Source of the DNA: a virus | DNA: 64,000 bases | IMG/VR virus record: IMGVR_UViG_3300044825_002669 | Location: 36,591 to 100,590 of that record | Direction: 5' to 3' (one strand) | Shown: positions 1-64,000 of the stretch, in pieces | How positions within the stretch are numbered: the first letter of the stretch is position 1 | How the letters are laid out: every line of letters begins with the position of its first letter | The notes under the pieces: generated by a model | The model's database searches: none | Seen by the model: only the letters and a program-made list of their open reading frames with translations | What the model was told of the DNA's origin: nothing | Translations under genes and position numbers: made by a program

Positions 1-153
1 CAAGATGGGACCGAAACTCCTTTTGTTGATTATGAATTTACTGCTGAATCAATAGGACCGTTTAAATCATTTAGTATAAAAATAATTGGAACTTCAACTA
101 ATCAAACATATCCACCTAGAATAAGAGATCTTCGTATAATTGCAGTAGATTAA
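1..153 (+). CDS. C-terminal end of a virion structural protein (partial)
   Basis: Frame 1 is open from the first base to TAA at 151-153, giving 50 residues that end in RIRDLRIIAVD. The start lies outside the window. The fragment is beta-rich with the pattern KIIGTSTNQTYPPRIRDLR, which I associate with C-termini of large cyanophage baseplate or tail-fibre proteins lying upstream of gp13. The next gene begins 2 bases later, so it belongs to the same late operon. The product cannot be named more precisely from 50 residues. Confidence 0.5.
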   Translation, partial: QDGTETPFVDYEFTAESIGPFKSFSIKIIGTSTNQTYPPRIRDLRIIAVD

Positions 154-154
154 T

Positions 155-376
155 ATGTATTATAAAGTCAGGGGCAATTCCAACTTAGTGAGAGATCCAA
201 ATACAAATGCCATATTGAATATAAATTCTACTGAATATGACAACTACAAAAAAATAAAGGAAAATAAAGATAAAGAGCAAAAAAAACTACATCAGTTAGA
301 ATCAGATGTCAATCAAATAAAAAGCGATATTGATCTCATAAAAAAATTATTACTGGAGATTAAAAATGAATCCTGA
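155..376 (+). CDS. small coiled-coil protein, conserved in cyanophages
   Basis: 73 residues. The N-terminus (MYYKVRGNSNLVRDPNTNAI) looks like a short beta segment, and residues about 30-70 form a charged heptad-like coiled coil (LHQLESDVNQIKSDIDLIKKLLLEI). The gene starts 2 bases after the preceding stop and overlaps the next start by 11 bases, so translation is probably coupled. Its place between a virion protein and gp13 suggests a structural or assembly accessory. No enzymatic motif is visible and the function is unknown. Confidence 0.75.
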   Translation: MYYKVRGNSNLVRDPNTNAILNINSTEYDNYKKIKENKDKEQKKLHQLESDVNQIKSDIDLIKKLLLEIKNES

Positions 377-530
377 AAAAATTATATTAGAGGATTTCAA
401 TAAAATGTTTGAATACGAAAAAGTATCTAGAGATATAGATAGTATAGAAGATCTTGAAACTTTGAAAATCTTTGCTAAATCATACGTTAAATTATATCTA
501 AAACAACAAGAAATAGTATCTAAATTTTAA
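366..530 (+). CDS. 54-residue protein upstream of gp13
   Basis: ATG at 366 overlaps the end of the upstream coiled-coil gene, and TAA is at 528-530, one base before the gp13 start. The product (MNPEKIILEDFNKMFEYEK...) is acidic, amphipathic and helical with no recognised domain. The tight fit in the operon and normal codon use argue that it is a real gene rather than a chance ORF. Function unknown, possibly a structural accessory. Confidence 0.65.
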   Translation: MNPEKIILEDFNKMFEYEKVSRDIDSIEDLETLKIFAKSYVKLYLKQQEIVSKF

Positions 531-531
531 A

Positions 532-1347
532 ATGGCACAACCATCTACTAGACAAGAATTAATTGATTATTGTTTGAGAAAATTGGGTGCACCAGTATTA
601 GAAATTAATGTCGCACAGGAACAAGTTGAAGATTTAGTAGATGATGCAGTTCAATTTTTCCAAGAACGTCATTTTGATGGTGTATCTCCAGTGTTGTTAA
701 AGTATGAGATAACTCAAGAAGATATAGACAGAGGCAGAGGAAAGTCTGGAGTAGGGATAACAACAGTAACAGGAAATAAGACGTATGAATATGAAGAAAC
801 TGCAAATTACCTTCAGATACCTTCTTATGTGATTGGAGTAAATAAAATATTTCAATTTGAAGGATCAAATAGCATTTCCAGTGGAATGTTTAGTATAAAA
901 TATCAATTATTTTTGAATGATATCTATTATTGGGGATCTACTGAACTTCTTACATATTCAATGGTAAAAACTTATCTTGAAGATTTAAATTGGTTATTAA
1001 CTACACAAAAACAAGTAAGATTTAATAAAAGAGAAGATAAATTATATCTAGATATTGATTGGTCGAGTTTGACAGTTGGACAAACAATAATAATTGATTG
1101 CTATAGAGCACTAAACCCAGCAGAATCCACTAAAGTATGGAATGATTCATTTTTAAAGCAATATTTGACCGCTTTAATTAAAAGACAATGGGGACAAAAT
1201 TTAATTAAATTTAGAGGAGTCAAATTGCCTGGTGGAATTGAATTAGATGGTAGACCAATATATGACGATGCGCAAAGAGAAATAGATATATTAATGGAAA
1301 GAATGTCTAGTACATATGAACTTCCACCACTAGACATGATAGGATAA
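532..1347 (+). CDS. 13: neck protein gp13
   Basis: 271 residues, against about 309 in T4. The opening MAQPSTRQELIDYCLRKLGA followed by an EQVEDLVDDAVQFFQERHFDG helix is the typical beginning of the T4-like gp13 neck (head completion) family. gp13 and gp14 form the neck to which the tail attaches after DNA packaging. The C-terminal part (KQYLTALIKRQWGQNLIKF, then a GGIELDGRPIYDDAQREI segment) is also typical of the family. gp14 starts 3 bases after its stop. Confidence 0.9.
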   Translation: MAQPSTRQELIDYCLRKLGAPVLEINVAQEQVEDLVDDAVQFFQERHFDGVSPVLLKYEITQEDIDRGRGKSGVGITTVTGNKTYEYEETANYLQIPSYVIGVNKIFQFEGSNSISSGMFSIKYQLFLNDIYYWGSTELLTYSMVKTYLEDLNWLLTTQKQVRFNKREDKLYLDIDWSSLTVGQTIIIDCYRALNPAESTKVWNDSFLKQYLTALIKRQWGQNLIKFRGVKLPGGIELDGRPIYDDAQREIDILMERMSSTYELPPLDMIG

Positions 1348-1350
1348 TAT

Positions 1351-2724
1351 ATGTTAAATCCATTTTTTCTACAAGGCTCAAAAGCTGAGCAAGGTCTCAT
1401 TCAAGATCTTATAAATGAACAATTAAAAATGTATGGAGTAGATGTTTATTATTTACCTAGAAAATATTTAACTAAAAATACTGTTATTAAAGAAGTAATA
1501 GAGTCTGAATTTAATGGTGCGTATCCTATTGAAGCTTATGTTGATACTTATGATGGATATGAAGGGGCTGGAACATTATTAACTAAGTTTGGTGTTCAAC
1601 CATATACTGATCTAACTTTAATAATATCAAAAGAACGCTATGAAAATTATATTTTACCTTTAATTCAAGATCAATCAAATATAGAATTGGCAACTAGACC
1701 AAAAGAAGGAGATTTAATATATTTTCCACTTGGAGACAGATTATTTGAAATTAAATTTGTTGAACACGAAATTCCATTTTACCAACTACAAAAAACATAT
1801 GTTTACACGCTTAGATGCGAATTATTCCGATATGAAGATGAATTAATAAACACTGGAATATCTTTTATTGATGATAATGTAGAAAACCAAGGGTATATTC
1901 AAACATTTGATATGGTTGGTACTGGAGTATCTGCGACTGCTATAGCATCAATAGTAAATGGTGGGGTTACATTTATACAAGTAACAAATAGAGGAGATGG
2001 ATACAAAACAGCACCTCAGGTCAAAATAGCTCCTCCAATTTTAGGTCAAACTGCAATTGGTATTGCATCTATGATTGGTGGTATAGTAGATTTATGTGAA
2101 CCAGATGCAACTTTATTGAGAGTCCAAGCAGTAGAAATATCAAATCCTGGATTTGGGTACACTAGTCCGCCTAGTGTTGGATTCTACGGTGGTGGTGGTG
2201 ATGGAGCAACAGCTGTTGCAACAATCGGTGATGGTATCGTTGGAGTGGTAACAATAACAAATGGTGGATCTGGATATTCGGATCCACCAAATGTTCAGTT
2301 TATTGGTGCATGTACCGTACCAGCTCAAGCTAGAGCAATAATACAAGATGGAGTTGTGACAAGAATTGGAGTTACAACTTCCGGAATTGGTTATATAGAA
2401 CCACCATTGATACAAATTTCAAGTCCATATATGGTAGGTATTGGTACATATGTATACAATGAAACAGTGGTTGGTTCTATTAGTGGAAATACCGCTAGGG
2501 TGAAATCTTGGTCATCTTCTACCAATAAACTGGAGTTGTCAAATATAACTGGAGATTTTAAGCCAGGGGAAACATTAGTTGGAGCAGCATCTAGTGCAGC
2601 ATATCAGATAAGAAAAATTACTGATGATAATGTATTTGATAAGTTTTCTGAAAACAAAGAAATTCAAATAGAATCAGAGCAAATTATTGACTTTAGTGAA
2701 TCAAATCCATTTGGTACACCTTAA
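1351..2724 (+). CDS. 14: neck protein gp14 with glycine-rich repeat insertion
   Basis: 457 residues, much longer than T4 gp14 (about 256). The first 190 residues carry the conserved gp14 core (MLNPFFLQGSKAEQGLIQDL, GDLIYFPLGDRLFEIKFVEH, QKTYVYTLRCELFRYEDE). Residues about 195-365 are an insertion of four or five beta repeats with the pattern GxGY-x-PPxV. The C-terminus resembles a return to the core. It acts with gp13 at the portal exit. Position between gp13 and gp15 supports the call. The repeat insertion probably decorates the neck surface. Confidence 0.88.
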   Translation: MLNPFFLQGSKAEQGLIQDLINEQLKMYGVDVYYLPRKYLTKNTVIKEVIESEFNGAYPIEAYVDTYDGYEGAGTLLTKFGVQPYTDLTLIISKERYENYILPLIQDQSNIELATRPKEGDLIYFPLGDRLFEIKFVEHEIPFYQLQKTYVYTLRCELFRYEDELINTGISFIDDNVENQGYIQTFDMVGTGVSATAIASIVNGGVTFIQVTNRGDGYKTAPQVKIAPPILGQTAIGIASMIGGIVDLCEPDATLLRVQAVEISNPGFGYTSPPSVGFYGGGGDGATAVATIGDGIVGVVTITNGGSGYSDPPNVQFIGACTVPAQARAIIQDGVVTRIGVTTSGIGYIEPPLIQISSPYMVGIGTYVYNETVVGSISGNTARVKSWSSSTNKLELSNITGDFKPGETLVGAASSAAYQIRKITDDNVFDKFSENKEIQIESEQIIDFSESNPFGTP

Positions 2725-2730
2725 TAAATA
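2724..2730 (+). promoter_or_regulatory. candidate late promoter box
   Basis: ATAAATA lies 40 bases before the gp15 start. It matches the core of the T4 late promoter (TATAAATA) recognised by the gp55 sigma factor that this phage encodes. The upstream base is A rather than T. Confidence 0.5.
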
Positions 2731-2770
2731 TATAAATCGTTAAATAGTATATTATAAGGGTTTACTGACA

Positions 2771-3775
2771 ATGTTTGAATATTTTTATCACGAAATCATA
2801 AGAAAAACTGTAGTTGCATTTGGTACACTTTTTAATGGAATAACAGTAAAGCATAAAAATAACAATGATGATGTCGTCTCAGTATTAAAAGTTCCTTTGG
2901 CATATTCGCCAACTCAAAAGTTTCTAGCTAGACTGGAACAAGTTCCAGATTTAAATAAACCAGTTCAAATTACATTACCTAGAATGTCATTTGAACTTAT
3001 AGGAATGTCATATGACACTACAAGAAAATTAACAACAACTCAAACATTTTTAACAAAAGATGTAAATAACAATGAAATAAGAAAGGCATATATGCCTGTT
3101 CCATATAATTTAAATTTTGAATTGAGTATTTTTACAAAATTAAATGAAGATATGCTTCAAATTATTGAGCAAATTGTTCCATATTTTCAACCAAATTACA
3201 ACTTAACTGTGGATTTAGTAAAAGAAATAGGAGAAAAAAGAGATGTTCAGATTGTTTTAGATAACATTTCGATGACAGATAATTACGAAGGAGATTACAC
3301 AGAAAGAAGAGCATTAATATATACCTTGAAATTTACTGCTAAAACTTTCCTATTTGGTCCAGTATCTTCCAATTCTGTATCTTCCGAAATTATCAAAAAG
3401 GTGTCTATTGGGTTTGCTGCTGGGGATTCATCTGGTTTGGCAAGAAGAGAAGTCGTATATAGTGTGGAACCTAAAGCGATTCAAAGTTATTCTGGAACTG
3501 TAACAACCACATTAACTAAAGACATAAGTAAAATTGATACATTAATTGAGGTTGCAAATTCAACGGGAATAACTGTTGGATCCTTCTTAGATATAAACAA
3601 AGAGGAAATTTATGTCGAATCTATTAGTGGAAATACATTGAGTGTAAGGAGAGGTCAGGATTCTACAGTAGTGTTGGATCACATTTCTGGCTCAGATGTT
3701 AAACTGATTACTTCTGCAGATGATTTACTAATAAAGCCTGGTGACGATTTTGGATTTTCCGGTTCTTTAGATTAA
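2771..3775 (+). CDS. 15: tail sheath stabilizer and completion protein gp15
   Basis: 334 residues (T4 gp15 about 272). The N-terminus MFEYFYHEIIRKTVVAFGTL and the block PRMSFELIGMSYDTTRKL are characteristic of the T4-like gp15 family, which caps the tail tube and sheath and joins the tail to the neck. The extra C-terminal domain (about residues 240-330) has a beta-rich repeat with ISGNTLSVRRGQDST, common in cyanophage virion proteins. The ATG is preceded by an AAGGG element and a late box. Confidence 0.88.
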   Translation: MFEYFYHEIIRKTVVAFGTLFNGITVKHKNNNDDVVSVLKVPLAYSPTQKFLARLEQVPDLNKPVQITLPRMSFELIGMSYDTTRKLTTTQTFLTKDVNNNEIRKAYMPVPYNLNFELSIFTKLNEDMLQIIEQIVPYFQPNYNLTVDLVKEIGEKRDVQIVLDNISMTDNYEGDYTERRALIYTLKFTAKTFLFGPVSSNSVSSEIIKKVSIGFAAGDSSGLARREVVYSVEPKAIQSYSGTVTTTLTKDISKIDTLIEVANSTGITVGSFLDINKEEIYVESISGNTLSVRRGQDSTVVLDHISGSDVKLITSADDLLIKPGDDFGFSGSLD

Positions 3776-3784
3776 GGAGTTATC

Positions 3785-4240
3785 ATGAGAATGACTAAAA
3801 AATTCGATAAATTAAATGAAGCATTTAATATCGAAAATGGACCTTCTGAAATTAAGGCAGAAGTAGTAGAAACCGCTATTGTAGAATCTCCAGCTAAAAA
3901 TATAAATTCTGCAATGGACGATATAAAAAAAGATTATGAATATACTCGTGGGAATTTATATTCTATTATAGAAAAAGGACAAGAAGCAATTAATAATGTC
4001 CTAGAATTGGCACAGGAGACTGATGCTCCTAGAGCATATGAAGTTGTTGGACAACTAATAAAAAATGTTTCTGATGCAACTGACAAACTCATTGATCTTC
4101 AGAAAAAAATAAAAGATCTAGATGAAGTTAAGCAACAGAAAGGTCCAACAAATGTTACTAATGCTTTATTTGTTGGATCCACTGCAGAGTTGTCAAAAAT
4201 GTTGAAAAGTCAGTTAAAAGACATCGACGAAGATAAATAA
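3785..4240 (+). CDS. 16: small terminase subunit gp16
   Basis: 151 residues. Helical throughout, with a long central coiled coil (residues about 45-110, NLYSIIEKGQEAINNVLELA and VVGQLIKNVSDATDKLIDLQ) as in T4 gp16, which recognises DNA and regulates the gp17 packaging motor. An AAGGAG ribosome site at 3774-3779 serves ATG 3785 or, with wider spacing, ATG 3791. Position just before the gp17 region agrees. Confidence 0.85.
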   Translation: MRMTKKFDKLNEAFNIENGPSEIKAEVVETAIVESPAKNINSAMDDIKKDYEYTRGNLYSIIEKGQEAINNVLELAQETDAPRAYEVVGQLIKNVSDATDKLIDLQKKIKDLDEVKQQKGPTNVTNALFVGSTAELSKMLKSQLKDIDEDK

Positions 4241-4266
4241 AAATAAATGCTTAAACTGCAGTAGAA

Positions 4267-5865
4267 ATGAAAAAGATACAAGAAGATCACAAAGAAATTG
4301 CTAGTGGCAAAAAGAAAGATGATGAAGGCTATATGGCAGGGATTGAATTGGATTCAATCGAAAGAGCTGTAAAGAATTTAAGAAAAGCAATCAAGAGTAG
4401 TGATACTCAATTACCTGCTTGGGTACAATCTAAAATTACCAGAGCAGCTGATTATATTGATACTGCAGCAGAATATCTTCAAAGTGATGAACAATTAAAT
4501 GAAATCTCATTTGAAGTCAACAGAGATACACATAAAAAAGAGACAAAAAAAACTAAAGCAACTGGCATAATAGATAAACCAGGAACTCCTGGAGAAGAAG
4601 CAGCAGCAAAAAATATAGTAAGAAAAATGGGAGGAACTGGTGCTAAAGCAGTTCCTCAATATAATCTCTTGCCACCAAGAAATGAAGAGATTTCTTTAGT
4701 AGATAAAATATTATCTGAAATGGGTTGTGGATGCAATAAAACAAAAAAGGGAAAAAAGTGCCCTGAGCATGGATATAAAGATTGTTCATCCATGCACGAA
4801 GAAAAGGACCCAAAAGGTCCAGTTCAGGCATATAAGTCTCCTGAAGAAATTGCAAAAAAGCATGGGGTTTCATTAGATGAGATAAATACCCAATTAAAGA
4901 TGGGAATTAAAGTAGAAGGAGAACATACTTCAGACAAGACTGCTGCAAGAATTACTGCACTTCAACATTTAGATGAAGTACCAGATTACTATACAAAGTT
5001 AAAAAAAGTAGAGACTCAAAAAGAAAGTAAGATAGTAAGAGACATGTTTGGTAATGCTTCTTATGAATTTATTGATCTGATTACTGCAGATCCATTAATC
5101 AAAGAAGCAAAAAAATCTAAGAGTGATCCTTGTTGGGATGGATACAAAAGAAAAAAGGGAACAAAAAAGTATGAAGAGGGATCATGTGTTGAAGTAGAAG
5201 AAAATGTATCCCCTCAAGTGTTAGAGGCACAAAAAAAACTAAATAACGCTCAAATTCAATTAGCTAATGCAAAAAAGAAGGAGCTATCTAAAACTGGAAC
5301 TTCTACTGAATTGTCAGAAACGACAATTCCTACTCAATATGGACACAACTTTTCTGTTACTTTAATGTGGAGAGCAAAATATTACAATATTCAAATGTTC
5401 TTCCCACAAATAAGAATGCCTAATAGAAGAGAAATAACAGACGAAGCAAATAAAGTTTATCCAAATTGTAAAGTTATTACATATGCTCCAAGTAGAATAC
5501 AACAAAATCTTCCTATAATCCAAGTACCAGATAAAAGATCAAAAAATTATCTTATGAATAACGGTACAATAGGAGAGGGGGTTGAAATAGTAGAATCAAA
5601 AAAGTCTGAAATGGCTTGCAATAAGCCAAAGTCTGAACCACATGGATCAGGAGAAACTGGAAAATCACATGTGGTAAAGGCATGTGAAGATGGAGAAGAA
5701 AAATTGATTCGTTTTGGACAACTGGGAGTCAAAGGTTCTCCTAAGAAAAAAGGAGAGTCTAAACAATACGCAATGCGTCGTCATATGTTCCAAACCAGAC
5801 ACGCCAAGAATATTGCTCAAGGAAAAATGTCTGCTGCTTATTGGGCAAATAAAGTTAAGTGGTAA
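4267..5865 (+). CDS. mosaic virion-associated protein of unknown function
   Basis: 532 residues between gp16 and gp17. It is a string of short modules: a helical segment WVQSKITRAADYIDTAAEYL near residues 55-80; a Cys/His cluster near 150-180 (MGCGCNKTKKGKKCPEHG, then DCSSMH) that could bind zinc; a DPCWDGYKRKKG module near 295; a coiled segment; a compact domain with QYGHNFSVTLMWRAKYYNIQ near 355-430; and a basic C-terminal domain (FGQLGVKGSPKKKGES, then RRHMFQTRHAKNIAQGKMS). I recall these modules recurring in cyanophage structural proteins. No ribosome site is evident before ATG 4267, but an ATAAATA box (4233-4239) precedes it. Function not known. Confidence 0.65.
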   Translation: MKKIQEDHKEIASGKKKDDEGYMAGIELDSIERAVKNLRKAIKSSDTQLPAWVQSKITRAADYIDTAAEYLQSDEQLNEISFEVNRDTHKKETKKTKATGIIDKPGTPGEEAAAKNIVRKMGGTGAKAVPQYNLLPPRNEEISLVDKILSEMGCGCNKTKKGKKCPEHGYKDCSSMHEEKDPKGPVQAYKSPEEIAKKHGVSLDEINTQLKMGIKVEGEHTSDKTAARITALQHLDEVPDYYTKLKKVETQKESKIVRDMFGNASYEFIDLITADPLIKEAKKSKSDPCWDGYKRKKGTKKYEEGSCVEVEENVSPQVLEAQKKLNNAQIQLANAKKKELSKTGTSTELSETTIPTQYGHNFSVTLMWRAKYYNIQMFFPQIRMPNRREITDEANKVYPNCKVITYAPSRIQQNLPIIQVPDKRSKNYLMNNGTIGEGVEIVESKKSEMACNKPKSEPHGSGETGKSHVVKACEDGEEKLIRFGQLGVKGSPKKKGESKQYAMRRHMFQTRHAKNIAQGKMSAAYWANKVKW

Positions 5866-5882
5866 ATTTATATTAATTTTTT

Positions 5883-7532
5883 ATGGCTGAAGAACATTAT
5901 CTTGGTAATCCGCTCCTAAAAAAAGCAAATACCCAAATTGAATTTACAGAAGAACAAATCGTTGAATTTGCAAGATGTGCTCAAGATCCAGTATATTTTG
6001 CTAACAATTATATACAAATTGTGACTCTTGATCATGGTTTACAACCGTTTGAAATGTATCCATTTCAGGAAAGGATGTTAAATTCTTTCCATAAAAATAG
6101 ATTTAACATTTGTAAACTTCCTAGGCAGTCCGGTAAATCAACTACCGTAGTATCGTATCTTCTACATTATGCAATTTTTAATGACAATGTAAATATTGCT
6201 ATTCTTGCCAACAAGGCACAGACAGCAAGAGATCTACTTGGTCGTTTACAAACTGGATATGAAAATTTACCTAGATGGCTACAGCAAGGAATCTGTTCTT
6301 GGAATAAAGGTTCATTAGAACTGGAAAATGGTTCTAAAATATTTGCTGCCTCAACTTCAGCATCATCTGTCCGAGGTAGCACATACAATATTATCTTCTT
6401 GGACGAATTTGCTTTCGTTCCAAATCAAGTTGCAGATTCTTTCTTTAGTTCAGTATATCCTACGATTACTTCTGGTAAATCATCAAAAGTTATTGTTGTT
6501 TCTACTCCTAAAGGACTTAATCACTTTTATAAATTATGGGATGATGCGAAGAAAACTAAGAATGAGTATGTCCCAATTGAAGTATTTTGGACTGATGTTC
6601 CAGGAAGAGACGAAGAATTTAAGAAAACAACAATTGCTAACACAAGCGAGAGTCAGTGGAGACAAGAATTTGAATGTGAATTCCTTGGCTCAGTTGATAC
6701 ACTAATATCTGGCGCAAAATTAGCAACTCTAGTTCAAGATAGACCGAAGACATCAAATGCTGGTCTTGATGTGTATGAAGATCCAATAGAAGATCATCAA
6801 TATGTAATTACTGTCGATGTAGCAAGAGGAGTTGAAATCGATTACTCAGCATTTATAGTATTTGATATAACTACTTTTCCATATAAAGTCGTGGCAAAGT
6901 ATAGAAATAATGAAATAAAGCCTATGATGTTCCCATATGTCATAAAAGACGCCGGAAAGGCTTACAACAGCTCCTATGTGCTGTGTGAAGTGAATGATGT
7001 GGGGGATCAGGTAGCTGCTGCATTACATTACGATTTAGAGTATCCTAATGTATTGATGTGTTCTATGCGTGGTAGAGCTGGGCAGATTGTTGGACAAGGT
7101 TTTTCTGGTAAGAAAACCCAGATGGGAGTCAAGATGTCAAAAACAGTCAAGAAAGTTGGCTGTTTAAATTTGAAGGCAATTATAGAAGAAGAAAAGTTAT
7201 TAGTCAGTGACTATGATATTATATCAGAATTAACTACATTTGTCCAGAAATATAATTCATTTGAAGCTGAAGAAGGATGCAATGATGACTTAGCCATGTG
7301 TCTTGTTATATTTGCATGGTTAATAGTACAAGACTATTTTAAAGAGATGACGGACAATGATGTCCGTAAAAAATTATACGAAGAACAACAGAATCAACTA
7401 GAACAAGATATGGCACCTTTTGGATTCATAGTGGATGGTACAGAATCTGAAAATTTTGTTGATAATGAAGGAACGAGATGGTTTACGGATGAATATGGAG
7501 ATATGTCTTATATGTGGGAATACAATTTTTAA
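5883..7532 (+). CDS. 17: large terminase subunit gp17
   Basis: 549 residues. The N-terminal ATPase has Walker A KLPRQSGKST (about residues 78-87) and Walker B with the catalytic acid in IIFLDEF (about 170-176). The C-terminal RNase H-fold nuclease starts with VITVDVARG and contains further acidic positions (CEVNDVGD, CNDDLAM). It is the DNA packaging motor that cuts concatemers and pumps DNA through the gp20 portal. Length is shorter than T4 gp17 (610), as usual in cyanophages. Confidence 0.95.
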   Translation: MAEEHYLGNPLLKKANTQIEFTEEQIVEFARCAQDPVYFANNYIQIVTLDHGLQPFEMYPFQERMLNSFHKNRFNICKLPRQSGKSTTVVSYLLHYAIFNDNVNIAILANKAQTARDLLGRLQTGYENLPRWLQQGICSWNKGSLELENGSKIFAASTSASSVRGSTYNIIFLDEFAFVPNQVADSFFSSVYPTITSGKSSKVIVVSTPKGLNHFYKLWDDAKKTKNEYVPIEVFWTDVPGRDEEFKKTTIANTSESQWRQEFECEFLGSVDTLISGAKLATLVQDRPKTSNAGLDVYEDPIEDHQYVITVDVARGVEIDYSAFIVFDITTFPYKVVAKYRNNEIKPMMFPYVIKDAGKAYNSSYVLCEVNDVGDQVAAALHYDLEYPNVLMCSMRGRAGQIVGQGFSGKKTQMGVKMSKTVKKVGCLNLKAIIEEEKLLVSDYDIISELTTFVQKYNSFEAEEGCNDDLAMCLVIFAWLIVQDYFKEMTDNDVRKKLYEEQQNQLEQDMAPFGFIVDGTESENFVDNEGTRWFTDEYGDMSYMWEYNF

Positions 7533-7559
7533 TTCAATGTCATGTAAATAAAGTTTTTC

Positions 7560-7566
7560 ATAAATA
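7560..7566 (+). promoter_or_regulatory. candidate late promoter box before gp18
   Basis: ATAAATA (preceded by TC) lies 36 bases upstream of the tail sheath start and 28 bases after the gp17 stop. It matches the T4 late core. A GGGAG ribosome site follows at about 7590. Confidence 0.5.
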
Positions 7567-7601
7567 TTTTTTAGAGAAACTGATTTTTTAGGGAGAAAAA
7601 T

Positions 7602-9785
7602 ATGGCGACTCCTCAATTATCTCCAGGCGTACTTGTCAGAGAGGTTGATTTAACTGTAGGAAGAGCTGACAATGTACTCGATAATATTGGAGCAATTGCA
7701 GGGCCATTTGCAATAGGACCTGTTGATGATCCAGTTGATATTACTACAGAGCAAGAGTTAATTAATGTATTTGGTAAGCCAAGTTCAACAGATGCTCAAT
7801 ATGAATATTGGATGAGCGCATCTTCATTCTTGTCTTACGGTGGAGTTCTTAAAGTAGTAAGAACTTCAGGAAGCAATCTAGTAAATGCAAATGCTGCGAG
7901 ATTAGCAAGCGGTATTTCAACAGTTGGTGTACCTAGTCTGCTCATTAAAAACTTTGACGAGTATGAATCACTGTATTCTACAACAGACAATGTGGAGTTT
8001 GTTTTTGCCGCAAAAACACCAGGAACATGGTCAAACAATCTTAAAGTTTGCGTAATTGATGATAAAGCAGACCAAATTCTCAAAGTGGGTTCAGCAGTTA
8101 CAACGGCTCAAGTTGGATATGCTGTAACTACAAATTTAAGTAATATTACTGTTGCTGGCGTTGGCTCTACTTCTCAATTCACAGGTTATTTGAAGTCTAT
8201 TATAACTGGAATAAACACAATAAGTCAAACTGTAGATGTAAAAATTACATCAATAGTATCAAATGGTGGGGTTGAAACTCCAGTAGACTATGCAGAGAAA
8301 AACCAGTTAAGGTCATTCTTACTTGGAAATACAGTAGCAATTAGCAGTACTTCTTCTAGTGGTTTAGGTTCAACTACTCTTTCTGGCGCAGATGCGATTT
8401 TAGATTGGTATGACCAACAAACTTTAGGACTAACAAATAGCACAATCTATTGGAGTTCTTTGGCACCAAAGCCAACAACAAACCAATATGTTGCTGAAAG
8501 AAAAGGAAGAAATGATGCAATTCATATTGCAATAGTGGACGATACTGGTAGTGTAACCGGAATTCAAGGTAACTTAGTAGAAAAGCATTTATTCTTATCT
8601 AAGGCAACTGATACAATTTCTGCAGTAAATTCACCCCAAAAGCTCTGGTGGAAGGAATATCTTGCTCAAAATTCAAACTATGTTTATGTTGGAGATAATC
8701 CTTCAGATGGCGATAACAATGAAACTACATATCAAACAGGATTTTCTAGCGGCTTTGTTGGATTAACTACAGCAAGAGGACAATGGAATTCTCCTGCTCA
8801 AGATAAAGTTTACGGCGCTATTGGTAATGTAACTTATACATTATCTGGAGGGAAGGATTATGGTCAAAATAATGGAATGGCAGCCACTTTAGGCGATTTA
8901 TCAACTTCATATAGACTTTTCTCCAATAAAGATGAAGTTGCTGTTGATTATTTGATAATGGGACCAGGTTTACTTGATAAGTCATTATCACAAGCAAAAG
9001 CCCAAGAATTGATTTCAATTGCTTCAGCTAGAAAAGATTGTATTGCAGTAATTTCTCCACATAGAGAAGATGTTGTCAATAGAACAAATACTGAAGATCA
9101 AACAAATGAAATTATAGAGTTCTTTAGTCCTCTATCTTCTTCTTCTTATGCTGTATTTGATACTGGTTACAAGTACACATATGATAGATTCAACAATAAA
9201 TTCCGTTGGATTCCATGTAACCCAGACATTGCTGGATTGATGGTTAGAACTTCTTTAAATTCTTATCCATGGTATTCACCAGCTGGACAACAGAGAGGAG
9301 TTCTTAATAATGCAATTAAATTAGCATACAATCCCTCTAAAGCACAAAGAGATAGACTATATCCAATTAGAGTAAATTCCATTGTAAATCAACCTGGAAT
9401 TGGCATAATTCTATTTGGTGATAAAACTGCTCTTGGTTATGCTTCTGCATTTGATCGAATTAATGTTCGTAGATTGTTCTTGACTGTCGAACAAGCACTA
9501 GAAAGAACTGCTCAAGCTCAGTTGTTTGAATTGAATGATTCTTTAACTCGTGCAAACTTTGTGAATATTGTGGAACCATATTTACGAGATGTACAAGCAA
9601 AAAGAGGAGTATATGATTTCAGAGTAATATGTGATGAGACTAATAACACTCCTGATGTAATTGACAACAATGAATTTAGAGCTGATATTTTCTTAAAACC
9701 AACCAAGTCAATTAATTATGTCACACTTACATTTGTGGCTACTCGAACTGGAGTTAGCTTCGAAGAAGTTACTGGTAGGGTTTAA
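7602..9785 (+). CDS. 18: tail sheath protein gp18
   Basis: 727 residues (T4 about 659). The opening SPGVLVREVDLT and the stretch GAIAGPFAIGPVDDPVDITT are signature regions of myovirus contractile sheath proteins. The C-terminal core includes RRLFLTVEQALERTAQAQLF and FRVICDETNNTPDVIDNNEF. It polymerises around the gp19 tube and contracts on infection. The ATG is preceded by GGGAG. Followed 37 bases later by the tube gene. Confidence 0.95.
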   Translation: MATPQLSPGVLVREVDLTVGRADNVLDNIGAIAGPFAIGPVDDPVDITTEQELINVFGKPSSTDAQYEYWMSASSFLSYGGVLKVVRTSGSNLVNANAARLASGISTVGVPSLLIKNFDEYESLYSTTDNVEFVFAAKTPGTWSNNLKVCVIDDKADQILKVGSAVTTAQVGYAVTTNLSNITVAGVGSTSQFTGYLKSIITGINTISQTVDVKITSIVSNGGVETPVDYAEKNQLRSFLLGNTVAISSTSSSGLGSTTLSGADAILDWYDQQTLGLTNSTIYWSSLAPKPTTNQYVAERKGRNDAIHIAIVDDTGSVTGIQGNLVEKHLFLSKATDTISAVNSPQKLWWKEYLAQNSNYVYVGDNPSDGDNNETTYQTGFSSGFVGLTTARGQWNSPAQDKVYGAIGNVTYTLSGGKDYGQNNGMAATLGDLSTSYRLFSNKDEVAVDYLIMGPGLLDKSLSQAKAQELISIASARKDCIAVISPHREDVVNRTNTEDQTNEIIEFFSPLSSSSYAVFDTGYKYTYDRFNNKFRWIPCNPDIAGLMVRTSLNSYPWYSPAGQQRGVLNNAIKLAYNPSKAQRDRLYPIRVNSIVNQPGIGIILFGDKTALGYASAFDRINVRRLFLTVEQALERTAQAQLFELNDSLTRANFVNIVEPYLRDVQAKRGVYDFRVICDETNNTPDVIDNNEFRADIFLKPTKSINYVTLTFVATRTGVSFEEVTGRV

Positions 9786-9822
9786 TTTAGATATAAATTA
9801 ATTACAAAAGGAGGAATTAAAA

Positions 9823-10461
9823 ATGTCACAGTTAAGAACAATCACTCAGTTTAAAGAAAGACTAGCTGGTGGTGGCGCTCGTCCTAATCTATTTGAAGTA
9901 AGTATTCCATCATTCCCTGCGCCAATTCAAAATTTTTGGTCTAGTGGAGCTGGTGGAGAAGCTGAAACATTTAGCTTTTTATGTAAGTCAGCAGCATTAC
10001 CAGCTTCTAATGTAAATCCAATCGATGTGCCATTTAGAGGTCGTATTTTAAAAGTTGCTGGAGACAGAACTTTTGATCCATGGACAGTTACTATCATAAA
10101 TGATGAGGACTTCAAATTGAGAACCGGATTTGAAAAATGGATGAATCACATCAATAAATTGGAAAATGCAACTGGCGCAACTAGCCCAGAATCTTATATG
10201 ACTGATGCTTATGTATATCAACTTGGAAGAGGAAAAACTAAAAACTCTGAATCAAATTATGGAGATAGAACTGGTGGAGCACTTACTCCACTAAGAACAT
10301 ATAAATTCTATAGTATTTTCCCAACTAACGTAAGTCAGATTGATTTATCATATGATACAAGTGATGACATAGAAACTTATACAGTTGAATTCCAAATTCT
10401 TTACTGGACTGCCGGTGAAGGTACTACAGATCAATCTGGATCTAGTAATATTGTTAAGTAA
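9823..10461 (+). CDS. 19: tail tube protein gp19
   Basis: 212 residues, somewhat longer than T4 gp19 (163). MSQLRTITQFKERLAGGGAR leads into LFEVSIPSFP, and FLCKSAALPASNVNPIDVPF is a typical tube motif (PG/AA-loop then a glycine-containing strand). It forms the inner tube through which DNA passes. A strong GGAGG ribosome site lies 5-10 bases upstream. Gene order sheath, tube, portal is as expected. Confidence 0.93.
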   Translation: MSQLRTITQFKERLAGGGARPNLFEVSIPSFPAPIQNFWSSGAGGEAETFSFLCKSAALPASNVNPIDVPFRGRILKVAGDRTFDPWTVTIINDEDFKLRTGFEKWMNHINKLENATGATSPESYMTDAYVYQLGRGKTKNSESNYGDRTGGALTPLRTYKFYSIFPTNVSQIDLSYDTSDDIETYTVEFQILYWTAGEGTTDQSGSSNIVK

Positions 10462-10490
10462 TAAATAAAGGATAACTAAAAAAATAAATT

Positions 10491-12170
10491 ATGGCAAGAC
10501 TATTTGGTTTTTCTATTGAAGATTCGGAAAAACTATCACCTTCTGTGGTATCCCCCGTCCCACCTAATGATGAGGATGGGGTTGACCATTATTTAACTAG
10601 TGGTTTTTTCGGATCATATGTAGACATTGAAGGTGTATATAGAACAGAATTTGATTTAATAAAAAGATATAGAGAAATGGCACTACATCCAGAAGTGGAC
10701 AGTGCCATTGAAGATATTGTAAACGAAGCTATTGTATCAGATACTAACGACTCACCTATTCAAATTGAATTGTCAAATTTGAATGCTAGTGATGGAATAA
10801 AGCAAAGAATAAGAGAAGAATTTAAATATATACTTGAACTATTAGATTTCAATAAAAAAGCACACGAAATTTATAGAAATTGGTATGTTGATGGGAGACT
10901 TTATTACCATAAAGTAATAGATCTAAAAAAACCCCAGGATGGAATTCAGGAGTTGAGATATATTGACTCCATGAAAATGAGATATGTAAGGCAAGAAAAA
11001 AAATCAAAAAAAGATCAAAATCAACCTAGAACTAGTGGGTTAGTTGGCGACGAAAACCCAATGAACTTTAAGTTCCCAGAGATAGAAGAATATTTTATAT
11101 ATGACCCTAAAAGTTCATATCCCATTGGAGCAAGTGCCGCTAATATGGGAATGGCATCTTCTGATAAAGGAGTTAAAATTGCAAAAGATGCTATAACTTA
11201 TTGTACTTCTGGGCTAGTAGATAGAAATAAAGGAACTACACTTTCTTATTTAAATAAGGCAATAAAAGCTCTCAATCAATTGAGAATGATTGAAGATTCA
11301 TTGGTAATCTATAGATTATCTCGTGCACCGGAGCGTCGTATTTTTTACATTGATGTTGGCAATCTACCAAAAATAAAGGCAGAACAATATCTTCGTGATG
11401 TCATGATGCGCTATAGGAATAAACTAGTGTACGATGCATCAACTGGCGAAATCAGAGATGATAAAAAGTTCATGAGTATGTTGGAAGATTTTTGGTTACC
11501 TCGTCGTGAAGGTGGCAGAGGAACTCAAATTGATACTTTACCTGGTGGACAAAATCTTGGAGAGATTACTGATATAAATTACTTCCAATCTAAATTATAC
11601 AAAGCATTAAATGTTCCTTCATCTAGAATTGATGGTGAAGGTGGGTTCAATCTAGGTAGATCATCAGAAATCTTAAGAGACGAATTAAAATTTAGTAAAT
11701 TTGTAGGAAGATTGAGAAAAAGATTTTCTAACATGTTCAGTGATATGTTAAGGACTCAACTAATTCTAAAAAATATAATTACTCCAGAAGATTGGGATTT
11801 AATGAGTGAGCACATACAATATGATTTCTTATATGACAATCATTTTGCGGAGCTAAAAGAGTCAGAATTAATGACAGATAGATTGAATATGCTATCAATG
11901 GCTGAGCCATATATTGGAAAGTATTATTCTCAAGACTATGTGAGAAGAAATATATTGAGACAAACTGACCAAGAAATAGTAGAGCAGGATCAAATAATAA
12001 AGAAAGAAATAGAAGACGGAATTATTCCTGATCCAAATCAACCTGTTGATCCAGCTACTGGAATGCCTTTAGATGGAGGAGACAATATACAAGGAGAAAT
12101 GGGAAAAGTTCCAATTGAACCACAAGCAAATGAAAAAGCAGTCGAACCACCAACTGGTGGTGAAATTTAA
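10491..12170 (+). CDS. 20: portal vertex protein gp20
   Basis: 559 residues (T4 524). Recognisable blocks include HPEVDSAIEDIVNEAIVSD, RNWYVDGRLYYHKVID, SRAPERRIFYIDVGNLPKIK and VPSSRIDGEGG. It is the dodecameric ring at the special vertex that nucleates the prohead and docks gp17. The C-terminal tail is proline- and acid-rich. An ATAAATA motif overlaps the end of gp19. Confidence 0.95.
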   Translation: MARLFGFSIEDSEKLSPSVVSPVPPNDEDGVDHYLTSGFFGSYVDIEGVYRTEFDLIKRYREMALHPEVDSAIEDIVNEAIVSDTNDSPIQIELSNLNASDGIKQRIREEFKYILELLDFNKKAHEIYRNWYVDGRLYYHKVIDLKKPQDGIQELRYIDSMKMRYVRQEKKSKKDQNQPRTSGLVGDENPMNFKFPEIEEYFIYDPKSSYPIGASAANMGMASSDKGVKIAKDAITYCTSGLVDRNKGTTLSYLNKAIKALNQLRMIEDSLVIYRLSRAPERRIFYIDVGNLPKIKAEQYLRDVMMRYRNKLVYDASTGEIRDDKKFMSMLEDFWLPRREGGRGTQIDTLPGGQNLGEITDINYFQSKLYKALNVPSSRIDGEGGFNLGRSSEILRDELKFSKFVGRLRKRFSNMFSDMLRTQLILKNIITPEDWDLMSEHIQYDFLYDNHFAELKESELMTDRLNMLSMAEPYIGKYYSQDYVRRNILRQTDQEIVEQDQIIKKEIEDGIIPDPNQPVDPATGMPLDGGDNIQGEMGKVPIEPQANEKAVEPPTGGEI

Positions 12171-12208
12171 TCTCTAAATAATTAAAAATATATTAAAATT
12201 TTAAAATT

Positions 12209-12358
12209 ATGGATGAACTAATGGACATGGTTGCTTCTGATGAATCACCTTCTCAGATCAGCGACAAAATAAAGGAATTACTATTTGCAAAATCAGCAGA
12301 AAAAATAGATTCATATAGACCACAAGTAGCTGCTTCTTTATTCGGAGAAAACGAATAA
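12209..12358 (+). CDS. 67: prohead core protein, gp67-like
   Basis: 49 residues: an acidic start MDELMDMVASDESPSQISDK and then IKELLFAKSAEKIDSYRP ending in VAASLFGENE. Small acidic core proteins with this kind of C-terminus lie between portal and protease genes in T4-like phages; T4 gp67 (80 residues) is the counterpart and is degraded by gp21 during maturation. Recognition rests on position, size and composition. A CTAAATA late-like motif lies shortly upstream. Confidence 0.65.
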   Translation: MDELMDMVASDESPSQISDKIKELLFAKSAEKIDSYRPQVAASLFGENE

Positions 12359-12392
12359 TAATAAATAACTAAATCGAATCAAAAACAAAATA

Positions 12393-12659
12393 ATGCAAAG
12401 AACTAAAATTCTTTCTGATATAGTAACAATTCCAACTACTGCTGGTACAGCATCTAGTATTTCTTCTGCAACTTGCGTTAGATTGCACAATAATACTAGT
12501 GGAATAGTTACAGTAAGTATATCAACATCTGTTGGTGCTGGAACAACATATAGTTTTAGTATTCCTGGTAATTCCGTTGAATTCCTAGAGAAACTACCAA
12601 CTGATGTAATTTATGCAACCTCTGGAATAAAAGTAAACAAAGTAGCATTTACAAACTAA
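12393..12659 (+). CDS. small beta-rich protein between gp67 and gp21
   Basis: 88 residues, rich in Ser, Thr and Val with alternating hydrophobics (VRLHNNTSGIVTVSISTSV, SFSIPGNSVEFLEKLPTDVI), suggesting a single beta-sandwich like a decoration or fibre-tip domain. T4 has gp68 in this position, but this protein is not acidic or helical and I see no likeness to gp68. An ATAAATA box precedes it. Function unknown; a head-associated structural role is inferred only from context. Confidence 0.6.
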   Translation: MQRTKILSDIVTIPTTAGTASSISSATCVRLHNNTSGIVTVSISTSVGAGTTYSFSIPGNSVEFLEKLPTDVIYATSGIKVNKVAFTN

Positions 12660-12663
12660 AGCT

Positions 12664-13308
12664 ATGAAACTAATCACGGAAGAAATTTCTAAAGTAAAAT
12701 TTATTACTGAGGAAAAAAATGGTAAAAAATCTCTCTACATAGAGGGAATTTTTTTACAAGCAGATATAAAAAATCGTAATGGTAGATGTTACCCAATGGA
12801 AACTCTTTCCAGGGAAGTAACAAGATATAGTGACAATTATATCCAAAAAGGTAGAGCTTTAGGTGAATTAGGACACCCAGATGGACCAACAGTAAATCTG
12901 GATAGAGTTTCACATATGATTACCTCTCTAAGAGAAGATGGTAATAATTTTATAGGAAAAGCTAAAATCTTAGATACCCCAATGGGTAAAATTGCTTCTT
13001 CACTTATATCGGAAGGAGTAAAATTGGGAGTTTCTTCTCGTGGAATTGGATCACTAGTTGAAAGAAATGGAGTTCGTTATGTTTCAGATGACTTTATGTT
13101 AGCAACTGCTGCTGATATAGTTGCTGATCCATCTGCTCCAGATGCATTTGTAAACGGAATTATGGAAGGCGTTGAATGGATATACGATGTATCAAGGAAT
13201 TCTTGGTTATTAGAAAACACTAAGAAAAAGATAAATCATCTAGTTGACACTAGACAACTAGATGAAAGAAAAATTGAATTATTTGATCAATTTTTAAATT
13301 CTTTGTAA
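12664..13308 (+). CDS. 21: prohead core protease gp21
   Basis: 214 residues, the same size as T4 gp21. The N-terminus has NRNGRCYPMETL, and the serine protease (herpesvirus assemblin-like fold) catalytic His is seen in GELGHPDGP (His71) with the Ser in GVSSRGIGS (about 124-125). It cleaves scaffold, capsid and internal proteins after (L/I)xE. That specificity matters here because several later proteins carry such sites next to an N-terminal targeting peptide. Confidence 0.93.
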   Translation: MKLITEEISKVKFITEEKNGKKSLYIEGIFLQADIKNRNGRCYPMETLSREVTRYSDNYIQKGRALGELGHPDGPTVNLDRVSHMITSLREDGNNFIGKAKILDTPMGKIASSLISEGVKLGVSSRGIGSLVERNGVRYVSDDFMLATAADIVADPSAPDAFVNGIMEGVEWIYDVSRNSWLLENTKKKINHLVDTRQLDERKIELFDQFLNSL

Positions 13309-13318
13309 TTTCATAAAT

Positions 13319-13326
13319 TATAAATA
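13319..13326 (+). promoter_or_regulatory. late promoter box before gp22
   Basis: Exact TATAAATA, identical to the T4 late consensus, 38 bases upstream of the scaffold gene. Confidence 0.65.
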
Positions 13327-13364
13327 AATATAGATTTAATAAAAAGGTAAATCGGAGAGTTCAA

Positions 13365-14549
13365 ATGTCTCGTGGAAAAAACTTACAAGAAATGGAAGTA
13401 GGCACAAAGCAATCCAAATCTGCTGTAAATGCAAGTGCTAAACCAGCAGAGCCAATGCCACATCTAACCACAGGTATTCCTGATGGCCAAAGTGCAACTG
13501 GATGGGAAGACCTTGGTGGTCCTACACCAGAAAACTATAAATCAGATGATGACTCAGCTAAGATCAAAGACCCAGCTGCTACACTCAAGAGTGTAAGTGA
13601 TGTAGTAAATGCAAAGGCACATGCAGCTGATGCCATGCAAAAAATGGCTATGAAAGAAGAAGCTGATGAGGAAGATGAAGATATTCTAGATGAATCAGAA
13701 GATCTAGAAGAAGTAGAAGAAATTAATGAAGAAGATGAATCTGACGAAGAAGAGTCAGATGAAGGTGAGGACGAAGAAGAGGAAGAAGAGGAAGAAGAGC
13801 TAGAAGAAGAATTTGATGTAGAGGAAGACGTTCAAGCTCTCGTTGAGGGCGAAGAACTCTCAGAAGAATTTAAAGATAAAGCAAAGCTAATTTTTGAATC
13901 TGCACTTCGTTCTAAAGTAAATGAAATTCGTGTTGCTCTAGAAGAGCAATATGAGGAAGCATATGAGCAAAGACTCTGCGAAGAAGTAGAGTTGATGAAG
14001 GAAACTCTAGAGGATCGTATTGATTCATATCTAGAGTATGTTGCTGATGAGTGGATGCAAGAGAATACTCTTGCAATTGAATATGGAATTAAAGAGCAAC
14101 TAAGTGAATCATTCTTGACTAACCTCAAGAATCTTTTTGAAGATCATTATGTACAACTCCCTGAAGAAAAATATGATGTACTTGAGAATATGGTAGAAAA
14201 ACTTGATGAAATGGAGACAAAACTCAACGAGCAGATTGAAAGAAATATTCAACTCAACAAGCGTCTCTCAGAGTCGGTTGCTGATAGAATCTTTGATGAA
14301 GTATCTGGTGGTCTAGCTACTACTCAGAAAGAAAAGCTCGCTTCACTTGCCGAAAGTGTTGAGTTTGAAAGTGAAGTAAAATATCGTGAAAAATTGGAGA
14401 CTTTAAAGGAATCATATTTTCCAACAAAATCAACATCTCCAGTAGCTCAACCTGAAACTCTTTCAGAAGGAGTAGTTTCATTGACTGAAGATTATTCTCC
14501 TTCAATGAACACTTATATGAAAGCCCTTTCTATGTTGGCCAAAAACTGA
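13365..14549 (+). CDS. 22: prohead scaffolding core protein gp22
   Basis: 394 residues, longer than T4 gp22 (269). Residues about 95-155 are almost pure Glu/Asp, followed by long amphipathic helices (about 175-300), the usual build of an assembly core that is later cut to peptides by gp21. The C-terminus (SPSMNTYMKALSMLAKN) resembles the conserved tail of cyanophage gp22 that contacts gp23. Position between gp21 and gp23 is diagnostic. Start supported by GGAG 10 bases upstream. Confidence 0.88.
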   Translation: MSRGKNLQEMEVGTKQSKSAVNASAKPAEPMPHLTTGIPDGQSATGWEDLGGPTPENYKSDDDSAKIKDPAATLKSVSDVVNAKAHAADAMQKMAMKEEADEEDEDILDESEDLEEVEEINEEDESDEEESDEGEDEEEEEEEEELEEEFDVEEDVQALVEGEELSEEFKDKAKLIFESALRSKVNEIRVALEEQYEEAYEQRLCEEVELMKETLEDRIDSYLEYVADEWMQENTLAIEYGIKEQLSESFLTNLKNLFEDHYVQLPEEKYDVLENMVEKLDEMETKLNEQIERNIQLNKRLSESVADRIFDEVSGGLATTQKEKLASLAESVEFESEVKYREKLETLKESYFPTKSTSPVAQPETLSEGVVSLTEDYSPSMNTYMKALSMLAKN

Positions 14550-14602
14550 TTTTAATATTAAATCAAACAAAAACAAACACATTTTTTAAGAGGTAAACGC
14601 AA

Positions 14603-16036
14603 ATGTTCCAATCCGAGCATCTGCAAGAAAAGTGGGCACCGCTTCTCAACTATGATGGTCTTGATCCAATCAAAGATTCTCATCGTAAAGCAGTAACCGC
14701 TGTCTTGCTCGAAAACCAAGAAAAATTCCTTAGAGAAGAACAAGCTTTCTCTAGTGGTGTACTAATGGAGTCACCAACCAACTCAGGCAATGCTCCTGGT
14801 GGTTATGGCGCTTACAGTAGTGTCGGTAGTGGCGCTGCTGCTGGTGGTCCTGTTGCTGGTTTCGATCCAGTTCTAATCAGCTTGATTCGTCGTTCAATGC
14901 CCAACTTGGTGGCATACGATCTCGCTGGTGTTCAACCAATGACCGGTCCTACCGGACTTATCTTCGCAATGCGCTCTCGTTATAATTCCCAAACTGGTGA
15001 TGAAGCATTCTACAACGAAGTAAATACAGCCTTCTCTGGAACCAACGCAAATAGAAGTGCTACCAATGCTACCGATGCCGTTGCTGGTATGGGTACTACT
15101 GGTGGAACACAAACTGGTAGCAATCCTGGCATTCTAAATCCAGTTGGTACTGCTTCTTCACTTGGCTACAATGTAGGTCAAGGTATGAAGACTGGTGACG
15201 CAGAAGGTCTAGGTTCAGGCGATTCTGGAACAGGTCAGTTCAACGAAATGGCCTTCTCAATTGAGAAGATTCTTGTTGAAGCAAAGTCAAGAGCACTAAA
15301 GGCCGAGTATAGCTTAGAGCTAGCACAAGACCTCAAGGCAATCCACGGTCTGAATGCTGAAGCGGAATTAGCAAATATTCTCTCAACCGAGATTCTTGCT
15401 GAAATCAACCGCGAAGTAATCAGAACCATCTATAAGGTTGCTGAGCAAGGTGCTGCCACTAATACAGCAACTGCTGGTGTATTCGACCTAGACATCGACT
15501 CCAATGGCCGTTGGTCAGTTGAGAAGTTCAAGGGTCTACTATTCCAAATCGAGCGTGATGCAAACGCAATTGCAATCAGAACTCGTAGAGGAAAGGGTAA
15601 TGTAATCATGTGTTCATCTGATGTTGCATCAGCTCTAACCATGGCTGGCGTACTCGATTACACTCCTGCCCTAAATGCTAACCTAAACGTAGATGACACC
15701 GGCAACACTTTTGCTGGCGTTCTAATGGGTAAGTATCGCGTATATATCGATCCTTATTCTGGTGGAACCAATCCTGGTGCTGATGGTGGTCAGTACTATG
15801 TTGTTGGTTATAAGGGAACCTCACCTTATGATGCAGGTCTCTTCTATTGTCCTTATGTTCCTCTCCAAATGGTTCGTGCCGTTGGTGAGAACACCTTCCA
15901 GCCTAAGATCGGCTTTAAGACTCGCTACGGAATGGTAGCAAATCCATTTGCCGAAGGTGCAGAAAAGGGTCTCGGTGCGCTAACCATCAACGCAAACCGC
16001 TACTACAGAAGAGTACAGGTCAAAAACCTAATGTGA
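14603..16036 (+). CDS. 23: major capsid protein gp23
   Basis: 477 residues. The HK97-fold gp23 family is recognised from LISLIRRSMPNLVAYDLAGV, QPMTGPTGLIFAMRSRY and the C-terminal NPFAEGAEKGL. A prohead protease site is likely at LME56/Ser57 (GVLMES), giving an N-terminally trimmed mature protein as in T4. GC content and use of C-ending codons are clearly higher than in neighbours, as expected for the most highly expressed gene. Followed directly by a strong terminator. Confidence 0.96.
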   Translation: MFQSEHLQEKWAPLLNYDGLDPIKDSHRKAVTAVLLENQEKFLREEQAFSSGVLMESPTNSGNAPGGYGAYSSVGSGAAAGGPVAGFDPVLISLIRRSMPNLVAYDLAGVQPMTGPTGLIFAMRSRYNSQTGDEAFYNEVNTAFSGTNANRSATNATDAVAGMGTTGGTQTGSNPGILNPVGTASSLGYNVGQGMKTGDAEGLGSGDSGTGQFNEMAFSIEKILVEAKSRALKAEYSLELAQDLKAIHGLNAEAELANILSTEILAEINREVIRTIYKVAEQGAATNTATAGVFDLDIDSNGRWSVEKFKGLLFQIERDANAIAIRTRRGKGNVIMCSSDVASALTMAGVLDYTPALNANLNVDDTGNTFAGVLMGKYRVYIDPYSGGTNPGADGGQYYVVGYKGTSPYDAGLFYCPYVPLQMVRAVGENTFQPKIGFKTRYGMVANPFAEGAEKGLGALTINANRYYRRVQVKNLM

Positions 16037-16060
16037 TTTAGATATAAAAAATATCTCCAA

Positions 16061-16086
16061 AGGGGACCGAAAGGTCCTCTTTTTTT
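16061..16086 (+). terminator. rho-independent terminator after gp23
   Basis: AGGGGACC and GGTCCTCT pair around a GAAA tetraloop and are followed by a run of seven T. It ends the capsid transcription unit. Confidence 0.85.
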
Positions 16087-16091
16087 ATGTC

Positions 16092-16099
16092 TATAAATA
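16092..16099 (+). promoter_or_regulatory. late promoter box before gp3
   Basis: Exact TATAAATA placed between the gp23 terminator and the gp3 start (ATG 16109), so the gp3 mRNA would have a very short leader. Confidence 0.65.
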
Positions 16100-16108
16100 G
16101 TTCAAAAA

Positions 16109-16681
16109 ATGACCGGAAACGCATACAGTAACCAAATACAAAATAGAAATTTTTTACTGCCAACGCAGTTTAAATTTACTATAACTAGATCTCCAAAAGT
16201 TGCATTTTTTTCCAATACAGCAAATATACCGGCATTAAGTCTGGGTATAGCAAATCAACCAAGTTATTTGAGAGACATTCCACAACCAGGAGATAAAATA
16301 AAATTTGAAGACTTTAATCTTCGTTTTATGGTCGATGAAAGTTTAGAAAATTATATGGAAATACAAAATTGGATTAGAGGTTTAGGTTATCCGGAGTCTT
16401 TGGATCAAATATATATATTACAAAGACAAAATCAAAAAGTAGAAACAAATATAAATTCAGAACTAAATTTGTATTCAGATGGAACGTTACAAGTTTTAAC
16501 TAGCAATCAAAGACCAAACTTCCAAGTAAAATTTTATGATTTATTTCCATATGATTTGACTACACTATTATTTGATGCCACCGATAATGATGCAGAATTC
16601 TTTACGGCAGAAGTAAAATTTAAGTATACTTACTATGAAATAACTGATAACAAAGGAAATCCTCTTTATGAATATCAATGA
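16109..16681 (+). CDS. 3: tail completion and sheath stabilizer protein gp3
   Basis: 190 residues (T4 gp3 176). It shows a tube-like fold signature: FLLPTQFKFTITRSPKVAFF, then NIPALSLGIANQPSYLRDIP, and LRFMVDESLENYMEIQNWIR. In cyanophages gp3 sits directly after gp23, as here. The protein terminates the tail tube. The distant resemblance to tail-tube proteins is expected because tube terminators share the fold. Its stop overlaps the uvsY start by 14 bases. Confidence 0.8.
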   Translation: MTGNAYSNQIQNRNFLLPTQFKFTITRSPKVAFFSNTANIPALSLGIANQPSYLRDIPQPGDKIKFEDFNLRFMVDESLENYMEIQNWIRGLGYPESLDQIYILQRQNQKVETNINSELNLYSDGTLQVLTSNQRPNFQVKFYDLFPYDLTTLLFDATDNDAEFFTAEVKFKYTYYEITDNKGNPLYEYQ

Positions 16682-17096
16682 AATACAAAGCATGTGGGAT
16701 CAAGATTCTAAAATAGATATAGACAATTTACATGTAGAATCTTTAAATATACCAAAATTGCACTCAAAATATTACGAGCTCTTTAATAATATACTTCTAT
16801 TAAAGAAAAAAGCGCAAGAAGAAAAGAATAAAATAAAGCACAAAAAATACGAGTATTATACCGGCAAAGCAAATCCAGAGGAATACCAAGAGTCATATCA
16901 AAAAAGAATAAGAGACAAAGAACATTTAAATAGCTGCCTAAGTGCAGATGAAGATATTTCAAAAGTATCTTTAAAGATAGAATACTATGATGCAATGTTG
17001 AATTATCTTAGTGATATTTTAAAAATGATTCATAGTAGAACATATCAAATAAAAAATTCAATTGAGTACCAAAAATATATTTCTGGATATGGCTGA
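16668..17096 (+). CDS. uvsY: recombination mediator UvsY
   Basis: 142 residues (T4 137). Begins MNINEIQSMWDQDSKID and carries the lysine/arginine-rich helices and the YYTGKANPEEY segment typical of UvsY. It loads the UvsX recombinase onto single-stranded DNA coated with gp32. It overlaps gp3 upstream and uvsW downstream, consistent with the usual uvsY-uvsW pairing. Confidence 0.88.
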   Translation: MNINEIQSMWDQDSKIDIDNLHVESLNIPKLHSKYYELFNNILLLKKKAQEEKNKIKHKKYEYYTGKANPEEYQESYQKRIRDKEHLNSCLSADEDISKVSLKIEYYDAMLNYLSDILKMIHSRTYQIKNSIEYQKYISGYG

Positions 17097-18564
17097 TGTT
17101 ACTATTTTAAAAAAAAATGAAGTTTTTATAAAATTACAGTGTGAACCACATGTTTTATATGAACTTCAACCATATTTCACTTTTGAAGTTGAAAGCGCAA
17201 AATTTATGCCACAGTTTAGAAAAACTGGTTGGGACGGAACTATACACTTATTATCAATATCAACTGGTGAAATATATGCTGGATTATTAGACAAAGTAAT
17301 ATCTAAAATAAAATCTCTAGGATATACATATGAATTCCAAGAAAATAAGTATTATGGACTTCCATTTGAAATAAATGATGAAATAACTTTAGATGGTGTA
17401 AAAGGATACATGTCTGCAATATGTTTTTTTACACCATATGATTATCAAATAAATGCTGTATATGAATGTCTAAGATTCAATAGAAAAACAATTATATCTC
17501 CAACTGCATCTGGAAAATCATTGATAATATATTCGATTTCTAGATACTATGCTAGCAAAGGGCTAAAAATATTAATAATATTTCCAACTACATCATTAAT
17601 TCACCAAATGTCAAAAGACTTCAATGAATATGGTTGGGAATCAGAAAAATATTGTCATATGATATATTCTGGAAAAGAAAAAAATAATAACTTGCCAATT
17701 ACATTATCTACATGGCAATCCATATACAAAATGGAAAAATCTTTTTTCGAAAAGTTTGATTGTGTGATAGTTGATGAAGGTCATCAGGCAAAATCTAAGT
17801 CCTTAATTGATATCATGAAAAAATGCCATCATGCAAAATATAGATTTGCCTTTACTGGTACATTATCTAATGGGGGAAAGGATTCCCAAACGCATGAATG
17901 GGTGATTTCTGGATTATTTGGACCAACATATAAAACAATCAATACTAAAGAGATGATAGATAAAGGTAGAGCATCTCAGTTGGATATACATTGTTTGGTT
18001 TTAAAACATTCTCCACAAAAATTTGATCAGTATGAAGATGAAATTCAATTTATAATTGGCAACGAAAAAAGAAATAATTTTATTAAAAATTTAGCATTAG
18101 ATTTAAAAGGAAATAGTTTAATTTTATTTGCCAGGGTCGAATCACATGGAGAACCTTTATATCAATTGATAAATAATCACAGTGAAAAAAATAGAAAAGT
18201 ATTTTTTGTTCATGGCGGTGTCGATGTGAATGACAGAGAAGAAGTAAGAGAAATTACTGAAAGAGAAAATAATGCGATTATAGTTGCAAGTTATGGAGTT
18301 TTTAGTACTGGAATTTCTATTAGAAATTTACACAATATAATATTTGCATCTCCAAGTAAATCTAGAATTAGAAATCTACAAAGTATTGGAAGAGTATTAA
18401 GAAAAGGGAACAATAAAGACAGAGCTACATTATATGATATATCAGATGATTGTACTTTTAATGGAAAGAAAAACTACACTCTAAATCATTTTATAGAGAG
18501 AGTCAAGCTATATAACCAAGAAGAATTTAATTATGAAATTATACCCATAAATTTAAAAGAATAA
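17089..18564 (+). CDS. uvsW: recombination helicase UvsW
   Basis: 491 residues from ATG 17089, which overlaps the end of uvsY. An earlier in-frame TTG (17062) is less likely because homologous sequence begins at the ATG. An N-terminal domain (FRKTGWDGTIHLLS) precedes superfamily 2 helicase motifs: Walker A SPTASGKSLI, DEAH-type box VIVDEGH, FTGTLSNG and motif VI QSIGRVLRKG. UvsW unwinds branched DNA and R-loops and drives the switch to recombination-dependent replication. Confidence 0.93.
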   Translation: MADVTILKKNEVFIKLQCEPHVLYELQPYFTFEVESAKFMPQFRKTGWDGTIHLLSISTGEIYAGLLDKVISKIKSLGYTYEFQENKYYGLPFEINDEITLDGVKGYMSAICFFTPYDYQINAVYECLRFNRKTIISPTASGKSLIIYSISRYYASKGLKILIIFPTTSLIHQMSKDFNEYGWESEKYCHMIYSGKEKNNNLPITLSTWQSIYKMEKSFFEKFDCVIVDEGHQAKSKSLIDIMKKCHHAKYRFAFTGTLSNGGKDSQTHEWVISGLFGPTYKTINTKEMIDKGRASQLDIHCLVLKHSPQKFDQYEDEIQFIIGNEKRNNFIKNLALDLKGNSLILFARVESHGEPLYQLINNHSEKNRKVFFVHGGVDVNDREEVREITERENNAIIVASYGVFSTGISIRNLHNIIFASPSKSRIRNLQSIGRVLRKGNNKDRATLYDISDDCTFNGKKNYTLNHFIERVKLYNQEEFNYEIIPINLKE

Positions 18565-18968
18565 TGGAAGAGGATTTTTATGCTAGTATAAAATTAATCA
18601 GTGGAGAAGAGTTATTTGCGAAAGTAATTCCATCCCAAGAAAATAAAAAATCTATTTTGATAGTTTCTGATCCTGTAATTTTAACAGAAGTAAAGACGAG
18701 AGGCGGAATCGCGTATAAGATAGAACAATGGATGAAAACCTCAGATGATGATATATTTGTAATTGATATGAAAAATATAATTACAATTAGTGAAACCTTT
18801 GATATCGATATGATTACAATGCATCAAAAATTTGTTAGACATAAACAATATGAAAAACAAAATTCAGAATTTGGTATTAATTATTTTAAAATAACAAAAG
18901 AAATGGGATATATTTCTAATGTAGATGAAGCTAAAAAGATATTAGAAAAAATATTTAATAATTTATAA
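18564..18968 (+). CDS. conserved phage protein, possible Sm-like fold
   Basis: 134 residues, overlapping the uvsW stop by one base. It opens with YASIKLISGEELFAKVIP and later has VIDMKNIITISE, a short beta-barrel pattern like Sm/LSm proteins. The same pattern is seen in the protein at 30324, and the two appear paralogous. No catalytic motif. Co-translation with UvsW suggests a nucleic-acid-linked role, but this is inference. Confidence 0.65.
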   Translation: MEEDFYASIKLISGEELFAKVIPSQENKKSILIVSDPVILTEVKTRGGIAYKIEQWMKTSDDDIFVIDMKNIITISETFDIDMITMHQKFVRHKQYEKQNSEFGINYFKITKEMGYISNVDEAKKILEKIFNNL

Positions 18969-18973
18969 ATTGT

Positions 18974-19010
18974 TTTTCCTTCGGAAAAACATTCTCTAAA
19001 GAGAATATAT
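18974..19010 (+). terminator. paired hairpins after the uvsW unit
   Basis: TTTTTCC-TTC-GGAAAAA is followed at once by ATTCTC-TAAA-GAGAAT. The second hairpin is followed by an AT-rich stretch rather than a clean T run, so termination efficiency is uncertain. They fall in the 200-base gap between convergent expression classes. Confidence 0.45.
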
Positions 19011-19113
19011 TCTTTATTGTTATTAATAATTAATAAAGACTAATTATTCATCAAAGCCGACAAAGCAGATCCTACTCACTTTTTCTTACTTTGTCAAGTC
19101 CCCTATTTAGGTA

Positions 19114-19142
19114 TTGCCTTTTATATGATCGTATGTTATAAT
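19114..19142 (+). promoter_or_regulatory. sigma70-type promoter for gene 55
   Basis: TTGCCT, a 17-base spacer and TATAAT (19137-19142). The gp55 ATG is 28 bases after the -10 box. Host RNA polymerase could use it early, which fits production of the late sigma factor before late transcription. The rest of the gap 18969-19169 shows no ORF. Confidence 0.75.
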
Positions 19143-19169
19143 TTCTATACATATTATTTGTAAGTATCC

Positions 19170-19667
19170 ATGATAACAACAGCCGTCATGACAAAACGAA
19201 AGCGTAGTGTTCACTATGTTAATAATAAGGAATTCTTGGCTGCTTTAGTGGAATATCGCATTTTAGTAAAATTAGCGAAAGAAAAAGACCAACCGCAGCC
19301 AAGAATTCCAAATTATATAGGAGAATGCTTTTTAAAGATTGCCACTCACTTGTCATTTAAACCAAATTTTGTCAATTATATGTTTAAAGATGATATGATT
19401 TGTGATGGAATTGAAAATTGTATTCAGTATGTTCTAAATTTTGATCCGGAAAAATCACAGAACCCATTTGCATATTTCACTCAAGTTATACATTATGCTT
19501 TTTTAAGACGAATACAAAAAGAAAAAAGACAATTAGAAATAAAGGGTAAAATATTAGAAAGATCTGGATTTGATCAGGTTTTTGTGGACGATAATACTTT
19601 GGATGTGTGTAATTATAGTGATTATAATTCAATAAAAGATAATGTTCATTCAAAATTAAGGTATTGA
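19170..19667 (+). CDS. 55: late-transcription sigma factor gp55
   Basis: 165 residues (T4 185). The family is recognised from NYIGECFLKIATHLSFKPNF, a DGIENCIQYVLNFDPEKSQN region 2-like segment and NPFAYFTQVIHYAFLRRIQK. gp55 replaces sigma70 on host RNA polymerase and reads TATAAATA boxes, which are abundant in this window. An alternative start at the internal ATG (residue 7) is possible. Confidence 0.92.
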   Translation: MITTAVMTKRKRSVHYVNNKEFLAALVEYRILVKLAKEKDQPQPRIPNYIGECFLKIATHLSFKPNFVNYMFKDDMICDGIENCIQYVLNFDPEKSQNPFAYFTQVIHYAFLRRIQKEKRQLEIKGKILERSGFDQVFVDDNTLDVCNYSDYNSIKDNVHSKLRY

Positions 19668-19678
19668 TTTAATATACT

Positions 19679-20716
19679 ATGTTAGTTGCATTAATTACTG
19701 ATACTCATTGGGGAGCAAGAAAGTCTTCTAAGTTGTTTCAAGACTATTTTGAGCAATTCTATAAAAATATTTTTTTTCCTAAATTAGAAGAACTTAATAT
19801 TGAGACTGTAGTTCATCTTGGTGATGCATTTGATAACAGAAAATCAATTGATTTATTTGGTTTGGAATGGACTAAAAGAGTGGTGTTAGATCCACTTAGC
19901 AAATATAATGTACATTTAATCAGTGGAAATCATGATGTATATTTTAAATCTACTAATCGTATAAATTCACCAGATTTGCTTCTTTCGGAGTATCCAAATA
20001 TAAAGGTTTATTCAAATCCAACTGAAATTGATATTCATGGACTTAATACAGTTCTCGTGCCTTGGATAAATCAAGAAAATGAGATTGAGGTTATAAATTT
20101 AATCAATCAAACTAAATCGAACATTCTTATGGGTCATTTGGAATTGAACGGTTTTGTTGCACATAAAGGACATACAATGGAAGATGGTAGAGACCCATCT
20201 ATGTTCAATAAATTTAAAAAAGTTTTTTCTGGACATTACCATACTAGATCCGATAACGGAAAAATATATTATATGGGAAATCCATACGAAATATATTTTA
20301 ATGATGTTGACGAAGTTAGAGGATTTGTTATTTTAGATACAGAAACTTTAGAGCATTATTATATTGATAATCCATATAAAATGCACTACAATTTATATTA
20401 TGAAGATACACCACATCAAACTCTAAATTCTAAAAATTTTGAGAACAAAATAATTAAAGTAATAGTTAGAAAAAAAACAAAAGTAAAATTATTTGAAAGC
20501 TATATCGATAAAATTCTTAAATCTAATGTTGCTGAATTAAAAATAGTAGAAAATCATATTTCAGTAGATACGGAAGAATTTGACGTTTCATTAGAAAATG
20601 AAGACACACTATCTTTACTACAAAGATTCATTGATGAAAGTGAAATGGAATTAAATAAAGATATGATAAAAAATATCTTAAAAGATGTTTACAGAGAGGC
20701 TTGCGAGATGGTATAA
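19679..20716 (+). CDS. 47: recombination nuclease subunit gp47
   Basis: 345 residues (T4 339). A calcineurin-like phosphoesterase of the Mre11/SbcD type: DTHWG (residues 7-11), HLGDAFDNR, SGNHDVY, and the C-terminal GHYHTR. It forms the gp46-gp47 complex that resects DNA ends and also drives host DNA breakdown. The stop overlaps the next start (TAATG). Confidence 0.95.
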   Translation: MLVALITDTHWGARKSSKLFQDYFEQFYKNIFFPKLEELNIETVVHLGDAFDNRKSIDLFGLEWTKRVVLDPLSKYNVHLISGNHDVYFKSTNRINSPDLLLSEYPNIKVYSNPTEIDIHGLNTVLVPWINQENEIEVINLINQTKSNILMGHLELNGFVAHKGHTMEDGRDPSMFNKFKKVFSGHYHTRSDNGKIYYMGNPYEIYFNDVDEVRGFVILDTETLEHYYIDNPYKMHYNLYYEDTPHQTLNSKNFENKIIKVIVRKKTKVKLFESYIDKILKSNVAELKIVENHISVDTEEFDVSLENEDTLSLLQRFIDESEMELNKDMIKNILKDVYREACEMV

Positions 20717-20976
20717 TGTTTTTGATAACACTAGACGGAAGAGAAACTGATGGAGCATATTCCGTGATGAATGAAGACGGAAAAAAAGTAGTCTTCTTTT
20801 TCCAAGAAGAAGACGATGCTGTTCGTTATGCTTTAATGCTAGAAGAGTCCGGTATGCCAGAAACTCATGTTATAGAATATGATGATCAAATTTTAATAAA
20901 AACATGTGAGGTTACTGGAAATCTCTATACCGTTATTACACCCAATGATATTGTTATTCCACCCAAAGGTATATGA
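20716..20976 (+). CDS. DUF3110-like small protein
   Basis: 86 residues from ATG 20716, which overlaps the gp47 stop. The longer reading would start at a TTG. The pattern VVFFFQEEDDAVRYALMLEE followed by a segment on acidic EYDDQI resembles the cyanobacterial DUF3110 family. In cyanophages a gene of this type lies between gp47 and gp46. The function is unknown; its tight 1- and 4-base overlaps suggest a partner of the nuclease. Confidence 0.7.
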   Translation: MFLITLDGRETDGAYSVMNEDGKKVVFFFQEEDDAVRYALMLEESGMPETHVIEYDDQILIKTCEVTGNLYTVITPNDIVIPPKGI

Positions 20977-22697
20977 TCATATTTAAAAAAGTAAAATTTA
21001 AAAATTTTCTTTCTTTTGGTAATACTTTTACTGAAATTAATCTGGATAAAAATGGCAACACTTGCATTCTAGGTAAAAATGGAAGTGGCAAAAGTTCATT
21101 TATGGATGCAATTACTTATGGGTTATTTGGGAAATCTTATCGTTTAGTAAATAAGCCACAATTAATCAATTCAATTAACGAAAAGGAGTGTTTGGTTGAA
21201 ATTGAATTTAGAATTGGCACAGTAAATTGGAAAGTAAGAAGAGGACAGAAGCCAAATATATTTGAAATATATAAAGAACAAACTTTGTTGGATCAAAACG
21301 CATCTTCAGTAGATCAACAAAAATGGTTCGAGCAAAATATATTAAAAATAAATTATAAGTCATTTACTCAAATTGTAATCTTGGGTAATAGTAACTTTAC
21401 TCCGTTTATGCAACTACCAGCAGCAAGTAGGAGAGAAGTCATTGAAGAATTGTTAGATATTAAAATATTTTCTTCGATGAATTCTGTTGTTAAAGATAAA
21501 ATAAAATCATTAAAAGAAGAAGTAAAGGTACTAGAAATAAAAAAAGATTTACTAGAAGATAAAGTTAAAATGCAAATCAATTTTATTGATGATGTAGAAA
21601 AAACTGGGAAAGATGAAATTTTAAATAAATTAGACAAAATTAAAAAATTAGAATCTTATATCAACGACGTAGACTCAGAAAATAGTAATTTAATTTCACA
21701 GGTAGAAGATTTAAATTTAAAATTAAAAGATTATACTGGAGCATCAGATAAACTTAAAAAATTAGGAACAATTAAGGGAAAATTAGCACAAAAAGTTTCT
21801 ACTGTAACTAGTAATCACAAATTTTTTCTTGATACTTCTACTTGTCCAACTTGTACTCAGTCTATAAATGATGATTTGAAGCAAGAAAAAATTGGAGAAT
21901 GTCAAACTTCCATAGATGAATTAAAATTAGCATATGAACATATTAAACAATCTATGGAAGAAGAAGAAGTAAGAGAAAAAAATTTCTCACAAATATCCAA
22001 TAATATAATTAGTTTAAATCATAGAATTTCTCAAAATAATTTAAAACAATCTCAAAGTAAAACTCAAATCAAAGATATTAGTACAGAAATTAAAGAAATA
22101 AAAGAAAGATTACAAAATAAAAATGCCGAACACCAAAAACTAAATCAACTTGAATCGGAATTAAAGCAAATAAAAAAAGAATACTTAGATAAGAAACAAA
22201 ATATACATTATACTGAATATGTTTCTATTATGCTAAAAGATGGAGGAGTCAAATCTAAAATAATTAAAAAATACTTACCATTAATCAATCAACAAGTTAA
22301 CAAATATTTGAAAATGATGGATTTTTACATCAATTTCAATTTAGATGAAGAATTTAATGAATCAATTTGTACTCCAATATATGAAGATTTTAGTTACTCT
22401 TCATTCTCTGAAGGCCAAAGACAAAGAATTAATTTAGCGTTACTTTTTACTTGGAGGGATCTAGCAAAAATTAAAAATTCAACTAATGTTAATATTTTAG
22501 TGTTGGATGAAGTATTCGATTCTTCTTTGGATTCAGCTGGAACTGATGATTTTTTAAGAATCATTAAAACAGTCATAAAAGATTCTACGATTTTTGTTAT
22601 TTCACATAAAGACGGAATACAAGATAAATTTAATAATGTGATAGAATTTGAAAAGAAAGGAAATTTTTCTACTATGAAATTGGATTGTGCCAGTTAA
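20973..22697 (+). CDS. 46: recombination ATPase subunit gp46
   Basis: 574 residues (T4 560). Rad50/SbcC-type: Walker A LGKNGSGKSS (about 33-42), two long coiled-coil arms, a zinc hook CPTC near residue 290, the signature FSEGQRQRINLALLF and Walker B LVLDEVFD. Partner of gp47. Starts inside the preceding stop (ATGA) and ends before a strong terminator. Confidence 0.95.
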   Translation: MIIFKKVKFKNFLSFGNTFTEINLDKNGNTCILGKNGSGKSSFMDAITYGLFGKSYRLVNKPQLINSINEKECLVEIEFRIGTVNWKVRRGQKPNIFEIYKEQTLLDQNASSVDQQKWFEQNILKINYKSFTQIVILGNSNFTPFMQLPAASRREVIEELLDIKIFSSMNSVVKDKIKSLKEEVKVLEIKKDLLEDKVKMQINFIDDVEKTGKDEILNKLDKIKKLESYINDVDSENSNLISQVEDLNLKLKDYTGASDKLKKLGTIKGKLAQKVSTVTSNHKFFLDTSTCPTCTQSINDDLKQEKIGECQTSIDELKLAYEHIKQSMEEEEVREKNFSQISNNIISLNHRISQNNLKQSQSKTQIKDISTEIKEIKERLQNKNAEHQKLNQLESELKQIKKEYLDKKQNIHYTEYVSIMLKDGGVKSKIIKKYLPLINQQVNKYLKMMDFYINFNLDEEFNESICTPIYEDFSYSSFSEGQRQRINLALLFTWRDLAKIKNSTNVNILVLDEVFDSSLDSAGTDDFLRIIKTVIKDSTIFVISHKDGIQDKFNNVIEFEKKGNFSTMKLDCAS

Positions 22698-22710
22698 ATT
22701 TGTGTCTTTC

Positions 22711-22735
22711 AAACCACCATTTGGTGGTTTTTTTG
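22711..22735 (+). terminator. terminator after gp46
   Basis: AAACCACC and GGTGGTTT pair around ATTT and are followed by TTTTTT. A TATAAT box (22738-22743) follows directly and could start the next unit, though no good -35 box is seen. Confidence 0.85.
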
Positions 22736-22765
22736 TGTATAATAATTCCACATTAAATTAATTTC

Positions 22766-24877
22766 ATGAAACCAAAGCACGAAATCTACGGTAATCTCGC
22801 TCGTCTTCTTGCTACTGAGAATCTTGACATTGTACACAAAAATGTAGAAACTGCATCATTTAATGTAGATAGCAGAACCCTGACTCTTCCGATTTGGGAT
22901 AAAGCTTCTGATACTGTATATCAGCTTTTGCTTAGTCATGAAGCTGGTCATGCAATCTATACTTCTACAGAAGATTGGTCAAAATTGACTGATGTTCCAA
23001 TGCAATTTTTGAATGTAACAGAAGATGTTAGGATTGAAAAGTTGATGAAGCGTAGATATCCTGGACTCAAAAAGACATTTTTTAATGGATATAAAGAATT
23101 GAATGATGAAGATTTTTTTGGAATTGCAGATGATGATATTACAGAATATAATTTTGCAGATAAAGTAAATCTATATTTTAAAATTGGAAACTTCATAAAT
23201 TTACAATTTACCGAAATTGAAACAAAAATTTTGGATCAAATCCAAGAGGCTGAAACTTTTACTGATGCAATTAAAGCAGCAGAAGTTCTTTACGAGTATT
23301 GCAAAAAGGAAGAAAGTAAAATTGATAATATTACAAAGGATCTAACGCAATCTGGTTCACTTTCATCTGATTATAGTGAAAATCAACAACAAAATCAAAA
23401 CGAAGAAATCAATTCAGAATCTTCATCTTCAGATGATAGTAAAAAGAGCAGTAGTAATAATGATATTCCCAACTCAAGTAAAGAAGACTCTAACACGAAT
23501 GAAAAGAAAAATAATGACTACGATTCTTCTTTGGGCTCAAACTACATTAAAACTGCCAATTCCTTCTCGAAGGCAGTGAATAATTTGCGTGATACTGATA
23601 ATAAGGATATTGCATATTTGGAAGTACCAAAGTTAAATCTCGATCAAGTAGTAGTCAAGACAAAAAAAATTCATTCTTTGTGCCAAAGGTATTGGGATGA
23701 ACATTCAGACTCGTGTGATTTTTCAGCTGTGGATGCTGATTATATCAAATTTAAAAATTCTGCAAAGAAAGAAGTAAATTATTTGGTAAAAGAATTTGAA
23801 TGTAAAAAAGCTGCAGATGCCTACTCCAAATCATCTGAATCTAAAACCGGAGTTTTGGATTGTAGTTCTCTTTATTCCTACAAATACAATGAAGATATTT
23901 TCAAAAAAATCATCACGGTACCAGAAGGTAAAAATCATGGATTGATTTTTATTTTAGATTGGTCTGGATCAATGGACACGGTAATCTTAGAGACATGCCG
24001 TCAACTTTTTAATTTGATTTGGTTCTGTAAGAGATCTTCAATTCCTTTTGAAGTATATGCATTTACAAATTCCTGGTCATATTCTTATGGTAAATGTCTA
24101 GGAGCAGAGAACGATACAATTTTAGTTGATGGCAATTTTAATTTACTGAATTTTATTTCTAGTTCTGTAAATTCTACTACTTTAGAGCAACATATGAAAA
24201 ATATGTATAGACTTGCTTACTACTTTAGTCATGCAACAAATTACAACATACCTTCACAATTATCTTTATCTGGGACTCCACTGAATGAAACTATGATCGC
24301 TTTACATCAAATCATTCCAGAATTCCAGAAAAAAACCAAAGTACAAAAAGTACAATGTGTAGTTTTAACTGATGGAGAAGCTAGTGCACTTAATCGTGTC
24401 AATTTTTATGAAGGCAAAAAATGTAGCTCAATAATTGGAAATAATTGTTTTCTTCGAGATAGGAATTTAAAAACAACTTATAACTTTCCTCGTTATTCTT
24501 ATTATGCAAGTCACAAATTTACTGATGTCCTCCTGAAACATTTGAAAGATGTGTTCCCTTCAGTTAACTTCATTGGAATTCGACTTCTAACCAATGGAGA
24601 AATTGTAAGTTTTGTGAAACAACATATGGAAGATTGCACACTTGAACAGCATGGTAAAATTATGTCAGATTGGAAAAAATACAAGTCATGTTCTTTGGCT
24701 TTATCTGGTTATGATTGTTACTTTGGAATTCATTCCAGTTCTTTGGGGAACAATTCTGAGTTTGAAGTGAGCGAATCTCCATCTATCGTTGACATTAGAA
24801 ATGCATTCAAAAAATCACTGCAATCCAAAAAAATGAATAAAAAGATTCTTTCTCAATTCGTAGATTTGATCGCCTAA
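22766..24877 (+). CDS. CobT-like protein with HExxH and VWA domain
   Basis: 703 residues. Near the N-terminus is a zinc metallopeptidase motif HEAGH (58-62) with a possible third ligand in NVTEDVRIEKL (about 83-93). A long Ser/Asn/Asp-rich linker follows (200-270). The C-terminal half is a von Willebrand A domain with the metal site DWSGS (about residue 395). VWA proteins of this kind pair with CobS-type AAA ATPases, and such a gene follows. It may be a peptidase-adaptor or chelatase-like remodelling partner. The actual substrate in cyanophages is unknown. Confidence 0.75.
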   Translation: MKPKHEIYGNLARLLATENLDIVHKNVETASFNVDSRTLTLPIWDKASDTVYQLLLSHEAGHAIYTSTEDWSKLTDVPMQFLNVTEDVRIEKLMKRRYPGLKKTFFNGYKELNDEDFFGIADDDITEYNFADKVNLYFKIGNFINLQFTEIETKILDQIQEAETFTDAIKAAEVLYEYCKKEESKIDNITKDLTQSGSLSSDYSENQQQNQNEEINSESSSSDDSKKSSSNNDIPNSSKEDSNTNEKKNNDYDSSLGSNYIKTANSFSKAVNNLRDTDNKDIAYLEVPKLNLDQVVVKTKKIHSLCQRYWDEHSDSCDFSAVDADYIKFKNSAKKEVNYLVKEFECKKAADAYSKSSESKTGVLDCSSLYSYKYNEDIFKKIITVPEGKNHGLIFILDWSGSMDTVILETCRQLFNLIWFCKRSSIPFEVYAFTNSWSYSYGKCLGAENDTILVDGNFNLLNFISSSVNSTTLEQHMKNMYRLAYYFSHATNYNIPSQLSLSGTPLNETMIALHQIIPEFQKKTKVQKVQCVVLTDGEASALNRVNFYEGKKCSSIIGNNCFLRDRNLKTTYNFPRYSYYASHKFTDVLLKHLKDVFPSVNFIGIRLLTNGEIVSFVKQHMEDCTLEQHGKIMSDWKKYKSCSLALSGYDCYFGIHSSSLGNNSEFEVSESPSIVDIRNAFKKSLQSKKMNKKILSQFVDLIA

Positions 24878-24892
24878 TCCAATTTTTAAACC

Positions 24893-24923
24893 GTCCATGG
24901 GCTTACCTCTTTTTCCCATGGAC
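24893..24923 (+). terminator. 9-bp perfect inverted repeat between cobT-like and cobS-like genes
   Basis: GTCCATGGG and CCCATGGAC flank a 13-base loop that itself ends in five T. There is no T run after the 3' arm, so this may be a weak terminator or an operator for the promoter just downstream. Confidence 0.5.
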
Positions 24924-24924
24924 T

Positions 24925-24933
24925 TGCTATAAT
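24925..24933 (+). promoter_or_regulatory. extended -10 promoter for the cobS-like gene
   Basis: TGCTATAAT (TGn plus TATAAT) ends 22 bases before ATG 24956. No consensus -35 is seen. The same TTGCTATAAT string occurs at 30289-30298. Confidence 0.65.
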
Positions 24934-24955
24934 TAAAAAGTTCCAAATCCAAACC

Positions 24956-26068
24956 ATGAAATTGAAAATGACTGAGAACAACATTATTTCAGATCTCCTT
25001 GATATGTTCGGTAGTAATATTACTTCTGCAGAAATTAAAGCTTATTGTGCAATGAAAGATGTTTCATATCCTACTGTAACTCGTCGATTGGAAAAGTATA
25101 AGTCTGGTCATGGTAAATGGAATTTAGAAGTCACATTAGAAGCTATTGATTCAATCGAAAAATCATATTCTGCTCCAGCGGTTGAACCAGAAGTAGAAAA
25201 AAATCTTATTCCAGAACGAGATCCTAATTTTGTTTCTTTTGGTAATTTTTCTGATATTAAGAAAGTAATTTCATCTGGCATCTTTTACCCAGTGTTTATT
25301 ACTGGTCTATCTGGTAATGGTAAAACTATGGCAGTTGAGCAAGCATGTGCTCAACTTAAACGAGAATTGATTCGATTCAATGTAACTGTAGAAACAGATT
25401 CTGATGATTTGATTGGAGGGTTTCGTCTTCAAAATGGAGATACAGTTTGGCACAATGGTCCTGTAGTTGAAGCAATGGAACGAGGTGCAATTCTACTTCT
25501 TGATGAATGTGATCTAGCCTCCAATAAGATCATGGTTCTACAGTCTGTGCTAGAAGGCAAACCACTGTTTCTTAAAAAGATTGGTAAAGTCATTCATCCT
25601 AAGCAAGGTTTTAATATTATTGCCACCGCTAACACAAAAGGTAAAGGTTCAGATGACGGAAGATTCATTGGAACTAATGTACTTAATGAAGCGTTTCTAG
25701 AAAGGTTTAGTGTTACTTTTGAACAACAATACCCAACAACCTCAGTAGAAATTAAGATTCTCACAAAACTAGCAAAATCTATTGGTCTTGATGATCAGGA
25801 TGATTTTATTCGTAAACTTGTTAATTGGAGTGATACAATCCGTAAAACATTTTTTGATGGTGGAATCGATGAAGTTATTTCCACTCGTCGTTTAATCCAT
25901 CTTCTGAAAGCTTATGTGATCTTTAATAATAAAGTAAAAGCAATCAAATATAGTATTGCTCGATTTGACGAAGAAACTAAATCTTCTTTCATGGAGCTTT
26001 ATGAAAAGATTGATGAAGACTTTGTGATTAATCAAACTGAAGAGGTTGACTCAGAGGAAACTATCTGA
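24956..26068 (+). CDS. cobS: CobS-like AAA+ ATPase
   Basis: 370 residues. A helical N-terminal part is followed by a MoxR/CobS-type AAA domain: Walker A GLSGNGKTM (about 117-125), Walker B ILLLDECD (about 180-187), sensor ATANTKG. It is widespread in cyanomyoviruses under the name CobS. With the VWA gene before it, it forms the usual MoxR-VWA pair. A role in cobalt chelation is unproven; protein remodelling is as plausible. Confidence 0.88.
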   Translation: MKLKMTENNIISDLLDMFGSNITSAEIKAYCAMKDVSYPTVTRRLEKYKSGHGKWNLEVTLEAIDSIEKSYSAPAVEPEVEKNLIPERDPNFVSFGNFSDIKKVISSGIFYPVFITGLSGNGKTMAVEQACAQLKRELIRFNVTVETDSDDLIGGFRLQNGDTVWHNGPVVEAMERGAILLLDECDLASNKIMVLQSVLEGKPLFLKKIGKVIHPKQGFNIIATANTKGKGSDDGRFIGTNVLNEAFLERFSVTFEQQYPTTSVEIKILTKLAKSIGLDDQDDFIRKLVNWSDTIRKTFFDGGIDEVISTRRLIHLLKAYVIFNNKVKAIKYSIARFDEETKSSFMELYEKIDEDFVINQTEEVDSEETI

Positions 26069-26074
26069 TATAAT
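26066..26074 (+). promoter_or_regulatory. extended -10 promoter overlapping the cobS stop codon
   Basis: TGATATAAT, where TGA is the stop codon of the preceding gene. Transcription would begin near 26081, inside the 5' arm of the adjacent terminator, so the new transcript would not form that hairpin. Confidence 0.55.
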
Positions 26075-26076
26075 TG

Positions 26077-26101
26077 AGGGAGGTAATATTCCTCCCTTTT
26101 T
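26077..26101 (+). terminator. terminator after cobS-like gene
   Basis: GGGAGG and CCTCCC pair around TAATATT with a following run of five or six T. Confidence 0.8.
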
Positions 26102-26104
26102 AAC

Positions 26105-26521
26105 ATGAAACAAAATGATTTTTCATTAATCCCAGCCATTAATGATCCAAATGAAAAAAGTATATTGTTTAATGTAGACGACAAAATTATTTTTGATTTT
26201 AATGCACTAGAGGACAATAAAATGTATACATCTGAATCCACTAACAACTTTTGGAAATATAATGAAGACAAAATACTGAAACAACTAGAGGAGTATATTA
26301 AAGGTACATATCGTCAACATTATGTTGATCGAACTGGAGGTGGAACCGAACAAACCTTAGATAAGATTAAACATAATCGTCGTGAAGGATTTTGCGCAGG
26401 TAATGTCACAAAATATATTGATAGGTATGATACTAAAGGAACACCTAGAGCAGACTTATTCAAGGTACTCCACTATACTATTCTCCTAATTAATCATCTT
26501 AATCTAATTGAAAACAAATGA
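26105..26521 (+). CDS. DUF3310 (SaV-like) family protein
   Basis: 138 residues. The C-terminal half HNRREGFCAGNVTKYIDRYD followed by KGTPRADLFKVLHYTILLI matches the DUF3310/SaV pattern, in which a helix with GNxxKYxxR precedes a K/R-rich and hydrophobic helix. Members are often labelled nucleotide kinase, without proof. The stop overlaps the gp45 start by 4 bases (ATGA), tying it to DNA replication genes. Confidence 0.7.
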   Translation: MKQNDFSLIPAINDPNEKSILFNVDDKIIFDFNALEDNKMYTSESTNNFWKYNEDKILKQLEEYIKGTYRQHYVDRTGGGTEQTLDKIKHNRREGFCAGNVTKYIDRYDTKGTPRADLFKVLHYTILLINHLNLIENK

Positions 26522-27186
26522 AACTTTCTAGTGACACTCTTATTATTCTAAAGAACTTTGCTTCCATTAATCAATCGATTTTTGTTAGAAAAGGAAATAA
26601 CCTTCGCACAATGTCAGTGATGAAAAATGTCTTGGCAGAGGCAGTTGTAGAGGAAGAATTTCCCAAAAATTTTGCTATTTACGATTTAAATCAATTCCTG
26701 AATGGGATTAGTCTACATGACAACCCAGAATTAGACTTCTCAAATGATTCTTATTTGAATATTTTAGAAGGAAAAAGGAAAGTGAAATATTTCTTTGCTG
26801 ATCCTTCTGTGATTGTGTCTCCACCAGAAAAGGAGATCAAATTACCAACAGATGATGTAAAATTCGAATTGGAGCATTCTCAACTAGAAAAACTACTTAA
26901 AGCATCTGCAGTATATCAACTTCCAGATCTTGCAGCAGTTGGAGAAAATGGGACAATTAGTTTAGTAGTTAGGGATAAGAAGAATGATACTTCTAATGAG
27001 TTTTCTATTGTAGTTGGTGAGACCGAGAACGTATTTACATTCAACTTTAAAGTTGAAAATATTAAGATTCTCCCAGGTGCATATAATGTTTGTATCTCCA
27101 ATAAACTTTTATCTAGATTTGAGAGTAAATCAAGAAATGTTAAGTACCACATTGCTCTAGAGCCAGATTCGACCTACATGGATTAA
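26518..27186 (+). CDS. 45: sliding clamp gp45
   Basis: 222 residues (T4 228). The pattern KLSSDTLIILKNFASINQSI with FAIYDLNQFLNGISL matches T4-like DNA polymerase processivity factors, which form a trimeric ring loaded by gp44-gp62. In T4 it also contacts gp55 polymerase to activate late promoters. It sits apart from gp44 by two unrelated small genes. Confidence 0.9.
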   Translation: MKLSSDTLIILKNFASINQSIFVRKGNNLRTMSVMKNVLAEAVVEEEFPKNFAIYDLNQFLNGISLHDNPELDFSNDSYLNILEGKRKVKYFFADPSVIVSPPEKEIKLPTDDVKFELEHSQLEKLLKASAVYQLPDLAAVGENGTISLVVRDKKNDTSNEFSIVVGETENVFTFNFKVENIKILPGAYNVCISNKLLSRFESKSRNVKYHIALEPDSTYMD

Positions 27187-27203
27187 GAATAAGATATTAC
27201 ATC

Positions 27204-27716
27204 ATGAACATCTTTGTGACTTCTCCTTGGCCTGCCGAAAGTGCCATTTGTCTCCCAGACAAGCACATCGTCAAGATGCCCCTAGAGTGCTGCCAAATGC
27301 TCTCTATTGTTGCATCAGAAAAATGGGGACACGGGTACGGCACTCTTCCTAAGGCAGATGGAACGCCTTACAAAACCGAGAAAGGAGCATTCCGCAATCA
27401 TCCCTGTACCAAGTGGGCAATGGAAAGTATCCATAATGCCTACTGGCTAATCAAGTGGGGTTTAAATTTGTCCGATGAATACTGCCTGCGGTATAATAAA
27501 ACTCATTCTTGCTATAAAACTCTTGTAGATGCTTTCTACTTGTTCCCTAAAGGTAAGATTACAGAAGTAACTCCATTTGCTCGCGCAATGCCAGATGAGT
27601 ATAAACTTGACACAAGCATTGACACTTTTACTGCTTACAAGATGTATATCGCATCCAAACCTTGGGTTGCATCTAATTATCTTCGTATGCCGCAACGAAA
27701 ACCTGATTGGATTTAA
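27204..27716 (+). CDS. conserved phage protein, DKHIVKM family
   Basis: 170 residues. The blocks CLPDKHIVKMPLECCQML, NHPCTKWAMESIHNAYWL and TPFARAMPDEYK define a family common in marine and enteric phages. It is sometimes annotated as related to pyrimidine-dimer glycosylases, but I cannot confirm that. The first half uses noticeably more G/C-ending codons than its neighbours, hinting at separate acquisition. Conserved His, Cys and Trp residues suggest an enzyme. Confidence 0.65.
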   Translation: MNIFVTSPWPAESAICLPDKHIVKMPLECCQMLSIVASEKWGHGYGTLPKADGTPYKTEKGAFRNHPCTKWAMESIHNAYWLIKWGLNLSDEYCLRYNKTHSCYKTLVDAFYLFPKGKITEVTPFARAMPDEYKLDTSIDTFTAYKMYIASKPWVASNYLRMPQRKPDWI

Positions 27717-27722
27717 TTAATT

Positions 27723-27878
27723 ATGGGATATTTTAAATTGTCATTTATGTTATGGAAAGAACTGATGCTTTTTGATGGTACAGTTCCTGGGTTTTATTTC
27801 TCTGATTGCTATTATGATTTCTGGGATTATTTGAATTATTCTTATGTTATCGGTGAAGTAAAGAATTATGGCAAGTGA
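27723..27878 (+). CDS. small aromatic-rich protein
   Basis: 51 residues from ATG 27723, very rich in Phe and Tyr (FKLSFMLWKELMLFDGTVPG, then SDCYYDFWDYLNYSY). It starts 6 bases after the preceding stop. No ribosome site is obvious. It could be a real microprotein or chance; no function can be given. The remaining gap to 27946 holds only a 10-codon ORF. Confidence 0.35.
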   Translation: MGYFKLSFMLWKELMLFDGTVPGFYFSDCYYDFWDYLNYSYVIGEVKNYGK

Positions 27879-27946
27879 ATTTGTTCTAACGGAAGAATAA
27901 AGGCCGCAAGTGACTGTAACTCTATTTAAAAAATTTTCTTAATATT

Positions 27947-28885
27947 ATGGTACGTGATTTTATTTTTGTTGAAAAATATGCTCCACAAAAAGTTAAAGAC
28001 TGTATTCTACCGGATTCTCTGAAAAAGTTTTTTACAGAAATAAGGGAATCAACCAAAGTTCCTAATATGATTCTTTCTGGTCCACCTGGAATTGGGAAGA
28101 CATCTACTATTAAAGCATTGGCAAATGAATTAGAAAGAGATTTTATGGTAATAAATGGATCGGATGAACGATCTATTGATGTGATTAGAAATAAAGTTAA
28201 AAATTATGCTTCTACTTTGTCATTGTCAACTACAGGTAAAAAAATACTTTTAATAGATGAAGCAGACAATTTAACTCACGACGCTCAACTTGCATTAAGA
28301 GCTTCTATCGAAGACCTACAAAAGAATTGTACATTTATTTTTACGTGTAATTATAAAAATAAATTAATTCCACCTATTCATTCTCGTGCTGCTGCTATTG
28401 ACTTTTCTATTCCACCAAAGGAAAAGCCAAAATTAGCGGCAGATTTTATGAAAAGAATTCTTCTCATTTTAGATACAGAGAAAATAGAATATGAAACTTC
28501 TGTTTTAGTTGCGATTATTAATAAGTATTTTCCAGATTTTAGGAGAACACTCAACGAAATTCAAAGATATTCTTCTAGTGGAAAAATAGATTCTGGAATT
28601 TTAGCGCAAATTTCTGATATAAAAATTTCTAATTTAATTAAAAATTTGAAGGATAAAAATTTTACTGAAGTTAGAAAGTGGGTGATTCAAAATATGGATA
28701 ATGATCCAAATAAAATTTTGCGAAAGATTTATGATAATTTATATGAATCTGCTGTAGAATCTACTATACCATCTGCTATTTTAATTATTTCTAAGTATCA
28801 GTATAGAAGTGCATTTGTAGCGGATAACGAGATTAATCTTCTTGCTTGTCTAACTGAAATTATGTGTGAAGTAGAATGGAAGTAA
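27947..28885 (+). CDS. 44: clamp loader large subunit gp44
   Basis: 312 residues (T4 319). AAA+ clamp loader: Walker A SGPPGIGKT (about 44-52), Walker B ILLIDEADN (about 100-108), and the SRA variant of the SRC motif in PPIHSRAAAID. With gp62 it opens and loads the gp45 ring. The gp62 start overlaps by 10 bases. Confidence 0.95.
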   Translation: MVRDFIFVEKYAPQKVKDCILPDSLKKFFTEIRESTKVPNMILSGPPGIGKTSTIKALANELERDFMVINGSDERSIDVIRNKVKNYASTLSLSTTGKKILLIDEADNLTHDAQLALRASIEDLQKNCTFIFTCNYKNKLIPPIHSRAAAIDFSIPPKEKPKLAADFMKRILLILDTEKIEYETSVLVAIINKYFPDFRRTLNEIQRYSSSGKIDSGILAQISDIKISNLIKNLKDKNFTEVRKWVIQNMDNDPNKILRKIYDNLYESAVESTIPSAILIISKYQYRSAFVADNEINLLACLTEIMCEVEWK

Positions 28886-29268
28886 ATTATGAACTTAAAG
28901 ATTGGATGAATTCAATTAATTTTACTAAAGAAAATTTAATTGAATCTAATCCAGAAAACATAAAATCATATCCACCTTATATTATAAATAAGTGCTTGTC
29001 CTCTCATATTGATAGCATATTATTTGCAAATGAGATGAATATTAGTAATAATCTTGATAAAGATATGCAGTATTTATTTTATCTAAATAGTTTGAGAAAA
29101 AAGAAGAGATATTCTTCTTGGATCACTAAAAATAAGGTAGAAAATTTAGAATATATAAAAAAATATTATGGTTATAATGATGAGAAAGCTTCTCAAATTC
29201 TAAATATTTTAACTAAAGATCAAATTAATTTTATTAAAAAAAGACTTGATATCGGTGGAACGAAATGA
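28876..29268 (+). CDS. 62: clamp loader small subunit gp62
   Basis: 130 residues, shorter than T4 gp62 (187) as usual in cyanophages. Recognised mainly by position between gp44 and regA and by LKDWMNSINFTKENLI, PPYIINKCLSSHIDSI and FLNSLRKKKRYSSW-type blocks. It completes the gp44-gp62 clamp loader. It overlaps regA by 4 bases. Confidence 0.85.
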   Translation: MEVNYELKDWMNSINFTKENLIESNPENIKSYPPYIINKCLSSHIDSILFANEMNISNNLDKDMQYLFYLNSLRKKKRYSSWITKNKVENLEYIKKYYGYNDEKASQILNILTKDQINFIKKRLDIGGTK

Positions 29269-29702
29269 CTACTATCAATGAACCCCAAGTAAACTGGACT
29301 CCAGATATGATGGTTGAGGTTACTTTATCTGAGCCAGATGATTTTTTGAAGGTTAGAGAAACACTTACTAGAATTGGTGTTGCATCAAGAAAAGAAAAAA
29401 AATTGTATCAATCTGTACATATTTTACACAAACAAGGTAGATACTATCTTGTTAGTTTTAAAGAATTGTTTGCTTTGGATGGTAAGCACGCAAATCTAAC
29501 TGTTAATGATGTACAACGTAGAAATCGTATTATTAAACTTCTTTCTGATTGGGGTTTAGTTTCTGTAGTAAATCCAGATAAAGTATCTGATATTGCTCCT
29601 TTAAATCAGATAAAGGTTTTACCTTACAAAGAAAAAGACGAATGGATACTAGAAGCAAAGTATTCTATTGGATCAAAAAAGAAAGTTGTAGAAACCGATT
29701 GA
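29265..29702 (+). CDS. regA: translational repressor RegA
   Basis: 145 residues (T4 122). Recognised from VEVTLSEPDDFLKVRETLTR, IGVASRKEKKLYQSVHIL and the HANLTVNDVQRRNRI block that matches the RNA-contact region of RegA. It represses early mRNAs by binding around start codons. Located in the classical 44-62-regA-43 cluster, here split by hsp20 and a small gene. Confidence 0.92.
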   Translation: MTTINEPQVNWTPDMMVEVTLSEPDDFLKVRETLTRIGVASRKEKKLYQSVHILHKQGRYYLVSFKELFALDGKHANLTVNDVQRRNRIIKLLSDWGLVSVVNPDKVSDIAPLNQIKVLPYKEKDEWILEAKYSIGSKKKVVETD

Positions 29703-29746
29703 TTTTTTAGGGAGTTCCGTACTTCCATTTTTTATGTTCTCCAATA

Positions 29747-29752
29747 TATAAT
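29747..29752 (+). promoter_or_regulatory. -10 box of a likely hsp20 promoter
   Basis: TATAAT upstream of the hsp20 leader; no clear -35. Transcription would start near 29759, within the 5' arm of the next hairpin. Confidence 0.5.
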
Positions 29753-29754
29753 TT

Positions 29755-29785
29755 AAGTGTTGGATGCTTCGGGTTCAACACTTTT
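29755..29785 (+). terminator. inverted repeat in the regA-hsp20 gap
   Basis: AAGTGTTG (29755-29762) and CAACACTT (29776-29783) form a perfect 8-bp stem with a 13-base loop, followed by TTAAC. A second weaker stem, GGAGT/ACTTCC with a T run, lies at about 29711-29735. Either may end the regA transcript. Confidence 0.5.
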
Positions 29786-29810
29786 AACTTGCTTAAAAAG
29801 GAGAAACAAC

Positions 29811-30242
29811 ATGAACACAATAGTTAGGTACAATACTGGGAATATCCAGAAGTTCTTAAATGATATAGATAAGTATTCAATTGGAATGGACGAATGGTTC
29901 CATAGATTTTCTGCCTTACACCAAACAGAATCAAATTATCCACCATATAATGTAATAAAGGAAAGTAATACGGAATTTAGATTAGAGGTAGCTCTTGCTG
30001 GATTTACCAAAAATCAAATTACTGTATATACTGAAAATAATAAACTTTTTGTTGAAGGAACAAAAGAAAACGACAATCAAAAGGAATATGTCCATCAAGG
30101 ATTGGCACAAAGAGCCTTTACTCGTGCCTGGACAATATCAGATGATGTCGAAGTGAAACAAGTTACTTTTGATAATGGCCTACTAAACATTGAATTAGTA
30201 AAAGTGATTCCAGAACATCAAAAGAAAAAAGTTTGGTTTTAA
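29811..30242 (+). CDS. hsp20: small heat shock protein Hsp20
   Basis: 143 residues from ATG 29811, preceded by an AAGGAG ribosome site; a longer frame begins upstream but lacks a site. The alpha-crystallin domain runs from about residue 42 (YPPYNVIKESNTEFRLEVAL) to the DNGLLNIELVK strand. Hsp20 is a core cyanomyovirus gene thought to hold proteins folded during late infection. It ends before a strong terminator. Confidence 0.92.
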   Translation: MNTIVRYNTGNIQKFLNDIDKYSIGMDEWFHRFSALHQTESNYPPYNVIKESNTEFRLEVALAGFTKNQITVYTENNKLFVEGTKENDNQKEYVHQGLAQRAFTRAWTISDDVEVKQVTFDNGLLNIELVKVIPEHQKKKVWF

Positions 30243-30257
30243 TTGAATCAAATTTAC

Positions 30258-30287
30258 GGGAGAGGTCGGTTGACTTCTCCCTTTTTT
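30258..30287 (+). terminator. terminator after hsp20
   Basis: GGGAGAGGTC pairs with GACTTCTCCC (one bulge) around GGTT and is followed by TTTTTT. Confidence 0.8.
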
Positions 30288-30289
30288 AT

Positions 30290-30298
30290 TGCTATAAT
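30290..30298 (+). promoter_or_regulatory. extended -10 promoter for the 30324-gp43 unit
   Basis: TGCTATAAT directly after the hsp20 terminator and 25 bases before ATG 30324. Identical to the box at 24925. Confidence 0.65.
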
Positions 30299-30323
30299 GG
30301 ATTGGACAGCTGCTTATTGAATT

Positions 30324-30620
30324 ATGGATGAAGAGATTATTGAAATTTATGATACTGTATCCATTATTGTTTTGCATACAAATCAGGTACTGATATCGAA
30401 AATTGAAGAAGTGTCAGCTGATATTGGAGAACCAAACTGTAGATTGATTGATCCATATGTAATTAATTACGATAAAGTAACTCAAAGTGCAACTCTTACT
30501 CAATGGTTGATTCCATACACTAGTCAAAATGTTTTTATGATTAGCTCAGATAAAATTTTGACAATATCTGAACCCAAACAACAAATTCTAGATAAGTATA
30601 ACAATTTGGTAAATAGCTGA
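30324..30620 (+). CDS. conserved small protein upstream of gp43, Sm-like paralogue
   Basis: 98 residues. The pattern TNQVLISKIEEV, then CRLIDPYVINYD, TLTQWLIPYTSQNVFMISSD and KILTISEPK aligns by eye with the protein at 18564 (same order of strands and the same KILTISE/NIITISE end). It overlaps the gp43 start by one base (TGATG), so its translation is coupled to DNA polymerase. Function unknown; a small RNA- or DNA-binding beta-barrel is a guess. Confidence 0.65.
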   Translation: MDEEIIEIYDTVSIIVLHTNQVLISKIEEVSADIGEPNCRLIDPYVINYDKVTQSATLTQWLIPYTSQNVFMISSDKILTISEPKQQILDKYNNLVNS

Positions 30621-33121
30621 TGCGTTGGTATACTAATGTAAAACAACTTGGGAATCGAATCTATGTTCGTGGTTATGATAATGGAGAACACTTTAAAGAT
30701 GTAGTTGAATATAAGCCAACATTCTATGTAAAGACTGATAAGAAGAGTGAATATAAAACTCTTGATGGATCATATGTTAAAATGATCCATCCTGGTACAA
30801 TCAAAGAGTCTAAAGAGTTTGTTTCCAAATATAAGAATGTAGATGGATTTGAAATATTTGGAAATGAGACTTTTATCTACCAGTACATCTCTGATAATTA
30901 TAGCGAAGATCAAATTGACTACGACATAACCAAAATTAAGATCTTTGCAATTGATATTGAGTGTGCATCTGAAAATGGATTCCCAGATCCAAAGACATGC
31001 GATGAAGAGATTCTGTTAATTACAATTCAAGATTATACAACTAAAAAAATCTTTACTTGGGGAACTAGAAAATTCTCAGAAAATTTAAATGACCACAAGT
31101 ATTTTTATTGTCATGACGAAGCGCATCTACTTAATTCTTTTCTAAACTACTGGCAAGAGAACACACCAGAAATCGTTACTGGATGGAATTGTCTCTATTA
31201 TGACTTCCCATATATTATTGGAAGAATGTATAGATTGCTTGGGACGAAGGAGACTAAAAAGATGTCTCCTTATGGTTGGATTTCAGATAGACAAGCTGAA
31301 GTTAGAAAAGATGAATTCCAAACAGTCTATGATATTTTTGGAGTTTCAATTGTAGATTATTTTGATCTTTATAAGAAGTATTCGTTTAAAAAGCCTGAAA
31401 ACTTTAGACTGGATACTATTGCATTTAATGAACTAGGTCAAAATAAACTAGATCATAGTGAGTATGAGACATTCAAAGATTTTTACGATAAAGACTGGAA
31501 TACATTTGTAAAATATAATGTAATTGATACTGAGCTCGTAAATAAGTTAGAGGACAAACTCCACATGATTGAATTGGCGATCATGCTTGCATTTGACTCT
31601 AAAACTAATTTTGAAGATGTATTTTATCAAGTTAGAATGTGGGATACGATTATCTACAATTATCTTCGTAGGAAAAAAATCGTAATCCCATTAAAAGAAC
31701 CAGCGAAAGAAAAGTCAGATAAATTTGTTGGTGCTTTTGTGAAAGAACCAGTCCCTGGATCTTACGACTATGTGGTCAGTATGGACTTAACCTCACTGTA
31801 TCCACACATTATGATGGGACTTAACATCAGCCCAGATACTTTAGTGAAAGATAGATTTTCTAATATATCAATCGATTCTGTCTTACAAAAAACGGCAAAT
31901 ATACCTGAAGGTTTTAAATATTCCGTTTGTCCAAATGGGTCCATGTATAAAAAGGATCAGATGGGTTTCCTACCAGAACTTCTTGATAAGATGTTCCAGA
32001 AAAGGAAATTTTACAAGGATAAGATGAAAGAACTTAAGAAAGAATATGAGAAATCACATTCTAGTAAGTTGAAGAAACAGATTTCAATGTATAGTGTCAA
32101 GGAACAATCTATTAAAGTATGTCTCAATTCATGTTATGGAGCAACTGGTAATCCTTACTTCAGATTTTATGATCTGAGAAATGCTGAGGCAGTAACATAT
32201 ACTGGACAACTTGCAATTCGATGGATTGAAAAGAAGTTTAATGAGTACTTCAATAAAATTCTCAAAACAGATGGAATAGATTATGTAGTTTACTGCGATA
32301 CAGATTCTGCATTTTTGAATATGAAACCTCTTGTTGATTTTATATTTAAAAATAAGAATCCAGATAAACTTGAAATTATCGACTTTCTTGATTCTATTTT
32401 TTCTACAAAAATCCAGGATTATGTAGATGATTCGTATAAAGAGCTAGCAAAATATTTGAATGCATATGCTCATAGACTCCACATGAAGAGAGAGAAAATT
32501 ACAGACAGAGCGGTATTTATTTCTAAGAAAAGATATATTGCCAATGTTTGGGATAATGAAGGAGTTAGGTATTCTGAACCTGAATTAGCAATGACTGGCG
32601 TTGAGGCTATTAGGTCTTCTACTCCTGCTTTCTGTAGGGATAAGATTAAACAAGCTATTAGGTTAATCATGTCTTCCGATGAAAATGAAATGATAGATTT
32701 CATTGCTAAAACTAGGGAAGAGTTTTTTAAATTGACACCAGAAGAAGTATCTTTCCCAAAATCTATAAATGAAGTTACCAAATTTATGTCGAACTTAACG
32801 ATGTATCAAAAGGGAACTCCAATACATGTGAGAGGAGCAATTCTATATAATCATTACATCAAAGATAAAAAACTACAAAGAAAATATTCTATAATCAAGA
32901 ACGGTGAAAAAATTAAGTATTGCTATTTGAAACTCCCAAATCCAATTCATGAAAATGTAATTTCTTATATTCAAAAGTTACCACCAGAATTTGAACTAGA
33001 AAAGTATATTGATTACAATATGCAATTTGAGAAAACATTTTTGAATCCTCTTAAATTAATCTTAGACATTATTGGGTGGAAAATTGAGAAGCAAAACACA
33101 CTTGATTCATTTTTCTTTTAG
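30620..33121 (+). CDS. 43: DNA polymerase gp43 (family B)
   Basis: 833 residues, a normal cyanophage length (T4 898). The 3'-5' exonuclease begins with FAIDIECAS (Asp112, Glu114). Polymerase motifs are SMDLTSLYPHIM (motif A, about 389-400), KVCLNSCYGATGN (motif B) and VVYCDTDSAF (motif C, about 555-564). The extreme C-terminus TLDSFFF resembles a sliding-clamp binding peptide. Followed 30 bases later by uvsX. Confidence 0.97.
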   Translation: MRWYTNVKQLGNRIYVRGYDNGEHFKDVVEYKPTFYVKTDKKSEYKTLDGSYVKMIHPGTIKESKEFVSKYKNVDGFEIFGNETFIYQYISDNYSEDQIDYDITKIKIFAIDIECASENGFPDPKTCDEEILLITIQDYTTKKIFTWGTRKFSENLNDHKYFYCHDEAHLLNSFLNYWQENTPEIVTGWNCLYYDFPYIIGRMYRLLGTKETKKMSPYGWISDRQAEVRKDEFQTVYDIFGVSIVDYFDLYKKYSFKKPENFRLDTIAFNELGQNKLDHSEYETFKDFYDKDWNTFVKYNVIDTELVNKLEDKLHMIELAIMLAFDSKTNFEDVFYQVRMWDTIIYNYLRRKKIVIPLKEPAKEKSDKFVGAFVKEPVPGSYDYVVSMDLTSLYPHIMMGLNISPDTLVKDRFSNISIDSVLQKTANIPEGFKYSVCPNGSMYKKDQMGFLPELLDKMFQKRKFYKDKMKELKKEYEKSHSSKLKKQISMYSVKEQSIKVCLNSCYGATGNPYFRFYDLRNAEAVTYTGQLAIRWIEKKFNEYFNKILKTDGIDYVVYCDTDSAFLNMKPLVDFIFKNKNPDKLEIIDFLDSIFSTKIQDYVDDSYKELAKYLNAYAHRLHMKREKITDRAVFISKKRYIANVWDNEGVRYSEPELAMTGVEAIRSSTPAFCRDKIKQAIRLIMSSDENEMIDFIAKTREEFFKLTPEEVSFPKSINEVTKFMSNLTMYQKGTPIHVRGAILYNHYIKDKKLQRKYSIIKNGEKIKYCYLKLPNPIHENVISYIQKLPPEFELEKYIDYNMQFEKTFLNPLKLILDIIGWKIEKQNTLDSFFF

Positions 33122-33151
33122 TGCTATACTACATACAACTATAGGAGACAC

Positions 33152-34156
33152 ATGGATTTTCTTAAAGAAATTATAAAAGAAGTTGGTGGCGAATACACCA
33201 AACTTGCATCAGATATTGAAGAGACTGAAACTTATGTTGATACAGGTTCATACATTTTTAATGCACTGGTTTCAGGTAGCATATTTGGTGGTGTATCTGG
33301 GAATAAGATTACTGCTATTGCTGGAGAGTCTTCTACTGGAAAGACTTTTTTCTCTCTCGCCGTTGTTAAGAACTTTCTTGATACTCATCCCGATGGTTAC
33401 TGTCTCTATTTTGATACTGAGGCTGCTATTACTAAATCACTCGTAGAATCTCGTGGAATTGATACTTCTCGTCTTGTGGTTGTTAATGTTGTTACTGTTG
33501 AAGAGTTCCGTGGAAAGGCGCTGAAAGCAGTTGACATTTATCTCAAAAAACCAATGGAAGAGCGCAAACCATGTATGTTTGTGCTAGACTCTCTAGGTAT
33601 GCTTTCAACAGAAAAGGAAATTACTGATGCACTCAACGATAAACAAGTTCGTGATATGACTAAATCGCAACTGGTCAAAGGTGCTTTCCGAATGCTCACA
33701 CTCAAACTAGGTCAAGCAAATGTCCCACTTCTTGTCACGAATCACACATACGATGTCATCGGAGCTTACGTACCAACTAAAGAAATGGGGGGAGGTTCTG
33801 GACTCAAATATGCAGCAAGTACGATCATCTATCTCAGCAAGAAAAAAGAAAAGGATGGAACGGAAGTGGTCGGCAATATTATCAAGGCTAAGACTGCTAA
33901 ATCGCGTTTGAGTAAGGAGAATAAAGATGTTGAGGTTCGTCTGTTTTATGATGAACGCGGTCTTGATCGATATTATGGATTACTTGAACTCGGTGAGATT
34001 GGTGGTTTATGGAAAAATGTTTCAGGTCGATATGAGATCAACGGTAAAAAAATCTATGGGAAGCAGATTCTCGCAAATCCTGAAGAATACTTCACCGAAG
34101 AAGTAATGCAGAAATTGGATGAGATCGCAAAAGAAGAATTTAGTTATGGTACTTGA
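33152..34156 (+). CDS. uvsX: recombinase UvsX
   Basis: 334 residues. RecA-like: Walker [10 protein letters not shown] (about 55-63), acidic strand FVLDSLGML, and the segment [20 protein letters not shown]. It catalyses strand exchange with UvsY and gp32. Start preceded by AGGAG. The C-terminal extension is short compared with T4. The codon use (C-ending codons, CGT) is that of a highly expressed gene. Confidence 0.95.
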
Positions 34157-35538
34157 TGGAAAAGATTGAGTTTTTGATTCTAAGAAATTTAATTTATAAT
34201 GAAGAGTACACTAGGAAAGTACTTCCATTTTTAAAAGAAGAATATTTTCAGGATTATAATCAAAAAGTAATCTTTGTTGAAATAAGCTCTTTCATACTAA
34301 AATACAATGAATTGCCAACAAATGAGGCTTTATTAATTGAAGTAGAAAACAGGACAGATCTGAATGAATCTTCATACAAAGAAATAGTTTCAATTATCAG
34401 TGCAATAGACAATGTTCCATCTGAATTGCAGTGGTTGATTGATATAACTGAAAAGTGGTGTAAAGATAGGGCAATTTATCTTGCTCTTATGGAATCCATT
34501 CAGATTGCAGATGGAAAAGACGAAAAGAAAAACAGGGATTCAATCCCATCCATTCTATCAAATGCATTAGGAGTGAGTTTTGATAACCATGTTGGACACG
34601 ATTATTTACTAGATTACGAATTACGGTATGATTTATACAATAAAAAAGAAAGCAAACTATCTTTTGATCTTGAATATTTTAACAAAATTACGAACGGTGG
34701 GCTCTCTCCTAAAACTCTTAACATCGCACTTGCTGGTACGAATGTCGGCAAGTCTCTATTCATGTGCCACATGGCTGGCTCCTACTTGCTCCAGGGAAGG
34801 AATGTATTGTACATTACGCTTGAAATGGCAGAAGAGAAAATTGCTGAGCGAATTGATGCCAACCAAATGAATATTAATATTCAAGATATTAAAGATTTAC
34901 CTAAATCTACATTTCAAAATAAGATTAATTCCATTTCAAGAAAGACACAGGGATCTTTAATTATCAAAGAATATCCAACTGCTTCTGCACATGCTGGACA
35001 CTTCAAGGCATTGCTAAATGAATTGGCTTTGAAGAAATCATTCAAACCAGATGTTATTTTTATTGATTATCTTAACATCTGCGCATCAAGTAGATACAAA
35101 GGAAATATATCTGTAAATTCATATTCTTATGTTAAATCTATTGCGGAAGAACTGAGAGGTCTTGCAGTTGAGTTTAATGTTCCAATTATGAGTGCAACCC
35201 AAACAACTAGGTCTGGATTTGCATCATCTGACCCAGAGTTGACGGATACTTCTGAATCTTTTGGTTTGCCTGCAACTGCTGATTTTCTTTTCGCTTTAAT
35301 TTCTACAGATGAATTAGAACAGTTAAATCAAATACTTGTGAAACAACTTAAAAACAGGTATAGCGATAAATCCCTACACAAAAAATTTGTAGTAGGAATA
35401 GATAGAGCAAAAATGCGTTTATACGATGTTGACCAATCGGCTCAAAAGGACATACTTGACTCTGGACAGGAAGAGGAGTATAATGACGAAGAGCACCAAT
35501 CTGATTTAAAAAATAAATTTAGGAGTTTTACATTCTAA
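34156..35538 (+). CDS. 41: replicative helicase gp41
   Basis: 460 residues from ATG 34156, overlapping the uvsX stop (TGATG). DnaB-type RecA fold: Walker A ALAGTNVGKSL (about 190-200), LYITLEMAEEKIAERIDAN, Walker B VIFIDYLNICAS and SATQTTRSG. The N-terminal part is helical. It travels with the gp61 primase on the lagging strand. The gene is intact, unlike the fractured gp41 genes reported for some phages. Confidence 0.95.
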   Translation: MEKIEFLILRNLIYNEEYTRKVLPFLKEEYFQDYNQKVIFVEISSFILKYNELPTNEALLIEVENRTDLNESSYKEIVSIISAIDNVPSELQWLIDITEKWCKDRAIYLALMESIQIADGKDEKKNRDSIPSILSNALGVSFDNHVGHDYLLDYELRYDLYNKKESKLSFDLEYFNKITNGGLSPKTLNIALAGTNVGKSLFMCHMAGSYLLQGRNVLYITLEMAEEKIAERIDANQMNINIQDIKDLPKSTFQNKINSISRKTQGSLIIKEYPTASAHAGHFKALLNELALKKSFKPDVIFIDYLNICASSRYKGNISVNSYSYVKSIAEELRGLAVEFNVPIMSATQTTRSGFASSDPELTDTSESFGLPATADFLFALISTDELEQLNQILVKQLKNRYSDKSLHKKFVVGIDRAKMRLYDVDQSAQKDILDSGQEEEYNDEEHQSDLKNKFRSFTF

Positions 35539-35957
35539 TGGAAAAGGTACAAAAAATTGATAGCGACAAGTACATTGATTTTGTTCGCCAAACTACAAGT
35601 CCTGCTAGTAGCAATAGCGGAAGTTTGATTTCTCGTATTGTTGATCTTGAAACTTCTTCCGGTGCTGATACTCCTCGACTTTTAACTGCTGCTTTTGGTA
35701 TGAGTGCAGAAGCAGGTGAATTTACTGAAGTTGTGAAGAAAGTATTTCTTCAAGGTAAACCATACACTCAAGAAACTGAGTTTCACCTAAAACGAGAACT
35801 TGGAGATATCTGTTGGTATCTTGCTCAAGCTTGTATGGCACTTGATACTAATTTTGATGAAATTCTTCAGATGAATTACGAAAAGCTAAGTGCTCGTTAT
35901 CCAGAAGGAACTTTTGATGTATATCGTTCTGAAAATCGTGTAGAGGGAGATCTATGA
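35538..35957 (+). CDS. mazG: MazG-like nucleotide pyrophosphohydrolase
   Basis: 139 residues. The all-alpha NTP-PPase motif is clear: AEAGEFTEVVKK (EAGEFxE) and ELGDICWYLAQ (ExxD). MazG in cyanophages hydrolyses (d)NTPs and has been suggested to affect ppGpp or to favour AT-rich synthesis. It overlaps gp41 by one base and the next gene by four. Confidence 0.88.
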   Translation: MEKVQKIDSDKYIDFVRQTTSPASSNSGSLISRIVDLETSSGADTPRLLTAAFGMSAEAGEFTEVVKKVFLQGKPYTQETEFHLKRELGDICWYLAQACMALDTNFDEILQMNYEKLSARYPEGTFDVYRSENRVEGDL

Positions 35958-36136
35958 CTAAAGAAAAAAAAGTAACAATTAAAATGGATGCTCGTCAAGC
36001 AGCAGCAGTTCGTCAAATCCTTTTTGAATCCCAGGTAGGATATACTTATGATGAAGTGTGTGTACCTCCTCGTATTGCAGACATTCGTTCTGTAATTCTA
36101 CAACTAGACAAAGAGCTTGAAAATCATACTCCTTGA
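35954..36136 (+). CDS. conserved 60-residue protein
   Basis: 60 residues (ATGA overlap with mazG). Basic start MTKEKKVTIKMDARQAAAVR and then a helical tail DIRSVILQLDKELE. No known domain recognised. It ends the replication operon, just before a strong terminator. Function unknown. Confidence 0.65.
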   Translation: MTKEKKVTIKMDARQAAAVRQILFESQVGYTYDEVCVPPRIADIRSVILQLDKELENHTP

Positions 36137-36139
36137 TTT

Positions 36140-36163
36140 AAACCTCCTTCGGGAGGTTTTTTT
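36140..36163 (+). terminator. terminator after the mazG unit
   Basis: AAACCTCC-TTCG-GGAGGTTT with a following T run. The UUCG loop makes it very stable. Confidence 0.9.
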
Positions 36164-36170
36164 ATAAATA
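36163..36170 (+). promoter_or_regulatory. late promoter box starting the internal-protein cluster
   Basis: Exact TATAAATA beginning at the last T of the terminator. ATG of the next gene is 22 bases downstream. It marks a switch from replication to late structural genes. Confidence 0.7.
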
Positions 36171-36191
36171 GTAAAAAAAATATAATTAAAA

Positions 36192-36758
36192 ATGAAGACT
36201 TTCTCTCAATTTTTAGAAGAAGCTAAAATAGACTGGAATGCTGGTCCTAGAGCAAAAGCAGAAAGAAAGTTATCTTCTTTGGGTAGACAAATGCGTACCG
36301 CTAACCCAAGCCAAATGGTTAATGTGGCAAATCGTATAAAACAAATGAGATCAAAAATTTCATTAGAAAATGAGAAAAATCCACCAGCACCACAAAAACA
36401 AGGTATAAGTGGAATTGCAAGAGGTGGAGTACCACAGACACCAAAAGATGGACCAAAAGCACCTAGGGATCCAAGATTGGGTCCTACCAGACAACAAAGA
36501 GCATCGGATGCTTCAGCTACTAGAATGGTAGGATCAGTTGAAAGGGGAGCAACAGTTGTTAGAAGAAATTCGGATGGAACAACAACTAGAGTTGCTGCTA
36601 ATTTTACTAGAGATCCTATTAATATCAGATCTGGTGCTACTAGAAAAGAAAGAAGATCTGATAGTAGCAGAACGACAGAGAGACCAGAAGTTGGTAGATG
36701 GAGAGGGGATCGTCCTGCAGAAAATGCACCAGATACATTTAAAAGAAAAAATAGGTAA
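36192..36758 (+). CDS. candidate internal head protein with capsid-targeting peptide
   Basis: 188 residues. The start MKTFSQFLEEAK closely resembles the capsid-targeting sequence of T4 internal proteins (MKTYQEFIAEA), and LEE/Ala fits a gp21 cleavage site. The rest is strongly basic, rich in Arg, Ser, Pro and Thr (VERGATVVRRNSDGTTTRVA, RKERRSDSSRTTERPEV) and probably disordered, as expected for a protein packed with DNA. Late promoter upstream. No enzymatic motif. Role in infection not known. Confidence 0.6.
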   Translation: MKTFSQFLEEAKIDWNAGPRAKAERKLSSLGRQMRTANPSQMVNVANRIKQMRSKISLENEKNPPAPQKQGISGIARGGVPQTPKDGPKAPRDPRLGPTRQQRASDASATRMVGSVERGATVVRRNSDGTTTRVAANFTRDPINIRSGATRKERRSDSSRTTERPEVGRWRGDRPAENAPDTFKRKNR

Positions 36759-36787
36759 AATAAATAAATAAGGAATTCCTAACAAGA

Positions 36788-38011
36788 ATGAAAAAGTTTT
36801 CGCAATTTATATTAGAATTTCGAGGATCGAGAGCATCAGAAAAGGCATATCGTCTTGGTCTCTCTTCGGATGGTCATGGCAACTGGGTAGATAGGAGTGG
36901 AAAAGTTGTAGCCCAAACAGTTGGTGGTGATCTTGAAATGATTCGTAAAAAGAGTCCAACTCCAGAAAAAGCGGAGCCAGCTCCATCTGGACCAAAGACT
37001 CCACAGAGAGTAATTGAACCGCCACCTGCTCCAGCTGAAAGAAAAGGTATTGCAGCACCAAAACAAGAACCAGCTCCACCAGAAATAGAGCAAGATCTCC
37101 CACTTACTATAGTATTTGCTAAATTCAACCCACCATCAGTAAAGCACGAAAAATTAATCCGAAAGGCAAAAGAAATTGCAGCTGGTGGTGAACTTAGGAT
37201 ATATCCATCTAGAATGCAGGACAATGAAAAGAATCCACTTGATCCTGCTTCTAAGATTAAATATATGAGGAAGATGTTTCCAGACATCAAAGATAATATT
37301 GTCAATGATAAAGATATGAAAACTATTTTTGATGTGTTGATGTCAGCAAACGAAGATGGATATGATAAAGTAAATATTATTGCTGGATTAGATAGGGTAT
37401 CTGAATTTGAAAGACTTTCTGGTCAACATAATGGTAAACTTTACAATTTTGATGAAATAAATGTAATACCTTCTGGTCCAACTGATCCTGATGCAGAGAG
37501 TTCATCTTCAAATCTAAGAAAAGCTGCGATTGAAAATGATTTTAATAAATTTAAAGTTGGTATACCTAAAAAAATAAAAGATAAAGATGCTCAGGCTTTG
37601 TTCTTTGCTGTCCAAAGATCTATGTTGGGCAAAGGACAGGAAGCACAACAAGAACCACAAGATATAGCGGAAGTTTGGAAATATGCACCAGAACTTGATC
37701 TAAATGGTTTGAGAGAACAATATTATCAGGAAAATATTTTTAGAATTGGAGAAAGAGTTCAAAATTTAAATACTGGATTAATTGGACAGGTAATTCGTAG
37801 AGGTCCAAACTATTTGATATGTGTAACTGAAGATAATATAATGTTTAAGTCTTGGATTAAAGATGTGACCGAATGGACTGATGTTTCTGGGGTTCCTGCA
37901 GATCAAAGATTAGTTGGAACAGATCAACTCAGAAACTATACTATGAAAATGACAGGTACTACCACGATTAAAAACTTTATTCAAAAATATAAGAGAAGCG
38001 TAAAGAAATAA
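36788..38011 (+). CDS. nucleotidyltransferase-like protein with capsid-targeting peptide
   Basis: 407 residues. N-terminus MKKFSQFILEF fits a T4-type capsid-targeting peptide (ILE as gp21 site). A module AYRLGLSSDGHGNWVDRSG follows, then a Pro/Ala-rich linker (55-110). Residues about 112-290 are a cytidylyltransferase-like fold: LTIVFAKFNPPSVKHEKLIR (degenerate HxGH), NPLDPASKIKYMRKMFP, IIAGLDRVSEFERL and SSSSNLRKAAIENDF (ISSTxxR-like). The C-terminal part (RVQNLNTGLIGQVIRRGPNY) looks like an SH3-like barrel found in other cyanophage proteins. The His/Lys change in HxGH (PPSVKH keeps only the last His) leaves activity uncertain. Confidence 0.65.
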   Translation: MKKFSQFILEFRGSRASEKAYRLGLSSDGHGNWVDRSGKVVAQTVGGDLEMIRKKSPTPEKAEPAPSGPKTPQRVIEPPPAPAERKGIAAPKQEPAPPEIEQDLPLTIVFAKFNPPSVKHEKLIRKAKEIAAGGELRIYPSRMQDNEKNPLDPASKIKYMRKMFPDIKDNIVNDKDMKTIFDVLMSANEDGYDKVNIIAGLDRVSEFERLSGQHNGKLYNFDEINVIPSGPTDPDAESSSSNLRKAAIENDFNKFKVGIPKKIKDKDAQALFFAVQRSMLGKGQEAQQEPQDIAEVWKYAPELDLNGLREQYYQENIFRIGERVQNLNTGLIGQVIRRGPNYLICVTEDNIMFKSWIKDVTEWTDVSGVPADQRLVGTDQLRNYTMKMTGTTTIKNFIQKYKRSVKK

Positions 38012-38044
38012 TAAATAAATGTATAGGTTTAAAAATTTATACAA

Positions 38045-39373
38045 ATGTCTGATCGTATCGTAGAAAGTCTAAATGAAATGAAACAGATTTATTTGGAATC
38101 TGTTTCAGGCAATGTCATTTCAAATAGAGATGAATATCTAGAGTATGTTGAAGAAAAGTATAAGACATCAAAAAAAGAAGACGAAGATAAAAAAGAAAGT
38201 GAGAAAGAAGAAAAAGACGACGACGAAAAAGATGAAGACGAAGATAAGGAAGGTGAAGAAGACGAAAAACCAAAAAGATGGTGGGATGATGATGGCGATG
38301 GAGTTGGATATGAAAAAGACGAAGTAAAAAGTAGCTTCAAAAAGAAAACTAAAAAAGTTGATGAATCACTTTCAAACTGGAGAAGTGATCTATATGAAGC
38401 AATAGGAAATATTGATGATGAAATTGAAGGATCAAAGCAAAGACAAGTTAAAGAAAAAGCAAACATTCATAATAAAATAGACATTAATCCTAATGTTAAT
38501 ATTGGTGAGAGTGTAGAACTTTCAGAAGAATATATTGGAGAAGTTATTGATATTGCTGCTCAATATTTTTATGATAGGGGATTGAATGAGGAAGGTCTCG
38601 CCATGGTAATTGAAGACCTTGGCCACGAAAAATTCATTGAGTATGTATTCTATATTTCTGAAGATTTTATGTTGAGTGAGGCAAGAACTTTACTTGGTAA
38701 AAAGTCAAATCCAGCCACAGGAAAAGACAGAGGTATATCATTGAAAGCTGCTCCGGGAAAAACGACTCGAGCAGCGGCAGAAAAATATGGTACCACTAGA
38801 AGATTTTCATCATCTAGACCAACTGGGACAGTACGAAAAAAAATTGTAAAAGATCAAGGTGATAATTCTGCTAAAACTGCAGCTGAAACTCAACCAAAAG
38901 GTATAGATAAAGTTGTTAGTCAGGTTAAAAACTTTGCTACCTCACCTGACACTAAAGCTAGATTAACTAATATGATTGGTGCGGCTGTAAATAAAGCAAA
39001 ATCCGATATTGGTAGAACGGGAATGGCTGCAGTTCATGCTACTGATGCTGCCAAGAAAGCAAGACAAAGAGGTGCATCTGGAGCTGGTGCAGCAGGCGCA
39101 GCTGCTGGTACATTTATTCGTGGTTTGATGCGTGGTTCTACTGCTACCGGAGTCAGAGAAGAAATCGAAGCATTTCTTCTAGAAAAATCAGAAAGTCAAC
39201 AACAACAAAAATTGTTTGGTCTTGCACTTTCAGTAAAAAGAGGTGAAACCCCAAGATCTGAAGTAAGTCAGGAAGTTCTTGATATTGTCGATAAAATGTC
39301 TGAAGCTGAGATTCGCAAATTTGCGAAAACTTCACATGAAGGACTTCCCAAAAAAGTAGAAGAAAAGGACTGA
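38045..39373 (+). CDS. candidate packaged protein, acidic N-terminus and basic core
   Basis: 442 residues. Residues 1-130 are extremely acidic and lysine-rich (a long D/E/K run); 155-225 form a helical domain (VIDIAAQYFYDRGLNEEGLA) that ends in FMLSEARTLLGK, a good gp21 site (LSE/Ala). What follows (225-395) is basic and Ala/Gly/Ser/Thr-rich. The architecture matches the gene at 48166. Cleavage would remove the acidic half and leave a DNA-compatible basic part. Late box ATAAATA lies in the 38011-38020 gap. Function unknown. Confidence 0.6.
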   Translation: MSDRIVESLNEMKQIYLESVSGNVISNRDEYLEYVEEKYKTSKKEDEDKKESEKEEKDDDEKDEDEDKEGEEDEKPKRWWDDDGDGVGYEKDEVKSSFKKKTKKVDESLSNWRSDLYEAIGNIDDEIEGSKQRQVKEKANIHNKIDINPNVNIGESVELSEEYIGEVIDIAAQYFYDRGLNEEGLAMVIEDLGHEKFIEYVFYISEDFMLSEARTLLGKKSNPATGKDRGISLKAAPGKTTRAAAEKYGTTRRFSSSRPTGTVRKKIVKDQGDNSAKTAAETQPKGIDKVVSQVKNFATSPDTKARLTNMIGAAVNKAKSDIGRTGMAAVHATDAAKKARQRGASGAGAAGAAAGTFIRGLMRGSTATGVREEIEAFLLEKSESQQQQKLFGLALSVKRGETPRSEVSQEVLDIVDKMSEAEIRKFAKTSHEGLPKKVEEKD

Positions 39374-39374
39374 T

Positions 39375-39800
39375 ATGTCTATCACATTTAATCAATTTCT
39401 TGCTAGGATAGACGAGGCATACCCAACTTGGGGATCTAGCCCACGAAGAGATAGACCTACAGGACAATTGCCACAGAGATCATCTACTAGAGGTAGAACT
39501 GGACCACAATTAGATTGGAGAGCACCAGAAACAAAACCTAAGGAATCAACACCCCCAAAACCTTCTGGTGGAATAACTTTTGATAGTCGTTCAAGTAATC
39601 GACGAGTTGTGACAAAACCAACTCCAGAAAAAGTTGAATTGGGATTGAAAAAACTTGGTGGAAACACATCTAAACCTTATCTACCATTTAATCGACGGAT
39701 GCAAAAAGTATTTGTTCCAACTTCCAATTCTGGTATAGAATTGACTGGCGCAGCAAAAAAATCAATGATACAAAAATTAAGAGCACAGAAAAATAATTAA
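39375..39800 (+). CDS. basic internal head protein candidate
   Basis: 141 residues, one base after the previous stop. MSITFNQFLARIDEAYPTWG fits the F-x-x-F-L targeting pattern with IDE/Ala as possible gp21 site. The remainder is Arg/Pro/Ser/Lys-rich and likely disordered until a short conserved C-terminus (SGIELTGAAKKSMIQKLRAQ). No enzymatic motif. Confidence 0.55.
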   Translation: MSITFNQFLARIDEAYPTWGSSPRRDRPTGQLPQRSSTRGRTGPQLDWRAPETKPKESTPPKPSGGITFDSRSSNRRVVTKPTPEKVELGLKKLGGNTSKPYLPFNRRMQKVFVPTSNSGIELTGAAKKSMIQKLRAQKNN

Positions 39801-39828
39801 TTCTATACTACCAAAGCATCATCGATTC

Positions 39829-39835
39829 ATAAATA
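39829..39835 (+). promoter_or_regulatory. candidate late promoter box
   Basis: ATAAATA (preceded by TTC) 39 bases before ATG 39874. Confidence 0.45.
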
Positions 39836-39873
39836 TCTTTGGAGCATATCCAAAAATTATTAAGGAGGACATC

Positions 39874-40044
39874 ATGGGAGTATTAGTAGGAGTTGTAAAA
39901 CCACTTCTTTTCGCAGCATTAAATTCTTGCCACACAAAAAGACTTGTATGCGAACTTCTAGATCGTTATGTACAAACTACAGACAATGATGTAGATAATC
40001 TGATTGCAACCACAGTTAGAACTGCACTTCTAAAAAATTGCTGA
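39874..40044 (+). CDS. 56-residue protein with very strong ribosome site
   Basis: ATG 39874 preceded 5 bases upstream by a full AAGGAGG. The product MGVLVGVVKPLLFAALNSCH then TKRLVCELLDRYVQTTDNDVDN has a short hydrophobic N-terminus, two or three Cys and a helical tail ending in KNC. It stands alone between a late box and a strong terminator, so it is a separately expressed, probably abundant late microprotein. Function unknown. Confidence 0.7.
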   Translation: MGVLVGVVKPLLFAALNSCHTKRLVCELLDRYVQTTDNDVDNLIATTVRTALLKNC

Positions 40045-40061
40045 TATTTAATTTCAACTAA

Positions 40062-40096
40062 AAAGGGAGAGGATATTTTTGCCTCTCCCTTTTTTA
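40062..40096 (+). terminator. terminator after the 56-residue gene
   Basis: AAAGGGAGAGG and CCTCTCCCTTT form an 11-bp stem followed by TTTTT. Confidence 0.9.
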
Positions 40097-40113
40097 TTAA
40101 ACATCATAACGAC

Positions 40114-40120
40114 ATAAATA
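40114..40120 (+). promoter_or_regulatory. candidate late promoter box
   Basis: ATAAATA between the terminator and ATG 40156. Confidence 0.5.
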
Positions 40121-40155
40121 TTTTATAGATTAAATAGTTTTTAAAGGTAAAACGA

Positions 40156-40683
40156 ATGGCACTCTGGGGAAATAACGACAACATTTCATCCAATGGAAAA
40201 GTTTGGCTAAATTATGTCACAAGAATTGTAACTGCCACTGGAACTAACTTTGGTGCAGTTGGTGCTGCATCAACTGGAGATGTTATTAGATTTGGAGTTG
40301 TTGGTGGAACATATTTTGGTGATGCAGTAATTGTTGGTATTGCCAGTACAACTCAACTATCTATTGCATCTACTGCAAACTTAAGTGGTGCAGCTATTGC
40401 TAACACAGATTTTAGCGTATCACAACTTCCAAAGTACCTAACTCTTGATAGTCAGTATAGCCAGACTCATACAAATTACGAGCCATATGTGGCTGGTGTA
40501 TCTACTGCTGGAATTGCTGCAGCTCAAAATACTAAATATTCTCCAGCTCACGGTGGCTGGGTAGGAATCATGACTTATGTTGATTCCCAAGGACAATATA
40601 GAGTTAAGACAGAAACATTCGTAGCAATGTCTGGTATCCAAACAGGTAATACTCCTTTGTATGATGCAAATCCATTAGTGTGA
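40156..40683 (+). CDS. virion protein, MALWGN family
   Basis: 175 residues, Gly/Thr/Ala/Ser-rich and beta-structured: MALWGNNDNISSNGKVWLNY, then VTATGTNFGAVG, and a C-terminal AHGGWVGIMTYVDSQGQYRV. I recall this start from conserved cyanophage virion proteins of unknown position, possibly head-associated. Preceded by a late box and an AAAGG ribosome site. Confidence 0.7.
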   Translation: MALWGNNDNISSNGKVWLNYVTRIVTATGTNFGAVGAASTGDVIRFGVVGGTYFGDAVIVGIASTTQLSIASTANLSGAAIANTDFSVSQLPKYLTLDSQYSQTHTNYEPYVAGVSTAGIAAAQNTKYSPAHGGWVGIMTYVDSQGQYRVKTETFVAMSGIQTGNTPLYDANPLV

Positions 40684-40689
40684 TATTAA

Positions 40690-41070
40690 ATGATATTTAC
40701 TGAACTGAATGAGGAAAATTTTCTCCTATTTGCTATTAAAAATTATGAGAATCCTCAGGCAGTGACGAAAGAAGATTTCGAAAAAGATTTGAATCATTTT
40801 AAGTATATAAAAAGATTACTTAGAAGATACAAAAATACAGGTGTGTTAAAAACACACCTTTTAATTAACCATTTTATAATACTTTATAATATTTTTGGTG
40901 ATGCAACCACACCAATGCTATTTTTTAAAATTGATAAAGATCTTTGGTCTTACATGAAAACTTTTGTTGTTTTTCTGAACAGATTACCAGAATATCCAAA
41001 AGGATATATACATGATATTCCAATAGATATTTTTTGTATGTCACAACTGGAAAGAATTACAAATGAGTAA
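40690..41070 (+). CDS. conserved T4-like protein of unknown function
   Basis: 126 residues. FLLFAIKNYENPQAVTKEDF, then DLNHFKYIKRLLRRYKNTG and LLINHFIILYNIFGDATTPM form a conserved helical family seen in many large phages. Despite some length similarity to small replication loaders I see no basis to call it gp59. A 9-bp hairpin with a short T run lies inside the coding region. It overlaps the next gene by 8 bases. Confidence 0.65.
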   Translation: MIFTELNEENFLLFAIKNYENPQAVTKEDFEKDLNHFKYIKRLLRRYKNTGVLKTHLLINHFIILYNIFGDATTPMLFFKIDKDLWSYMKTFVVFLNRLPEYPKGYIHDIPIDIFCMSQLERITNE

Positions 41071-41296
41071 GTTAGATAAAATTATACAATTAATAAGAGA
41101 AAATATGGTTGCAAATGCAACAGGTAGTGGCGGCGGATTTGGGGGAAATTCTCCACAAGAAGGACCAACAGCTGGATTTGACCCAAAGGTTGAATTAGGA
41201 ATGTTCCGTAGAACTATAGGTGGATTAGTTGATAGAAGGTCAAAGACATACAGTAAAAAATATGAATCTTGGTTGAAGTCAATGGGATTACTTTAA
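41063..41296 (+). CDS. small conserved protein
   Basis: 77 residues: MSKLDKIIQLIRENMVANAT, a Gly-rich link, then GPTAGFDPKVELG and a basic end RRSKTYSKKYESWLKSMGLL. I recall the PTAGFDP motif from conserved cyanophage proteins. Coupled to the preceding gene. Function unknown. Confidence 0.65.
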   Translation: MSKLDKIIQLIRENMVANATGSGGGFGGNSPQEGPTAGFDPKVELGMFRRTIGGLVDRRSKTYSKKYESWLKSMGLL

Positions 41297-41357
41297 AATC
41301 TAAATAGTAATATTAAAGGTTATTTGTTGGCGAGTTAACAAAAAAACTATACTAACA

Positions 41358-41780
41358 ATGTCAGAAGAATCAATAAAATTAGCGGTATTAGAGCAAAAAC
41401 TTTTAGATTTTTCTAACATCGTACATAAGTTAGATGATGCCATTCAAAAGTTGAGTGAAGTAAATACGAATATAACCAGAATGCTTGCTGTTCATGATGA
41501 AAGAATTGAACAGTGCAATAAATCTGATAGTATTCTAATAAAAATGATAGATGAAATCAAGAAAGAAAATCTTGAAGATCACCAACAAGTAATAAAAAGA
41601 ATAGAATCCATAGAAGAAAAAGTATTGGAAATTAATAAAATAAAGTGGATGACTGCAGGATGTGGGACTCTTCTTGTTGTTCTTGCTGCGGCCTTATCTA
41701 GCTTAGCTTCTGGTTGGTGGACGCCAAGTGAAATGCAGCAACACCACAGAATGCAGATGGAATCCAAAATGTTGGATTGA
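41358..41780 (+). CDS. coiled-coil membrane protein
   Basis: 140 residues: a long coiled coil (about 5-95) followed by one hydrophobic segment (about 97-120, GCGTLLVVLAAALSSLAS) and a short Met/His-rich tail. The layout is like XhlA-type lysis accessory proteins or spanin partners, but no family signature proves this. CTAAATA late-like motif in the gap before it. Confidence 0.6.
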   Translation: MSEESIKLAVLEQKLLDFSNIVHKLDDAIQKLSEVNTNITRMLAVHDERIEQCNKSDSILIKMIDEIKKENLEDHQQVIKRIESIEEKVLEINKIKWMTAGCGTLLVVLAAALSSLASGWWTPSEMQQHHRMQMESKMLD

Positions 41781-41827
41781 CATACTGGGATTTACATGCT
41801 AGAATTGGGGACGCTGAAACCTAGATT

Positions 41828-42802
41828 ATGGATTTGATTGACGACAAATATATTAATCTAATATCAACAAGATTAGAAAAATTCACTAAAAAGAATTCAA
41901 ATCTCTATAATTGTAGATGTAAAATTTGTGGTGACTCTCAGAAAAATAAATCAAGAGCACGAGGATATTTTTATTCTGTAAAAAATAATACAAATTACAA
42001 GTGTCACAATTGTGGAGTGAATGTATCTTTAAACAATTATCTTAAACAAATAGATCCAATATTACACCAGCAATATTGTTTAGAGAAGTATTCAGCTGGA
42101 TTCACCGGTAAAAATTTTACAGCCGAAGCACCAAAGTTTGACTTCAAAAAACCAGTATTCAAAAAAACTTTAAATTTACCAAGAGCAAGTGAAGTTTCTG
42201 TTGCTAAGTCTTATTTAGAAAATCGTAAATTGAATCCAGATAATTTTTATTATGCGGAAAAGTTTAAAGAATGGACAAATACAGTACAAAAAACATTTGA
42301 TGAAAAAGGTTTAAAGTATGAAGAATCTAGGATTGTCATTCCACTTTATTATCAAAAAAAACTAATAGGATTTCAGGGCAGATCAATTGGTCCAAGTGAA
42401 ATTAAGTATATTACAATTATGTTGGAGGAAGATGCTCCAAAGATATATGGATATGATGAAATAAACTTGAACAAATCAGTTTACATTATAGAAGGTCCTT
42501 TTGACTCCACATTTATTCAAAATTCAGTTGCAATGTGTGGATCCGATTTAAATCTAAAAGATCTAAATATTTCTCACCCAGTATACGTCTATGATAATGA
42601 ACCTAGAAACCAAGAAATTCACAAAAGAATGGAATCTAGAATTGAATCTGGGGATTCAATTGTGATATGGCCAAGTTTAATTAAAGACAAAGACATAAAC
42701 GACATGGTTTTGTCTGGACTTAATGTCCAATCTGTGATAGAATCAAATACTTACTCTGGACTAGTAGCAAAACTTAAATTTAACGAATGGAAGAAAGTAT
42801 GA
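41828..42802 (+). CDS. 61: DNA primase gp61
   Basis: 324 residues (T4 342). Zinc finger CRCKICGDS with CHNCG (about 30-65) and a TOPRIM-like segment with IEGPFDSTFI and VYVYDNEPRN. It makes RNA primers with gp41. Its last bases overlap the nrdA start (ATGA). Confidence 0.92.
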   Translation: MDLIDDKYINLISTRLEKFTKKNSNLYNCRCKICGDSQKNKSRARGYFYSVKNNTNYKCHNCGVNVSLNNYLKQIDPILHQQYCLEKYSAGFTGKNFTAEAPKFDFKKPVFKKTLNLPRASEVSVAKSYLENRKLNPDNFYYAEKFKEWTNTVQKTFDEKGLKYEESRIVIPLYYQKKLIGFQGRSIGPSEIKYITIMLEEDAPKIYGYDEINLNKSVYIIEGPFDSTFIQNSVAMCGSDLNLKDLNISHPVYVYDNEPRNQEIHKRMESRIESGDSIVIWPSLIKDKDINDMVLSGLNVQSVIESNTYSGLVAKLKFNEWKKV

Positions 42803-44475
42803 CCGAAGGAATTAGGGTTCAAAAAAGAAATGGCAACATTGAACCATTATATCTTGATAAGATACATTTGATGGTAGAAGAGGCTTGTAAGAATCTATCT
42901 GGAGTCTCTGCTTCTCAAGTTGAAATGCAGTCTGGTATTCAATTTTATAGTGGAATCACTACAGCTGAGATTCAGGAAATTCTAATTAGAAGTGCAAGTG
43001 ATCTTATTGATTTGGAGCACCCAAACTATCAATATGTTGCTGCTAGATTGTTGATGTATGCTACTAGGAAGAGCATCTTTGGTGGCATGAAAGATCTACC
43101 ACACCTAGAAGATCATATCAATAATTGCGTGACTTCTAAAGTATATGATCATGAAGTATATGATCATTATTCAAAAGAAGAAATCGATAAGATCAATTCT
43201 ATGATTGATCACGATCGTGACTTTAACTTCACATATGCAGGACTCAGACAGGTTGTAGATAAGTATTTGGTTCAAGATCGTAGTACTGGGAAATTATATG
43301 AAACTCCCCAGTTCATGTATATCATGATTGCGCTAACAATGTTTTCTAGGTATCCAAAGGAAACACGCCTATCTTATATAAAAAAATATTACGATGCAAC
43401 ATCAAAGCACAAAATCAACATCCCAACCCCAATCATGGCAGGAGTGCGGACGCCACTTCGACAATTTGCTAGTTGTGTTCTTGTTGATGTTGATGACACC
43501 CTCGATTCTATCTTTAGCAGTGATATGGCTATTGGCAGATATGTCGCACAGAGGGCGGGAATCGGCATCAATGCAGGTAGAATCCGTGGCATCAACAGTA
43601 AAATCAGAGGTGGAGAAGTTCAACACACTGGTGTTGTACCGTTTCTCAAAAAGTTTGAAGCGACTGTCAGATGTTGCACGCAAAATGGCATACGAGGTGG
43701 ATCCGCGACGGTCCACTTCCCCATCTGGCACCAAGAGATAGAAGATATTATTGTTTTGAAGAATAATAAAGGAACTGAGGATAATCGTGTTCGTAAACTA
43801 GATTATTCTATTCAGTTTAGTAAGATTTTTTATGAGAGGTTCATCAAAAATGAAGAAATCACGCTTTTCTCTCCAAACGATGTACCTGGACTTTATGATA
43901 ACTTCGGATTACCTACATTTGATGACCTCTATGTATCTTATGAAAATAATCCATCTATTCCAAAGAAAAAAATCAAAGCACAAGAACTTATTCTGAATGT
44001 TCTCAAGGAAAGAGCAGAAACAGGACGAGTGTATATTATGAACATTGATCATTGTAATTCACATAGTTCTTATAAAGATCAAATTACAATGAGTAATCTT
44101 TGCGTTGCTGGAGACACAAAGATTAAAGTAAGAATTACTACTGCTAAAGAAGTTGATGGTAATAACACAACAACATACCGTCTTCCTCCTCTTGAAATTG
44201 AAATTCAACAACTTCAAGAATTTATCGAAGAAGGTCTTTCATTGGAATGCGTAGAAGTGCTTTCTAAAAATATTGACTGTGCAAATCGTAAAAATGATTA
44301 TCATCAAATTACCGCATTTGCTCAAACGTCACCTAAAGCAAAAGTAATGAAAATTACTGATGAAAACAGTGGTAACAGTATTGTAGTCACGCCTGAACAC
44401 AAAGTATTTACTGAAAATCGTGGATATGTGATGGCGAAAGATTTGAAAGAGACTGATGAGTTAGTAATTAATTAG
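42799..44475 (+). CDS. nrdA-N: NrdA N-terminal part fused to split intein N-half
   Basis: 558 residues from ATG 42799, which overlaps the gp61 stop (another in-frame ATG is at 42787). Residues 1-434 are the class I ribonucleotide reductase large chain: ATP-cone RVQKRNGNIEPLYLDKIH, the redox Cys in FASCVLVDVDDTLDSI (Cys226), and MNIDHCNSHSS up to SNL434. From Cys435 (base 44101) comes intein block A CVAGDTKI and, at the end, block B GNSIVVTPEHKVF with GYVMAKDLKETDELVI. TAG at 44473. It is not a degraded gene: it stops exactly where a split intein N-half should. See 45225 for the other half. Confidence 0.92.
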   Translation: MTEGIRVQKRNGNIEPLYLDKIHLMVEEACKNLSGVSASQVEMQSGIQFYSGITTAEIQEILIRSASDLIDLEHPNYQYVAARLLMYATRKSIFGGMKDLPHLEDHINNCVTSKVYDHEVYDHYSKEEIDKINSMIDHDRDFNFTYAGLRQVVDKYLVQDRSTGKLYETPQFMYIMIALTMFSRYPKETRLSYIKKYYDATSKHKINIPTPIMAGVRTPLRQFASCVLVDVDDTLDSIFSSDMAIGRYVAQRAGIGINAGRIRGINSKIRGGEVQHTGVVPFLKKFEATVRCCTQNGIRGGSATVHFPIWHQEIEDIIVLKNNKGTEDNRVRKLDYSIQFSKIFYERFIKNEEITLFSPNDVPGLYDNFGLPTFDDLYVSYENNPSIPKKKIKAQELILNVLKERAETGRVYIMNIDHCNSHSSYKDQITMSNLCVAGDTKIKVRITTAKEVDGNNTTTYRLPPLEIEIQQLQEFIEEGLSLECVEVLSKNIDCANRKNDYHQITAFAQTSPKAKVMKITDENSGNSIVVTPEHKVFTENRGYVMAKDLKETDELVIN

Positions 44476-44480
44476 TATGG

Positions 44481-44534
44481 TAGGAAGTGTAATTTTGTTA
44501 TTTTTGATAAATAGTCATGAGATTACACTTCCTA
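44481..44534 (+). promoter_or_regulatory. hairpin with late promoter in its loop, before the GIY-YIG gene
   Basis: TAGGAAGTGTAAT (44481-44493) and ATTACACTTCCTA (44522-44534) are a perfect 13-bp inverted repeat. The loop holds GATAAATA (44506-44513), a late box. The 3' arm ends 2 bases before the endonuclease ATG. Readthrough nrdA transcripts would fold and mask the start; late transcripts starting near 44519 would lack the 5' arm. Confidence 0.75.
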
Positions 44535-44536
44535 TA

Positions 44537-45238
44537 ATGAAAACATATATTGTCTATAAAATTACCAATAAGAAAAACGGCAAAAATTACATAGGAAAAA
44601 CTGAATACTCTTTGGAGCATCGTTGGAATCGTCATTTATCGTCAGCAAGAAATGGTTCAAAATTTAGATTTCATTCTGCGATTAGAAAATATGGTGAAGA
44701 TTGTTGGGACTTATCTGTGATTGAAACTTATCAAACTGAAGATGAAAACTTTATTAATGAAAAGGAAACTCACTTCATTAAACTCTTTGAGAGCGATACT
44801 AAAGGATATAATGCTACTTCTGGTGGAACTGGTGGTTGGATGCTCCCAAGATGCCCACAGAAAGTCCAGGAAGAGTGGAAAAATGGTATTTCTACAAGAA
44901 CTATAGGACACAATAATCCAAATTATTCTGGTTATTCAGATGAAGAATTAATTGAATTTGGTATGAAATTTATTAAAAAATATAACTTTATACCTGGACT
45001 AAAAAGATTAATTAAATTTTGTAATGACGAGTTGAATGTAAATTTTCCTAAAAGTTTTTCCAAAAATAGATTTGGAGGAAGTAGAAAAAATTACACTAAA
45101 TTATTAGAAGAAGAAAGTGGATTGGTATTTGATCCAAATTATAGAACAGTAGAAGAAAGAAAGCTTATTGCCCAAAAGGCATCTATAAACTCAACTATTA
45201 TGTGGAAACAAAGGAGAATTAAAAATGCTAAAGATTGA
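44537..45238 (+). CDS. GIY-YIG homing endonuclease inside the nrdA break
   Basis: 234 residues from ATG 44537; a longer frame from ATG 44477 would include the regulatory hairpin and is less likely. The nuclease domain is MKTYIVYKITNKKNGKNYIG with KT, then HRW (Tyr4, Tyr7, Tyr18-Gly20, Arg29). The C-terminal 110 residues (PKSFSKNRFGGSRKNYTKLL and a basic end) probably bind the target site. It lies between the two intein halves, in place of an endonuclease domain. Its last 14 bases overlap the intein C-half start, and its coding sequence contains that gene's AAGGAG ribosome site (45211-45216). Confidence 0.88.
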   Translation: MKTYIVYKITNKKNGKNYIGKTEYSLEHRWNRHLSSARNGSKFRFHSAIRKYGEDCWDLSVIETYQTEDENFINEKETHFIKLFESDTKGYNATSGGTGGWMLPRCPQKVQEEWKNGISTRTIGHNNPNYSGYSDEELIEFGMKFIKKYNFIPGLKRLIKFCNDELNVNFPKSFSKNRFGGSRKNYTKLLEEESGLVFDPNYRTVEERKLIAQKASINSTIMWKQRRIKNAKD

Positions 45239-46325
45239 ATATCTAGAAGAAGAAATTCCAGTTTATGATATTACGGTAGAAGGAGCTCATAATTTTTTTG
45301 CTAATAATATATTAGTTCATAATTGTCAAGAAATCACTGAACCTACTACTCCAATTCAACATATTGATGATGACAATTATTCCGAGATCGCAACTTGCAT
45401 TCTTTCTGCGATCAATGTGGGTAGAGTTAAGTCTGATGATGAACTAGAGGAACTCTGTGATCTTACGGTTCGTGCTCTAGATGAAATTATTGATTATCAA
45501 CAATATCCAGTGAAAGCGGCAGAGAATTTCACAAAGCGTCGTAGATCTCTTGGAATTGGATATATTGGTCTTGCTCACTATTTGGCAAAACTTGGATTTA
45601 AGTATGATTCACAAGAAGCATGGGATGCTGTTCATGGTCTTTCTGAGAGCTTCCAATACTATCTTCTAAAGGCATCTAATCAACTTGCCAAAGAAAAAGG
45701 ATATTGTGAGTATTTTGGTCGTACTAAGTATTCTGATGGGATTTTACCAATTGATACATACAAAAAAGAAGTAGACGAAATCACATCAATTAAACTTCAA
45801 CATGATTGGGAATCTCTTAGGTCATCTATCCTGGAACATGGACTCAGACACTCAACACTGTCCGCACAGATGCCATCGGAGAGCAGTTCCGTTGTGTCAA
45901 ACGCAACCAATGGAATCGAACCACCTAGAGGATACTTGTCCATTAAAAAATCAAAGAAAGGACCACTCAAACAAATTGTTCCACAATATCATACTCTTAA
46001 AAACAATTATACGCTACTTTGGGACATGGAGTCTAATCGTGGTTATATTAATGTTGTTTCTGTGATGCAAAAGTTCTTTGATCAGGCAATTTCTGGAAAT
46101 TGGTCCTATAATCCAGAGCATTATCCAGACAATGAGGTTCCAGTTTCTGTAATGGCGAATGACCTATTGACCACATACAAGTACGGTCACAAAACCGCAT
46201 ATTATCAAAATACTTATGATATCAAGACCGATGAGGTAGTTGAACATCCAAAACAGGAACTTAATTCGCTTTTAGATGACATTATGAGTTCAGATGAAAG
46301 TGAATGTGAAAGTTGCACAGTTTAA
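45225..46325 (+). CDS. nrdA-C: split intein C-half fused to NrdA C-terminal part
   Basis: 366 residues. Residues 1-33 are an intein C-half: block F VYDITVEGAHNFFANNILVH and the terminal HN, followed by Cys34 (base 45324) as +1 extein residue. The rest (333 residues) resumes NrdA with CQEITEPTTPIQH, the second redox Cys in IATCILSAINVG and the C-terminal CESC pair that takes electrons from thioredoxin or glutaredoxin. N- and C-exteins sum to 767 residues, close to T4 NrdA (754), and the join SNL/CQEI restores the usual active-site sequence. Confidence 0.92.
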   Translation: MLKIEYLEEEIPVYDITVEGAHNFFANNILVHNCQEITEPTTPIQHIDDDNYSEIATCILSAINVGRVKSDDELEELCDLTVRALDEIIDYQQYPVKAAENFTKRRRSLGIGYIGLAHYLAKLGFKYDSQEAWDAVHGLSESFQYYLLKASNQLAKEKGYCEYFGRTKYSDGILPIDTYKKEVDEITSIKLQHDWESLRSSILEHGLRHSTLSAQMPSESSSVVSNATNGIEPPRGYLSIKKSKKGPLKQIVPQYHTLKNNYTLLWDMESNRGYINVVSVMQKFFDQAISGNWSYNPEHYPDNEVPVSVMANDLLTTYKYGHKTAYYQNTYDIKTDEVVEHPKQELNSLLDDIMSSDESECESCTV

Positions 46326-46358
46326 TTTGTTTAAATAATCAATGTGATGGAGACTAGT

Positions 46359-47537
46359 ATGGAATTTAAAATTTCTTCAGTTGAAGAAGAAACTAAAATT
46401 AAAGGTATGACTGTTTTTAATACAGAAAAAGTTAATACGAAAAAACAACCAATGTTTTTTGGTCAGCCATTAGGAGTTCAAAGATATGATTCATACAAGT
46501 ATCCAGTTTTTGATAGACTCACCACACAACAACTAGGTTATTTCTGGAGACCCGAAGAGGTCTCTCTCCAAAAAGATCGTGGTGACTATCATACTCTTCG
46601 TCCTGAACAGAAACATATCTATACTTCTAATTTGAAGTATCAGATCATGTTAGATTCTGTTCAAGGTCGTGGACCTGGTATGGCATTTATTCCATATTGT
46701 TCACTTCCTGAGTTGGAAGCATGTATGGAAGTATGGGGGTTCATGGAGATGATTCATAGTCGCTCATACACATACATTATTAAAAATGTATATTCAGACC
46801 CAACAGAGGTCTTTGATACTATTATCGGTGACGAACGCATTCTAGAGCGTGCTAGGAGCGTCACAGAGTCTTATGATGATTTTATTAATTCAGCACAAAT
46901 TTATGGTACATCTACTGATTGGATGTATAGACTTGAAGGAGTCACAAACGCAAAGGAAACACTCAACGATGTTAAACGAAAACTCTACAGAGCAGTCGCA
47001 AATGTTAATATTCTTGAAGGTATTCGCTTCTACATTAGCTTTGCTTGTAGTTTCGCTTTTGGCGAACTTAAGCTCATGGAAGGATCCGCTAAAATCATCT
47101 CACTTATTGCAAGAGACGAAAACCAACACTTAGCACTTACTCAAAACATTCTGAATAAATGGAAAGAAGGTGACGATCCAGAAATGCAAAAAATTGCAAA
47201 AGAAGAGGAAGAATGGGTTTATAAAATGTTTGATCGTGCCGTAAACGAAGAAAAGAAGTGGGCAGATTATCTGTTCAAGGATGGCAGCATGATCGGACTT
47301 AACGATAAACTTCTTCAGCAATATGTTGAATGGATTGCAAATCGTCGCATGAAAGCAATTGGTCTTAAGCCAGTTTATGATATTCCAGCAAAAAACAATC
47401 CACTTCCTTGGACCGAACATTGGATTTCTTCCAAAGGACTACAAGTCGCTCCACAAGAAACGGAGCAGGAAACATATATTGTCGGTGGACTGAAACAAGA
47501 CATGAAAGAAGATACATTTGCTAGCTTCAAATTGTAA
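46359..47537 (+). CDS. nrdB: ribonucleotide reductase small subunit NrdB
   Basis: 392 residues from ATG 46359, chosen because GGAG lies 6 bases upstream; in-frame GTG 46344 and ATG 46347 precede it. The class I R2 fold is clear from MIHSRSYTYIIKNVY with the radical Tyr (about residue 137), the iron-ligand helix RDENQHLALTQNIL and PMFFGQPLGVQRYD at the start. It provides the tyrosyl radical for NrdA. The last coding bases lie just before a large hairpin. Confidence 0.94.
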   Translation: MEFKISSVEEETKIKGMTVFNTEKVNTKKQPMFFGQPLGVQRYDSYKYPVFDRLTTQQLGYFWRPEEVSLQKDRGDYHTLRPEQKHIYTSNLKYQIMLDSVQGRGPGMAFIPYCSLPELEACMEVWGFMEMIHSRSYTYIIKNVYSDPTEVFDTIIGDERILERARSVTESYDDFINSAQIYGTSTDWMYRLEGVTNAKETLNDVKRKLYRAVANVNILEGIRFYISFACSFAFGELKLMEGSAKIISLIARDENQHLALTQNILNKWKEGDDPEMQKIAKEEEEWVYKMFDRAVNEEKKWADYLFKDGSMIGLNDKLLQQYVEWIANRRMKAIGLKPVYDIPAKNNPLPWTEHWISSKGLQVAPQETEQETYIVGGLKQDMKEDTFASFKL

Positions 47538-47541
47538 TTTA

Positions 47542-47591
47542 AAACTGAGGTTGAATGTTATATAAATAAATATAACATTCAACCTCAGTTT
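47542..47591 (+). promoter_or_regulatory. 21-bp perfect hairpin with a consensus late promoter at its tip
   Basis: Arms 47542-47562 and 47571-47591 are perfect complements with an 8-base loop. TATAAATA occupies 47561-47568. The 3' arm ends 3 bases before the ATG of the next endonuclease. Late transcription from about 47574 would delete the 5' arm. Same plan as at 44481. Confidence 0.8.
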
Positions 47592-47594
47592 CAA

Positions 47595-48113
47595 ATGGAT
47601 AATTATATTCTTTATTATTATTTAAGGGAGGACTTTAGTTCTCCCTTTTATGTTGGTTATGGTAAACCAAGAAGAATACACGCAAAGCATTTGAGAAGTA
47701 ATGGGGCAAATCTATTGCCATCAAGAGAAAGAAGATGGATCGTAAAATCTGGATTAACTAAACAAGAAGCAATAGAACTTGAAGTAAAGCACATAGCACT
47801 TTGGAAAAGAGAATGTGATGGTGGAGTTTTATTAAATCAAAATCTTGGTGGAGAAGGAAAACCAGGAGGACAAAAAACTAAAGGATTTAGTGGTAGAAAA
47901 CATAGCGAAGAAAGTAAAAAGAAAACTTCATTAAAAGTTGCTGGTAAAAATAATCCAAGAGCAAAGAAATATATCTTCATTTCTCCAGATGGTAAAAAAT
48001 ACATTATAGAAGGTGGTGTTAAAAAGTTTTGTAAAGAAATAGGAATAACTTATGATGCGGTTTTAGGAAAGAAGAGCAAGAATACAAAAGGTTGGACTAT
48101 ATTAAACGCATAA
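47595..48113 (+). CDS. GIY-YIG homing endonuclease downstream of nrdB
   Basis: 172 residues. Nuclease core MDNYILYYYLRED with PFYVGYGKPRRIHAKHL (Tyr4, Tyr19-Gly21 variant YVG, Arg26) and the catalytic-type Glu in KQEAIELEVKHIALW. The C-terminal half has DNA-binding modules: KHSEESKKKTSLK (NUMOD-like) and GVKKFCKEIGITYDAVLGKK, a helix-turn-helix-type NUMOD repeat. Free-standing Seg/Mob-like mobile gene. A terminator-like hairpin lies 30 bases into the coding region. Confidence 0.8.
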   Translation: MDNYILYYYLREDFSSPFYVGYGKPRRIHAKHLRSNGANLLPSRERRWIVKSGLTKQEAIELEVKHIALWKRECDGGVLLNQNLGGEGKPGGQKTKGFSGRKHSEESKKKTSLKVAGKNNPRAKKYIFISPDGKKYIIEGGVKKFCKEIGITYDAVLGKKSKNTKGWTILNA

Positions 48114-48126
48114 GCTCCCTTTTTTA

Positions 48127-48133
48127 ATAAATA
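48127..48133 (+). promoter_or_regulatory. candidate late promoter box
   Basis: ATAAATA following a GCTCCCTTTTTT run, 33 bases before ATG 48166. Confidence 0.5.
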
Positions 48134-48165
48134 TATAAAGACAAACAAGAATTTTTTGTATAACA

Positions 48166-49395
48166 ATGTCAAAATACTACTTAACAGAAGCTTACGGTGA
48201 GCTATATAACCCAAGAAAAGCTGATGAGACATTCTATGAGAATCTAAGATTCGTAGATTATCTCATGCAAGAAGAGATTGAGGAAGTCATGGAATCTCTT
48301 CTCTGGGAATTTATGGATTATGGTAATAATCTTGATGAATCTTATGGTTTGATCAAAGGTGTATTTTCTGATGATGTGATTCTAGAAGAAGTATTAACTG
48401 AAGCTAGAATGACTCCAAGACAAAAGGAAGAAAGAGCGGCACGCCAGAGAAGTAATTTGCAACTAGCTGCTGGTCAAGAAGCAACTAAAAGAAGAGAAGC
48501 TAGAAAGGCTGCTGTAACTGGAGCACTCAAACAAGCCAGGGAAACCGTAGGAAAAGTAGCTTCTGGTGTAGGATCTTCTGCTATGGGAGCGATGAGATCT
48601 GGTAAAAAGGCTGCTGCTGGCGCATATGATCGTGCTAAGGGTCTTCCTGGTAAAGCCATGGCTGCTCTTAAAGGACTTGCTCGTAAAGGTGCAGCTGCAG
48701 CTATTAAATCAGGTAGATCAACCGAAAGAGCAGGAAAAGAAGCAGAAAGAACTACAGTAACTACAACTTCCACTTCTGGTGGTGGTCGTGGCGCAGCTCC
48801 ATCCACTCAAACTACAGTAGAAAAGTCAGGTGGATCTAAGCGTAGAGCAATTGGTGGGTTACTACAAAGAGCTGGAAAGGCACTTGCTGGGAAACTAAAA
48901 GCCAAACCAGATCGTATGACCAGAGGTGAATACGAAGAAAGAAAAGCTGGTAGAGCTGCTGCTGCCAGATCTGCTGTTGCTGGTACTGTCTCATCTACAG
49001 CACCAAAACCAGAAGCTAAAAAGCCTGAGCTTGGATTTAAGAAATTAGAAGCATCTGGTCAAAAGCCAGTATACAACCCAGCTGCAGCAAATCGTAGCGA
49101 AAAGAAAAGAACAGGTGGAAAACTTCCTGCTTCTAGTGCTTTGACTCCCTGGAATAAAGGTCCAGATAAGAGCGGAAAGAAATCTACTGCTCCTAGTACA
49201 ATTCAGGCAGAAAGAAGAAAGCAAATTAAATTAGCACGCACACAGAGAGAAGAATTTGAACTTCTAGCACAATATATCCTAGAAGACTTTATCAATGAAG
49301 GTTATGCTGATACTTATGAGGATGCACTTGAAATTCTAGAAAATCTTTCAGAAAATTCTATTATAGAACTTACTGAAATGTATCTAGAAGGCTGA
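48166..49395 (+). CDS. candidate packaged protein, acidic ends and basic Ala-rich core
   Basis: 409 residues. An acidic helical N-terminus (MSKYYLTEAYGELYNPRKAD, then EEIEEVMESLLWEFMDYG) ends at EEVLTEARMTPRQKEER, where LTE/Ala is a good gp21 site. Residues 85-355 are strongly basic and Ala/Gly/Lys/Arg-rich. The C-terminal 45 residues are acidic again (YILEDFINEGYADTYEDALE). The plan matches the gene at 38045. Probably a late virion protein that ends up with DNA in the head. No enzyme motif. Confidence 0.6.
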   Translation: MSKYYLTEAYGELYNPRKADETFYENLRFVDYLMQEEIEEVMESLLWEFMDYGNNLDESYGLIKGVFSDDVILEEVLTEARMTPRQKEERAARQRSNLQLAAGQEATKRREARKAAVTGALKQARETVGKVASGVGSSAMGAMRSGKKAAAGAYDRAKGLPGKAMAALKGLARKGAAAAIKSGRSTERAGKEAERTTVTTTSTSGGGRGAAPSTQTTVEKSGGSKRRAIGGLLQRAGKALAGKLKAKPDRMTRGEYEERKAGRAAAARSAVAGTVSSTAPKPEAKKPELGFKKLEASGQKPVYNPAAANRSEKKRTGGKLPASSALTPWNKGPDKSGKKSTAPSTIQAERRKQIKLARTQREEFELLAQYILEDFINEGYADTYEDALEILENLSENSIIELTEMYLEG

Positions 49396-49406
49396 TCGCC
49401 AAAAGG

Positions 49407-49431
49407 AAAGGGAGCCTCGGCTCCCTTTTTT
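49407..49431 (+). terminator. terminator between convergent genes
   Basis: AAAGGGAGC and GCTCCCTTT around CTCG with a T run. The symmetric A/T flanks allow use in both directions, serving the gene at 48166 and the minus-strand endonuclease that ends at 49430. Confidence 0.88.
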
Positions 49432-49846
49432 AGTCTTCTGATTTAATTACTATTCCGTAGATGTTATCTTTTTCAGAACTAAAGAATTTACCTTCTACAT
49501 TAGTATTGTAATAATCTTCTCTTAAAATTACATCTCGTTTAAATTGTTCCATGGTTTCATAGAAACTCATGGATTTTTTGTGTGGACAAAGATATAATAT
49601 TTCACGAAGAAATTTATCTTTGCCTAATAACTTTACATCTGCTATTAATTCATCACAAGATCCAAAGTAATCTCTCCAGTTACTTTCCTTTTTCTTTCTT
49701 CTCCCTGTTTTTCTATCTTTTCTTCTTTCCCAAAAAGTTTTCTTTCCGATATATTTTTTTTCGTTTTCCAGATTCGTGATAAGATATACAAATCCTTCCA
49801 TGCCATCTGGCACTTCATCAATAACTTTTCCTTTTATGTTCCACAC
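49430..49846 (-). CDS. GIY-YIG endonuclease, the only minus-strand gene
   Basis: 138 residues from a GTG start supported by GAGGA six bases upstream on the minus strand; no in-frame ATG precedes it. GFVYLITN with KKYIGKKTFWERR is the GIY-YIG core (Tyr21, Tyr32-Gly34). The rest includes NWRDYFGSCDELIADVKLLG and FYETMEQFKRDVILREDYYN, a widespread phage endonuclease family. An ATAAATA late box on the minus strand (49893-49899) lies about 47 bases upstream. Confidence 0.8.
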   Translation of the reverse strand: MWNIKGKVIDEVPDGMEGFVYLITNLENEKKYIGKKTFWERRKDRKTGRRKKKESNWRDYFGSCDELIADVKLLGKDKFLREILYLCPHKKSMSFYETMEQFKRDVILREDYYNTNVEGKFFSSEKDNIYGIVIKSED

Positions 49847-49875
49847 TTGACATCCTCACGACTATGGCTTATTAT
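49847..49875 (+). promoter_or_regulatory. sigma70 promoter
   Basis: TTGACA, 17 bases, TATTAT (49870-49875). It would drive the small gene at 49898. Confidence 0.7.
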
Positions 49876-49897
49876 GATTTCGAATCAAAAAGTATTT

Positions 49898-50080
49898 ATG
49901 ATCAACGATCAAGACCCAATGGAAGTTCTAGTCACTGATATTAGGGATTGGAGCATCGAAAGGTTCTCTAAATTGACTAAAAAGAATCAATTTGAAAATG
50001 CAATCGCATTAGAAGAAGAATTTTCTGAGTGGCTATCTTCGGATTTGGATGATGATATTGAAATTATCACAGTCAATTGA
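49898..50080 (+). CDS. small acidic protein
   Basis: 60 residues from ATG 49898 (earlier in-frame starts lie in or before the promoter). MINDQDPMEVLVTDIRDWSI, then FSKLTKKNQFENAIALEEEF and an Asp-rich end. No family recognised. It is expressed from its own early-type promoter and is followed by another promoter overlapping its stop. Function unknown. Confidence 0.55.
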   Translation: MINDQDPMEVLVTDIRDWSIERFSKLTKKNQFENAIALEEEFSEWLSSDLDDDIEIITVN

Positions 50081-50105
50081 CAAATTCTAAATAATCACTT
50101 ATAAT
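50077..50105 (+). promoter_or_regulatory. perfect-consensus sigma70 promoter
   Basis: TTGACA, 17 bases, TATAAT (50100-50105), beginning at the stop codon of the small gene. Transcription from about 50112 gives a 120-base leader before the endolysin gene. Confidence 0.8.
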
Positions 50106-50111
50106 GTAAAA

Positions 50112-50232
50112 TCCCTATTATGAGTAGGGTCTTTGTTATGAGATTTTGAGTGCGATTTAGAGCCGTGGGTACTGCCCCTGAGAAGGGGAAATTCTCCTTT
50201 ACCTATACGGATGTAGAGTTCTATTAAAATTA
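50112..50232 (+). promoter_or_regulatory. structured leader of the endolysin gene
   Basis: Contains hairpin CCCTA/TAGGG (50113-50129), a 9-codon ORF from ATG 50120, and a downstream part where CCCC/GGGG around TGAGAA competes with AAGGGGA/TCTCCTT. Such alternative folds suggest translational or attenuation control. No known riboswitch class recognised. Confidence 0.4.
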
Positions 50233-50898
50233 ATGCAATTTATCTTTACAGTAGCCATGCCTCTATTGGCAACGGTTACAACCACTACGGCAACACTGCC
50301 ATTCGTCAACTATAAGATGCAAGGGCCACCTCCTCCTGTTACAGGACAAGTGCCCTTTTCTATTATCAAAGAGTTTGATCTTGTAGATGAAAAGAAGACA
50401 GCAATCCGCGAGGTTGCGCCACCAAAGCCAAAAGAGAACCGGCTAATTTGTAAAGGGTGTAATGAACATGAGAATGCTACCCTGGCATTTTTCCAGGATC
50501 GTGGTATTAAAGACAGAAACGCCCTTGCTACCATCATGGGTAATATCCGTCAGGAATCAACTTTTATTCCTAACATTTGTGAGGGTGGTAGTAGGACTCA
50601 GTATCATAACTGCGGTCGTGGTTATGGTCTGATTCAATGGACATCTTCCGATCGTTATTATGGATTGGGTGATTTTGCTAAGAAGTTTGGTGGTTCTCCA
50701 TCAGCACTTCCAACGCAACTTCGTTATCTAACAACTGAGGTTCAATGGAGACGAATCGAAGACAGGATGAAAGTCCCTGGAAAGTCTATCGATCGTTACA
50801 TGGACTATGCATATAGTTGGATTGGTTGGGGACATCATGGTGCTCGTACATCATATGCACATGACTACGCTAACCGACTGATCACAGTAAAAGTTTGA
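50233..50898 (+). CDS. secreted lysozyme-like endolysin
   Basis: 221 residues. A hydrophobic N-terminus (residues 1-27, FIFTVAMPLLATVTTTTATL) looks like a signal or signal-anchor, followed by a Pro-rich linker. From about 80 the phage tail-lysozyme type domain is visible: NALATIMGNIRQEST with catalytic Glu108, GRGYGLIQWTSSDRYYGLGD and LPTQLRYLTTEVQWRR. It would cut peptidoglycan at lysis or entry. Its consensus early promoter is unusual for a lysis gene. Confidence 0.8.
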   Translation: MQFIFTVAMPLLATVTTTTATLPFVNYKMQGPPPPVTGQVPFSIIKEFDLVDEKKTAIREVAPPKPKENRLICKGCNEHENATLAFFQDRGIKDRNALATIMGNIRQESTFIPNICEGGSRTQYHNCGRGYGLIQWTSSDRYYGLGDFAKKFGGSPSALPTQLRYLTTEVQWRRIEDRMKVPGKSIDRYMDYAYSWIGWGHHGARTSYAHDYANRLITVKV

Positions 50899-50903
50899 TA
50901 TAT

Positions 50904-50928
50904 AAAGGGAGTAATTCTACTCCCTTTT
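50904..50928 (+). terminator. terminator after the endolysin gene
   Basis: AAAGGGAGTA-ATTC-TACTCCCTTT plus T. The next ATG follows 4 bases later. Confidence 0.85.
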
Positions 50929-50931
50929 CTT

Positions 50932-51228
50932 ATGTCAATAGATAATCTTCCAGATTCGGAACAAGACGCAGTAGATATAATTGCTAAAGCAGGGTATTTA
51001 AAGGCATCTAATGATAAATTGGAAGTATCATTAGAATCATCAAATACAATTAACATTCAACCTAAAGGGAATGTATTTGGTGCAAAAATTAAAGTAGAAG
51101 AAAATGGAGATATAACACCTATATTAACATTTGACACAAAAAAACTTCGTGATAAAAAAGATAGAATTGATGTGGAAGGAACAGTAGATGCGGCTTTAAA
51201 AGATTTTTGGGAAAATCAAAATGTTTAA
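50932..51228 (+). CDS. small hypothetical protein
   Basis: 98 residues, acidic: MSIDNLPDSEQDAVDIIAKA, a beta-rich middle (NTINIQPKGNVFGAKIKVEE) and VDAALKDFWENQNV. It overlaps the next gene by 8 bases. No known domain. Its mRNA start is unclear because a terminator lies directly before it. Confidence 0.6.
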   Translation: MSIDNLPDSEQDAVDIIAKAGYLKASNDKLEVSLESSNTINIQPKGNVFGAKIKVEENGDITPILTFDTKKLRDKKDRIDVEGTVDAALKDFWENQNV

Positions 51229-51661
51229 AATCTTTGAAGTTAAAGAAGGAAAATTAAAAGTTTTACCGTCCATACGAATAAAAAATATTAAAGGATTTTT
51301 TATTGGTTCTATAGTTATTATAATAATTGCTTCTTTATCTGGTTGGATGAATATCAATGAAAAAGATTTGTGGAAGATATATCATCTTCTGATTGAAAGA
51401 TTAAATTTAAAACAAGAGATCCCAGAAATAATTGATAATCAAAAAAGAATAGATGCAAAAGTAGAACTTGAAGTTGAATCAGCATTGACGAAAGTTACCC
51501 CAGAGTATGATAGAATCATACAAGATGCAGACAAAAAGTACAAACCTATATACAGTGAACTTGACATAGATGAATCAGTGTGCTACACTGATGAATGTAA
51601 ATCACTTGGTGGGGAAATGCGGTTATGTGCTCCATGGGTTGACAGCTGCACGAAACATTGA
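51221..51661 (+). CDS. inner-membrane anchored protein with Cys-rich end
   Basis: 146 residues. One membrane segment at about 25-42 (GFFIGSIVIIIIASLSGW), then a charged helix (about 60-110) and a C-terminus with four Cys (VCYTDECKSLG and LCAPWVDSCTKH). Topology N-in/C-out with periplasmic disulfides would suit a spanin-like or receptor-blocking role near the endolysin, but this is inference. Confidence 0.6.
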   Translation: MFKIFEVKEGKLKVLPSIRIKNIKGFFIGSIVIIIIASLSGWMNINEKDLWKIYHLLIERLNLKQEIPEIIDNQKRIDAKVELEVESALTKVTPEYDRIIQDADKKYKPIYSELDIDESVCYTDECKSLGGEMRLCAPWVDSCTKH

Positions 51662-51675
51662 TATACTTCTTACAT

Positions 51676-51757
51676 CCTCGTTTGGCGTAATCGGTAGCCG
51701 CAGCGGTCTCAAAAACCGCTTCTGAAAGGAGTCCCAGTTCGAGTCTGGGAACGAGGA
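51676..51757 (+). tRNA. tRNA-Leu (CAA)
   Basis: 82 bases. Acceptor CCTCGTT/AACGAGG, discriminator A, anticodon stem GCGGT/ACCGC with loop CTCAAAA giving CAA, a long variable arm (class II) and T-stem CCCAG/CTGGG with TTCGAGT. Confidence 0.9.
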
Positions 51758-51758
51758 C

Positions 51759-51791
51759 TTGACAATTTTGACTTTATGTCTTATGATTGTC
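51759..51791 (+). promoter_or_regulatory. tRNA promoter with dyad, copy 1
   Basis: TTGACA, 17 bases, TATGAT (51782-51787). GACAAT (51761-51766) and ATTGTC (51786-51791) are inverted repeats 19 bases apart. tRNA-Tyr begins 8 bases after the -10 box. Confidence 0.75.
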
Positions 51792-51795
51792 TTAT

Positions 51796-51877
51796 GGGTA
51801 GGTGTCCGAGTGGTTAATGGAGGCGGACTGTAAATCCGCTGGCTCTGCCTACGGGGGTTCAAATCCCTCCCTGCCCA
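51796..51877 (+). tRNA. tRNA-Tyr (GTA)
   Basis: 82 bases, class II. Acceptor GGGTAGG/CCTGCCC (one G-U), anticodon stem GCGGA/TCCGC with loop CTGTAAA, T-loop TTCAAAT. Confidence 0.92.
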
Positions 51878-51878
51878 C

Positions 51879-51911
51879 TTGACAATCAAATCCTTAACTG
51901 GTATGATTGTC
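51879..51911 (+). promoter_or_regulatory. tRNA promoter with dyad, copy 2
   Basis: TTGACA, 17 bases, TATGAT (51902-51907), with the same GACAAT-N19-ATTGTC dyad (51881-51886 and 51906-51911). Confidence 0.75.
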
Positions 51912-51913
51912 TT

Positions 51914-51993
51914 ATGAGCAACGGAGGTCCACACTTCGTATAAGTCTCACCCCTCCCATGCCTCTCAACGATGCACAAACAGGGAGGTCTCTT
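51914..51993 (+). ncRNA. structured leader RNA before tRNA-Arg
   Basis: In copies 1 and 3 of this promoter the tRNA starts 8-10 bases after the -10 box, but here about 80 non-tRNA bases come first. CCTCCC (51952-51957) can pair either with upstream GGAGG (51923-51927) or with downstream GGGAGG (51982-51987), so two exclusive hairpins are possible. Not a recognisable tRNA. Confidence 0.35.
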
Positions 51994-52066
51994 GGGCAAG
52001 TAGCATAATGGATAATGCAGCATCCTTCTAAGATGTCGATTGGGGGTTCGAGTCCCTCCTTGCCTG
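51994..52066 (+). tRNA. tRNA-Arg (TCT)
   Basis: 73 bases. Acceptor GGGCAAG/CTTGCCT (terminal G-U), anticodon stem GCATC/GATGT with loop CTTCTAA, T-loop TTCGAGT. It would read AGA, a frequent codon in this genome. A GGAGA/TCTCC hairpin (52069-52081) follows and may guide 3' processing. Confidence 0.88.
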
Positions 52067-52176
52067 TTGGAGATTATCTCCATATATAAAAGTGATAGAG
52101 GGTAAGTCCCTGTTATATCCTTATGAGGTATATCACACTTACTCCATCTCATTTAAATATTGTATTTTCTTAAATC

Positions 52177-52368
52177 ATGGCAAAAAACAAAACAATCAAC
52201 ACTTCTTATGATCTTGGTTATTCTGCCAGGAATGAAAATCATGATACAATTCGTGATATTCGAATTAATTTTGAAAATCCTGATAGTGAATTTCTTATGG
52301 AGAATCTAAATACTTGGCTTCGAGCAATTGGTGTTGATCTTGAGGTTGTAGTAAAGAAGGTGGTTTGA
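52177..52368 (+). CDS. small hypothetical protein in the tRNA region
   Basis: 63 residues: MAKNKTINTSYDLGYSARNE, then IRINFENPDSEFLMENLNTW and a hydrophobic end VDLEVVVKKVV. No domain recognised. The 110 bases before it hold the inverted repeat GTGATA/TATCAC (52092-52097, 52131-52136) and no clear promoter. Confidence 0.55.
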   Translation: MAKNKTINTSYDLGYSARNENHDTIRDIRINFENPDSEFLMENLNTWLRAIGVDLEVVVKKVV

Positions 52369-52378
52369 TTTATCTAGT

Positions 52379-52491
52379 CCCAGCGACACCGTTGGTAACG
52401 GTCTTGCAGTGGTGGTGCCACGCGATCCAGAAGGAGATTAATCTCTGAGGTAGGCGTATCAAAACTTAAGGTTCGAATCCTTATGCTGGGA
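52379..52491 (+). tRNA. tRNA-like element without a normal anticodon arm
   Basis: Acceptor CCCAGCG/TGCTGGG, extended outward to a 9-bp stem AGTCCCAGC/GCTGGGACT (52376-52384 and 52485-52493), a D-arm ACCG/CGGT with loop TTGGTAA, and a canonical T-arm TAAGG-TTCGAAT-CCTTA. Between D- and T-arms are about 65 bases that form GTGG/CCAC and GAGA/TCTC stems but no 5-7-5 anticodon arm. It may be a tRNA with an insertion or intron, or a tRNA-mimic RNA. Confidence 0.4.
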
Positions 52492-52514
52492 CTAATAAAT
52501 GATTTTATTAACAC

Positions 52515-52547
52515 TTGACAATTAAACTTAAATAGTTTATAATTGTC
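52515..52547 (+). promoter_or_regulatory. tRNA promoter with dyad, copy 3
   Basis: TTGACA, 17 bases, TATAAT (52538-52543), dyad GACAAT (52517-52522) and ATTGTC (52542-52547). Confidence 0.8.
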
Positions 52548-52553
52548 TCATAA

Positions 52554-52624
52554 GCGGGTATAGTTTAGGGGTAAAATGCCATCCTTCCAAGTTGGAGTCA
52601 CCGGTTCGATTCCGGTTACCCGCT
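52554..52624 (+). tRNA. tRNA-Gly (TCC)
   Basis: 71 bases. Acceptor GCGGGTA/TACCCGC, anticodon loop CTTCCAA on CCATC/GTTGG (one T-T mismatch), T-arm CCGG-TTCGATT-CCGG. Confidence 0.87.
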
Positions 52625-52626
52625 CT

Positions 52627-52640
52627 GAACCTTCGGGTTC
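52627..52640 (+). terminator. short stem after tRNA-Gly
   Basis: GAACC-TTCG-GGTTC, followed by the late box rather than a T run; may act in processing or termination. Confidence 0.45.
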
Positions 52641-52673
52641 TATAAATAATGGTAGAACAATAAAACTTCTACC
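52641..52673 (+). promoter_or_regulatory. late promoter plus start-masking hairpin before the HNH gene
   Basis: TATAAATA (52641-52648) is followed by GGTAGAA (52651-52657) and its perfect complement TTCTACC (52667-52673), ending 2 bases before ATG 52676. A late start near 52654 would remove most of the 5' arm. Third case of the arrangement at 44481 and 47542. Confidence 0.7.
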
Positions 52674-52675
52674 AA

Positions 52676-52978
52676 ATGCCAAAAGAAACTAGAACTTATG
52701 CTGATCGTAGAGAAGCAAACAAAGCAAGCGTTATTAAACGACGCAAGCAAAACAAACTTCTTTTGGTAGAATATAAAGGTGGCAAGTGTGAAAGATGTGG
52801 ATATGATAAGTGCGTCTCTGCCTTAGAATTTCATCATCTCGACCCCACTACCAAGGAAACTAAAAACCTTGGGACCACCGCTGCCATCGAAAAACAGAAG
52901 GCAGAAGCAGATAAATGTATTCTTGTATGTGCTAACTGCCATCGAGAAATACATTACGAACAATATAATGGGGTGTAG
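52676..52978 (+). CDS. HNH homing endonuclease
   Basis: 100 residues. Zinc knuckle pairs CERC (38-41) and CANCH (85-89), with HH (53-54) and His93 forming the HNH beta-beta-alpha metal site; a basic N-terminus (RREANKASVIKRRKQNK) binds DNA. Its last 10 bases are the first bases of tRNA-Asn, so the gene sits tightly against the tRNA. Confidence 0.85.
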   Translation: MPKETRTYADRREANKASVIKRRKQNKLLLVEYKGGKCERCGYDKCVSALEFHHLDPTTKETKNLGTTAAIEKQKAEADKCILVCANCHREIHYEQYNGV

Positions 52979-53041
52979 CTCAGCGGTAGTAGCGGGATGC
53001 TGTTAACATCTAGGTCGCAGGTTCGATCCCTGCCGCCCCAG
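52969..53041 (+). tRNA. tRNA-Asn (GTT)
   Basis: 73 bases. Acceptor TGGGGTG/CGCCCCA, anticodon stem GGATG/CATCT with loop CTGTTAA, T-arm GCAGG-TTCGATC-CCTGC. Overlaps the HNH stop. Confidence 0.9.
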
Positions 53042-53249
53042 TTGGAAGGTCTGGAAATGTCTGATTCTATCATAAGAGTCGGGATCATCATATCCGACTC
53101 ACGAAATCCTAAGTTTTCTTAGGTCGGGGACTTGATCACCCCTGCTCGTATTGTAGGTGCCAAAACCTCTCCCCAGGTCGATGTTTAAACTGGTGCTTGG
53201 GTGAATGTCAAGAGTGGGGACATAGGTAAAGTTTCCAACACCTACCACA
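53042..53249 (+). ncRNA. non-coding stretch with several hairpins
   Basis: No ORF. It contains GAGTCGG/CCGACTC, CCTAAG-TTTT-CTTAGG, GGGG/CCCC and a long-range pair GTAGGTG/CACCTAC (near 53152 and 53239). T4 has two stable RNAs of unknown role in its tRNA cluster, so a stable RNA is possible here. Confidence 0.4.
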
Positions 53250-53322
53250 ACCTCTGGTAGTCTATTGGTAAGGACGGGTGGACAACACACATGGAAACTA
53301 GGTTCGATTCCTAGACAGAGGC
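53250..53322 (+). tRNA. degenerate tRNA or tRNA-like element
   Basis: Acceptor CCTCTG/CAGAGG, D-arm GTCT/GGAC with TTGGTAA, and a perfect T-arm CTAGG-TTCGATT-CCTAG. The 22 bases between the D- and T-arms have normal length but give only a weak stem and no U33 before any anticodon. Probably a tRNA-derived RNA or a decayed tRNA. Confidence 0.4.
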
Positions 53323-53336
53323 TTAAGTATTTTTAT

Positions 53337-53363
53337 AACTCACCTTGTAAAAGGTGAGTTTTT
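53337..53363 (+). terminator. terminator after the tRNA-like element
   Basis: AACTCACCTT-GTAA-AAGGTGAGTT with TTT following. Confidence 0.85.
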
Positions 53364-53367
53364 CTTG

Positions 53368-53375
53368 TATAAATA
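53368..53375 (+). promoter_or_regulatory. late promoter box
   Basis: Exact TATAAATA 31 bases before ATG 53406. Confidence 0.65.
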
Positions 53376-53405
53376 ATAAGATCTAAAAATACATCATGAG
53401 AAAAA

Positions 53406-53657
53406 ATGTTAAAGATAAGATGCAAAGAGTGCAATACTGAAGTTTCTGCACATCCTGGACAATCCAAATCATGTGGATGTCCAAATATGGCTACAATCAA
53501 GGGAGATAAAATATCTGCACTAGATTTGTCTAAGATAGTTATGTTGAATTCTTATGTACAAAAGGAATCCAACAGAGTTTTAACTAACGAAGATATTATG
53601 TGGCAAGAGGCAAGACGCCAAAGAAAAGTTCGTAAATTGGATTTTGAAGTTCGTTAA
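53406..53657 (+). CDS. small zinc-ribbon-like protein
   Basis: 83 residues. MLKIRCKECNTEVSAHPGQS with CGCPN gives a four-Cys cluster (CxxC...CxC) that could bind zinc; the rest is helical and basic (WQEARRQRKVRKLDFEVR). I recall similar proteins in cyanophages, with unknown function. Late box upstream; tRNA-Ser follows 8 bases after the stop. Confidence 0.6.
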   Translation: MLKIRCKECNTEVSAHPGQSKSCGCPNMATIKGDKISALDLSKIVMLNSYVQKESNRVLTNEDIMWQEARRQRKVRKLDFEVR

Positions 53658-53665
53658 TAGAGTAA

Positions 53666-53747
53666 AGAGGATAGCACTAATGGTTAGTAACACGCCTTGA
53701 AAGCGTGGCCAGGTTCACGCCTGATGGTTCGATTCCATTATTCTCTG
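53666..53747 (+). tRNA. tRNA-Ser (TGA)
   Basis: 82 bases, class II. Acceptor AGAGGAT/ATTCTCT (one G-U), anticodon stem CACGC/GCGTG with loop CTTGAAA, variable arm CCAGG/CCTG, T-arm GATGG-TTCGATT-CCATT. Confidence 0.87.
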
Positions 53748-53750
53748 TTA

Positions 53751-53757
53751 ATAAATA
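53751..53757 (+). promoter_or_regulatory. candidate late promoter box
   Basis: ATAAATA 12 bases before ATG 53770. Confidence 0.5.
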
Positions 53758-53769
53758 GCTAAAAAACTC

Positions 53770-54141
53770 ATGAGATTTAAAGAGTTTCTTGCTGAATCAA
53801 AAAAGGTTCAAGTTAAAGATTTTATGCATTTTGTAAAAGATGAACTTGGATTGCCATCATTACCAAAAGTAATTATAATAGATGACCCACAGTTTTCTAT
53901 TGACAATAAGACATTTGGTTGTTTTAATTTAGGTAGTGATGAAATTAAAGTTCAAATAGCACAGAGACATCCATTGGATGTGTACAGAACACTTGCACAT
54001 GAACTTGTTCATTATCACCAAAAACAAAGTGGTAAAGAAATGAGTGGTGAAGATGGATCTGAGTGTGAAAATGAAGCTAATTCTTTAGCAGGAGTTCTGT
54101 TAAGAAAGTACACAAAAGGTATCAAAAATCACGGTTATTGA
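53770..54141 (+). CDS. HExxH protein with capsid-targeting peptide
   Basis: 123 residues. N-terminus MRFKEFLAESKK resembles the T4 capsid-targeting peptide with LAE/Ser as gp21 site. The body is a small zinc metallopeptidase-like domain: LAHELVHYHQKQSG (His77, Glu78, His81) and a downstream Glu-rich helix SECENEANSLAGVLLRK (Glu100 or Glu102 as third ligand). If packaged, it would be delivered into the host with DNA. Protease activity and targets are unproven. Confidence 0.65.
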   Translation: MRFKEFLAESKKVQVKDFMHFVKDELGLPSLPKVIIIDDPQFSIDNKTFGCFNLGSDEIKVQIAQRHPLDVYRTLAHELVHYHQKQSGKEMSGEDGSECENEANSLAGVLLRKYTKGIKNHGY

Positions 54142-54170
54142 TTGATTTGTTTTTGTATCAAGACAAATAG

Positions 54171-54198
54171 TTGACATTAAGAAGTTACTAGTTATAAT
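54171..54198 (+). promoter_or_regulatory. sigma70 promoter of the gnd operon
   Basis: TTGACA, 16 bases, TATAAT (54193-54198). The first ORF of the six-gene chain starts at 54223. Confidence 0.75.
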
Positions 54199-54222
54199 TA
54201 CTTATTATGTGCCACTGTTTCA

Positions 54223-54372
54223 ATGGATAGTAGAACATTTGAAAACTGGGTTAAAATAAAAAATACATTTGAACAGTCTGGTAATACAGATAATATGTTT
54301 TATAAAAGAGCATGTGAAATTGTAAAAACTGGTAAGGATCCCTTAGCGAAATTTCTTGGAGATGAAAAATGA
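54223..54372 (+). CDS. microprotein 1 of the gnd operon
   Basis: 49 residues (MDSRTFENWVKIKNTFEQSG, then NMFYKRACEIVKTG), helical and basic. First gene after the promoter; overlaps the next by 4 bases. Unknown function. Confidence 0.55.
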   Translation: MDSRTFENWVKIKNTFEQSGNTDNMFYKRACEIVKTGKDPLAKFLGDEK

Positions 54373-54572
54373 TGGAACCTCCCGACGAATTTATTACTCG
54401 TTCAGAAGTTCAGGAGATGATTGATGCTGCTATACGAAGACACAACCGTAATGCTTCTATCATTAGCATGTGCGTCGGTTGGGTGGTTCTTGCTCTATTT
54501 GCTGAGGGATTACTAAGACTTATTGGTGTTATTCCACCTTTATTTCCATGGTTTAATATTTCTTTAATCTAA
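54369..54572 (+). CDS. membrane microprotein 2 of the gnd operon
   Basis: 67 residues. An acidic/helical N-terminus (PPDEFITRSEVQEMIDAAIR) and one membrane helix (about 32-52, ISMCVGWVVLALFAEGLLRL). ATGA and TAATG overlaps on either side. Similar short tail-anchored proteins occur in cyanophages; function unknown. Confidence 0.6.
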   Translation: MMEPPDEFITRSEVQEMIDAAIRRHNRNASIISMCVGWVVLALFAEGLLRLIGVIPPLFPWFNISLI

Positions 54573-54685
54573 TGATAACAATTACAGAAAAAGATTTAAA
54601 ACAACTACAAGAAATAATTTTAAGACAAAAAATGGAAGAACTTTTCGAAGAACCGTCATCTTATGAGGATGAAGAATATGAATAG
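54572..54685 (+). CDS. microprotein 3 of the gnd operon
   Basis: 37 residues, MITITEKDLKQLQEIILRQK followed by an acidic end FEEPSSYEDEEYE. Starts in the TAATG of the previous stop. Overlap on both sides argues for a real gene. Confidence 0.45.
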   Translation: MITITEKDLKQLQEIILRQKMEELFEEPSSYEDEEYE

Positions 54686-54764
54686 TTTAATATTAAATAC
54701 TATAATAATATTTGGACTTGTTGGAATATTTCTTTATTGGGGACTCAATAGTGCGTATCAATAA
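54678..54764 (+). CDS. membrane microprotein 4 of the gnd operon
   Basis: 28 residues, one membrane helix (LILNTIIIFGLVGIFLYWGL). Size and build recall single-helix photosystem or cytochrome subunits but no specific family can be named. Confidence 0.4.
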   Translation: MNSLILNTIIIFGLVGIFLYWGLNSAYQ

Positions 54765-54970
54765 TGAAAAAAGAACACGAATGCTGGAATTTTGTAATGT
54801 CATCATTTGCTAGGTTGTATGGGGTTAAGAAAGTTATAAGTGAAGAAAAGTTTCATGAGATTGCACTTCAGTGGTGTGATGATCATGATTATGTTTGCGA
54901 TATTCACTTGGATAGTTTGGCTAAAGTTGATACATACTTCAGGAAAATTTACGAGGATTGGGAAAAATGA
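54764..54970 (+). CDS. small hypothetical protein of the gnd operon
   Basis: 68 residues, Cys/His/Asp-containing (MKKEHECWNFVMSSFARLYG, ALQWCDDHDYVCDIHLDSLA). TAATG overlap with the previous gene and ATGA overlap with gnd. Unknown function. Confidence 0.55.
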   Translation: MKKEHECWNFVMSSFARLYGVKKVISEEKFHEIALQWCDDHDYVCDIHLDSLAKVDTYFRKIYEDWEK

Positions 54971-55989
54971 GAGTAGGATTGATTGGACTGGGACGAATGG
55001 GCGAAGGAATGTCTCGTCGTATGATGAAAGCAGGAATAGAAGTTTGGGGGTATCGTAGAAACTATGAAAAAGCAAACAAAGCGTATGAAAACGGATATGT
55101 TAATGGTATTACAACTTCTATACAAAGCCTTGTTCAAGTAGTTAAAGGAAATAATAAACCAGGCATTTTTCAAATGGTTGTGCCGGCAGAAACAGTAGAG
55201 GAAACGATTAATGAGTTACTACGATATTGTAGTGAAGGAGATATTATTATTGATCATGGCAATAGCAATTTTAAAGACAGTCGGAAGAGAGCAGAACGTC
55301 TGGCAAAAGTTGGTATCGAATATATTGATTGTGGCACTAGCGGTGGTGTTTATGGTTTGGATCGTGGATACTGTCTTATGGTTGGAGGTGGAAATACTGC
55401 AGTCGCCACTTGTGCGAGCATTTTTGATGCCCTCGCTCCAGGAATCAATGCTGCCCCAAGGACTCAATTTAACTCGGATGTAACATCTGCAGAGTTTGGT
55501 TGGTTACATTGTGGGGGTCCAGGTGCAGGACATTTTGTAAAGATGGTGCATAATGGTATTGAGTATGGCATTATGCAAGCATATGCAGAAGGATTTAACA
55601 TCATCAAGAACGCTAATGCAGGTGCTCAGTATGTCAGAGAAGGAGATGCAGAGGTTGCCCCTATGGCAGATCCAGAAAGTTACTGCTATGATATTGACGT
55701 TGCTGAGGTTGCTGAGTTATGGCGTCGCGGTAGCGTGGTTGGGTCTTGGTTACTTGACCTTACTGCTGATGTGCTACGCAGGGATGGTAGCCTTAAACAG
55801 TTCTCTGGAGGTGTATCCGACAGCGGTGAGGGTCGTTGGACTGTTTCTGCCGCTGTGGACTTGGGGGTTCCCGCTCCTGTCATTACTACTGCACTATTTG
55901 AAAGATTTAACTCACGCAATCTCGGATCGTTCGGAGCAAAGATTCTAAATGGTATGAGATATATGTTTGGCGGTCATCATGTAAGATAA
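54967..55989 (+). CDS. gnd: 6-phosphogluconate dehydrogenase
   Basis: 340 residues from ATG 54967. Rossmann start MRVGLIGLGRMGEGMSRRMM, substrate loop DCGTSGGVYGLDRGYCLMVG and the catalytic GGPGAGHFVKMVHNGIEYGI (Lys and Asn-Gly-Ile-Glu). The length fits the short decarboxylating form. In cyanophages gnd diverts carbon through the pentose phosphate pathway to NADPH and ribose for nucleotide synthesis. Codon use is less AT-biased than in neighbours, suggesting acquisition from a host. Confidence 0.93.
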   Translation: MRVGLIGLGRMGEGMSRRMMKAGIEVWGYRRNYEKANKAYENGYVNGITTSIQSLVQVVKGNNKPGIFQMVVPAETVEETINELLRYCSEGDIIIDHGNSNFKDSRKRAERLAKVGIEYIDCGTSGGVYGLDRGYCLMVGGGNTAVATCASIFDALAPGINAAPRTQFNSDVTSAEFGWLHCGGPGAGHFVKMVHNGIEYGIMQAYAEGFNIIKNANAGAQYVREGDAEVAPMADPESYCYDIDVAEVAELWRRGSVVGSWLLDLTADVLRRDGSLKQFSGGVSDSGEGRWTVSAAVDLGVPAPVITTALFERFNSRNLGSFGAKILNGMRYMFGGHHVR

Positions 55990-56006
55990 ACATAGGAATT
56001 AATAAA

Positions 56007-56120
56007 ATGTTTCATTTAGTGGAAACTCTTGCGGCAAGCCCATTTTTTCTTTTTCTTTGTGGGATGGGGTTGACAGTCGTTCCTTTTGCCGGTATAATGT
56101 ACATACATAATAAGAAATAA
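56007..56120 (+). CDS. 37-residue membrane microprotein
   Basis: ATG 56007, MFHLVETLAASPFFLFLCGM then TVVPFAGIMYIHNKK: one or two short membrane helices. The stop is directly before tRNA-Pro and the tRNA promoter lies inside the ORF, so it may be only promoter DNA that happens to be open. Confidence 0.35.
   Translation: MFHLVETLAASPFFLFLCGMGLTVVPFAGIMYIHNKK
56070..56098 (+). promoter_or_regulatory. sigma70 promoter for tRNA-Pro
   Basis: TTGACA, 17 bases, TATAAT (56093-56098), inside the 37-codon ORF. Confidence 0.8.
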
Positions 56121-56195
56121 CGGGATGTAGCTCAGCTTGGATAGAGTGTCGCTTTTGGGAAGCGAAAGTCGCAGATTCGAATTCTGTCATCCCGA
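56121..56195 (+). tRNA. tRNA-Pro (TGG)
   Basis: 75 bases. Acceptor CGGGATG/CATCCCG, anticodon stem TCGCT/AGCGA with loop TTTGGGA, T-loop TTCGAAT. Confidence 0.92.
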
Positions 56196-56219
56196 CTCAT
56201 ATAACCTCACTTCATAAAA

Positions 56220-56438
56220 ATGAAAGAACTAGATCAATTACAATCATATACTGTGCAGCAATTCCAAGATGAATTTGATACTCTTATGGAGAGAGTAGAA
56301 AATGGTGAATCTTTTATTATAAAAGATGGTAAAAACAGTGCCGTCATAGTTCCATATAATGAAACTATACTAATGTCTGTAGACTCAATTCATGATGATA
56401 TTGTAAAAATTCACACAGACCATGAAGAAGCAAGTTGA
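56220..56438 (+). CDS. Phd/YefM antitoxin-like protein
   Basis: 72 residues. SYTVQQFQDEFDTLMERVEN followed by GESFIIKDGKNSAVIVPYNE is the N-terminal DNA-binding fold of Phd/YefM antitoxins. The C-terminal toxin-binding tail is short and acidic. No toxin gene lies next to it. It could silence a host toxin or act as a regulator. Confidence 0.65.
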   Translation: MKELDQLQSYTVQQFQDEFDTLMERVENGESFIIKDGKNSAVIVPYNETILMSVDSIHDDIVKIHTDHEEAS

Positions 56439-56444
56439 AATGAC

Positions 56445-56473
56445 TTGACAAACAAAACCTGATATGCTATATT
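56445..56473 (+). promoter_or_regulatory. sigma70 promoter for tRNA-Ile
   Basis: TTGACA, 17 bases, TATATT (56468-56473). Confidence 0.7.
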
Positions 56474-56483
56474 AGGTTATATT

Positions 56484-56557
56484 GGGAGCGTAGCTCAACT
56501 GGTCAGAGCACAGACCTTATAAGTCTGGGGTTCTGGGTTCAAGCCCCAGCGTTCCCA
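56484..56557 (+). tRNA. tRNA-Ile (TAT)
   Basis: 74 bases. Acceptor GGGAGCG/CGTTCCC, anticodon stem CAGAC/GTCTG with loop CTTATAA, T-arm CTGGG-TTCAAGC-CCCAG. It reads AUA, a codon abundant in this AT-rich genome. An AGACAG/CTGTCT stem follows (56559-56578). Confidence 0.9.
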
Positions 56558-56618
56558 TAGACAGTAAAAGCTGTCTTTCATTCACAATCAATTATAGTTA
56601 CTAGATCAATCAACTCAA

Positions 56619-56834
56619 ATGTCAATTACAGAAAAATTTAAAAAAGACATGCAAGCCATTCGTGGTGCAGCAAAAGGTGACTTTTATCTAGATGTAAAAA
56701 ACCCTAAACTTTACAAAAAACTTTTTAAATTTTATGAAAATCAAGGCATTGTTTTTTCCGGTGATCCATTAGATGATTATGAAATTCTAATGGAATATGT
56801 TGCACAAGATCTGGAAACTGTGGAAGCAGCTTAA
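56619..56834 (+). CDS. conserved small protein
   Basis: 71 residues: MSITEKFKKDMQAIRGAAKG, NPKLYKKLFKFYENQG and an acidic end. I recall it as a conserved cyanophage hypothetical. The tandem 29-bp repeat begins in its stop codon. Confidence 0.6.
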   Translation: MSITEKFKKDMQAIRGAAKGDFYLDVKNPKLYKKLFKFYENQGIVFSGDPLDDYEILMEYVAQDLETVEAA

Positions 56835-56899
56835 GTCACGGAGAGACTTTAAAAGTACTGGTCGGAGCATAGTCACGGAGAGACTTTAAAAGTACTGGT
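56834..56899 (+). repeat. 29-bp direct repeat, two copies
   Basis: Two identical 29-base units (56834-56862 and 56871-56899), each starting AGTCACGGAGAGACTTTAAA, separated by 8 bases. Each unit holds GGAG and a small dyad ACTTT-A-AAAGT. Confidence 0.9.
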
Positions 56900-56952
56900 G
56901 GAGTCAATTATGACCCTATTGTCACACACAAACACACATATGGAGATTAATT

Positions 56953-57165
56953 ATGTCCAAAACACCTTACGAACTTCGTTTTGAAATCTTTAAGCAAGCA
57001 TATAAGATGCTTAATGATAATTTCTGTGTTGAATATGATTATGTGCGAGAATGGAATGACAATTCCATGAATACTGTCAAGATGGATCTTCCAGAATTTC
57101 CAACTCTAAACCAAGTTCTTCAGCAAGCACAAGTGATTAATGACTTTGTTTCTGAAACGAAATAG
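56953..57165 (+). CDS. conserved small protein, MSKTPYE family
   Basis: 70 residues: MSKTPYELRFEIFKQAYKML, then FPTLNQVLQQAQVINDFV. A recurrent small protein of T4-like phages with unknown function. GGAG ribosome site upstream (56942-56945). Its stop codon TAG is the first strand of the RNA element that follows. Confidence 0.7.
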   Translation: MSKTPYELRFEIFKQAYKMLNDNFCVEYDYVREWNDNSMNTVKMDLPEFPTLNQVLQQAQVINDFVSETK

Positions 57166-57268
57166 GTTTCTTGCCATTCCTTAAAAAGGCAAGTGGTGCG
57201 GATGGAGATTACTCCCGCCTGGTTTCCAATTTCCAGTCAAAGAATTGGTGGCGTGCATGGCAGACCTA
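57163..57268 (+). ncRNA. multi-hairpin RNA element upstream of the sugar cassette
   Basis: Closing stem TAGGTT/GACCTA (57163-57168 with 57263-57268) encloses CTTGCC/GGCAAG (57170-57175, 57188-57193), GCG-GGAG/CTCC-CGC (57198-57218) and CCAATT/AATTGG (57226-57231, 57243-57248). CTGG/CCAG can form an extra pairing across the last loop. Directly followed by a terminator, it has the form of a riboswitch. The wcaG RNA motif of cyanophages occurs before such sugar genes, but identity is not verified. Confidence 0.55.
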
Positions 57269-57275
57269 AATTTAT

Positions 57276-57303
57276 AAGAGGAGTTGTTTGCTCCTCTTTT
57301 TTT
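57276..57303 (+). terminator. terminator between the RNA element and the sugar cassette
   Basis: AAGAGGAG and CTCCTCTT around TTGTTTG with six or more T. ATG of the next gene is 13 bases further. Confidence 0.88.
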
Positions 57304-57315
57304 ATATGATTTTAT

Positions 57316-57654
57316 ATGGAAAGAATTAATCGCCCTTGGGGCTGGTATGAAAATATACAGGAAGATACTGGATATAAAGTTAAAAGACTTTATGTTCAGC
57401 CAAATAAAAAAATATCTTTGCAATATCACATCCAGCGAAATGAACACTGGATTGTAGTGTCTGGTGACGGTAAGTTTGAACTAAATGAAATAGTTAAAGA
57501 TGTTTCAATAGGCGATTATATTTTTGTTCCAATGACAGCTAAACATCGTATAGTTGGGGGAAGTTGTGGTATAATGATAATTGAAATCCAACTAGGAAAA
57601 ATTTGTGATGAAGAAGATATTGTTAGACTTGAAGATGAGTATGGGAGAATTTAA
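57316..57654 (+). CDS. cupin of mannose-6-phosphate isomerase type II
   Basis: 112 residues, a single cupin: RPWGWYENIQEDTGYKVKRL, ISLQYHIQRNEHWIVVSGDG (metal His/Glu) and IFVPMTAKHRIVGG. It matches the isomerase domain usually fused to GDP-mannose pyrophosphorylase. It would supply mannose-6-phosphate or help make GDP-mannose for the next enzyme. Confidence 0.82.
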   Translation: MERINRPWGWYENIQEDTGYKVKRLYVQPNKKISLQYHIQRNEHWIVVSGDGKFELNEIVKDVSIGDYIFVPMTAKHRIVGGSCGIMIIEIQLGKICDEEDIVRLEDEYGRI

Positions 57655-57657
57655 GTC

Positions 57658-58659
57658 ATGAAAACAGCATTAATAACAGGAATTACAGGACAAGATGGGT
57701 CGTATCTCGCAGAATTATTACTTGAAAGGGGGTATCAAGTTCATGGAATTATTAGACGTGCTTCTTTAATTAATACACATAGGATTGACCATATTTACGA
57801 TCAAATTAAGCTTCATTATGGAGATCTTACAGATTCGACAAATCTTGTAAGAGTCATTCAACAAGTTCAACCTGATGAGATTTATAATTTAGGGGCACAG
57901 AGTCATGTAAAGGTATCTTTTGAGATGCCTGAATATACAGGACAGACTGACGCTTTAGGGACACTTCGCATTCTTGAGGCAGTTCGTCTTCTGGGTATGG
58001 AAAATAAAACTAGAATTTATCAAGCATCCACTTCAGAGATGTTTGGTAAAGTTCAGGAGATTCCACAAAAAGAAACTACACCTTTTTATCCTCGTTCACC
58101 TTATGGAGTTGCAAAAGTTTATGGATACTGGATTGTCAAAAACTACCGAGAGTCTTATGGATTACACGCAAGTTCTGGAATTCTTTTCAATCATGAATCC
58201 CCTAGAAGAGGAGAAACTTTTGTCACACGAAAAATCACTAGAGGATTATCATCTATTTCAACTGGGCAGCAAGATATACTATATCTCGGCAATCTGAACG
58301 CAAAACGAGACTGGGGACACGCTAAGGACTTTGTAGAGGCTATGTGGTTGATGCTCCAACAGGATGAACCAGATGATTATGTCATAGCTACTGGAGAGCA
58401 GTATTCGGTGCGTGAGTTTGTTGAGGAAGCAGCACCATACTTTGGTATGAATATTGTATGGGAAGGTGAAGGACTTAATGAAGTTGGTATTGATAAGAAT
58501 ACTAAAAGAGAGGTTGTGAGAGTGAGTCCTAAATATTTCCGACCTGCTGAAGTAGAGACCTTATTAGGTGATGCCACTAAGGCAAAGGAGAAACTAGGTT
58601 GGGAACCTAAAATTTCTTTTAAACAATTAGTTGAGGATATGTGTATTAATGGACAGTGA
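57658..58659 (+). CDS. gmd: GDP-mannose 4,6-dehydratase
   Basis: 333 residues. Extended SDR: NAD-binding [20 protein letters not shown], the [16 protein letters not shown] segment, the catalytic YxxxK in [11 protein letters not shown] and [17 protein letters not shown]. It converts GDP-mannose to GDP-4-keto-6-deoxymannose. Overlaps the next gene by 11 bases. Confidence 0.95.
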
Positions 58660-59608
58660 TTCTAAAGTATTAGTTTGTGGCGCCAACGGAATGGTTGGTT
58701 CGGCAATCGTGAGAAATCTTGAAAGTAAAGGTTATACCAACATCATCAAAGGGACTCGTAAATCTGTAGATTTTACAGATGAACTAATAACTGATGAGTA
58801 TATTCAATCTGTAGAACCTGAGTATGTGTTTGTTGCTGCTGCCAAAGTTGGCGGTATTATGGCAAATAGCAACTATAAGGCAGATTTTTTAACTGAGAAT
58901 CTTCGTATTCAAACTAACATTATTGATTCTGCTTATCGTTGTGGTGTAAAAAAACTTCTCTTTTTAGGATCTTCTTGTATATATCCGAAGTTTGCGACTC
59001 AACCTATTACTGAAGATCAGTTGATGTGTGGTCCTCTAGAACCAACTAATGATGCCTATGCAATTGCTAAGATTGCTGGTATTATGATGTGTCAAGCATA
59101 TCGTCAGCAGCACGGGTTTAATGCTATCTCATTGATGCCTACGAATCTTTATGGACCAAATGATAACTTTGATTTGGAAACCTCTCACGTTCTTCCAGCA
59201 ATGATTGCAAAGTTTCATCATGCTAAGAAGAATCAATATACTATTGACATGGGAGGTCCTTGGTATGGTTCGGTAAAACTTTGGGGTGATGGTTCTGCGA
59301 TGCGTGAATTTTTACACGTTGATGATCTTGCAGAAGCTTGTTATGTTTGTATGCAAAAATATGATGAACCAGAACATGTTAATGTTGGAACTGGAGAAGA
59401 TATAACAATTAAAGAACTTGCGGAAACTATTTCTAGAGTAGTTGGGTTTATGGGTGATATTGAATGGGATACGACAAAACCAAATGGAACTCCTAGAAAA
59501 GTTTTGAATATTAATAAGATTAAATCTCTTGGTTGGGAACCAAAAATTTCTCTTAATGCGGGAATTAAAAAAACTTATGAATGGGGTTTAAAAAATGATA
59601 GGATTTAA
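58649..59608 (+). CDS. wcaG: GDP-L-fucose synthase
   Basis: 319 residues from ATG 58649. [18 protein letters not shown] (NADP site), [17 protein letters not shown] and the YAIAK catalytic pair. It is the epimerase-reductase that finishes GDP-L-fucose from the gmd product. The 14-base overlap with the fucosyltransferase gene couples production and use of GDP-fucose. Confidence 0.95.
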
Positions 59609-60386
59609 TTATCTTGGTAAGCAAGGTAGACTTGCCAATCAAATGTTTCAATATTCTGCTTTAAAAGGAATTGCCAGAAAACATGGATACACTTGGTGTA
59701 TACCACCAAGTAACTTCAGTAATCCCTATTATGAACATCAATTATTTGAAATTTTTAATTTACCATCATTAACTAATATTTCGTATTTACCTCAAGATTT
59801 TCCTATAATACAAGAAAGAGGATTTGAGTTTGATGAAAAACTATTTGAAACATGTCCAGATAATATTAATTTATATGGATATTTTCAAACAGAAAAATAT
59901 TTTAAACATATTGAAAATGAAATCCGAGAAGATTTTTCTTTCAAGGATGAAATAATCGATCCATGTAAAAAAATGATAGATGAACTTGGTGATTGTATAT
60001 CGTTGCACGTAAGAAGAACGGATTATGTTTCTAACTGTATTGAACATCCTCCTTTAAGTTTAGATTACTATAGTCAAGCATTAAATTATTTTGATGAAAA
60101 TGCTAGAGTAATTATTTTTTCTGATGATGTTGATTGGTGTAAAGCTCAAGAAATTTTTAAATCAGACAGATTTTTAATATCAGAATCTAAAAATAATGCG
60201 ATAGATTTATGTTTGATGACATTATGTAATGGTCATATTATTGCTAATTCTTCGTATTCTTGGTGGGGATGTTGGTTATCTAACTCTATCGTAAAAATTG
60301 CCCCAACTAAATGGTTTGGTACAACTGGAGATACAGCAAAAAACAATACGAAAGATCTTATTCCAAGTGATTGGATTGTAATTTAG
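59595..60386 (+). CDS. GT11 alpha-1,2-fucosyltransferase
   Basis: 263 residues. GRLANQMFQYSALKGIARKH at the start, SLHVRRTDYV (the GDP-fucose HxRRxDY motif, about 137-145) and ANSSYSWWGCWLS are family signatures. It transfers fucose from GDP-fucose to a galactose-type acceptor; the acceptor here is unknown (virion glycan or host surface). Confidence 0.9.
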   Translation: MIGFNYLGKQGRLANQMFQYSALKGIARKHGYTWCIPPSNFSNPYYEHQLFEIFNLPSLTNISYLPQDFPIIQERGFEFDEKLFETCPDNINLYGYFQTEKYFKHIENEIREDFSFKDEIIDPCKKMIDELGDCISLHVRRTDYVSNCIEHPPLSLDYYSQALNYFDENARVIIFSDDVDWCKAQEIFKSDRFLISESKNNAIDLCLMTLCNGHIIANSSYSWWGCWLSNSIVKIAPTKWFGTTGDTAKNNTKDLIPSDWIVI

Positions 60387-60396
60387 GAGAATAAAC

Positions 60397-61983
60397 ATGA
60401 GTTGGAATTTAATTACTTTTTCATATGGGTCGAAACAATACTATGAAGCACAATTATTTTTATCCTCTTTTTTGGAAAAACATAACGTAAACTCGTATAA
60501 TTATGATGAGTCTTATTTGAAAAATACTAAATTTTATGAGGATAATAAAAATTATTTACGTAGAGAAAATAAGTATGGGTGGTGTGCTTGGAAACCATTT
60601 CTTATCATTGAAACAATGAAAAAATTGAAAGAAGGTGATAAAATAGTACTTTGTGATGTAGATGATATTATTCATCCATATACATTTTCTTATGTAGATG
60701 AAATCATGGGAGATGACCCTTCATTGTTTGTGTTGGGTGGATCCAATCAAAAAATGCAAACGAAAAGAGATTGTTTCGTTTTTATGGATTGTGACGAAGA
60801 AGATTACTGGGATTCAGTGCAATTAGAGGCAGGAATTACATTTTGGAGAGTGTGCGAAGAATCTAAACAAATTCTTTCCGAATGGTTAAATTATTGTTTA
60901 GATGAAAGAATTAATGGGGAAGACTCTAATTTTTCTGGAAAAGAAAATTTTAAAGAATTTACTGGATGGTCTGGTAAGGATCAAAGCATTTTAACTAACA
61001 TAGCGATTAAGTATGGTCTATCCGTGGATGATGGCACAATTAGAAATTATATTGAATGTAATGCTGGAGCTTGGTATGATCGATACTTGGATTCTAAGGC
61101 TCCAATTTGTAGAGAAATTGATGTGTTACTTTTAGAATTAATTGATATATGTCCTTACATCAATAGAACTTTCCATAGCATTGTTCTTACCGTACATAAC
61201 AAAGAATTTTTACTTGATAAAGTATTAAATGGGATACAGAAAAATACTATAGGTGAATATGAATTAATTATTGTCCTTGATGGTTGTATTGATAGATCTT
61301 GTGAGATTGTTGAAAAATTTGTTAACGAATACAAATCTATTCCTATTAAAGTATTAGAAACTCCAGACATTTATGAAACAAAAGCAAATAATGTTGGAAT
61401 CAAAGAAGCAAATGGCGAATATGTAATCATTGTTCAAGATGACATGGTAATCGATGAAATTGGTTGGAATAGGAGACTAGAGAAGCCATTCAATTGTTTT
61501 GATGATGTTTTTGCCGTAACTGCTAGGACTTCCCATAACTGGATATATAATAAAGATTCAAAACATATTGGAATGAGTGAAGATCTTGATGATTGCTATT
61601 GTGACATATTAATACATTGCGATCATGCAGATAAAACTAATGTACCAAGAGATACTTTTGCTGTCAGGGGTTCTGTAAATAGAGGACCATTAATGATAAA
61701 ACTAGATGATCTTAAAACTCTAAATTATCTTGATGAGGAATATGCTCCTCTTGATATGGATGACCATGATCTTATGTTTAGAGCAAGAAAAGAACTTAAT
61801 AAAGTTTGTGGATGTTATTGGATCAATTATCAATCTGAAAATGAATGGGGTGGAACCAGAATTAATGGATCTCCTGCTCCTTGGTACTTAAAATCTCAAC
61901 ATAAAAATGTTAAAATATTTTATGATAGATATAAAGACTTTTTAGATGCTTATCGAATCATAGAAAATAGGAAAGTTAGTTAA
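60397..61983 (+). CDS. two-domain glycosyltransferase
   Basis: 528 residues. Domain 1 (1-245) has KYGWCAWKPFLIIETMKKLK and VLCDVDDIIHP, resembling bacterial sugar transferases with a DxD-like site. Domain 2 (about 262-520) is a GT2 (GT-A) fold: FHSIVLTVHNKEFLLDKVLN, IVLDGCIDRS, KANNVGIKEANGEYVIIVQD with the DD metal site, and LDMDDHDLMFRA. It probably adds two sugars of a glycan. Start supported by AGGAG. Confidence 0.8.
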   Translation: MSWNLITFSYGSKQYYEAQLFLSSFLEKHNVNSYNYDESYLKNTKFYEDNKNYLRRENKYGWCAWKPFLIIETMKKLKEGDKIVLCDVDDIIHPYTFSYVDEIMGDDPSLFVLGGSNQKMQTKRDCFVFMDCDEEDYWDSVQLEAGITFWRVCEESKQILSEWLNYCLDERINGEDSNFSGKENFKEFTGWSGKDQSILTNIAIKYGLSVDDGTIRNYIECNAGAWYDRYLDSKAPICREIDVLLLELIDICPYINRTFHSIVLTVHNKEFLLDKVLNGIQKNTIGEYELIIVLDGCIDRSCEIVEKFVNEYKSIPIKVLETPDIYETKANNVGIKEANGEYVIIVQDDMVIDEIGWNRRLEKPFNCFDDVFAVTARTSHNWIYNKDSKHIGMSEDLDDCYCDILIHCDHADKTNVPRDTFAVRGSVNRGPLMIKLDDLKTLNYLDEEYAPLDMDDHDLMFRARKELNKVCGCYWINYQSENEWGGTRINGSPAPWYLKSQHKNVKIFYDRYKDFLDAYRIIENRKVS

Positions 61984-62796
61984 ATGAGTAAACATAGAAG
62001 TTATTATTTAAATTTTATTAAAAATATATTTTCTCAAAATGGAGAAGATGGAATCATTGAAAAATTATTTGATGATTTAAAAATAAATGGAGGAGTATTA
62101 TGTGAATTTGGCGCTTGGGATGGAATTTACTTGAGCAATATTGCAAATCTTTATTTAAAAAATAAAAATTATGATTCTATTTTGATTGAATCGGATTCAT
62201 CCCGTGCAAAAGAATGCTTAGAATTATTATTAAATTACGACAATGTAGAAGTTTATAATATTTTAATTTCTTCTGATGTCAACAGTGAACATTCTATTGA
62301 TAATATTTTAAGTAAATCATCTTTTGACTTGAGTGATGATAATTTTTCTTTAATTTCTATTGATGTCGATAGTTGTGATTACTATATTTTTGACTCTCTA
62401 AAAAAATACAATCCAAAAGTAGTTGTTATTGAAACGGCGAATCAAAGTTTATATTATGGTTATAATTATGAATTAATAAGTTATGATTCTGGGTGTTCTC
62501 TGAAAAGTGCAGTGAATCTTGCTGAGGAAAAAGGATATACCCTTGTTGCACACACTGGTAATGCATTTTTTGTTAGAAATGATTTACTTGACAGATTGCC
62601 AAAAAATGATTATAGTATAAAAAACTTATACGTTGATATTTCGGAAATTATATCCTATTGTGCTGCATCTAAATCTGATGGCACCATAGGAAAATATAAT
62701 ATTTCTAATGGTGATGTATATTTTACTTCTTCTGAGTATTCTGAATTTATTGACAGTGTAAAAAGTAAACTTCTAAGTGGGGGGAAATTATTATGA
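61984..62796 (+). CDS. FkbM-like methyltransferase
   Basis: 270 residues, directly abutting the previous stop. SQNGEDGIIEKLFDDL and LCEFGAWDGIYLSNIANLYL (SAM-binding strand), then SLISIDVDSCDYYIFDSL. FkbM-type enzymes methylate sugar or polyketide hydroxyls, fitting O-methylation of a phage-made glycan. Confidence 0.75.
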   Translation: MSKHRSYYLNFIKNIFSQNGEDGIIEKLFDDLKINGGVLCEFGAWDGIYLSNIANLYLKNKNYDSILIESDSSRAKECLELLLNYDNVEVYNILISSDVNSEHSIDNILSKSSFDLSDDNFSLISIDVDSCDYYIFDSLKKYNPKVVVIETANQSLYYGYNYELISYDSGCSLKSAVNLAEEKGYTLVAHTGNAFFVRNDLLDRLPKNDYSIKNLYVDISEIISYCAASKSDGTIGKYNISNGDVYFTSSEYSEFIDSVKSKLLSGGKLL

Positions 62797-63401
62797 AAAT
62801 TTCTAGAGAAAGATGGGAAAAGGCTCAAATTGCCGAATATGCGGAATTAAATGAAACTACAGATCCCGGTGAAAGTGCTTACGAATATGCTGTAAGATCT
62901 ACATTTGAACTTTTAGGTGCTGACCTAGGTAATGATTTTGTGGATAAAGTATTAGTTGAAATTGGAACTGGATTTTATCCTGCTCTTCTTTGGGCTAAAA
63001 ACTTCAAAAGAGGTATCGCAATTGATCCACTTTTTGATAAGTGGCCTAAGCAGTATAGTGATAGGTGTTTGAATGCAGGATTAGAAATGATTTCTCATCC
63101 TTATGAAGATCTACAAATTGAAGAAGAAGTTGATGAAACATGGTTCTTTAATGTTCTTCAACATGTAATAGATCCAGAAGAACAATTAAAGAAAGCTATG
63201 CAAACTTCTAAAGTTGTTAGAATTTTTGAACCAATAGGCTGGGGAAATGGTATTCCACTAACTATTAATGAGGCGCATCCTCACATTATTTCAAAAGAAA
63301 CTATTACTAATGTAATGGGAGATTTTGGATTTATATATCAACCAAATCAAGTTGATAGATTTCATCAAGCTGAATGTTACTACGGAACTTGGAAAAAATG
63401 A
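62793..63401 (+). CDS. SAM-dependent methyltransferase, copy 1
   Basis: 202 residues. KVLVEIGTGFYPALLWAKNF (motif I), GIAIDPLF (motif II), WFFNVLQHVIDPEEQLKKA (motifs IV-V). Class I fold of type 11. ATGA overlap with the previous gene; the C-terminus ends CYYGTWKK, also seen in copy 2. Confidence 0.75.
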   Translation: MKISRERWEKAQIAEYAELNETTDPGESAYEYAVRSTFELLGADLGNDFVDKVLVEIGTGFYPALLWAKNFKRGIAIDPLFDKWPKQYSDRCLNAGLEMISHPYEDLQIEEEVDETWFFNVLQHVIDPEEQLKKAMQTSKVVRIFEPIGWGNGIPLTINEAHPHIISKETITNVMGDFGFIYQPNQVDRFHQAECYYGTWKK

Positions 63402-63991
63402 CTATTGCAATTACAAAAGAACGTTGGAATCAAGCTCAAGAAGAAGAATTGAGACTTTCCTCTATTGATATTAATCCTAGGTACTATGAAAAAATGTATT
63501 TTACCATGGCAAAATTAATGAATATAAACTTTGCCATGGATTTTGTTGATAAATCAATTATTGAGATTGGTCCTGGTCCTTTAGGTGTAACTCTCCTGAC
63601 TGAAAATTTTTCTAGTGCTATGATTGTGGAACCATTAATCTATAGGTGGGGTCAGGAATATGTTGACTATTATAATGAAAAAAATATTAAAATTGAAACG
63701 ACGCCGTATGAAGATTTAGAAATTGAAGAAGAAGTTGATGAAACATGGTTCTTTAATGTTCTTCAACATGTAATCGATCCAGAAGAACAATTGAAGAAAG
63801 CAAAAAGAACTTCTAAAGTTGTTAGAATTTTTGAACCAATTAACTACCCTGTTGAACTTGCTCACCCACATCTTTTAACACAGGAACTTTTTACTAATAT
63901 TTTTGGCAAAGAATTTGGTACTCTTTACAAAGGGGGATCTATTATAGATTTTCATACTGCTGATTGTTATTATGGTACTTGGGTAAAATAA
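63398..63991 (+). CDS. SAM-dependent methyltransferase, copy 2
   Basis: 197 residues from ATG 63398 (ATGA overlap). IEIGPGPLGVTLL for motif I and the same WFFNVLQHVIDPEEQLKKA block as copy 1, ending CYYGTWVK. A tandem paralogue whose central 134 bases are nearly identical to copy 1 although flanks have diverged. Confidence 0.75.
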   Translation: MTIAITKERWNQAQEEELRLSSIDINPRYYEKMYFTMAKLMNINFAMDFVDKSIIEIGPGPLGVTLLTENFSSAMIVEPLIYRWGQEYVDYYNEKNIKIETTPYEDLEIEEEVDETWFFNVLQHVIDPEEQLKKAKRTSKVVRIFEPINYPVELAHPHLLTQELFTNIFGKEFGTLYKGGSIIDFHTADCYYGTWVK

Positions 63992-64000
63992 TTTTTTTTT

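What the first reader, a model, noticed from the sequence alone, without database searches (positions are those of the whole stretch)
42799..46325. nrdA is a fractured gene: split intein halves with a GIY-YIG gene in the break
The NrdA N-part ends in intein blocks A and B and then a stop; the NrdA C-part starts with intein blocks F and G. Between them is a separate GIY-YIG endonuclease gene. Extein lengths (434 + 333) add up to a normal NrdA. Split inteins with this layout are known from phage metagenomes (fractured genes, e.g. NrdA-2, NrdJ-1, gp41-1); the endonucleases I recall there were mostly of another fold, so a GIY-YIG occupant may be less usual. Active reductase would depend on protein trans-splicing.
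Basis: partly seen in the sequence, partly recalled or inferred. Interest (0 to 1): 0.92.

Follow-up and report, generated by a model that had tools for sequence, protein, structure and literature searches.

The report
Split-intein nrdA with hairpin-gated homing endonuclease
A cyanophage-like virus makes a key DNA-building enzyme as two separate proteins that should join themselves by protein splicing, because a selfish DNA-cutting gene with its own RNA switch sits in the break; the kind of arrangement is known, but related viruses show the same gene unbroken, half-invaded and invaded, so how such breaks arise can be tested.

Summary
NrdA-N plus Int-N (42799-44475), a GIY-YIG endonuclease gene (44537-45238) and Int-C plus NrdA-C (45225-46325) lie in three reading frames. 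Both intein halves have their splicing residues. The +1 extein Cys aligns with E. coli R1 Cys439, so splicing would complete the active site. About 80 IMG/VR contigs share the layout. Relatives with contiguous in-frame mini-inteins at the same site, and with uninterrupted nrdA, also exist. L205 (cis) and L093 (fractured) form a near-identical before/after pair.

It carries a stem-loop with an ATAAATA late-promoter core in its loop, directly before the endonuclease ATG, as in I-TevI. It also carries the Shine-Dalgarno and ATG that Int-C needs. Unrelated hairpins with late promoters precede HNH and GIY-YIG occupants in other phages, and the second nuclease gene here (47595). Sequence sharing between loci indicates that hairpin, endonuclease and Int-C can move together onto different Int-N halves.

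Fractured genes with split inteins are a known kind. GIY-YIG is the common occupant of this niche in this sample, not unusual. Splicing and cleavage are inferred, not shown.

The parts
42799..44100 (+). NrdA N-extein, 434 aa (ATP-cone, all-alpha domain, first part of barrel)
   Evidence: Pfam PF03477/PF00317/PF02867; aligned to E. coli R1 2-438
44101..44472 (+). Int-N, 124 aa; Cys1, block B TPEH; stop TAG 44473-44475
   Evidence: Pfam PF14890 E 3.8e-8, TIGR01445; invariant C1, T97, H100 in alignment A1; NrdJ-1 intein 8ubs E 1.5e-6
44481..44534 (+). Stem-loop: 13-bp perfect inverted repeat TAGGAAGTGTAAT / ATTACACTTCCTA abutting the endonuclease start codon
   Evidence: fold z -3.7; 96.1% of stem cells paired in 37 distinct loci
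44506..44513 (+). GATAAATA, late-promoter-like octamer (NATAAATA) in the hairpin loop
   Evidence: ATAAATA invariant in 37/37 loci; NATAAATA enriched upstream of genes in this genome; motif known from S-PM2 (PMC2984593)
44537..45238 (+). GIY-YIG homing endonuclease, 233 aa, with a separate helical C-terminal domain
   Evidence: PF01541, TIGR01453; I-TevI catalytic domain by sequence and Foldseek; R29 and E77 invariant in the aligned relatives, dN/dS median 0.14
45211..45216 (+). AAGGAG Shine-Dalgarno for Int-C, inside the 3' end of the endonuclease gene
   Evidence: SD-like sequence plus ATG in nearly all fractured loci, absent in the cis-intein loci L003/L004
45225..45323 (+). Int-C, 33 aa, blocks F and G ending VHN; ATG start overlaps endonuclease by 14 nt
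   Evidence: PF14890 E 3.8e-9, TIGR01443; alignment A2
45324..46325 (+). NrdA C-extein, 333 aa; first codon is the +1 Cys, equivalent to E. coli R1 Cys439
   Evidence: query residue 34 aligns with R1 residue 439
46344..47537 (+). nrdB, downstream small subunit (context)
   Evidence: PF00268 E 1.8e-57
47542..47591 (+). Second stem-loop with TATAAATA (47561-47568), before another nuclease-like gene 47595-48113 (NUMOD3)
   Evidence: (z -10.9)

Best explanation
This is a fractured nrdA gene of a T4-like cyanophage relative. The two halves are translated separately, the intein halves associate, and class 1 protein trans-splicing joins NrdA 1-434 to 435-767 at SNL|C, where the +1 Cys used by the intein is also the thiyl-radical Cys of the reductase (inferred from homology and conserved residues). 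The break was made by a homing-endonuclease cassette that sits between intein blocks B and F. The cassette brings a stem-loop, a late promoter within its loop, the GIY-YIG gene, and a Shine-Dalgarno plus ATG for Int-C (sequence shown). On long early transcripts the stem-loop hides the endonuclease start; late transcripts that start in the loop lack the 5' arm and are translated, as for I-TevI (inferred). The cassette spreads by homing: both with the whole intein and, in some lineages, together with Int-C onto a different Int-N (shown as sequence sharing; the cutting step is inferred).
For: Intein halves and residues; Foldseek of a contiguous cis relative gives inteins or intein-like HINT domains as the top 32 PDB hits, NrdJ-1 first (model pLDDT only 68.7). 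NrdA identity and Cys439 position. No other class I/II large-subunit match or NrdD in the record. All 80 GIY-YIG relatives lie in this break. Contiguous in-frame mini-inteins at the same site: L003, L004, L205/206/208/210, L207. Near-identical pair L205 (cis) / L093 (fractured): flanks 97% nt, Int-N nearly identical, divergence starting at the break, sisters in the NrdA tree. Patchy distribution: at least 12 state changes forced by starred branches. Endonuclease under purifying selection. Hairpin with ATAAATA in 37/37 loci; sequence-unrelated hairpins at the same place in TG1, KP13-7, L242. Of 13 start-proximal NATAAATA sites in the window only the two nuclease genes lie in a strong enclosing hairpin (z -5.3 and -9.2). 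SD and ATG come with the cassette. Shared unit: L122/124/126 vs L125/153 have endonuclease 100%, Int-C 98%, Int-N 76%, exteins 70-82%; partial Mantel endonuclease-IntC r 0.52 p 0.001, endonuclease-IntN r 0.08 p 0.195. I-TevI precedent: PMC2988022, PMC3014915.
Against: No splicing, cleavage, transcript or translation data. The endonuclease start has no clear Shine-Dalgarno on the late leader, so occlusion of the start codon, not of an SD, must be assumed in this family (TG1 does have AGGAG in the 3' arm). Covariation in the stem is weak because the sequence itself is conserved. At fourfold sites Int-C is no less diverged than the conserved part of Int-N (0.346 vs 0.340), so joint movement of endonuclease and Int-C rests on pair patterns and the Mantel test. 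The record is a 100-kb fragment, so another reductase elsewhere is not excluded. Direction of change between cis and fractured alleles is not determined.
Confidence: 0.85

Rival explanations
1. The two NrdA halves work as a non-covalent complex without splicing, as reported for phage Aeh1, where mobE splits nrdA; the intein halves are inert tails.
For: Aeh1 split NrdA is functional without splicing (PMC2988022, PMC3653736).
Against: Here both break ends carry intein halves with conserved catalytic residues across dozens of loci, a contiguous intein exists at the same site in relatives, and the break falls at the radical Cys, where an unspliced 124-aa tail and 33-aa leader would sit in the active site.
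Confidence: 0.06
2. A degenerate intein or assembly artefact: nrdA is dead, or the contig joins unrelated pieces.
For: The genome is a metagenome contig; identical endonuclease sequences could mislead assemblers.
Against: Identical arrangement on a second longer contig (L083) and similar ones in about 80 contigs from many samples; all frames open; endonuclease dN/dS 0.14; nrdB intact next door.
Confidence: 0.03
3. The endonuclease sits in a group I intron or is reached by frameshifting, so the gene is joined at RNA level.
For: TIGR01453 is named for intron endonucleases; KP13-7 nrdA seems to have a further, intron-like interruption.
Against: Rfam finds no group I intron in the window; HINT halves flank the break; Int-C has its own SD and ATG; three frames.
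Confidence: 0.02
4. The sharing of endonuclease and Int-C without Int-N reflects replacement or fast divergence of Int-N in a cassette inherited as a whole, not movement of the cassette onto another Int-N (a rival to that one step only, not to trans-splicing).
For: Int-N has a hypervariable stretch (aa 9-55); fourfold divergence of Int-C and conserved Int-N is similar.
Against: In the clearest pairs the exteins on both sides differ (70-82%) while hairpin to Int-C is 98-100% identical; each combination recurs in several samples.
Confidence: 0.3

Closest known systems
Fractured genes with split inteins (Dassa et al. 2009, doi 10.1093/nar/gkp095; text not held, content from memory and from citing papers PMC3653736, PMC7090010)
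   Same: Conserved DNA-metabolism enzyme broken by a split intein with a free-standing endonuclease gene between; nrdA among the hosts (PMC3653736 reports 7 nrdA and 2 nrdJ cases from that study); from memory, some loci carry control elements.
   Different: Occupant here is GIY-YIG (from memory about half of the published loci had Vsr-like EDxHD endonucleases; whether GIY-YIG was among the rest I could not check). Cis and fractured alleles in near-identical phages, and joint movement of cassette and Int-C, are documented here; I could not check whether they were reported.
I-TevI/II/III, SegB and Aeh1 MobE expression control (PMC2988022, PMC3014915)
   Same: Late promoter inside a stem-loop directly upstream of a phage homing endonuclease start.
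   Different: Host element is a split intein rather than a group I intron or free site; no clear SD in the 3' arm in this family.
NrdJ-1 / NrdA-2 / gp41-1 natural split inteins
   Same: HINT halves of similar size and split position; NrdJ-1 (8ubs) is the best PDB match by sequence and fold.
   Different: Long hypervariable insert between block A and the next conserved block of Int-N; low sequence identity.
Yersinia phage TG1 nrdA (KP202158)
   Same: Same insertion codon SNL|C, Int-N / nuclease / Int-C order, 14-nt overlap, hairpin with TATAAATA.
   Different: HNH nuclease; intein only 34% identical in Int-N; record names two NrdA alpha-subunit genes and a nuclease, no intein named in the features shown.

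Membership tests
Fractured gene with split intein | Conserved enzyme in two ORFs whose joined exteins make a full-length protein | tested here: met
   434 + 333 aa against 761-aa R1, contiguous alignment across the break
Fractured gene with split intein | Int-N with blocks A and B, Int-C with blocks F and G, catalytic residues intact | tested here: met
Fractured gene with split intein | Free-standing endonuclease ORF between the halves | tested here: met
   GIY-YIG 44537-45238 in a third frame
Fractured gene with split intein | Protein trans-splicing | not testable with these tools
   needs co-expression
GIY-YIG homing endonuclease | GIY-YIG fold with catalytic Arg and Glu (I-TevI R27, E75) | tested here: met
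   R29 and E77 invariant, alignment to 1ln0, Foldseek I-TevI domain TM (target) 0.73-0.74
GIY-YIG homing endonuclease | Homing: site-specific cleavage of cognate alleles lacking the element | tested here: inconclusive
   patchy distribution and sequence sharing fit homing; cleavage not testable
I-TevI-type late-promoter/hairpin control | Stem-loop covering the start region with a late promoter placed so that late RNA lacks the 5' arm | tested here: met
   transcription start not mapped
I-TevI-type late-promoter/hairpin control | Shine-Dalgarno sequestered in the 3' arm | tested here: not met
   3' arm ATTACACTTCCTA has no SD in this family; TG1 has AGGAG there
I-TevI-type autorepression | Operator resembles the homing site | tested here: not met
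   hairpin vs the nrdA sequence at the insertion site not above genome background (own sequence: rank 116 of 1592 windows); the true homing site is unknown
Group I intron | Ribozyme core around the endonuclease ORF | tested here: not met
   no Rfam group I match in the window

The most novel reading that the evidence does not exclude
The mobile unit is a half-intein cassette: hairpin-gated GIY-YIG gene plus Int-C moves as one piece and, by homing into genes that already carry a contiguous intein with a different Int-N, turns cis-inteins into split inteins in one step. That would be a natural, repeated route by which genes become fractured, with Int-C travelling with the nuclease and Int-N staying behind.
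Probability: 0.45. Interest if true: 0.78.

Novelty: new member of a known kind. Interest (0 to 1): 0.6.

Why it matters
Naturally split inteins are widely used protein-joining tools, yet how a gene comes to be broken is mostly inferred. Here one nrdA site in closely related phages shows uninterrupted, cis-intein and fractured states, including a pair about 97% identical in flanks. The steps can therefore be tested with real alleles: what the GIY-YIG enzyme cuts, whether the same Int-N splices both in cis and in trans, and whether a late-only nuclease switch lets the host gene be expressed before the nuclease. The dozens of loci also add many new natural split intein pairs with very similar Int-C and varied Int-N.

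Tried and rejected
(1) Operator mimicry of the homing site, as in I-TevI: an inverted repeat with TATAAA just upstream of the splice site in nrdA (44041-44100) looked similar to the hairpin, but local alignment scores rank 27-116 of about 1592 genome windows, so rejected. (2) Co-conversion tract between the window and its nearest empty relative L005: identity about 88% throughout, no tract. (3) Stem covariation as main proof: only one pair with changes on both sides; the stem is conserved as sequence; independent unrelated hairpins are the better evidence. (4) TATAAATA alone is not enriched over shuffles in the window (7 seen, 9.4 expected); the degenerate NATAAATA is strand- and position-biased (21 on the coding strand against 2, 17 of 21 in the 8% intergenic part). 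(5) Group I intron: no Rfam match. (6) A close relative of the endonuclease in isolates: none at 60% identity or more among 50,697 phage records. (7) AlphaFold of the cis intein and of the nuclease gave only moderate models (pLDDT 69-70); used for fold family only. (8) Dassa 2009 is not in the library.
Full report
OBSERVATION. NrdA-N with Int-N runs 42799-44475, the GIY-YIG ORF to 45238, Int-C with NrdA-C 45225-46325; each is in its own frame. Int-N and Int-C match intein profiles as isolated pieces. The endonuclease start is best placed at ATG 44537, invariant in relatives. The joined exteins make 767 aa and align without a gap at the junction to E. coli R1: Int-C Asn33 aligns with residue 438 and the next residue, Cys, with 439. 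From established knowledge Cys439 is the thiyl-radical Cys, so the intein uses the enzyme's own catalytic Cys as its +1 nucleophile. No other match to the class I/II large-subunit barrel family and no NrdD was found in the 100,590-base record, which may be incomplete.

WHAT IT BELONGS TO. NrdA-C is 76-79% identical to T4-like Synechococcus phages, in which this part of nrdA is uninterrupted. The window holds T4-type head and tail genes.

RELATIVES. A viral-contig scan with the GIY-YIG protein gave 80 loci; all 80 lie in this nrdA break. A scan with NrdA-C gave mostly uninterrupted nrdA (e.g. L005, exteins 94-95% identical to the window) and several fractured ones. A scan with Int-N added further fractured loci and contiguous ones. 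Contiguous, in-frame mini-inteins without nuclease occur at the same codon in L003, L004, L207 and the L205/206/208/210 group. On a tree of 93 NrdA proteins the fractured state needs 17 changes, at least 12 forced by well-supported branches. L205 (cis) and L093 (fractured) are sisters: flanks 97% identical, Int-N nearly identical; the cis linker TYNEKTSTLI is replaced by stop, hairpin, nuclease, SD and ATG.

CONTROL ELEMENT. Between the Int-N stop and the nuclease ATG lies a 13-bp perfect inverted repeat with GATAAATA in the loop. Thirty-seven distinct loci keep it: ATAAATA is invariant and 96.1% of stem cells pair, with occasional compensated changes. NATAAATA is the known late promoter of cyanophages (PMC2984593) and is strongly strand- and position-biased in this genome. 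Of 13 genes with such a site near the start, only the two nuclease genes have it in a strong enclosing hairpin (z -5.3 at 44537, -9.2 at 47595). Unrelated hairpins with the motif precede the HNH occupant of TG1, the GIY-YIG occupant of KP13-7 and the HNH occupant of L242, and a GIY-YIG gene downstream of nrdA in intein-free relatives. This is the arrangement described for I-TevI, I-TevII, I-TevIII, SegB and Aeh1 MobE (PMC2988022). One difference: no SD is visible in the 3' arm here, so start-codon occlusion is the likely effect (inference).

CASSETTE LOGIC. In nearly all fractured loci an AGGAG-type SD 6-9 nt before the Int-C ATG lies at or within the end of the nuclease gene; the cis loci have neither. 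L159 (and its copy L160) has the ATG but no clear SD. The cassette thus brings what the downstream half gene needs.

WHAT MOVES. Median pairwise nucleotide identity among 37 fractured loci: hairpin 0.91, nuclease 0.89, Int-C 0.91, against Int-N 0.56 (variable part) and 0.77 (conserved part) and exteins 0.78 and 0.74. Fine profiles show two patterns. In L098/L104 the shared block runs from Int-N start to Int-C end (whole-intein transfer). In L125/L126 and L128/L149 it runs from the hairpin to the end of Int-C, with a different Int-N. Controlling for exteins, nuclease identity tracks Int-C (r 0.52, p 0.001) but not Int-N (r 0.08, p 0.195). Fourfold-site divergence is lower in the nuclease (0.24-0.29) than in exteins (0.47-0.49), as expected for recent spread, but Int-C (0.35) is not lower than conserved Int-N (0.34). 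I therefore hold joint movement of nuclease and Int-C as probable, not settled.

OCCUPANTS. GIY-YIG nucleases also occupy fractured nrdA in L238, L240, L241, L246 and L247-L253; HNH in TG1, L242-L244; an EDxHD-like ORF follows Int-N in another gene in L270-L272 (nuclease types of these ORFs judged by eye except where Pfam was run). The C-terminal domain of the window's GIY-YIG protein is recognisable behind an HNH head in L244 (39 bits) and weakly in L242 (16 bits), not clearly in TG1, which suggests that two nuclease heads share a targeting module. KP13-7, L238 and L240 are inserted one codon downstream (SNLC|C), so neighbouring sites were used.

MECHANISM. Shown: anatomy, conservation, allele series, control element, patterns of sharing. 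Inferred: trans-splicing, timing of nuclease synthesis, cleavage targets, direction cis to fractured.

KNOWN OR NEW. Fractured genes with split inteins are known (Dassa et al. 2009, not readable here; cited in PMC3653736 for 7 nrdA and 2 nrdJ cases). The hairpin-late promoter device is known from T4 endonucleases. The present locus is a new member of a known kind; the allele series and half-intein cassette are the parts that may be new.

Noticed in passing
window 47542-48113: A second nuclease-like gene (NUMOD3, downstream of nrdB) is preceded by a 22-bp perfect stem-loop with TATAAATA at its loop, the strongest hairpin seen (z -10.9).
   Followed up: partly
L031, L044, L053, L072, L073, just after the nrdA stop: Intein-free relatives carry a different GIY-YIG gene directly downstream of nrdA, again behind a near-perfect hairpin with TATAAATA in the loop.
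   Followed up: partly
L205 3290-4300 (also L206, L208, L210): The cis-intein nrdA is interrupted again about 15 codons after the intein by roughly 1 kb holding a GIY-YIG-like ORF, with no Rfam intron match; how this nrdA is made whole is unclear.
   Followed up: partly
Int-N of all fractured loci, aa about 9-55 (window 44125-44265): Hypervariable stretch with large length differences between block A and the next conserved block, while the rest of the intein is conserved; cause unknown.
   Followed up: partly
L165 (Klebsiella phage KP13-7, OP617745 30877-36407): nrdA appears broken three times: an intron-like gap with an HNH-like ORF, a split intein with GIY-YIG, and a further split intein with another nuclease ORF.
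   Followed up: no
L166 (Yersinia phage TG1, KP202158): Cultured phage with split-intein nrdA, HNH gene and hairpin/late promoter; the feature table shown names two NrdA alpha subunits and a homing endonuclease, and no intein.
   Followed up: partly
window 49430-49846 minus strand: SegE-like GIY-YIG gene (PF19835 E 1.6e-36) on the opposite strand.
   Followed up: no
window 51952-51988 and 57162-57262: Rfam matches abiF RNA (53.8 bits) beside a tRNA cluster, and wcaG RNA (91.2 bits).
   Followed up: no
L047 5900-6260: nrdA with an apparent deletion and frameshift between residue 357 and the C-part; possible sequencing error.
   Followed up: no
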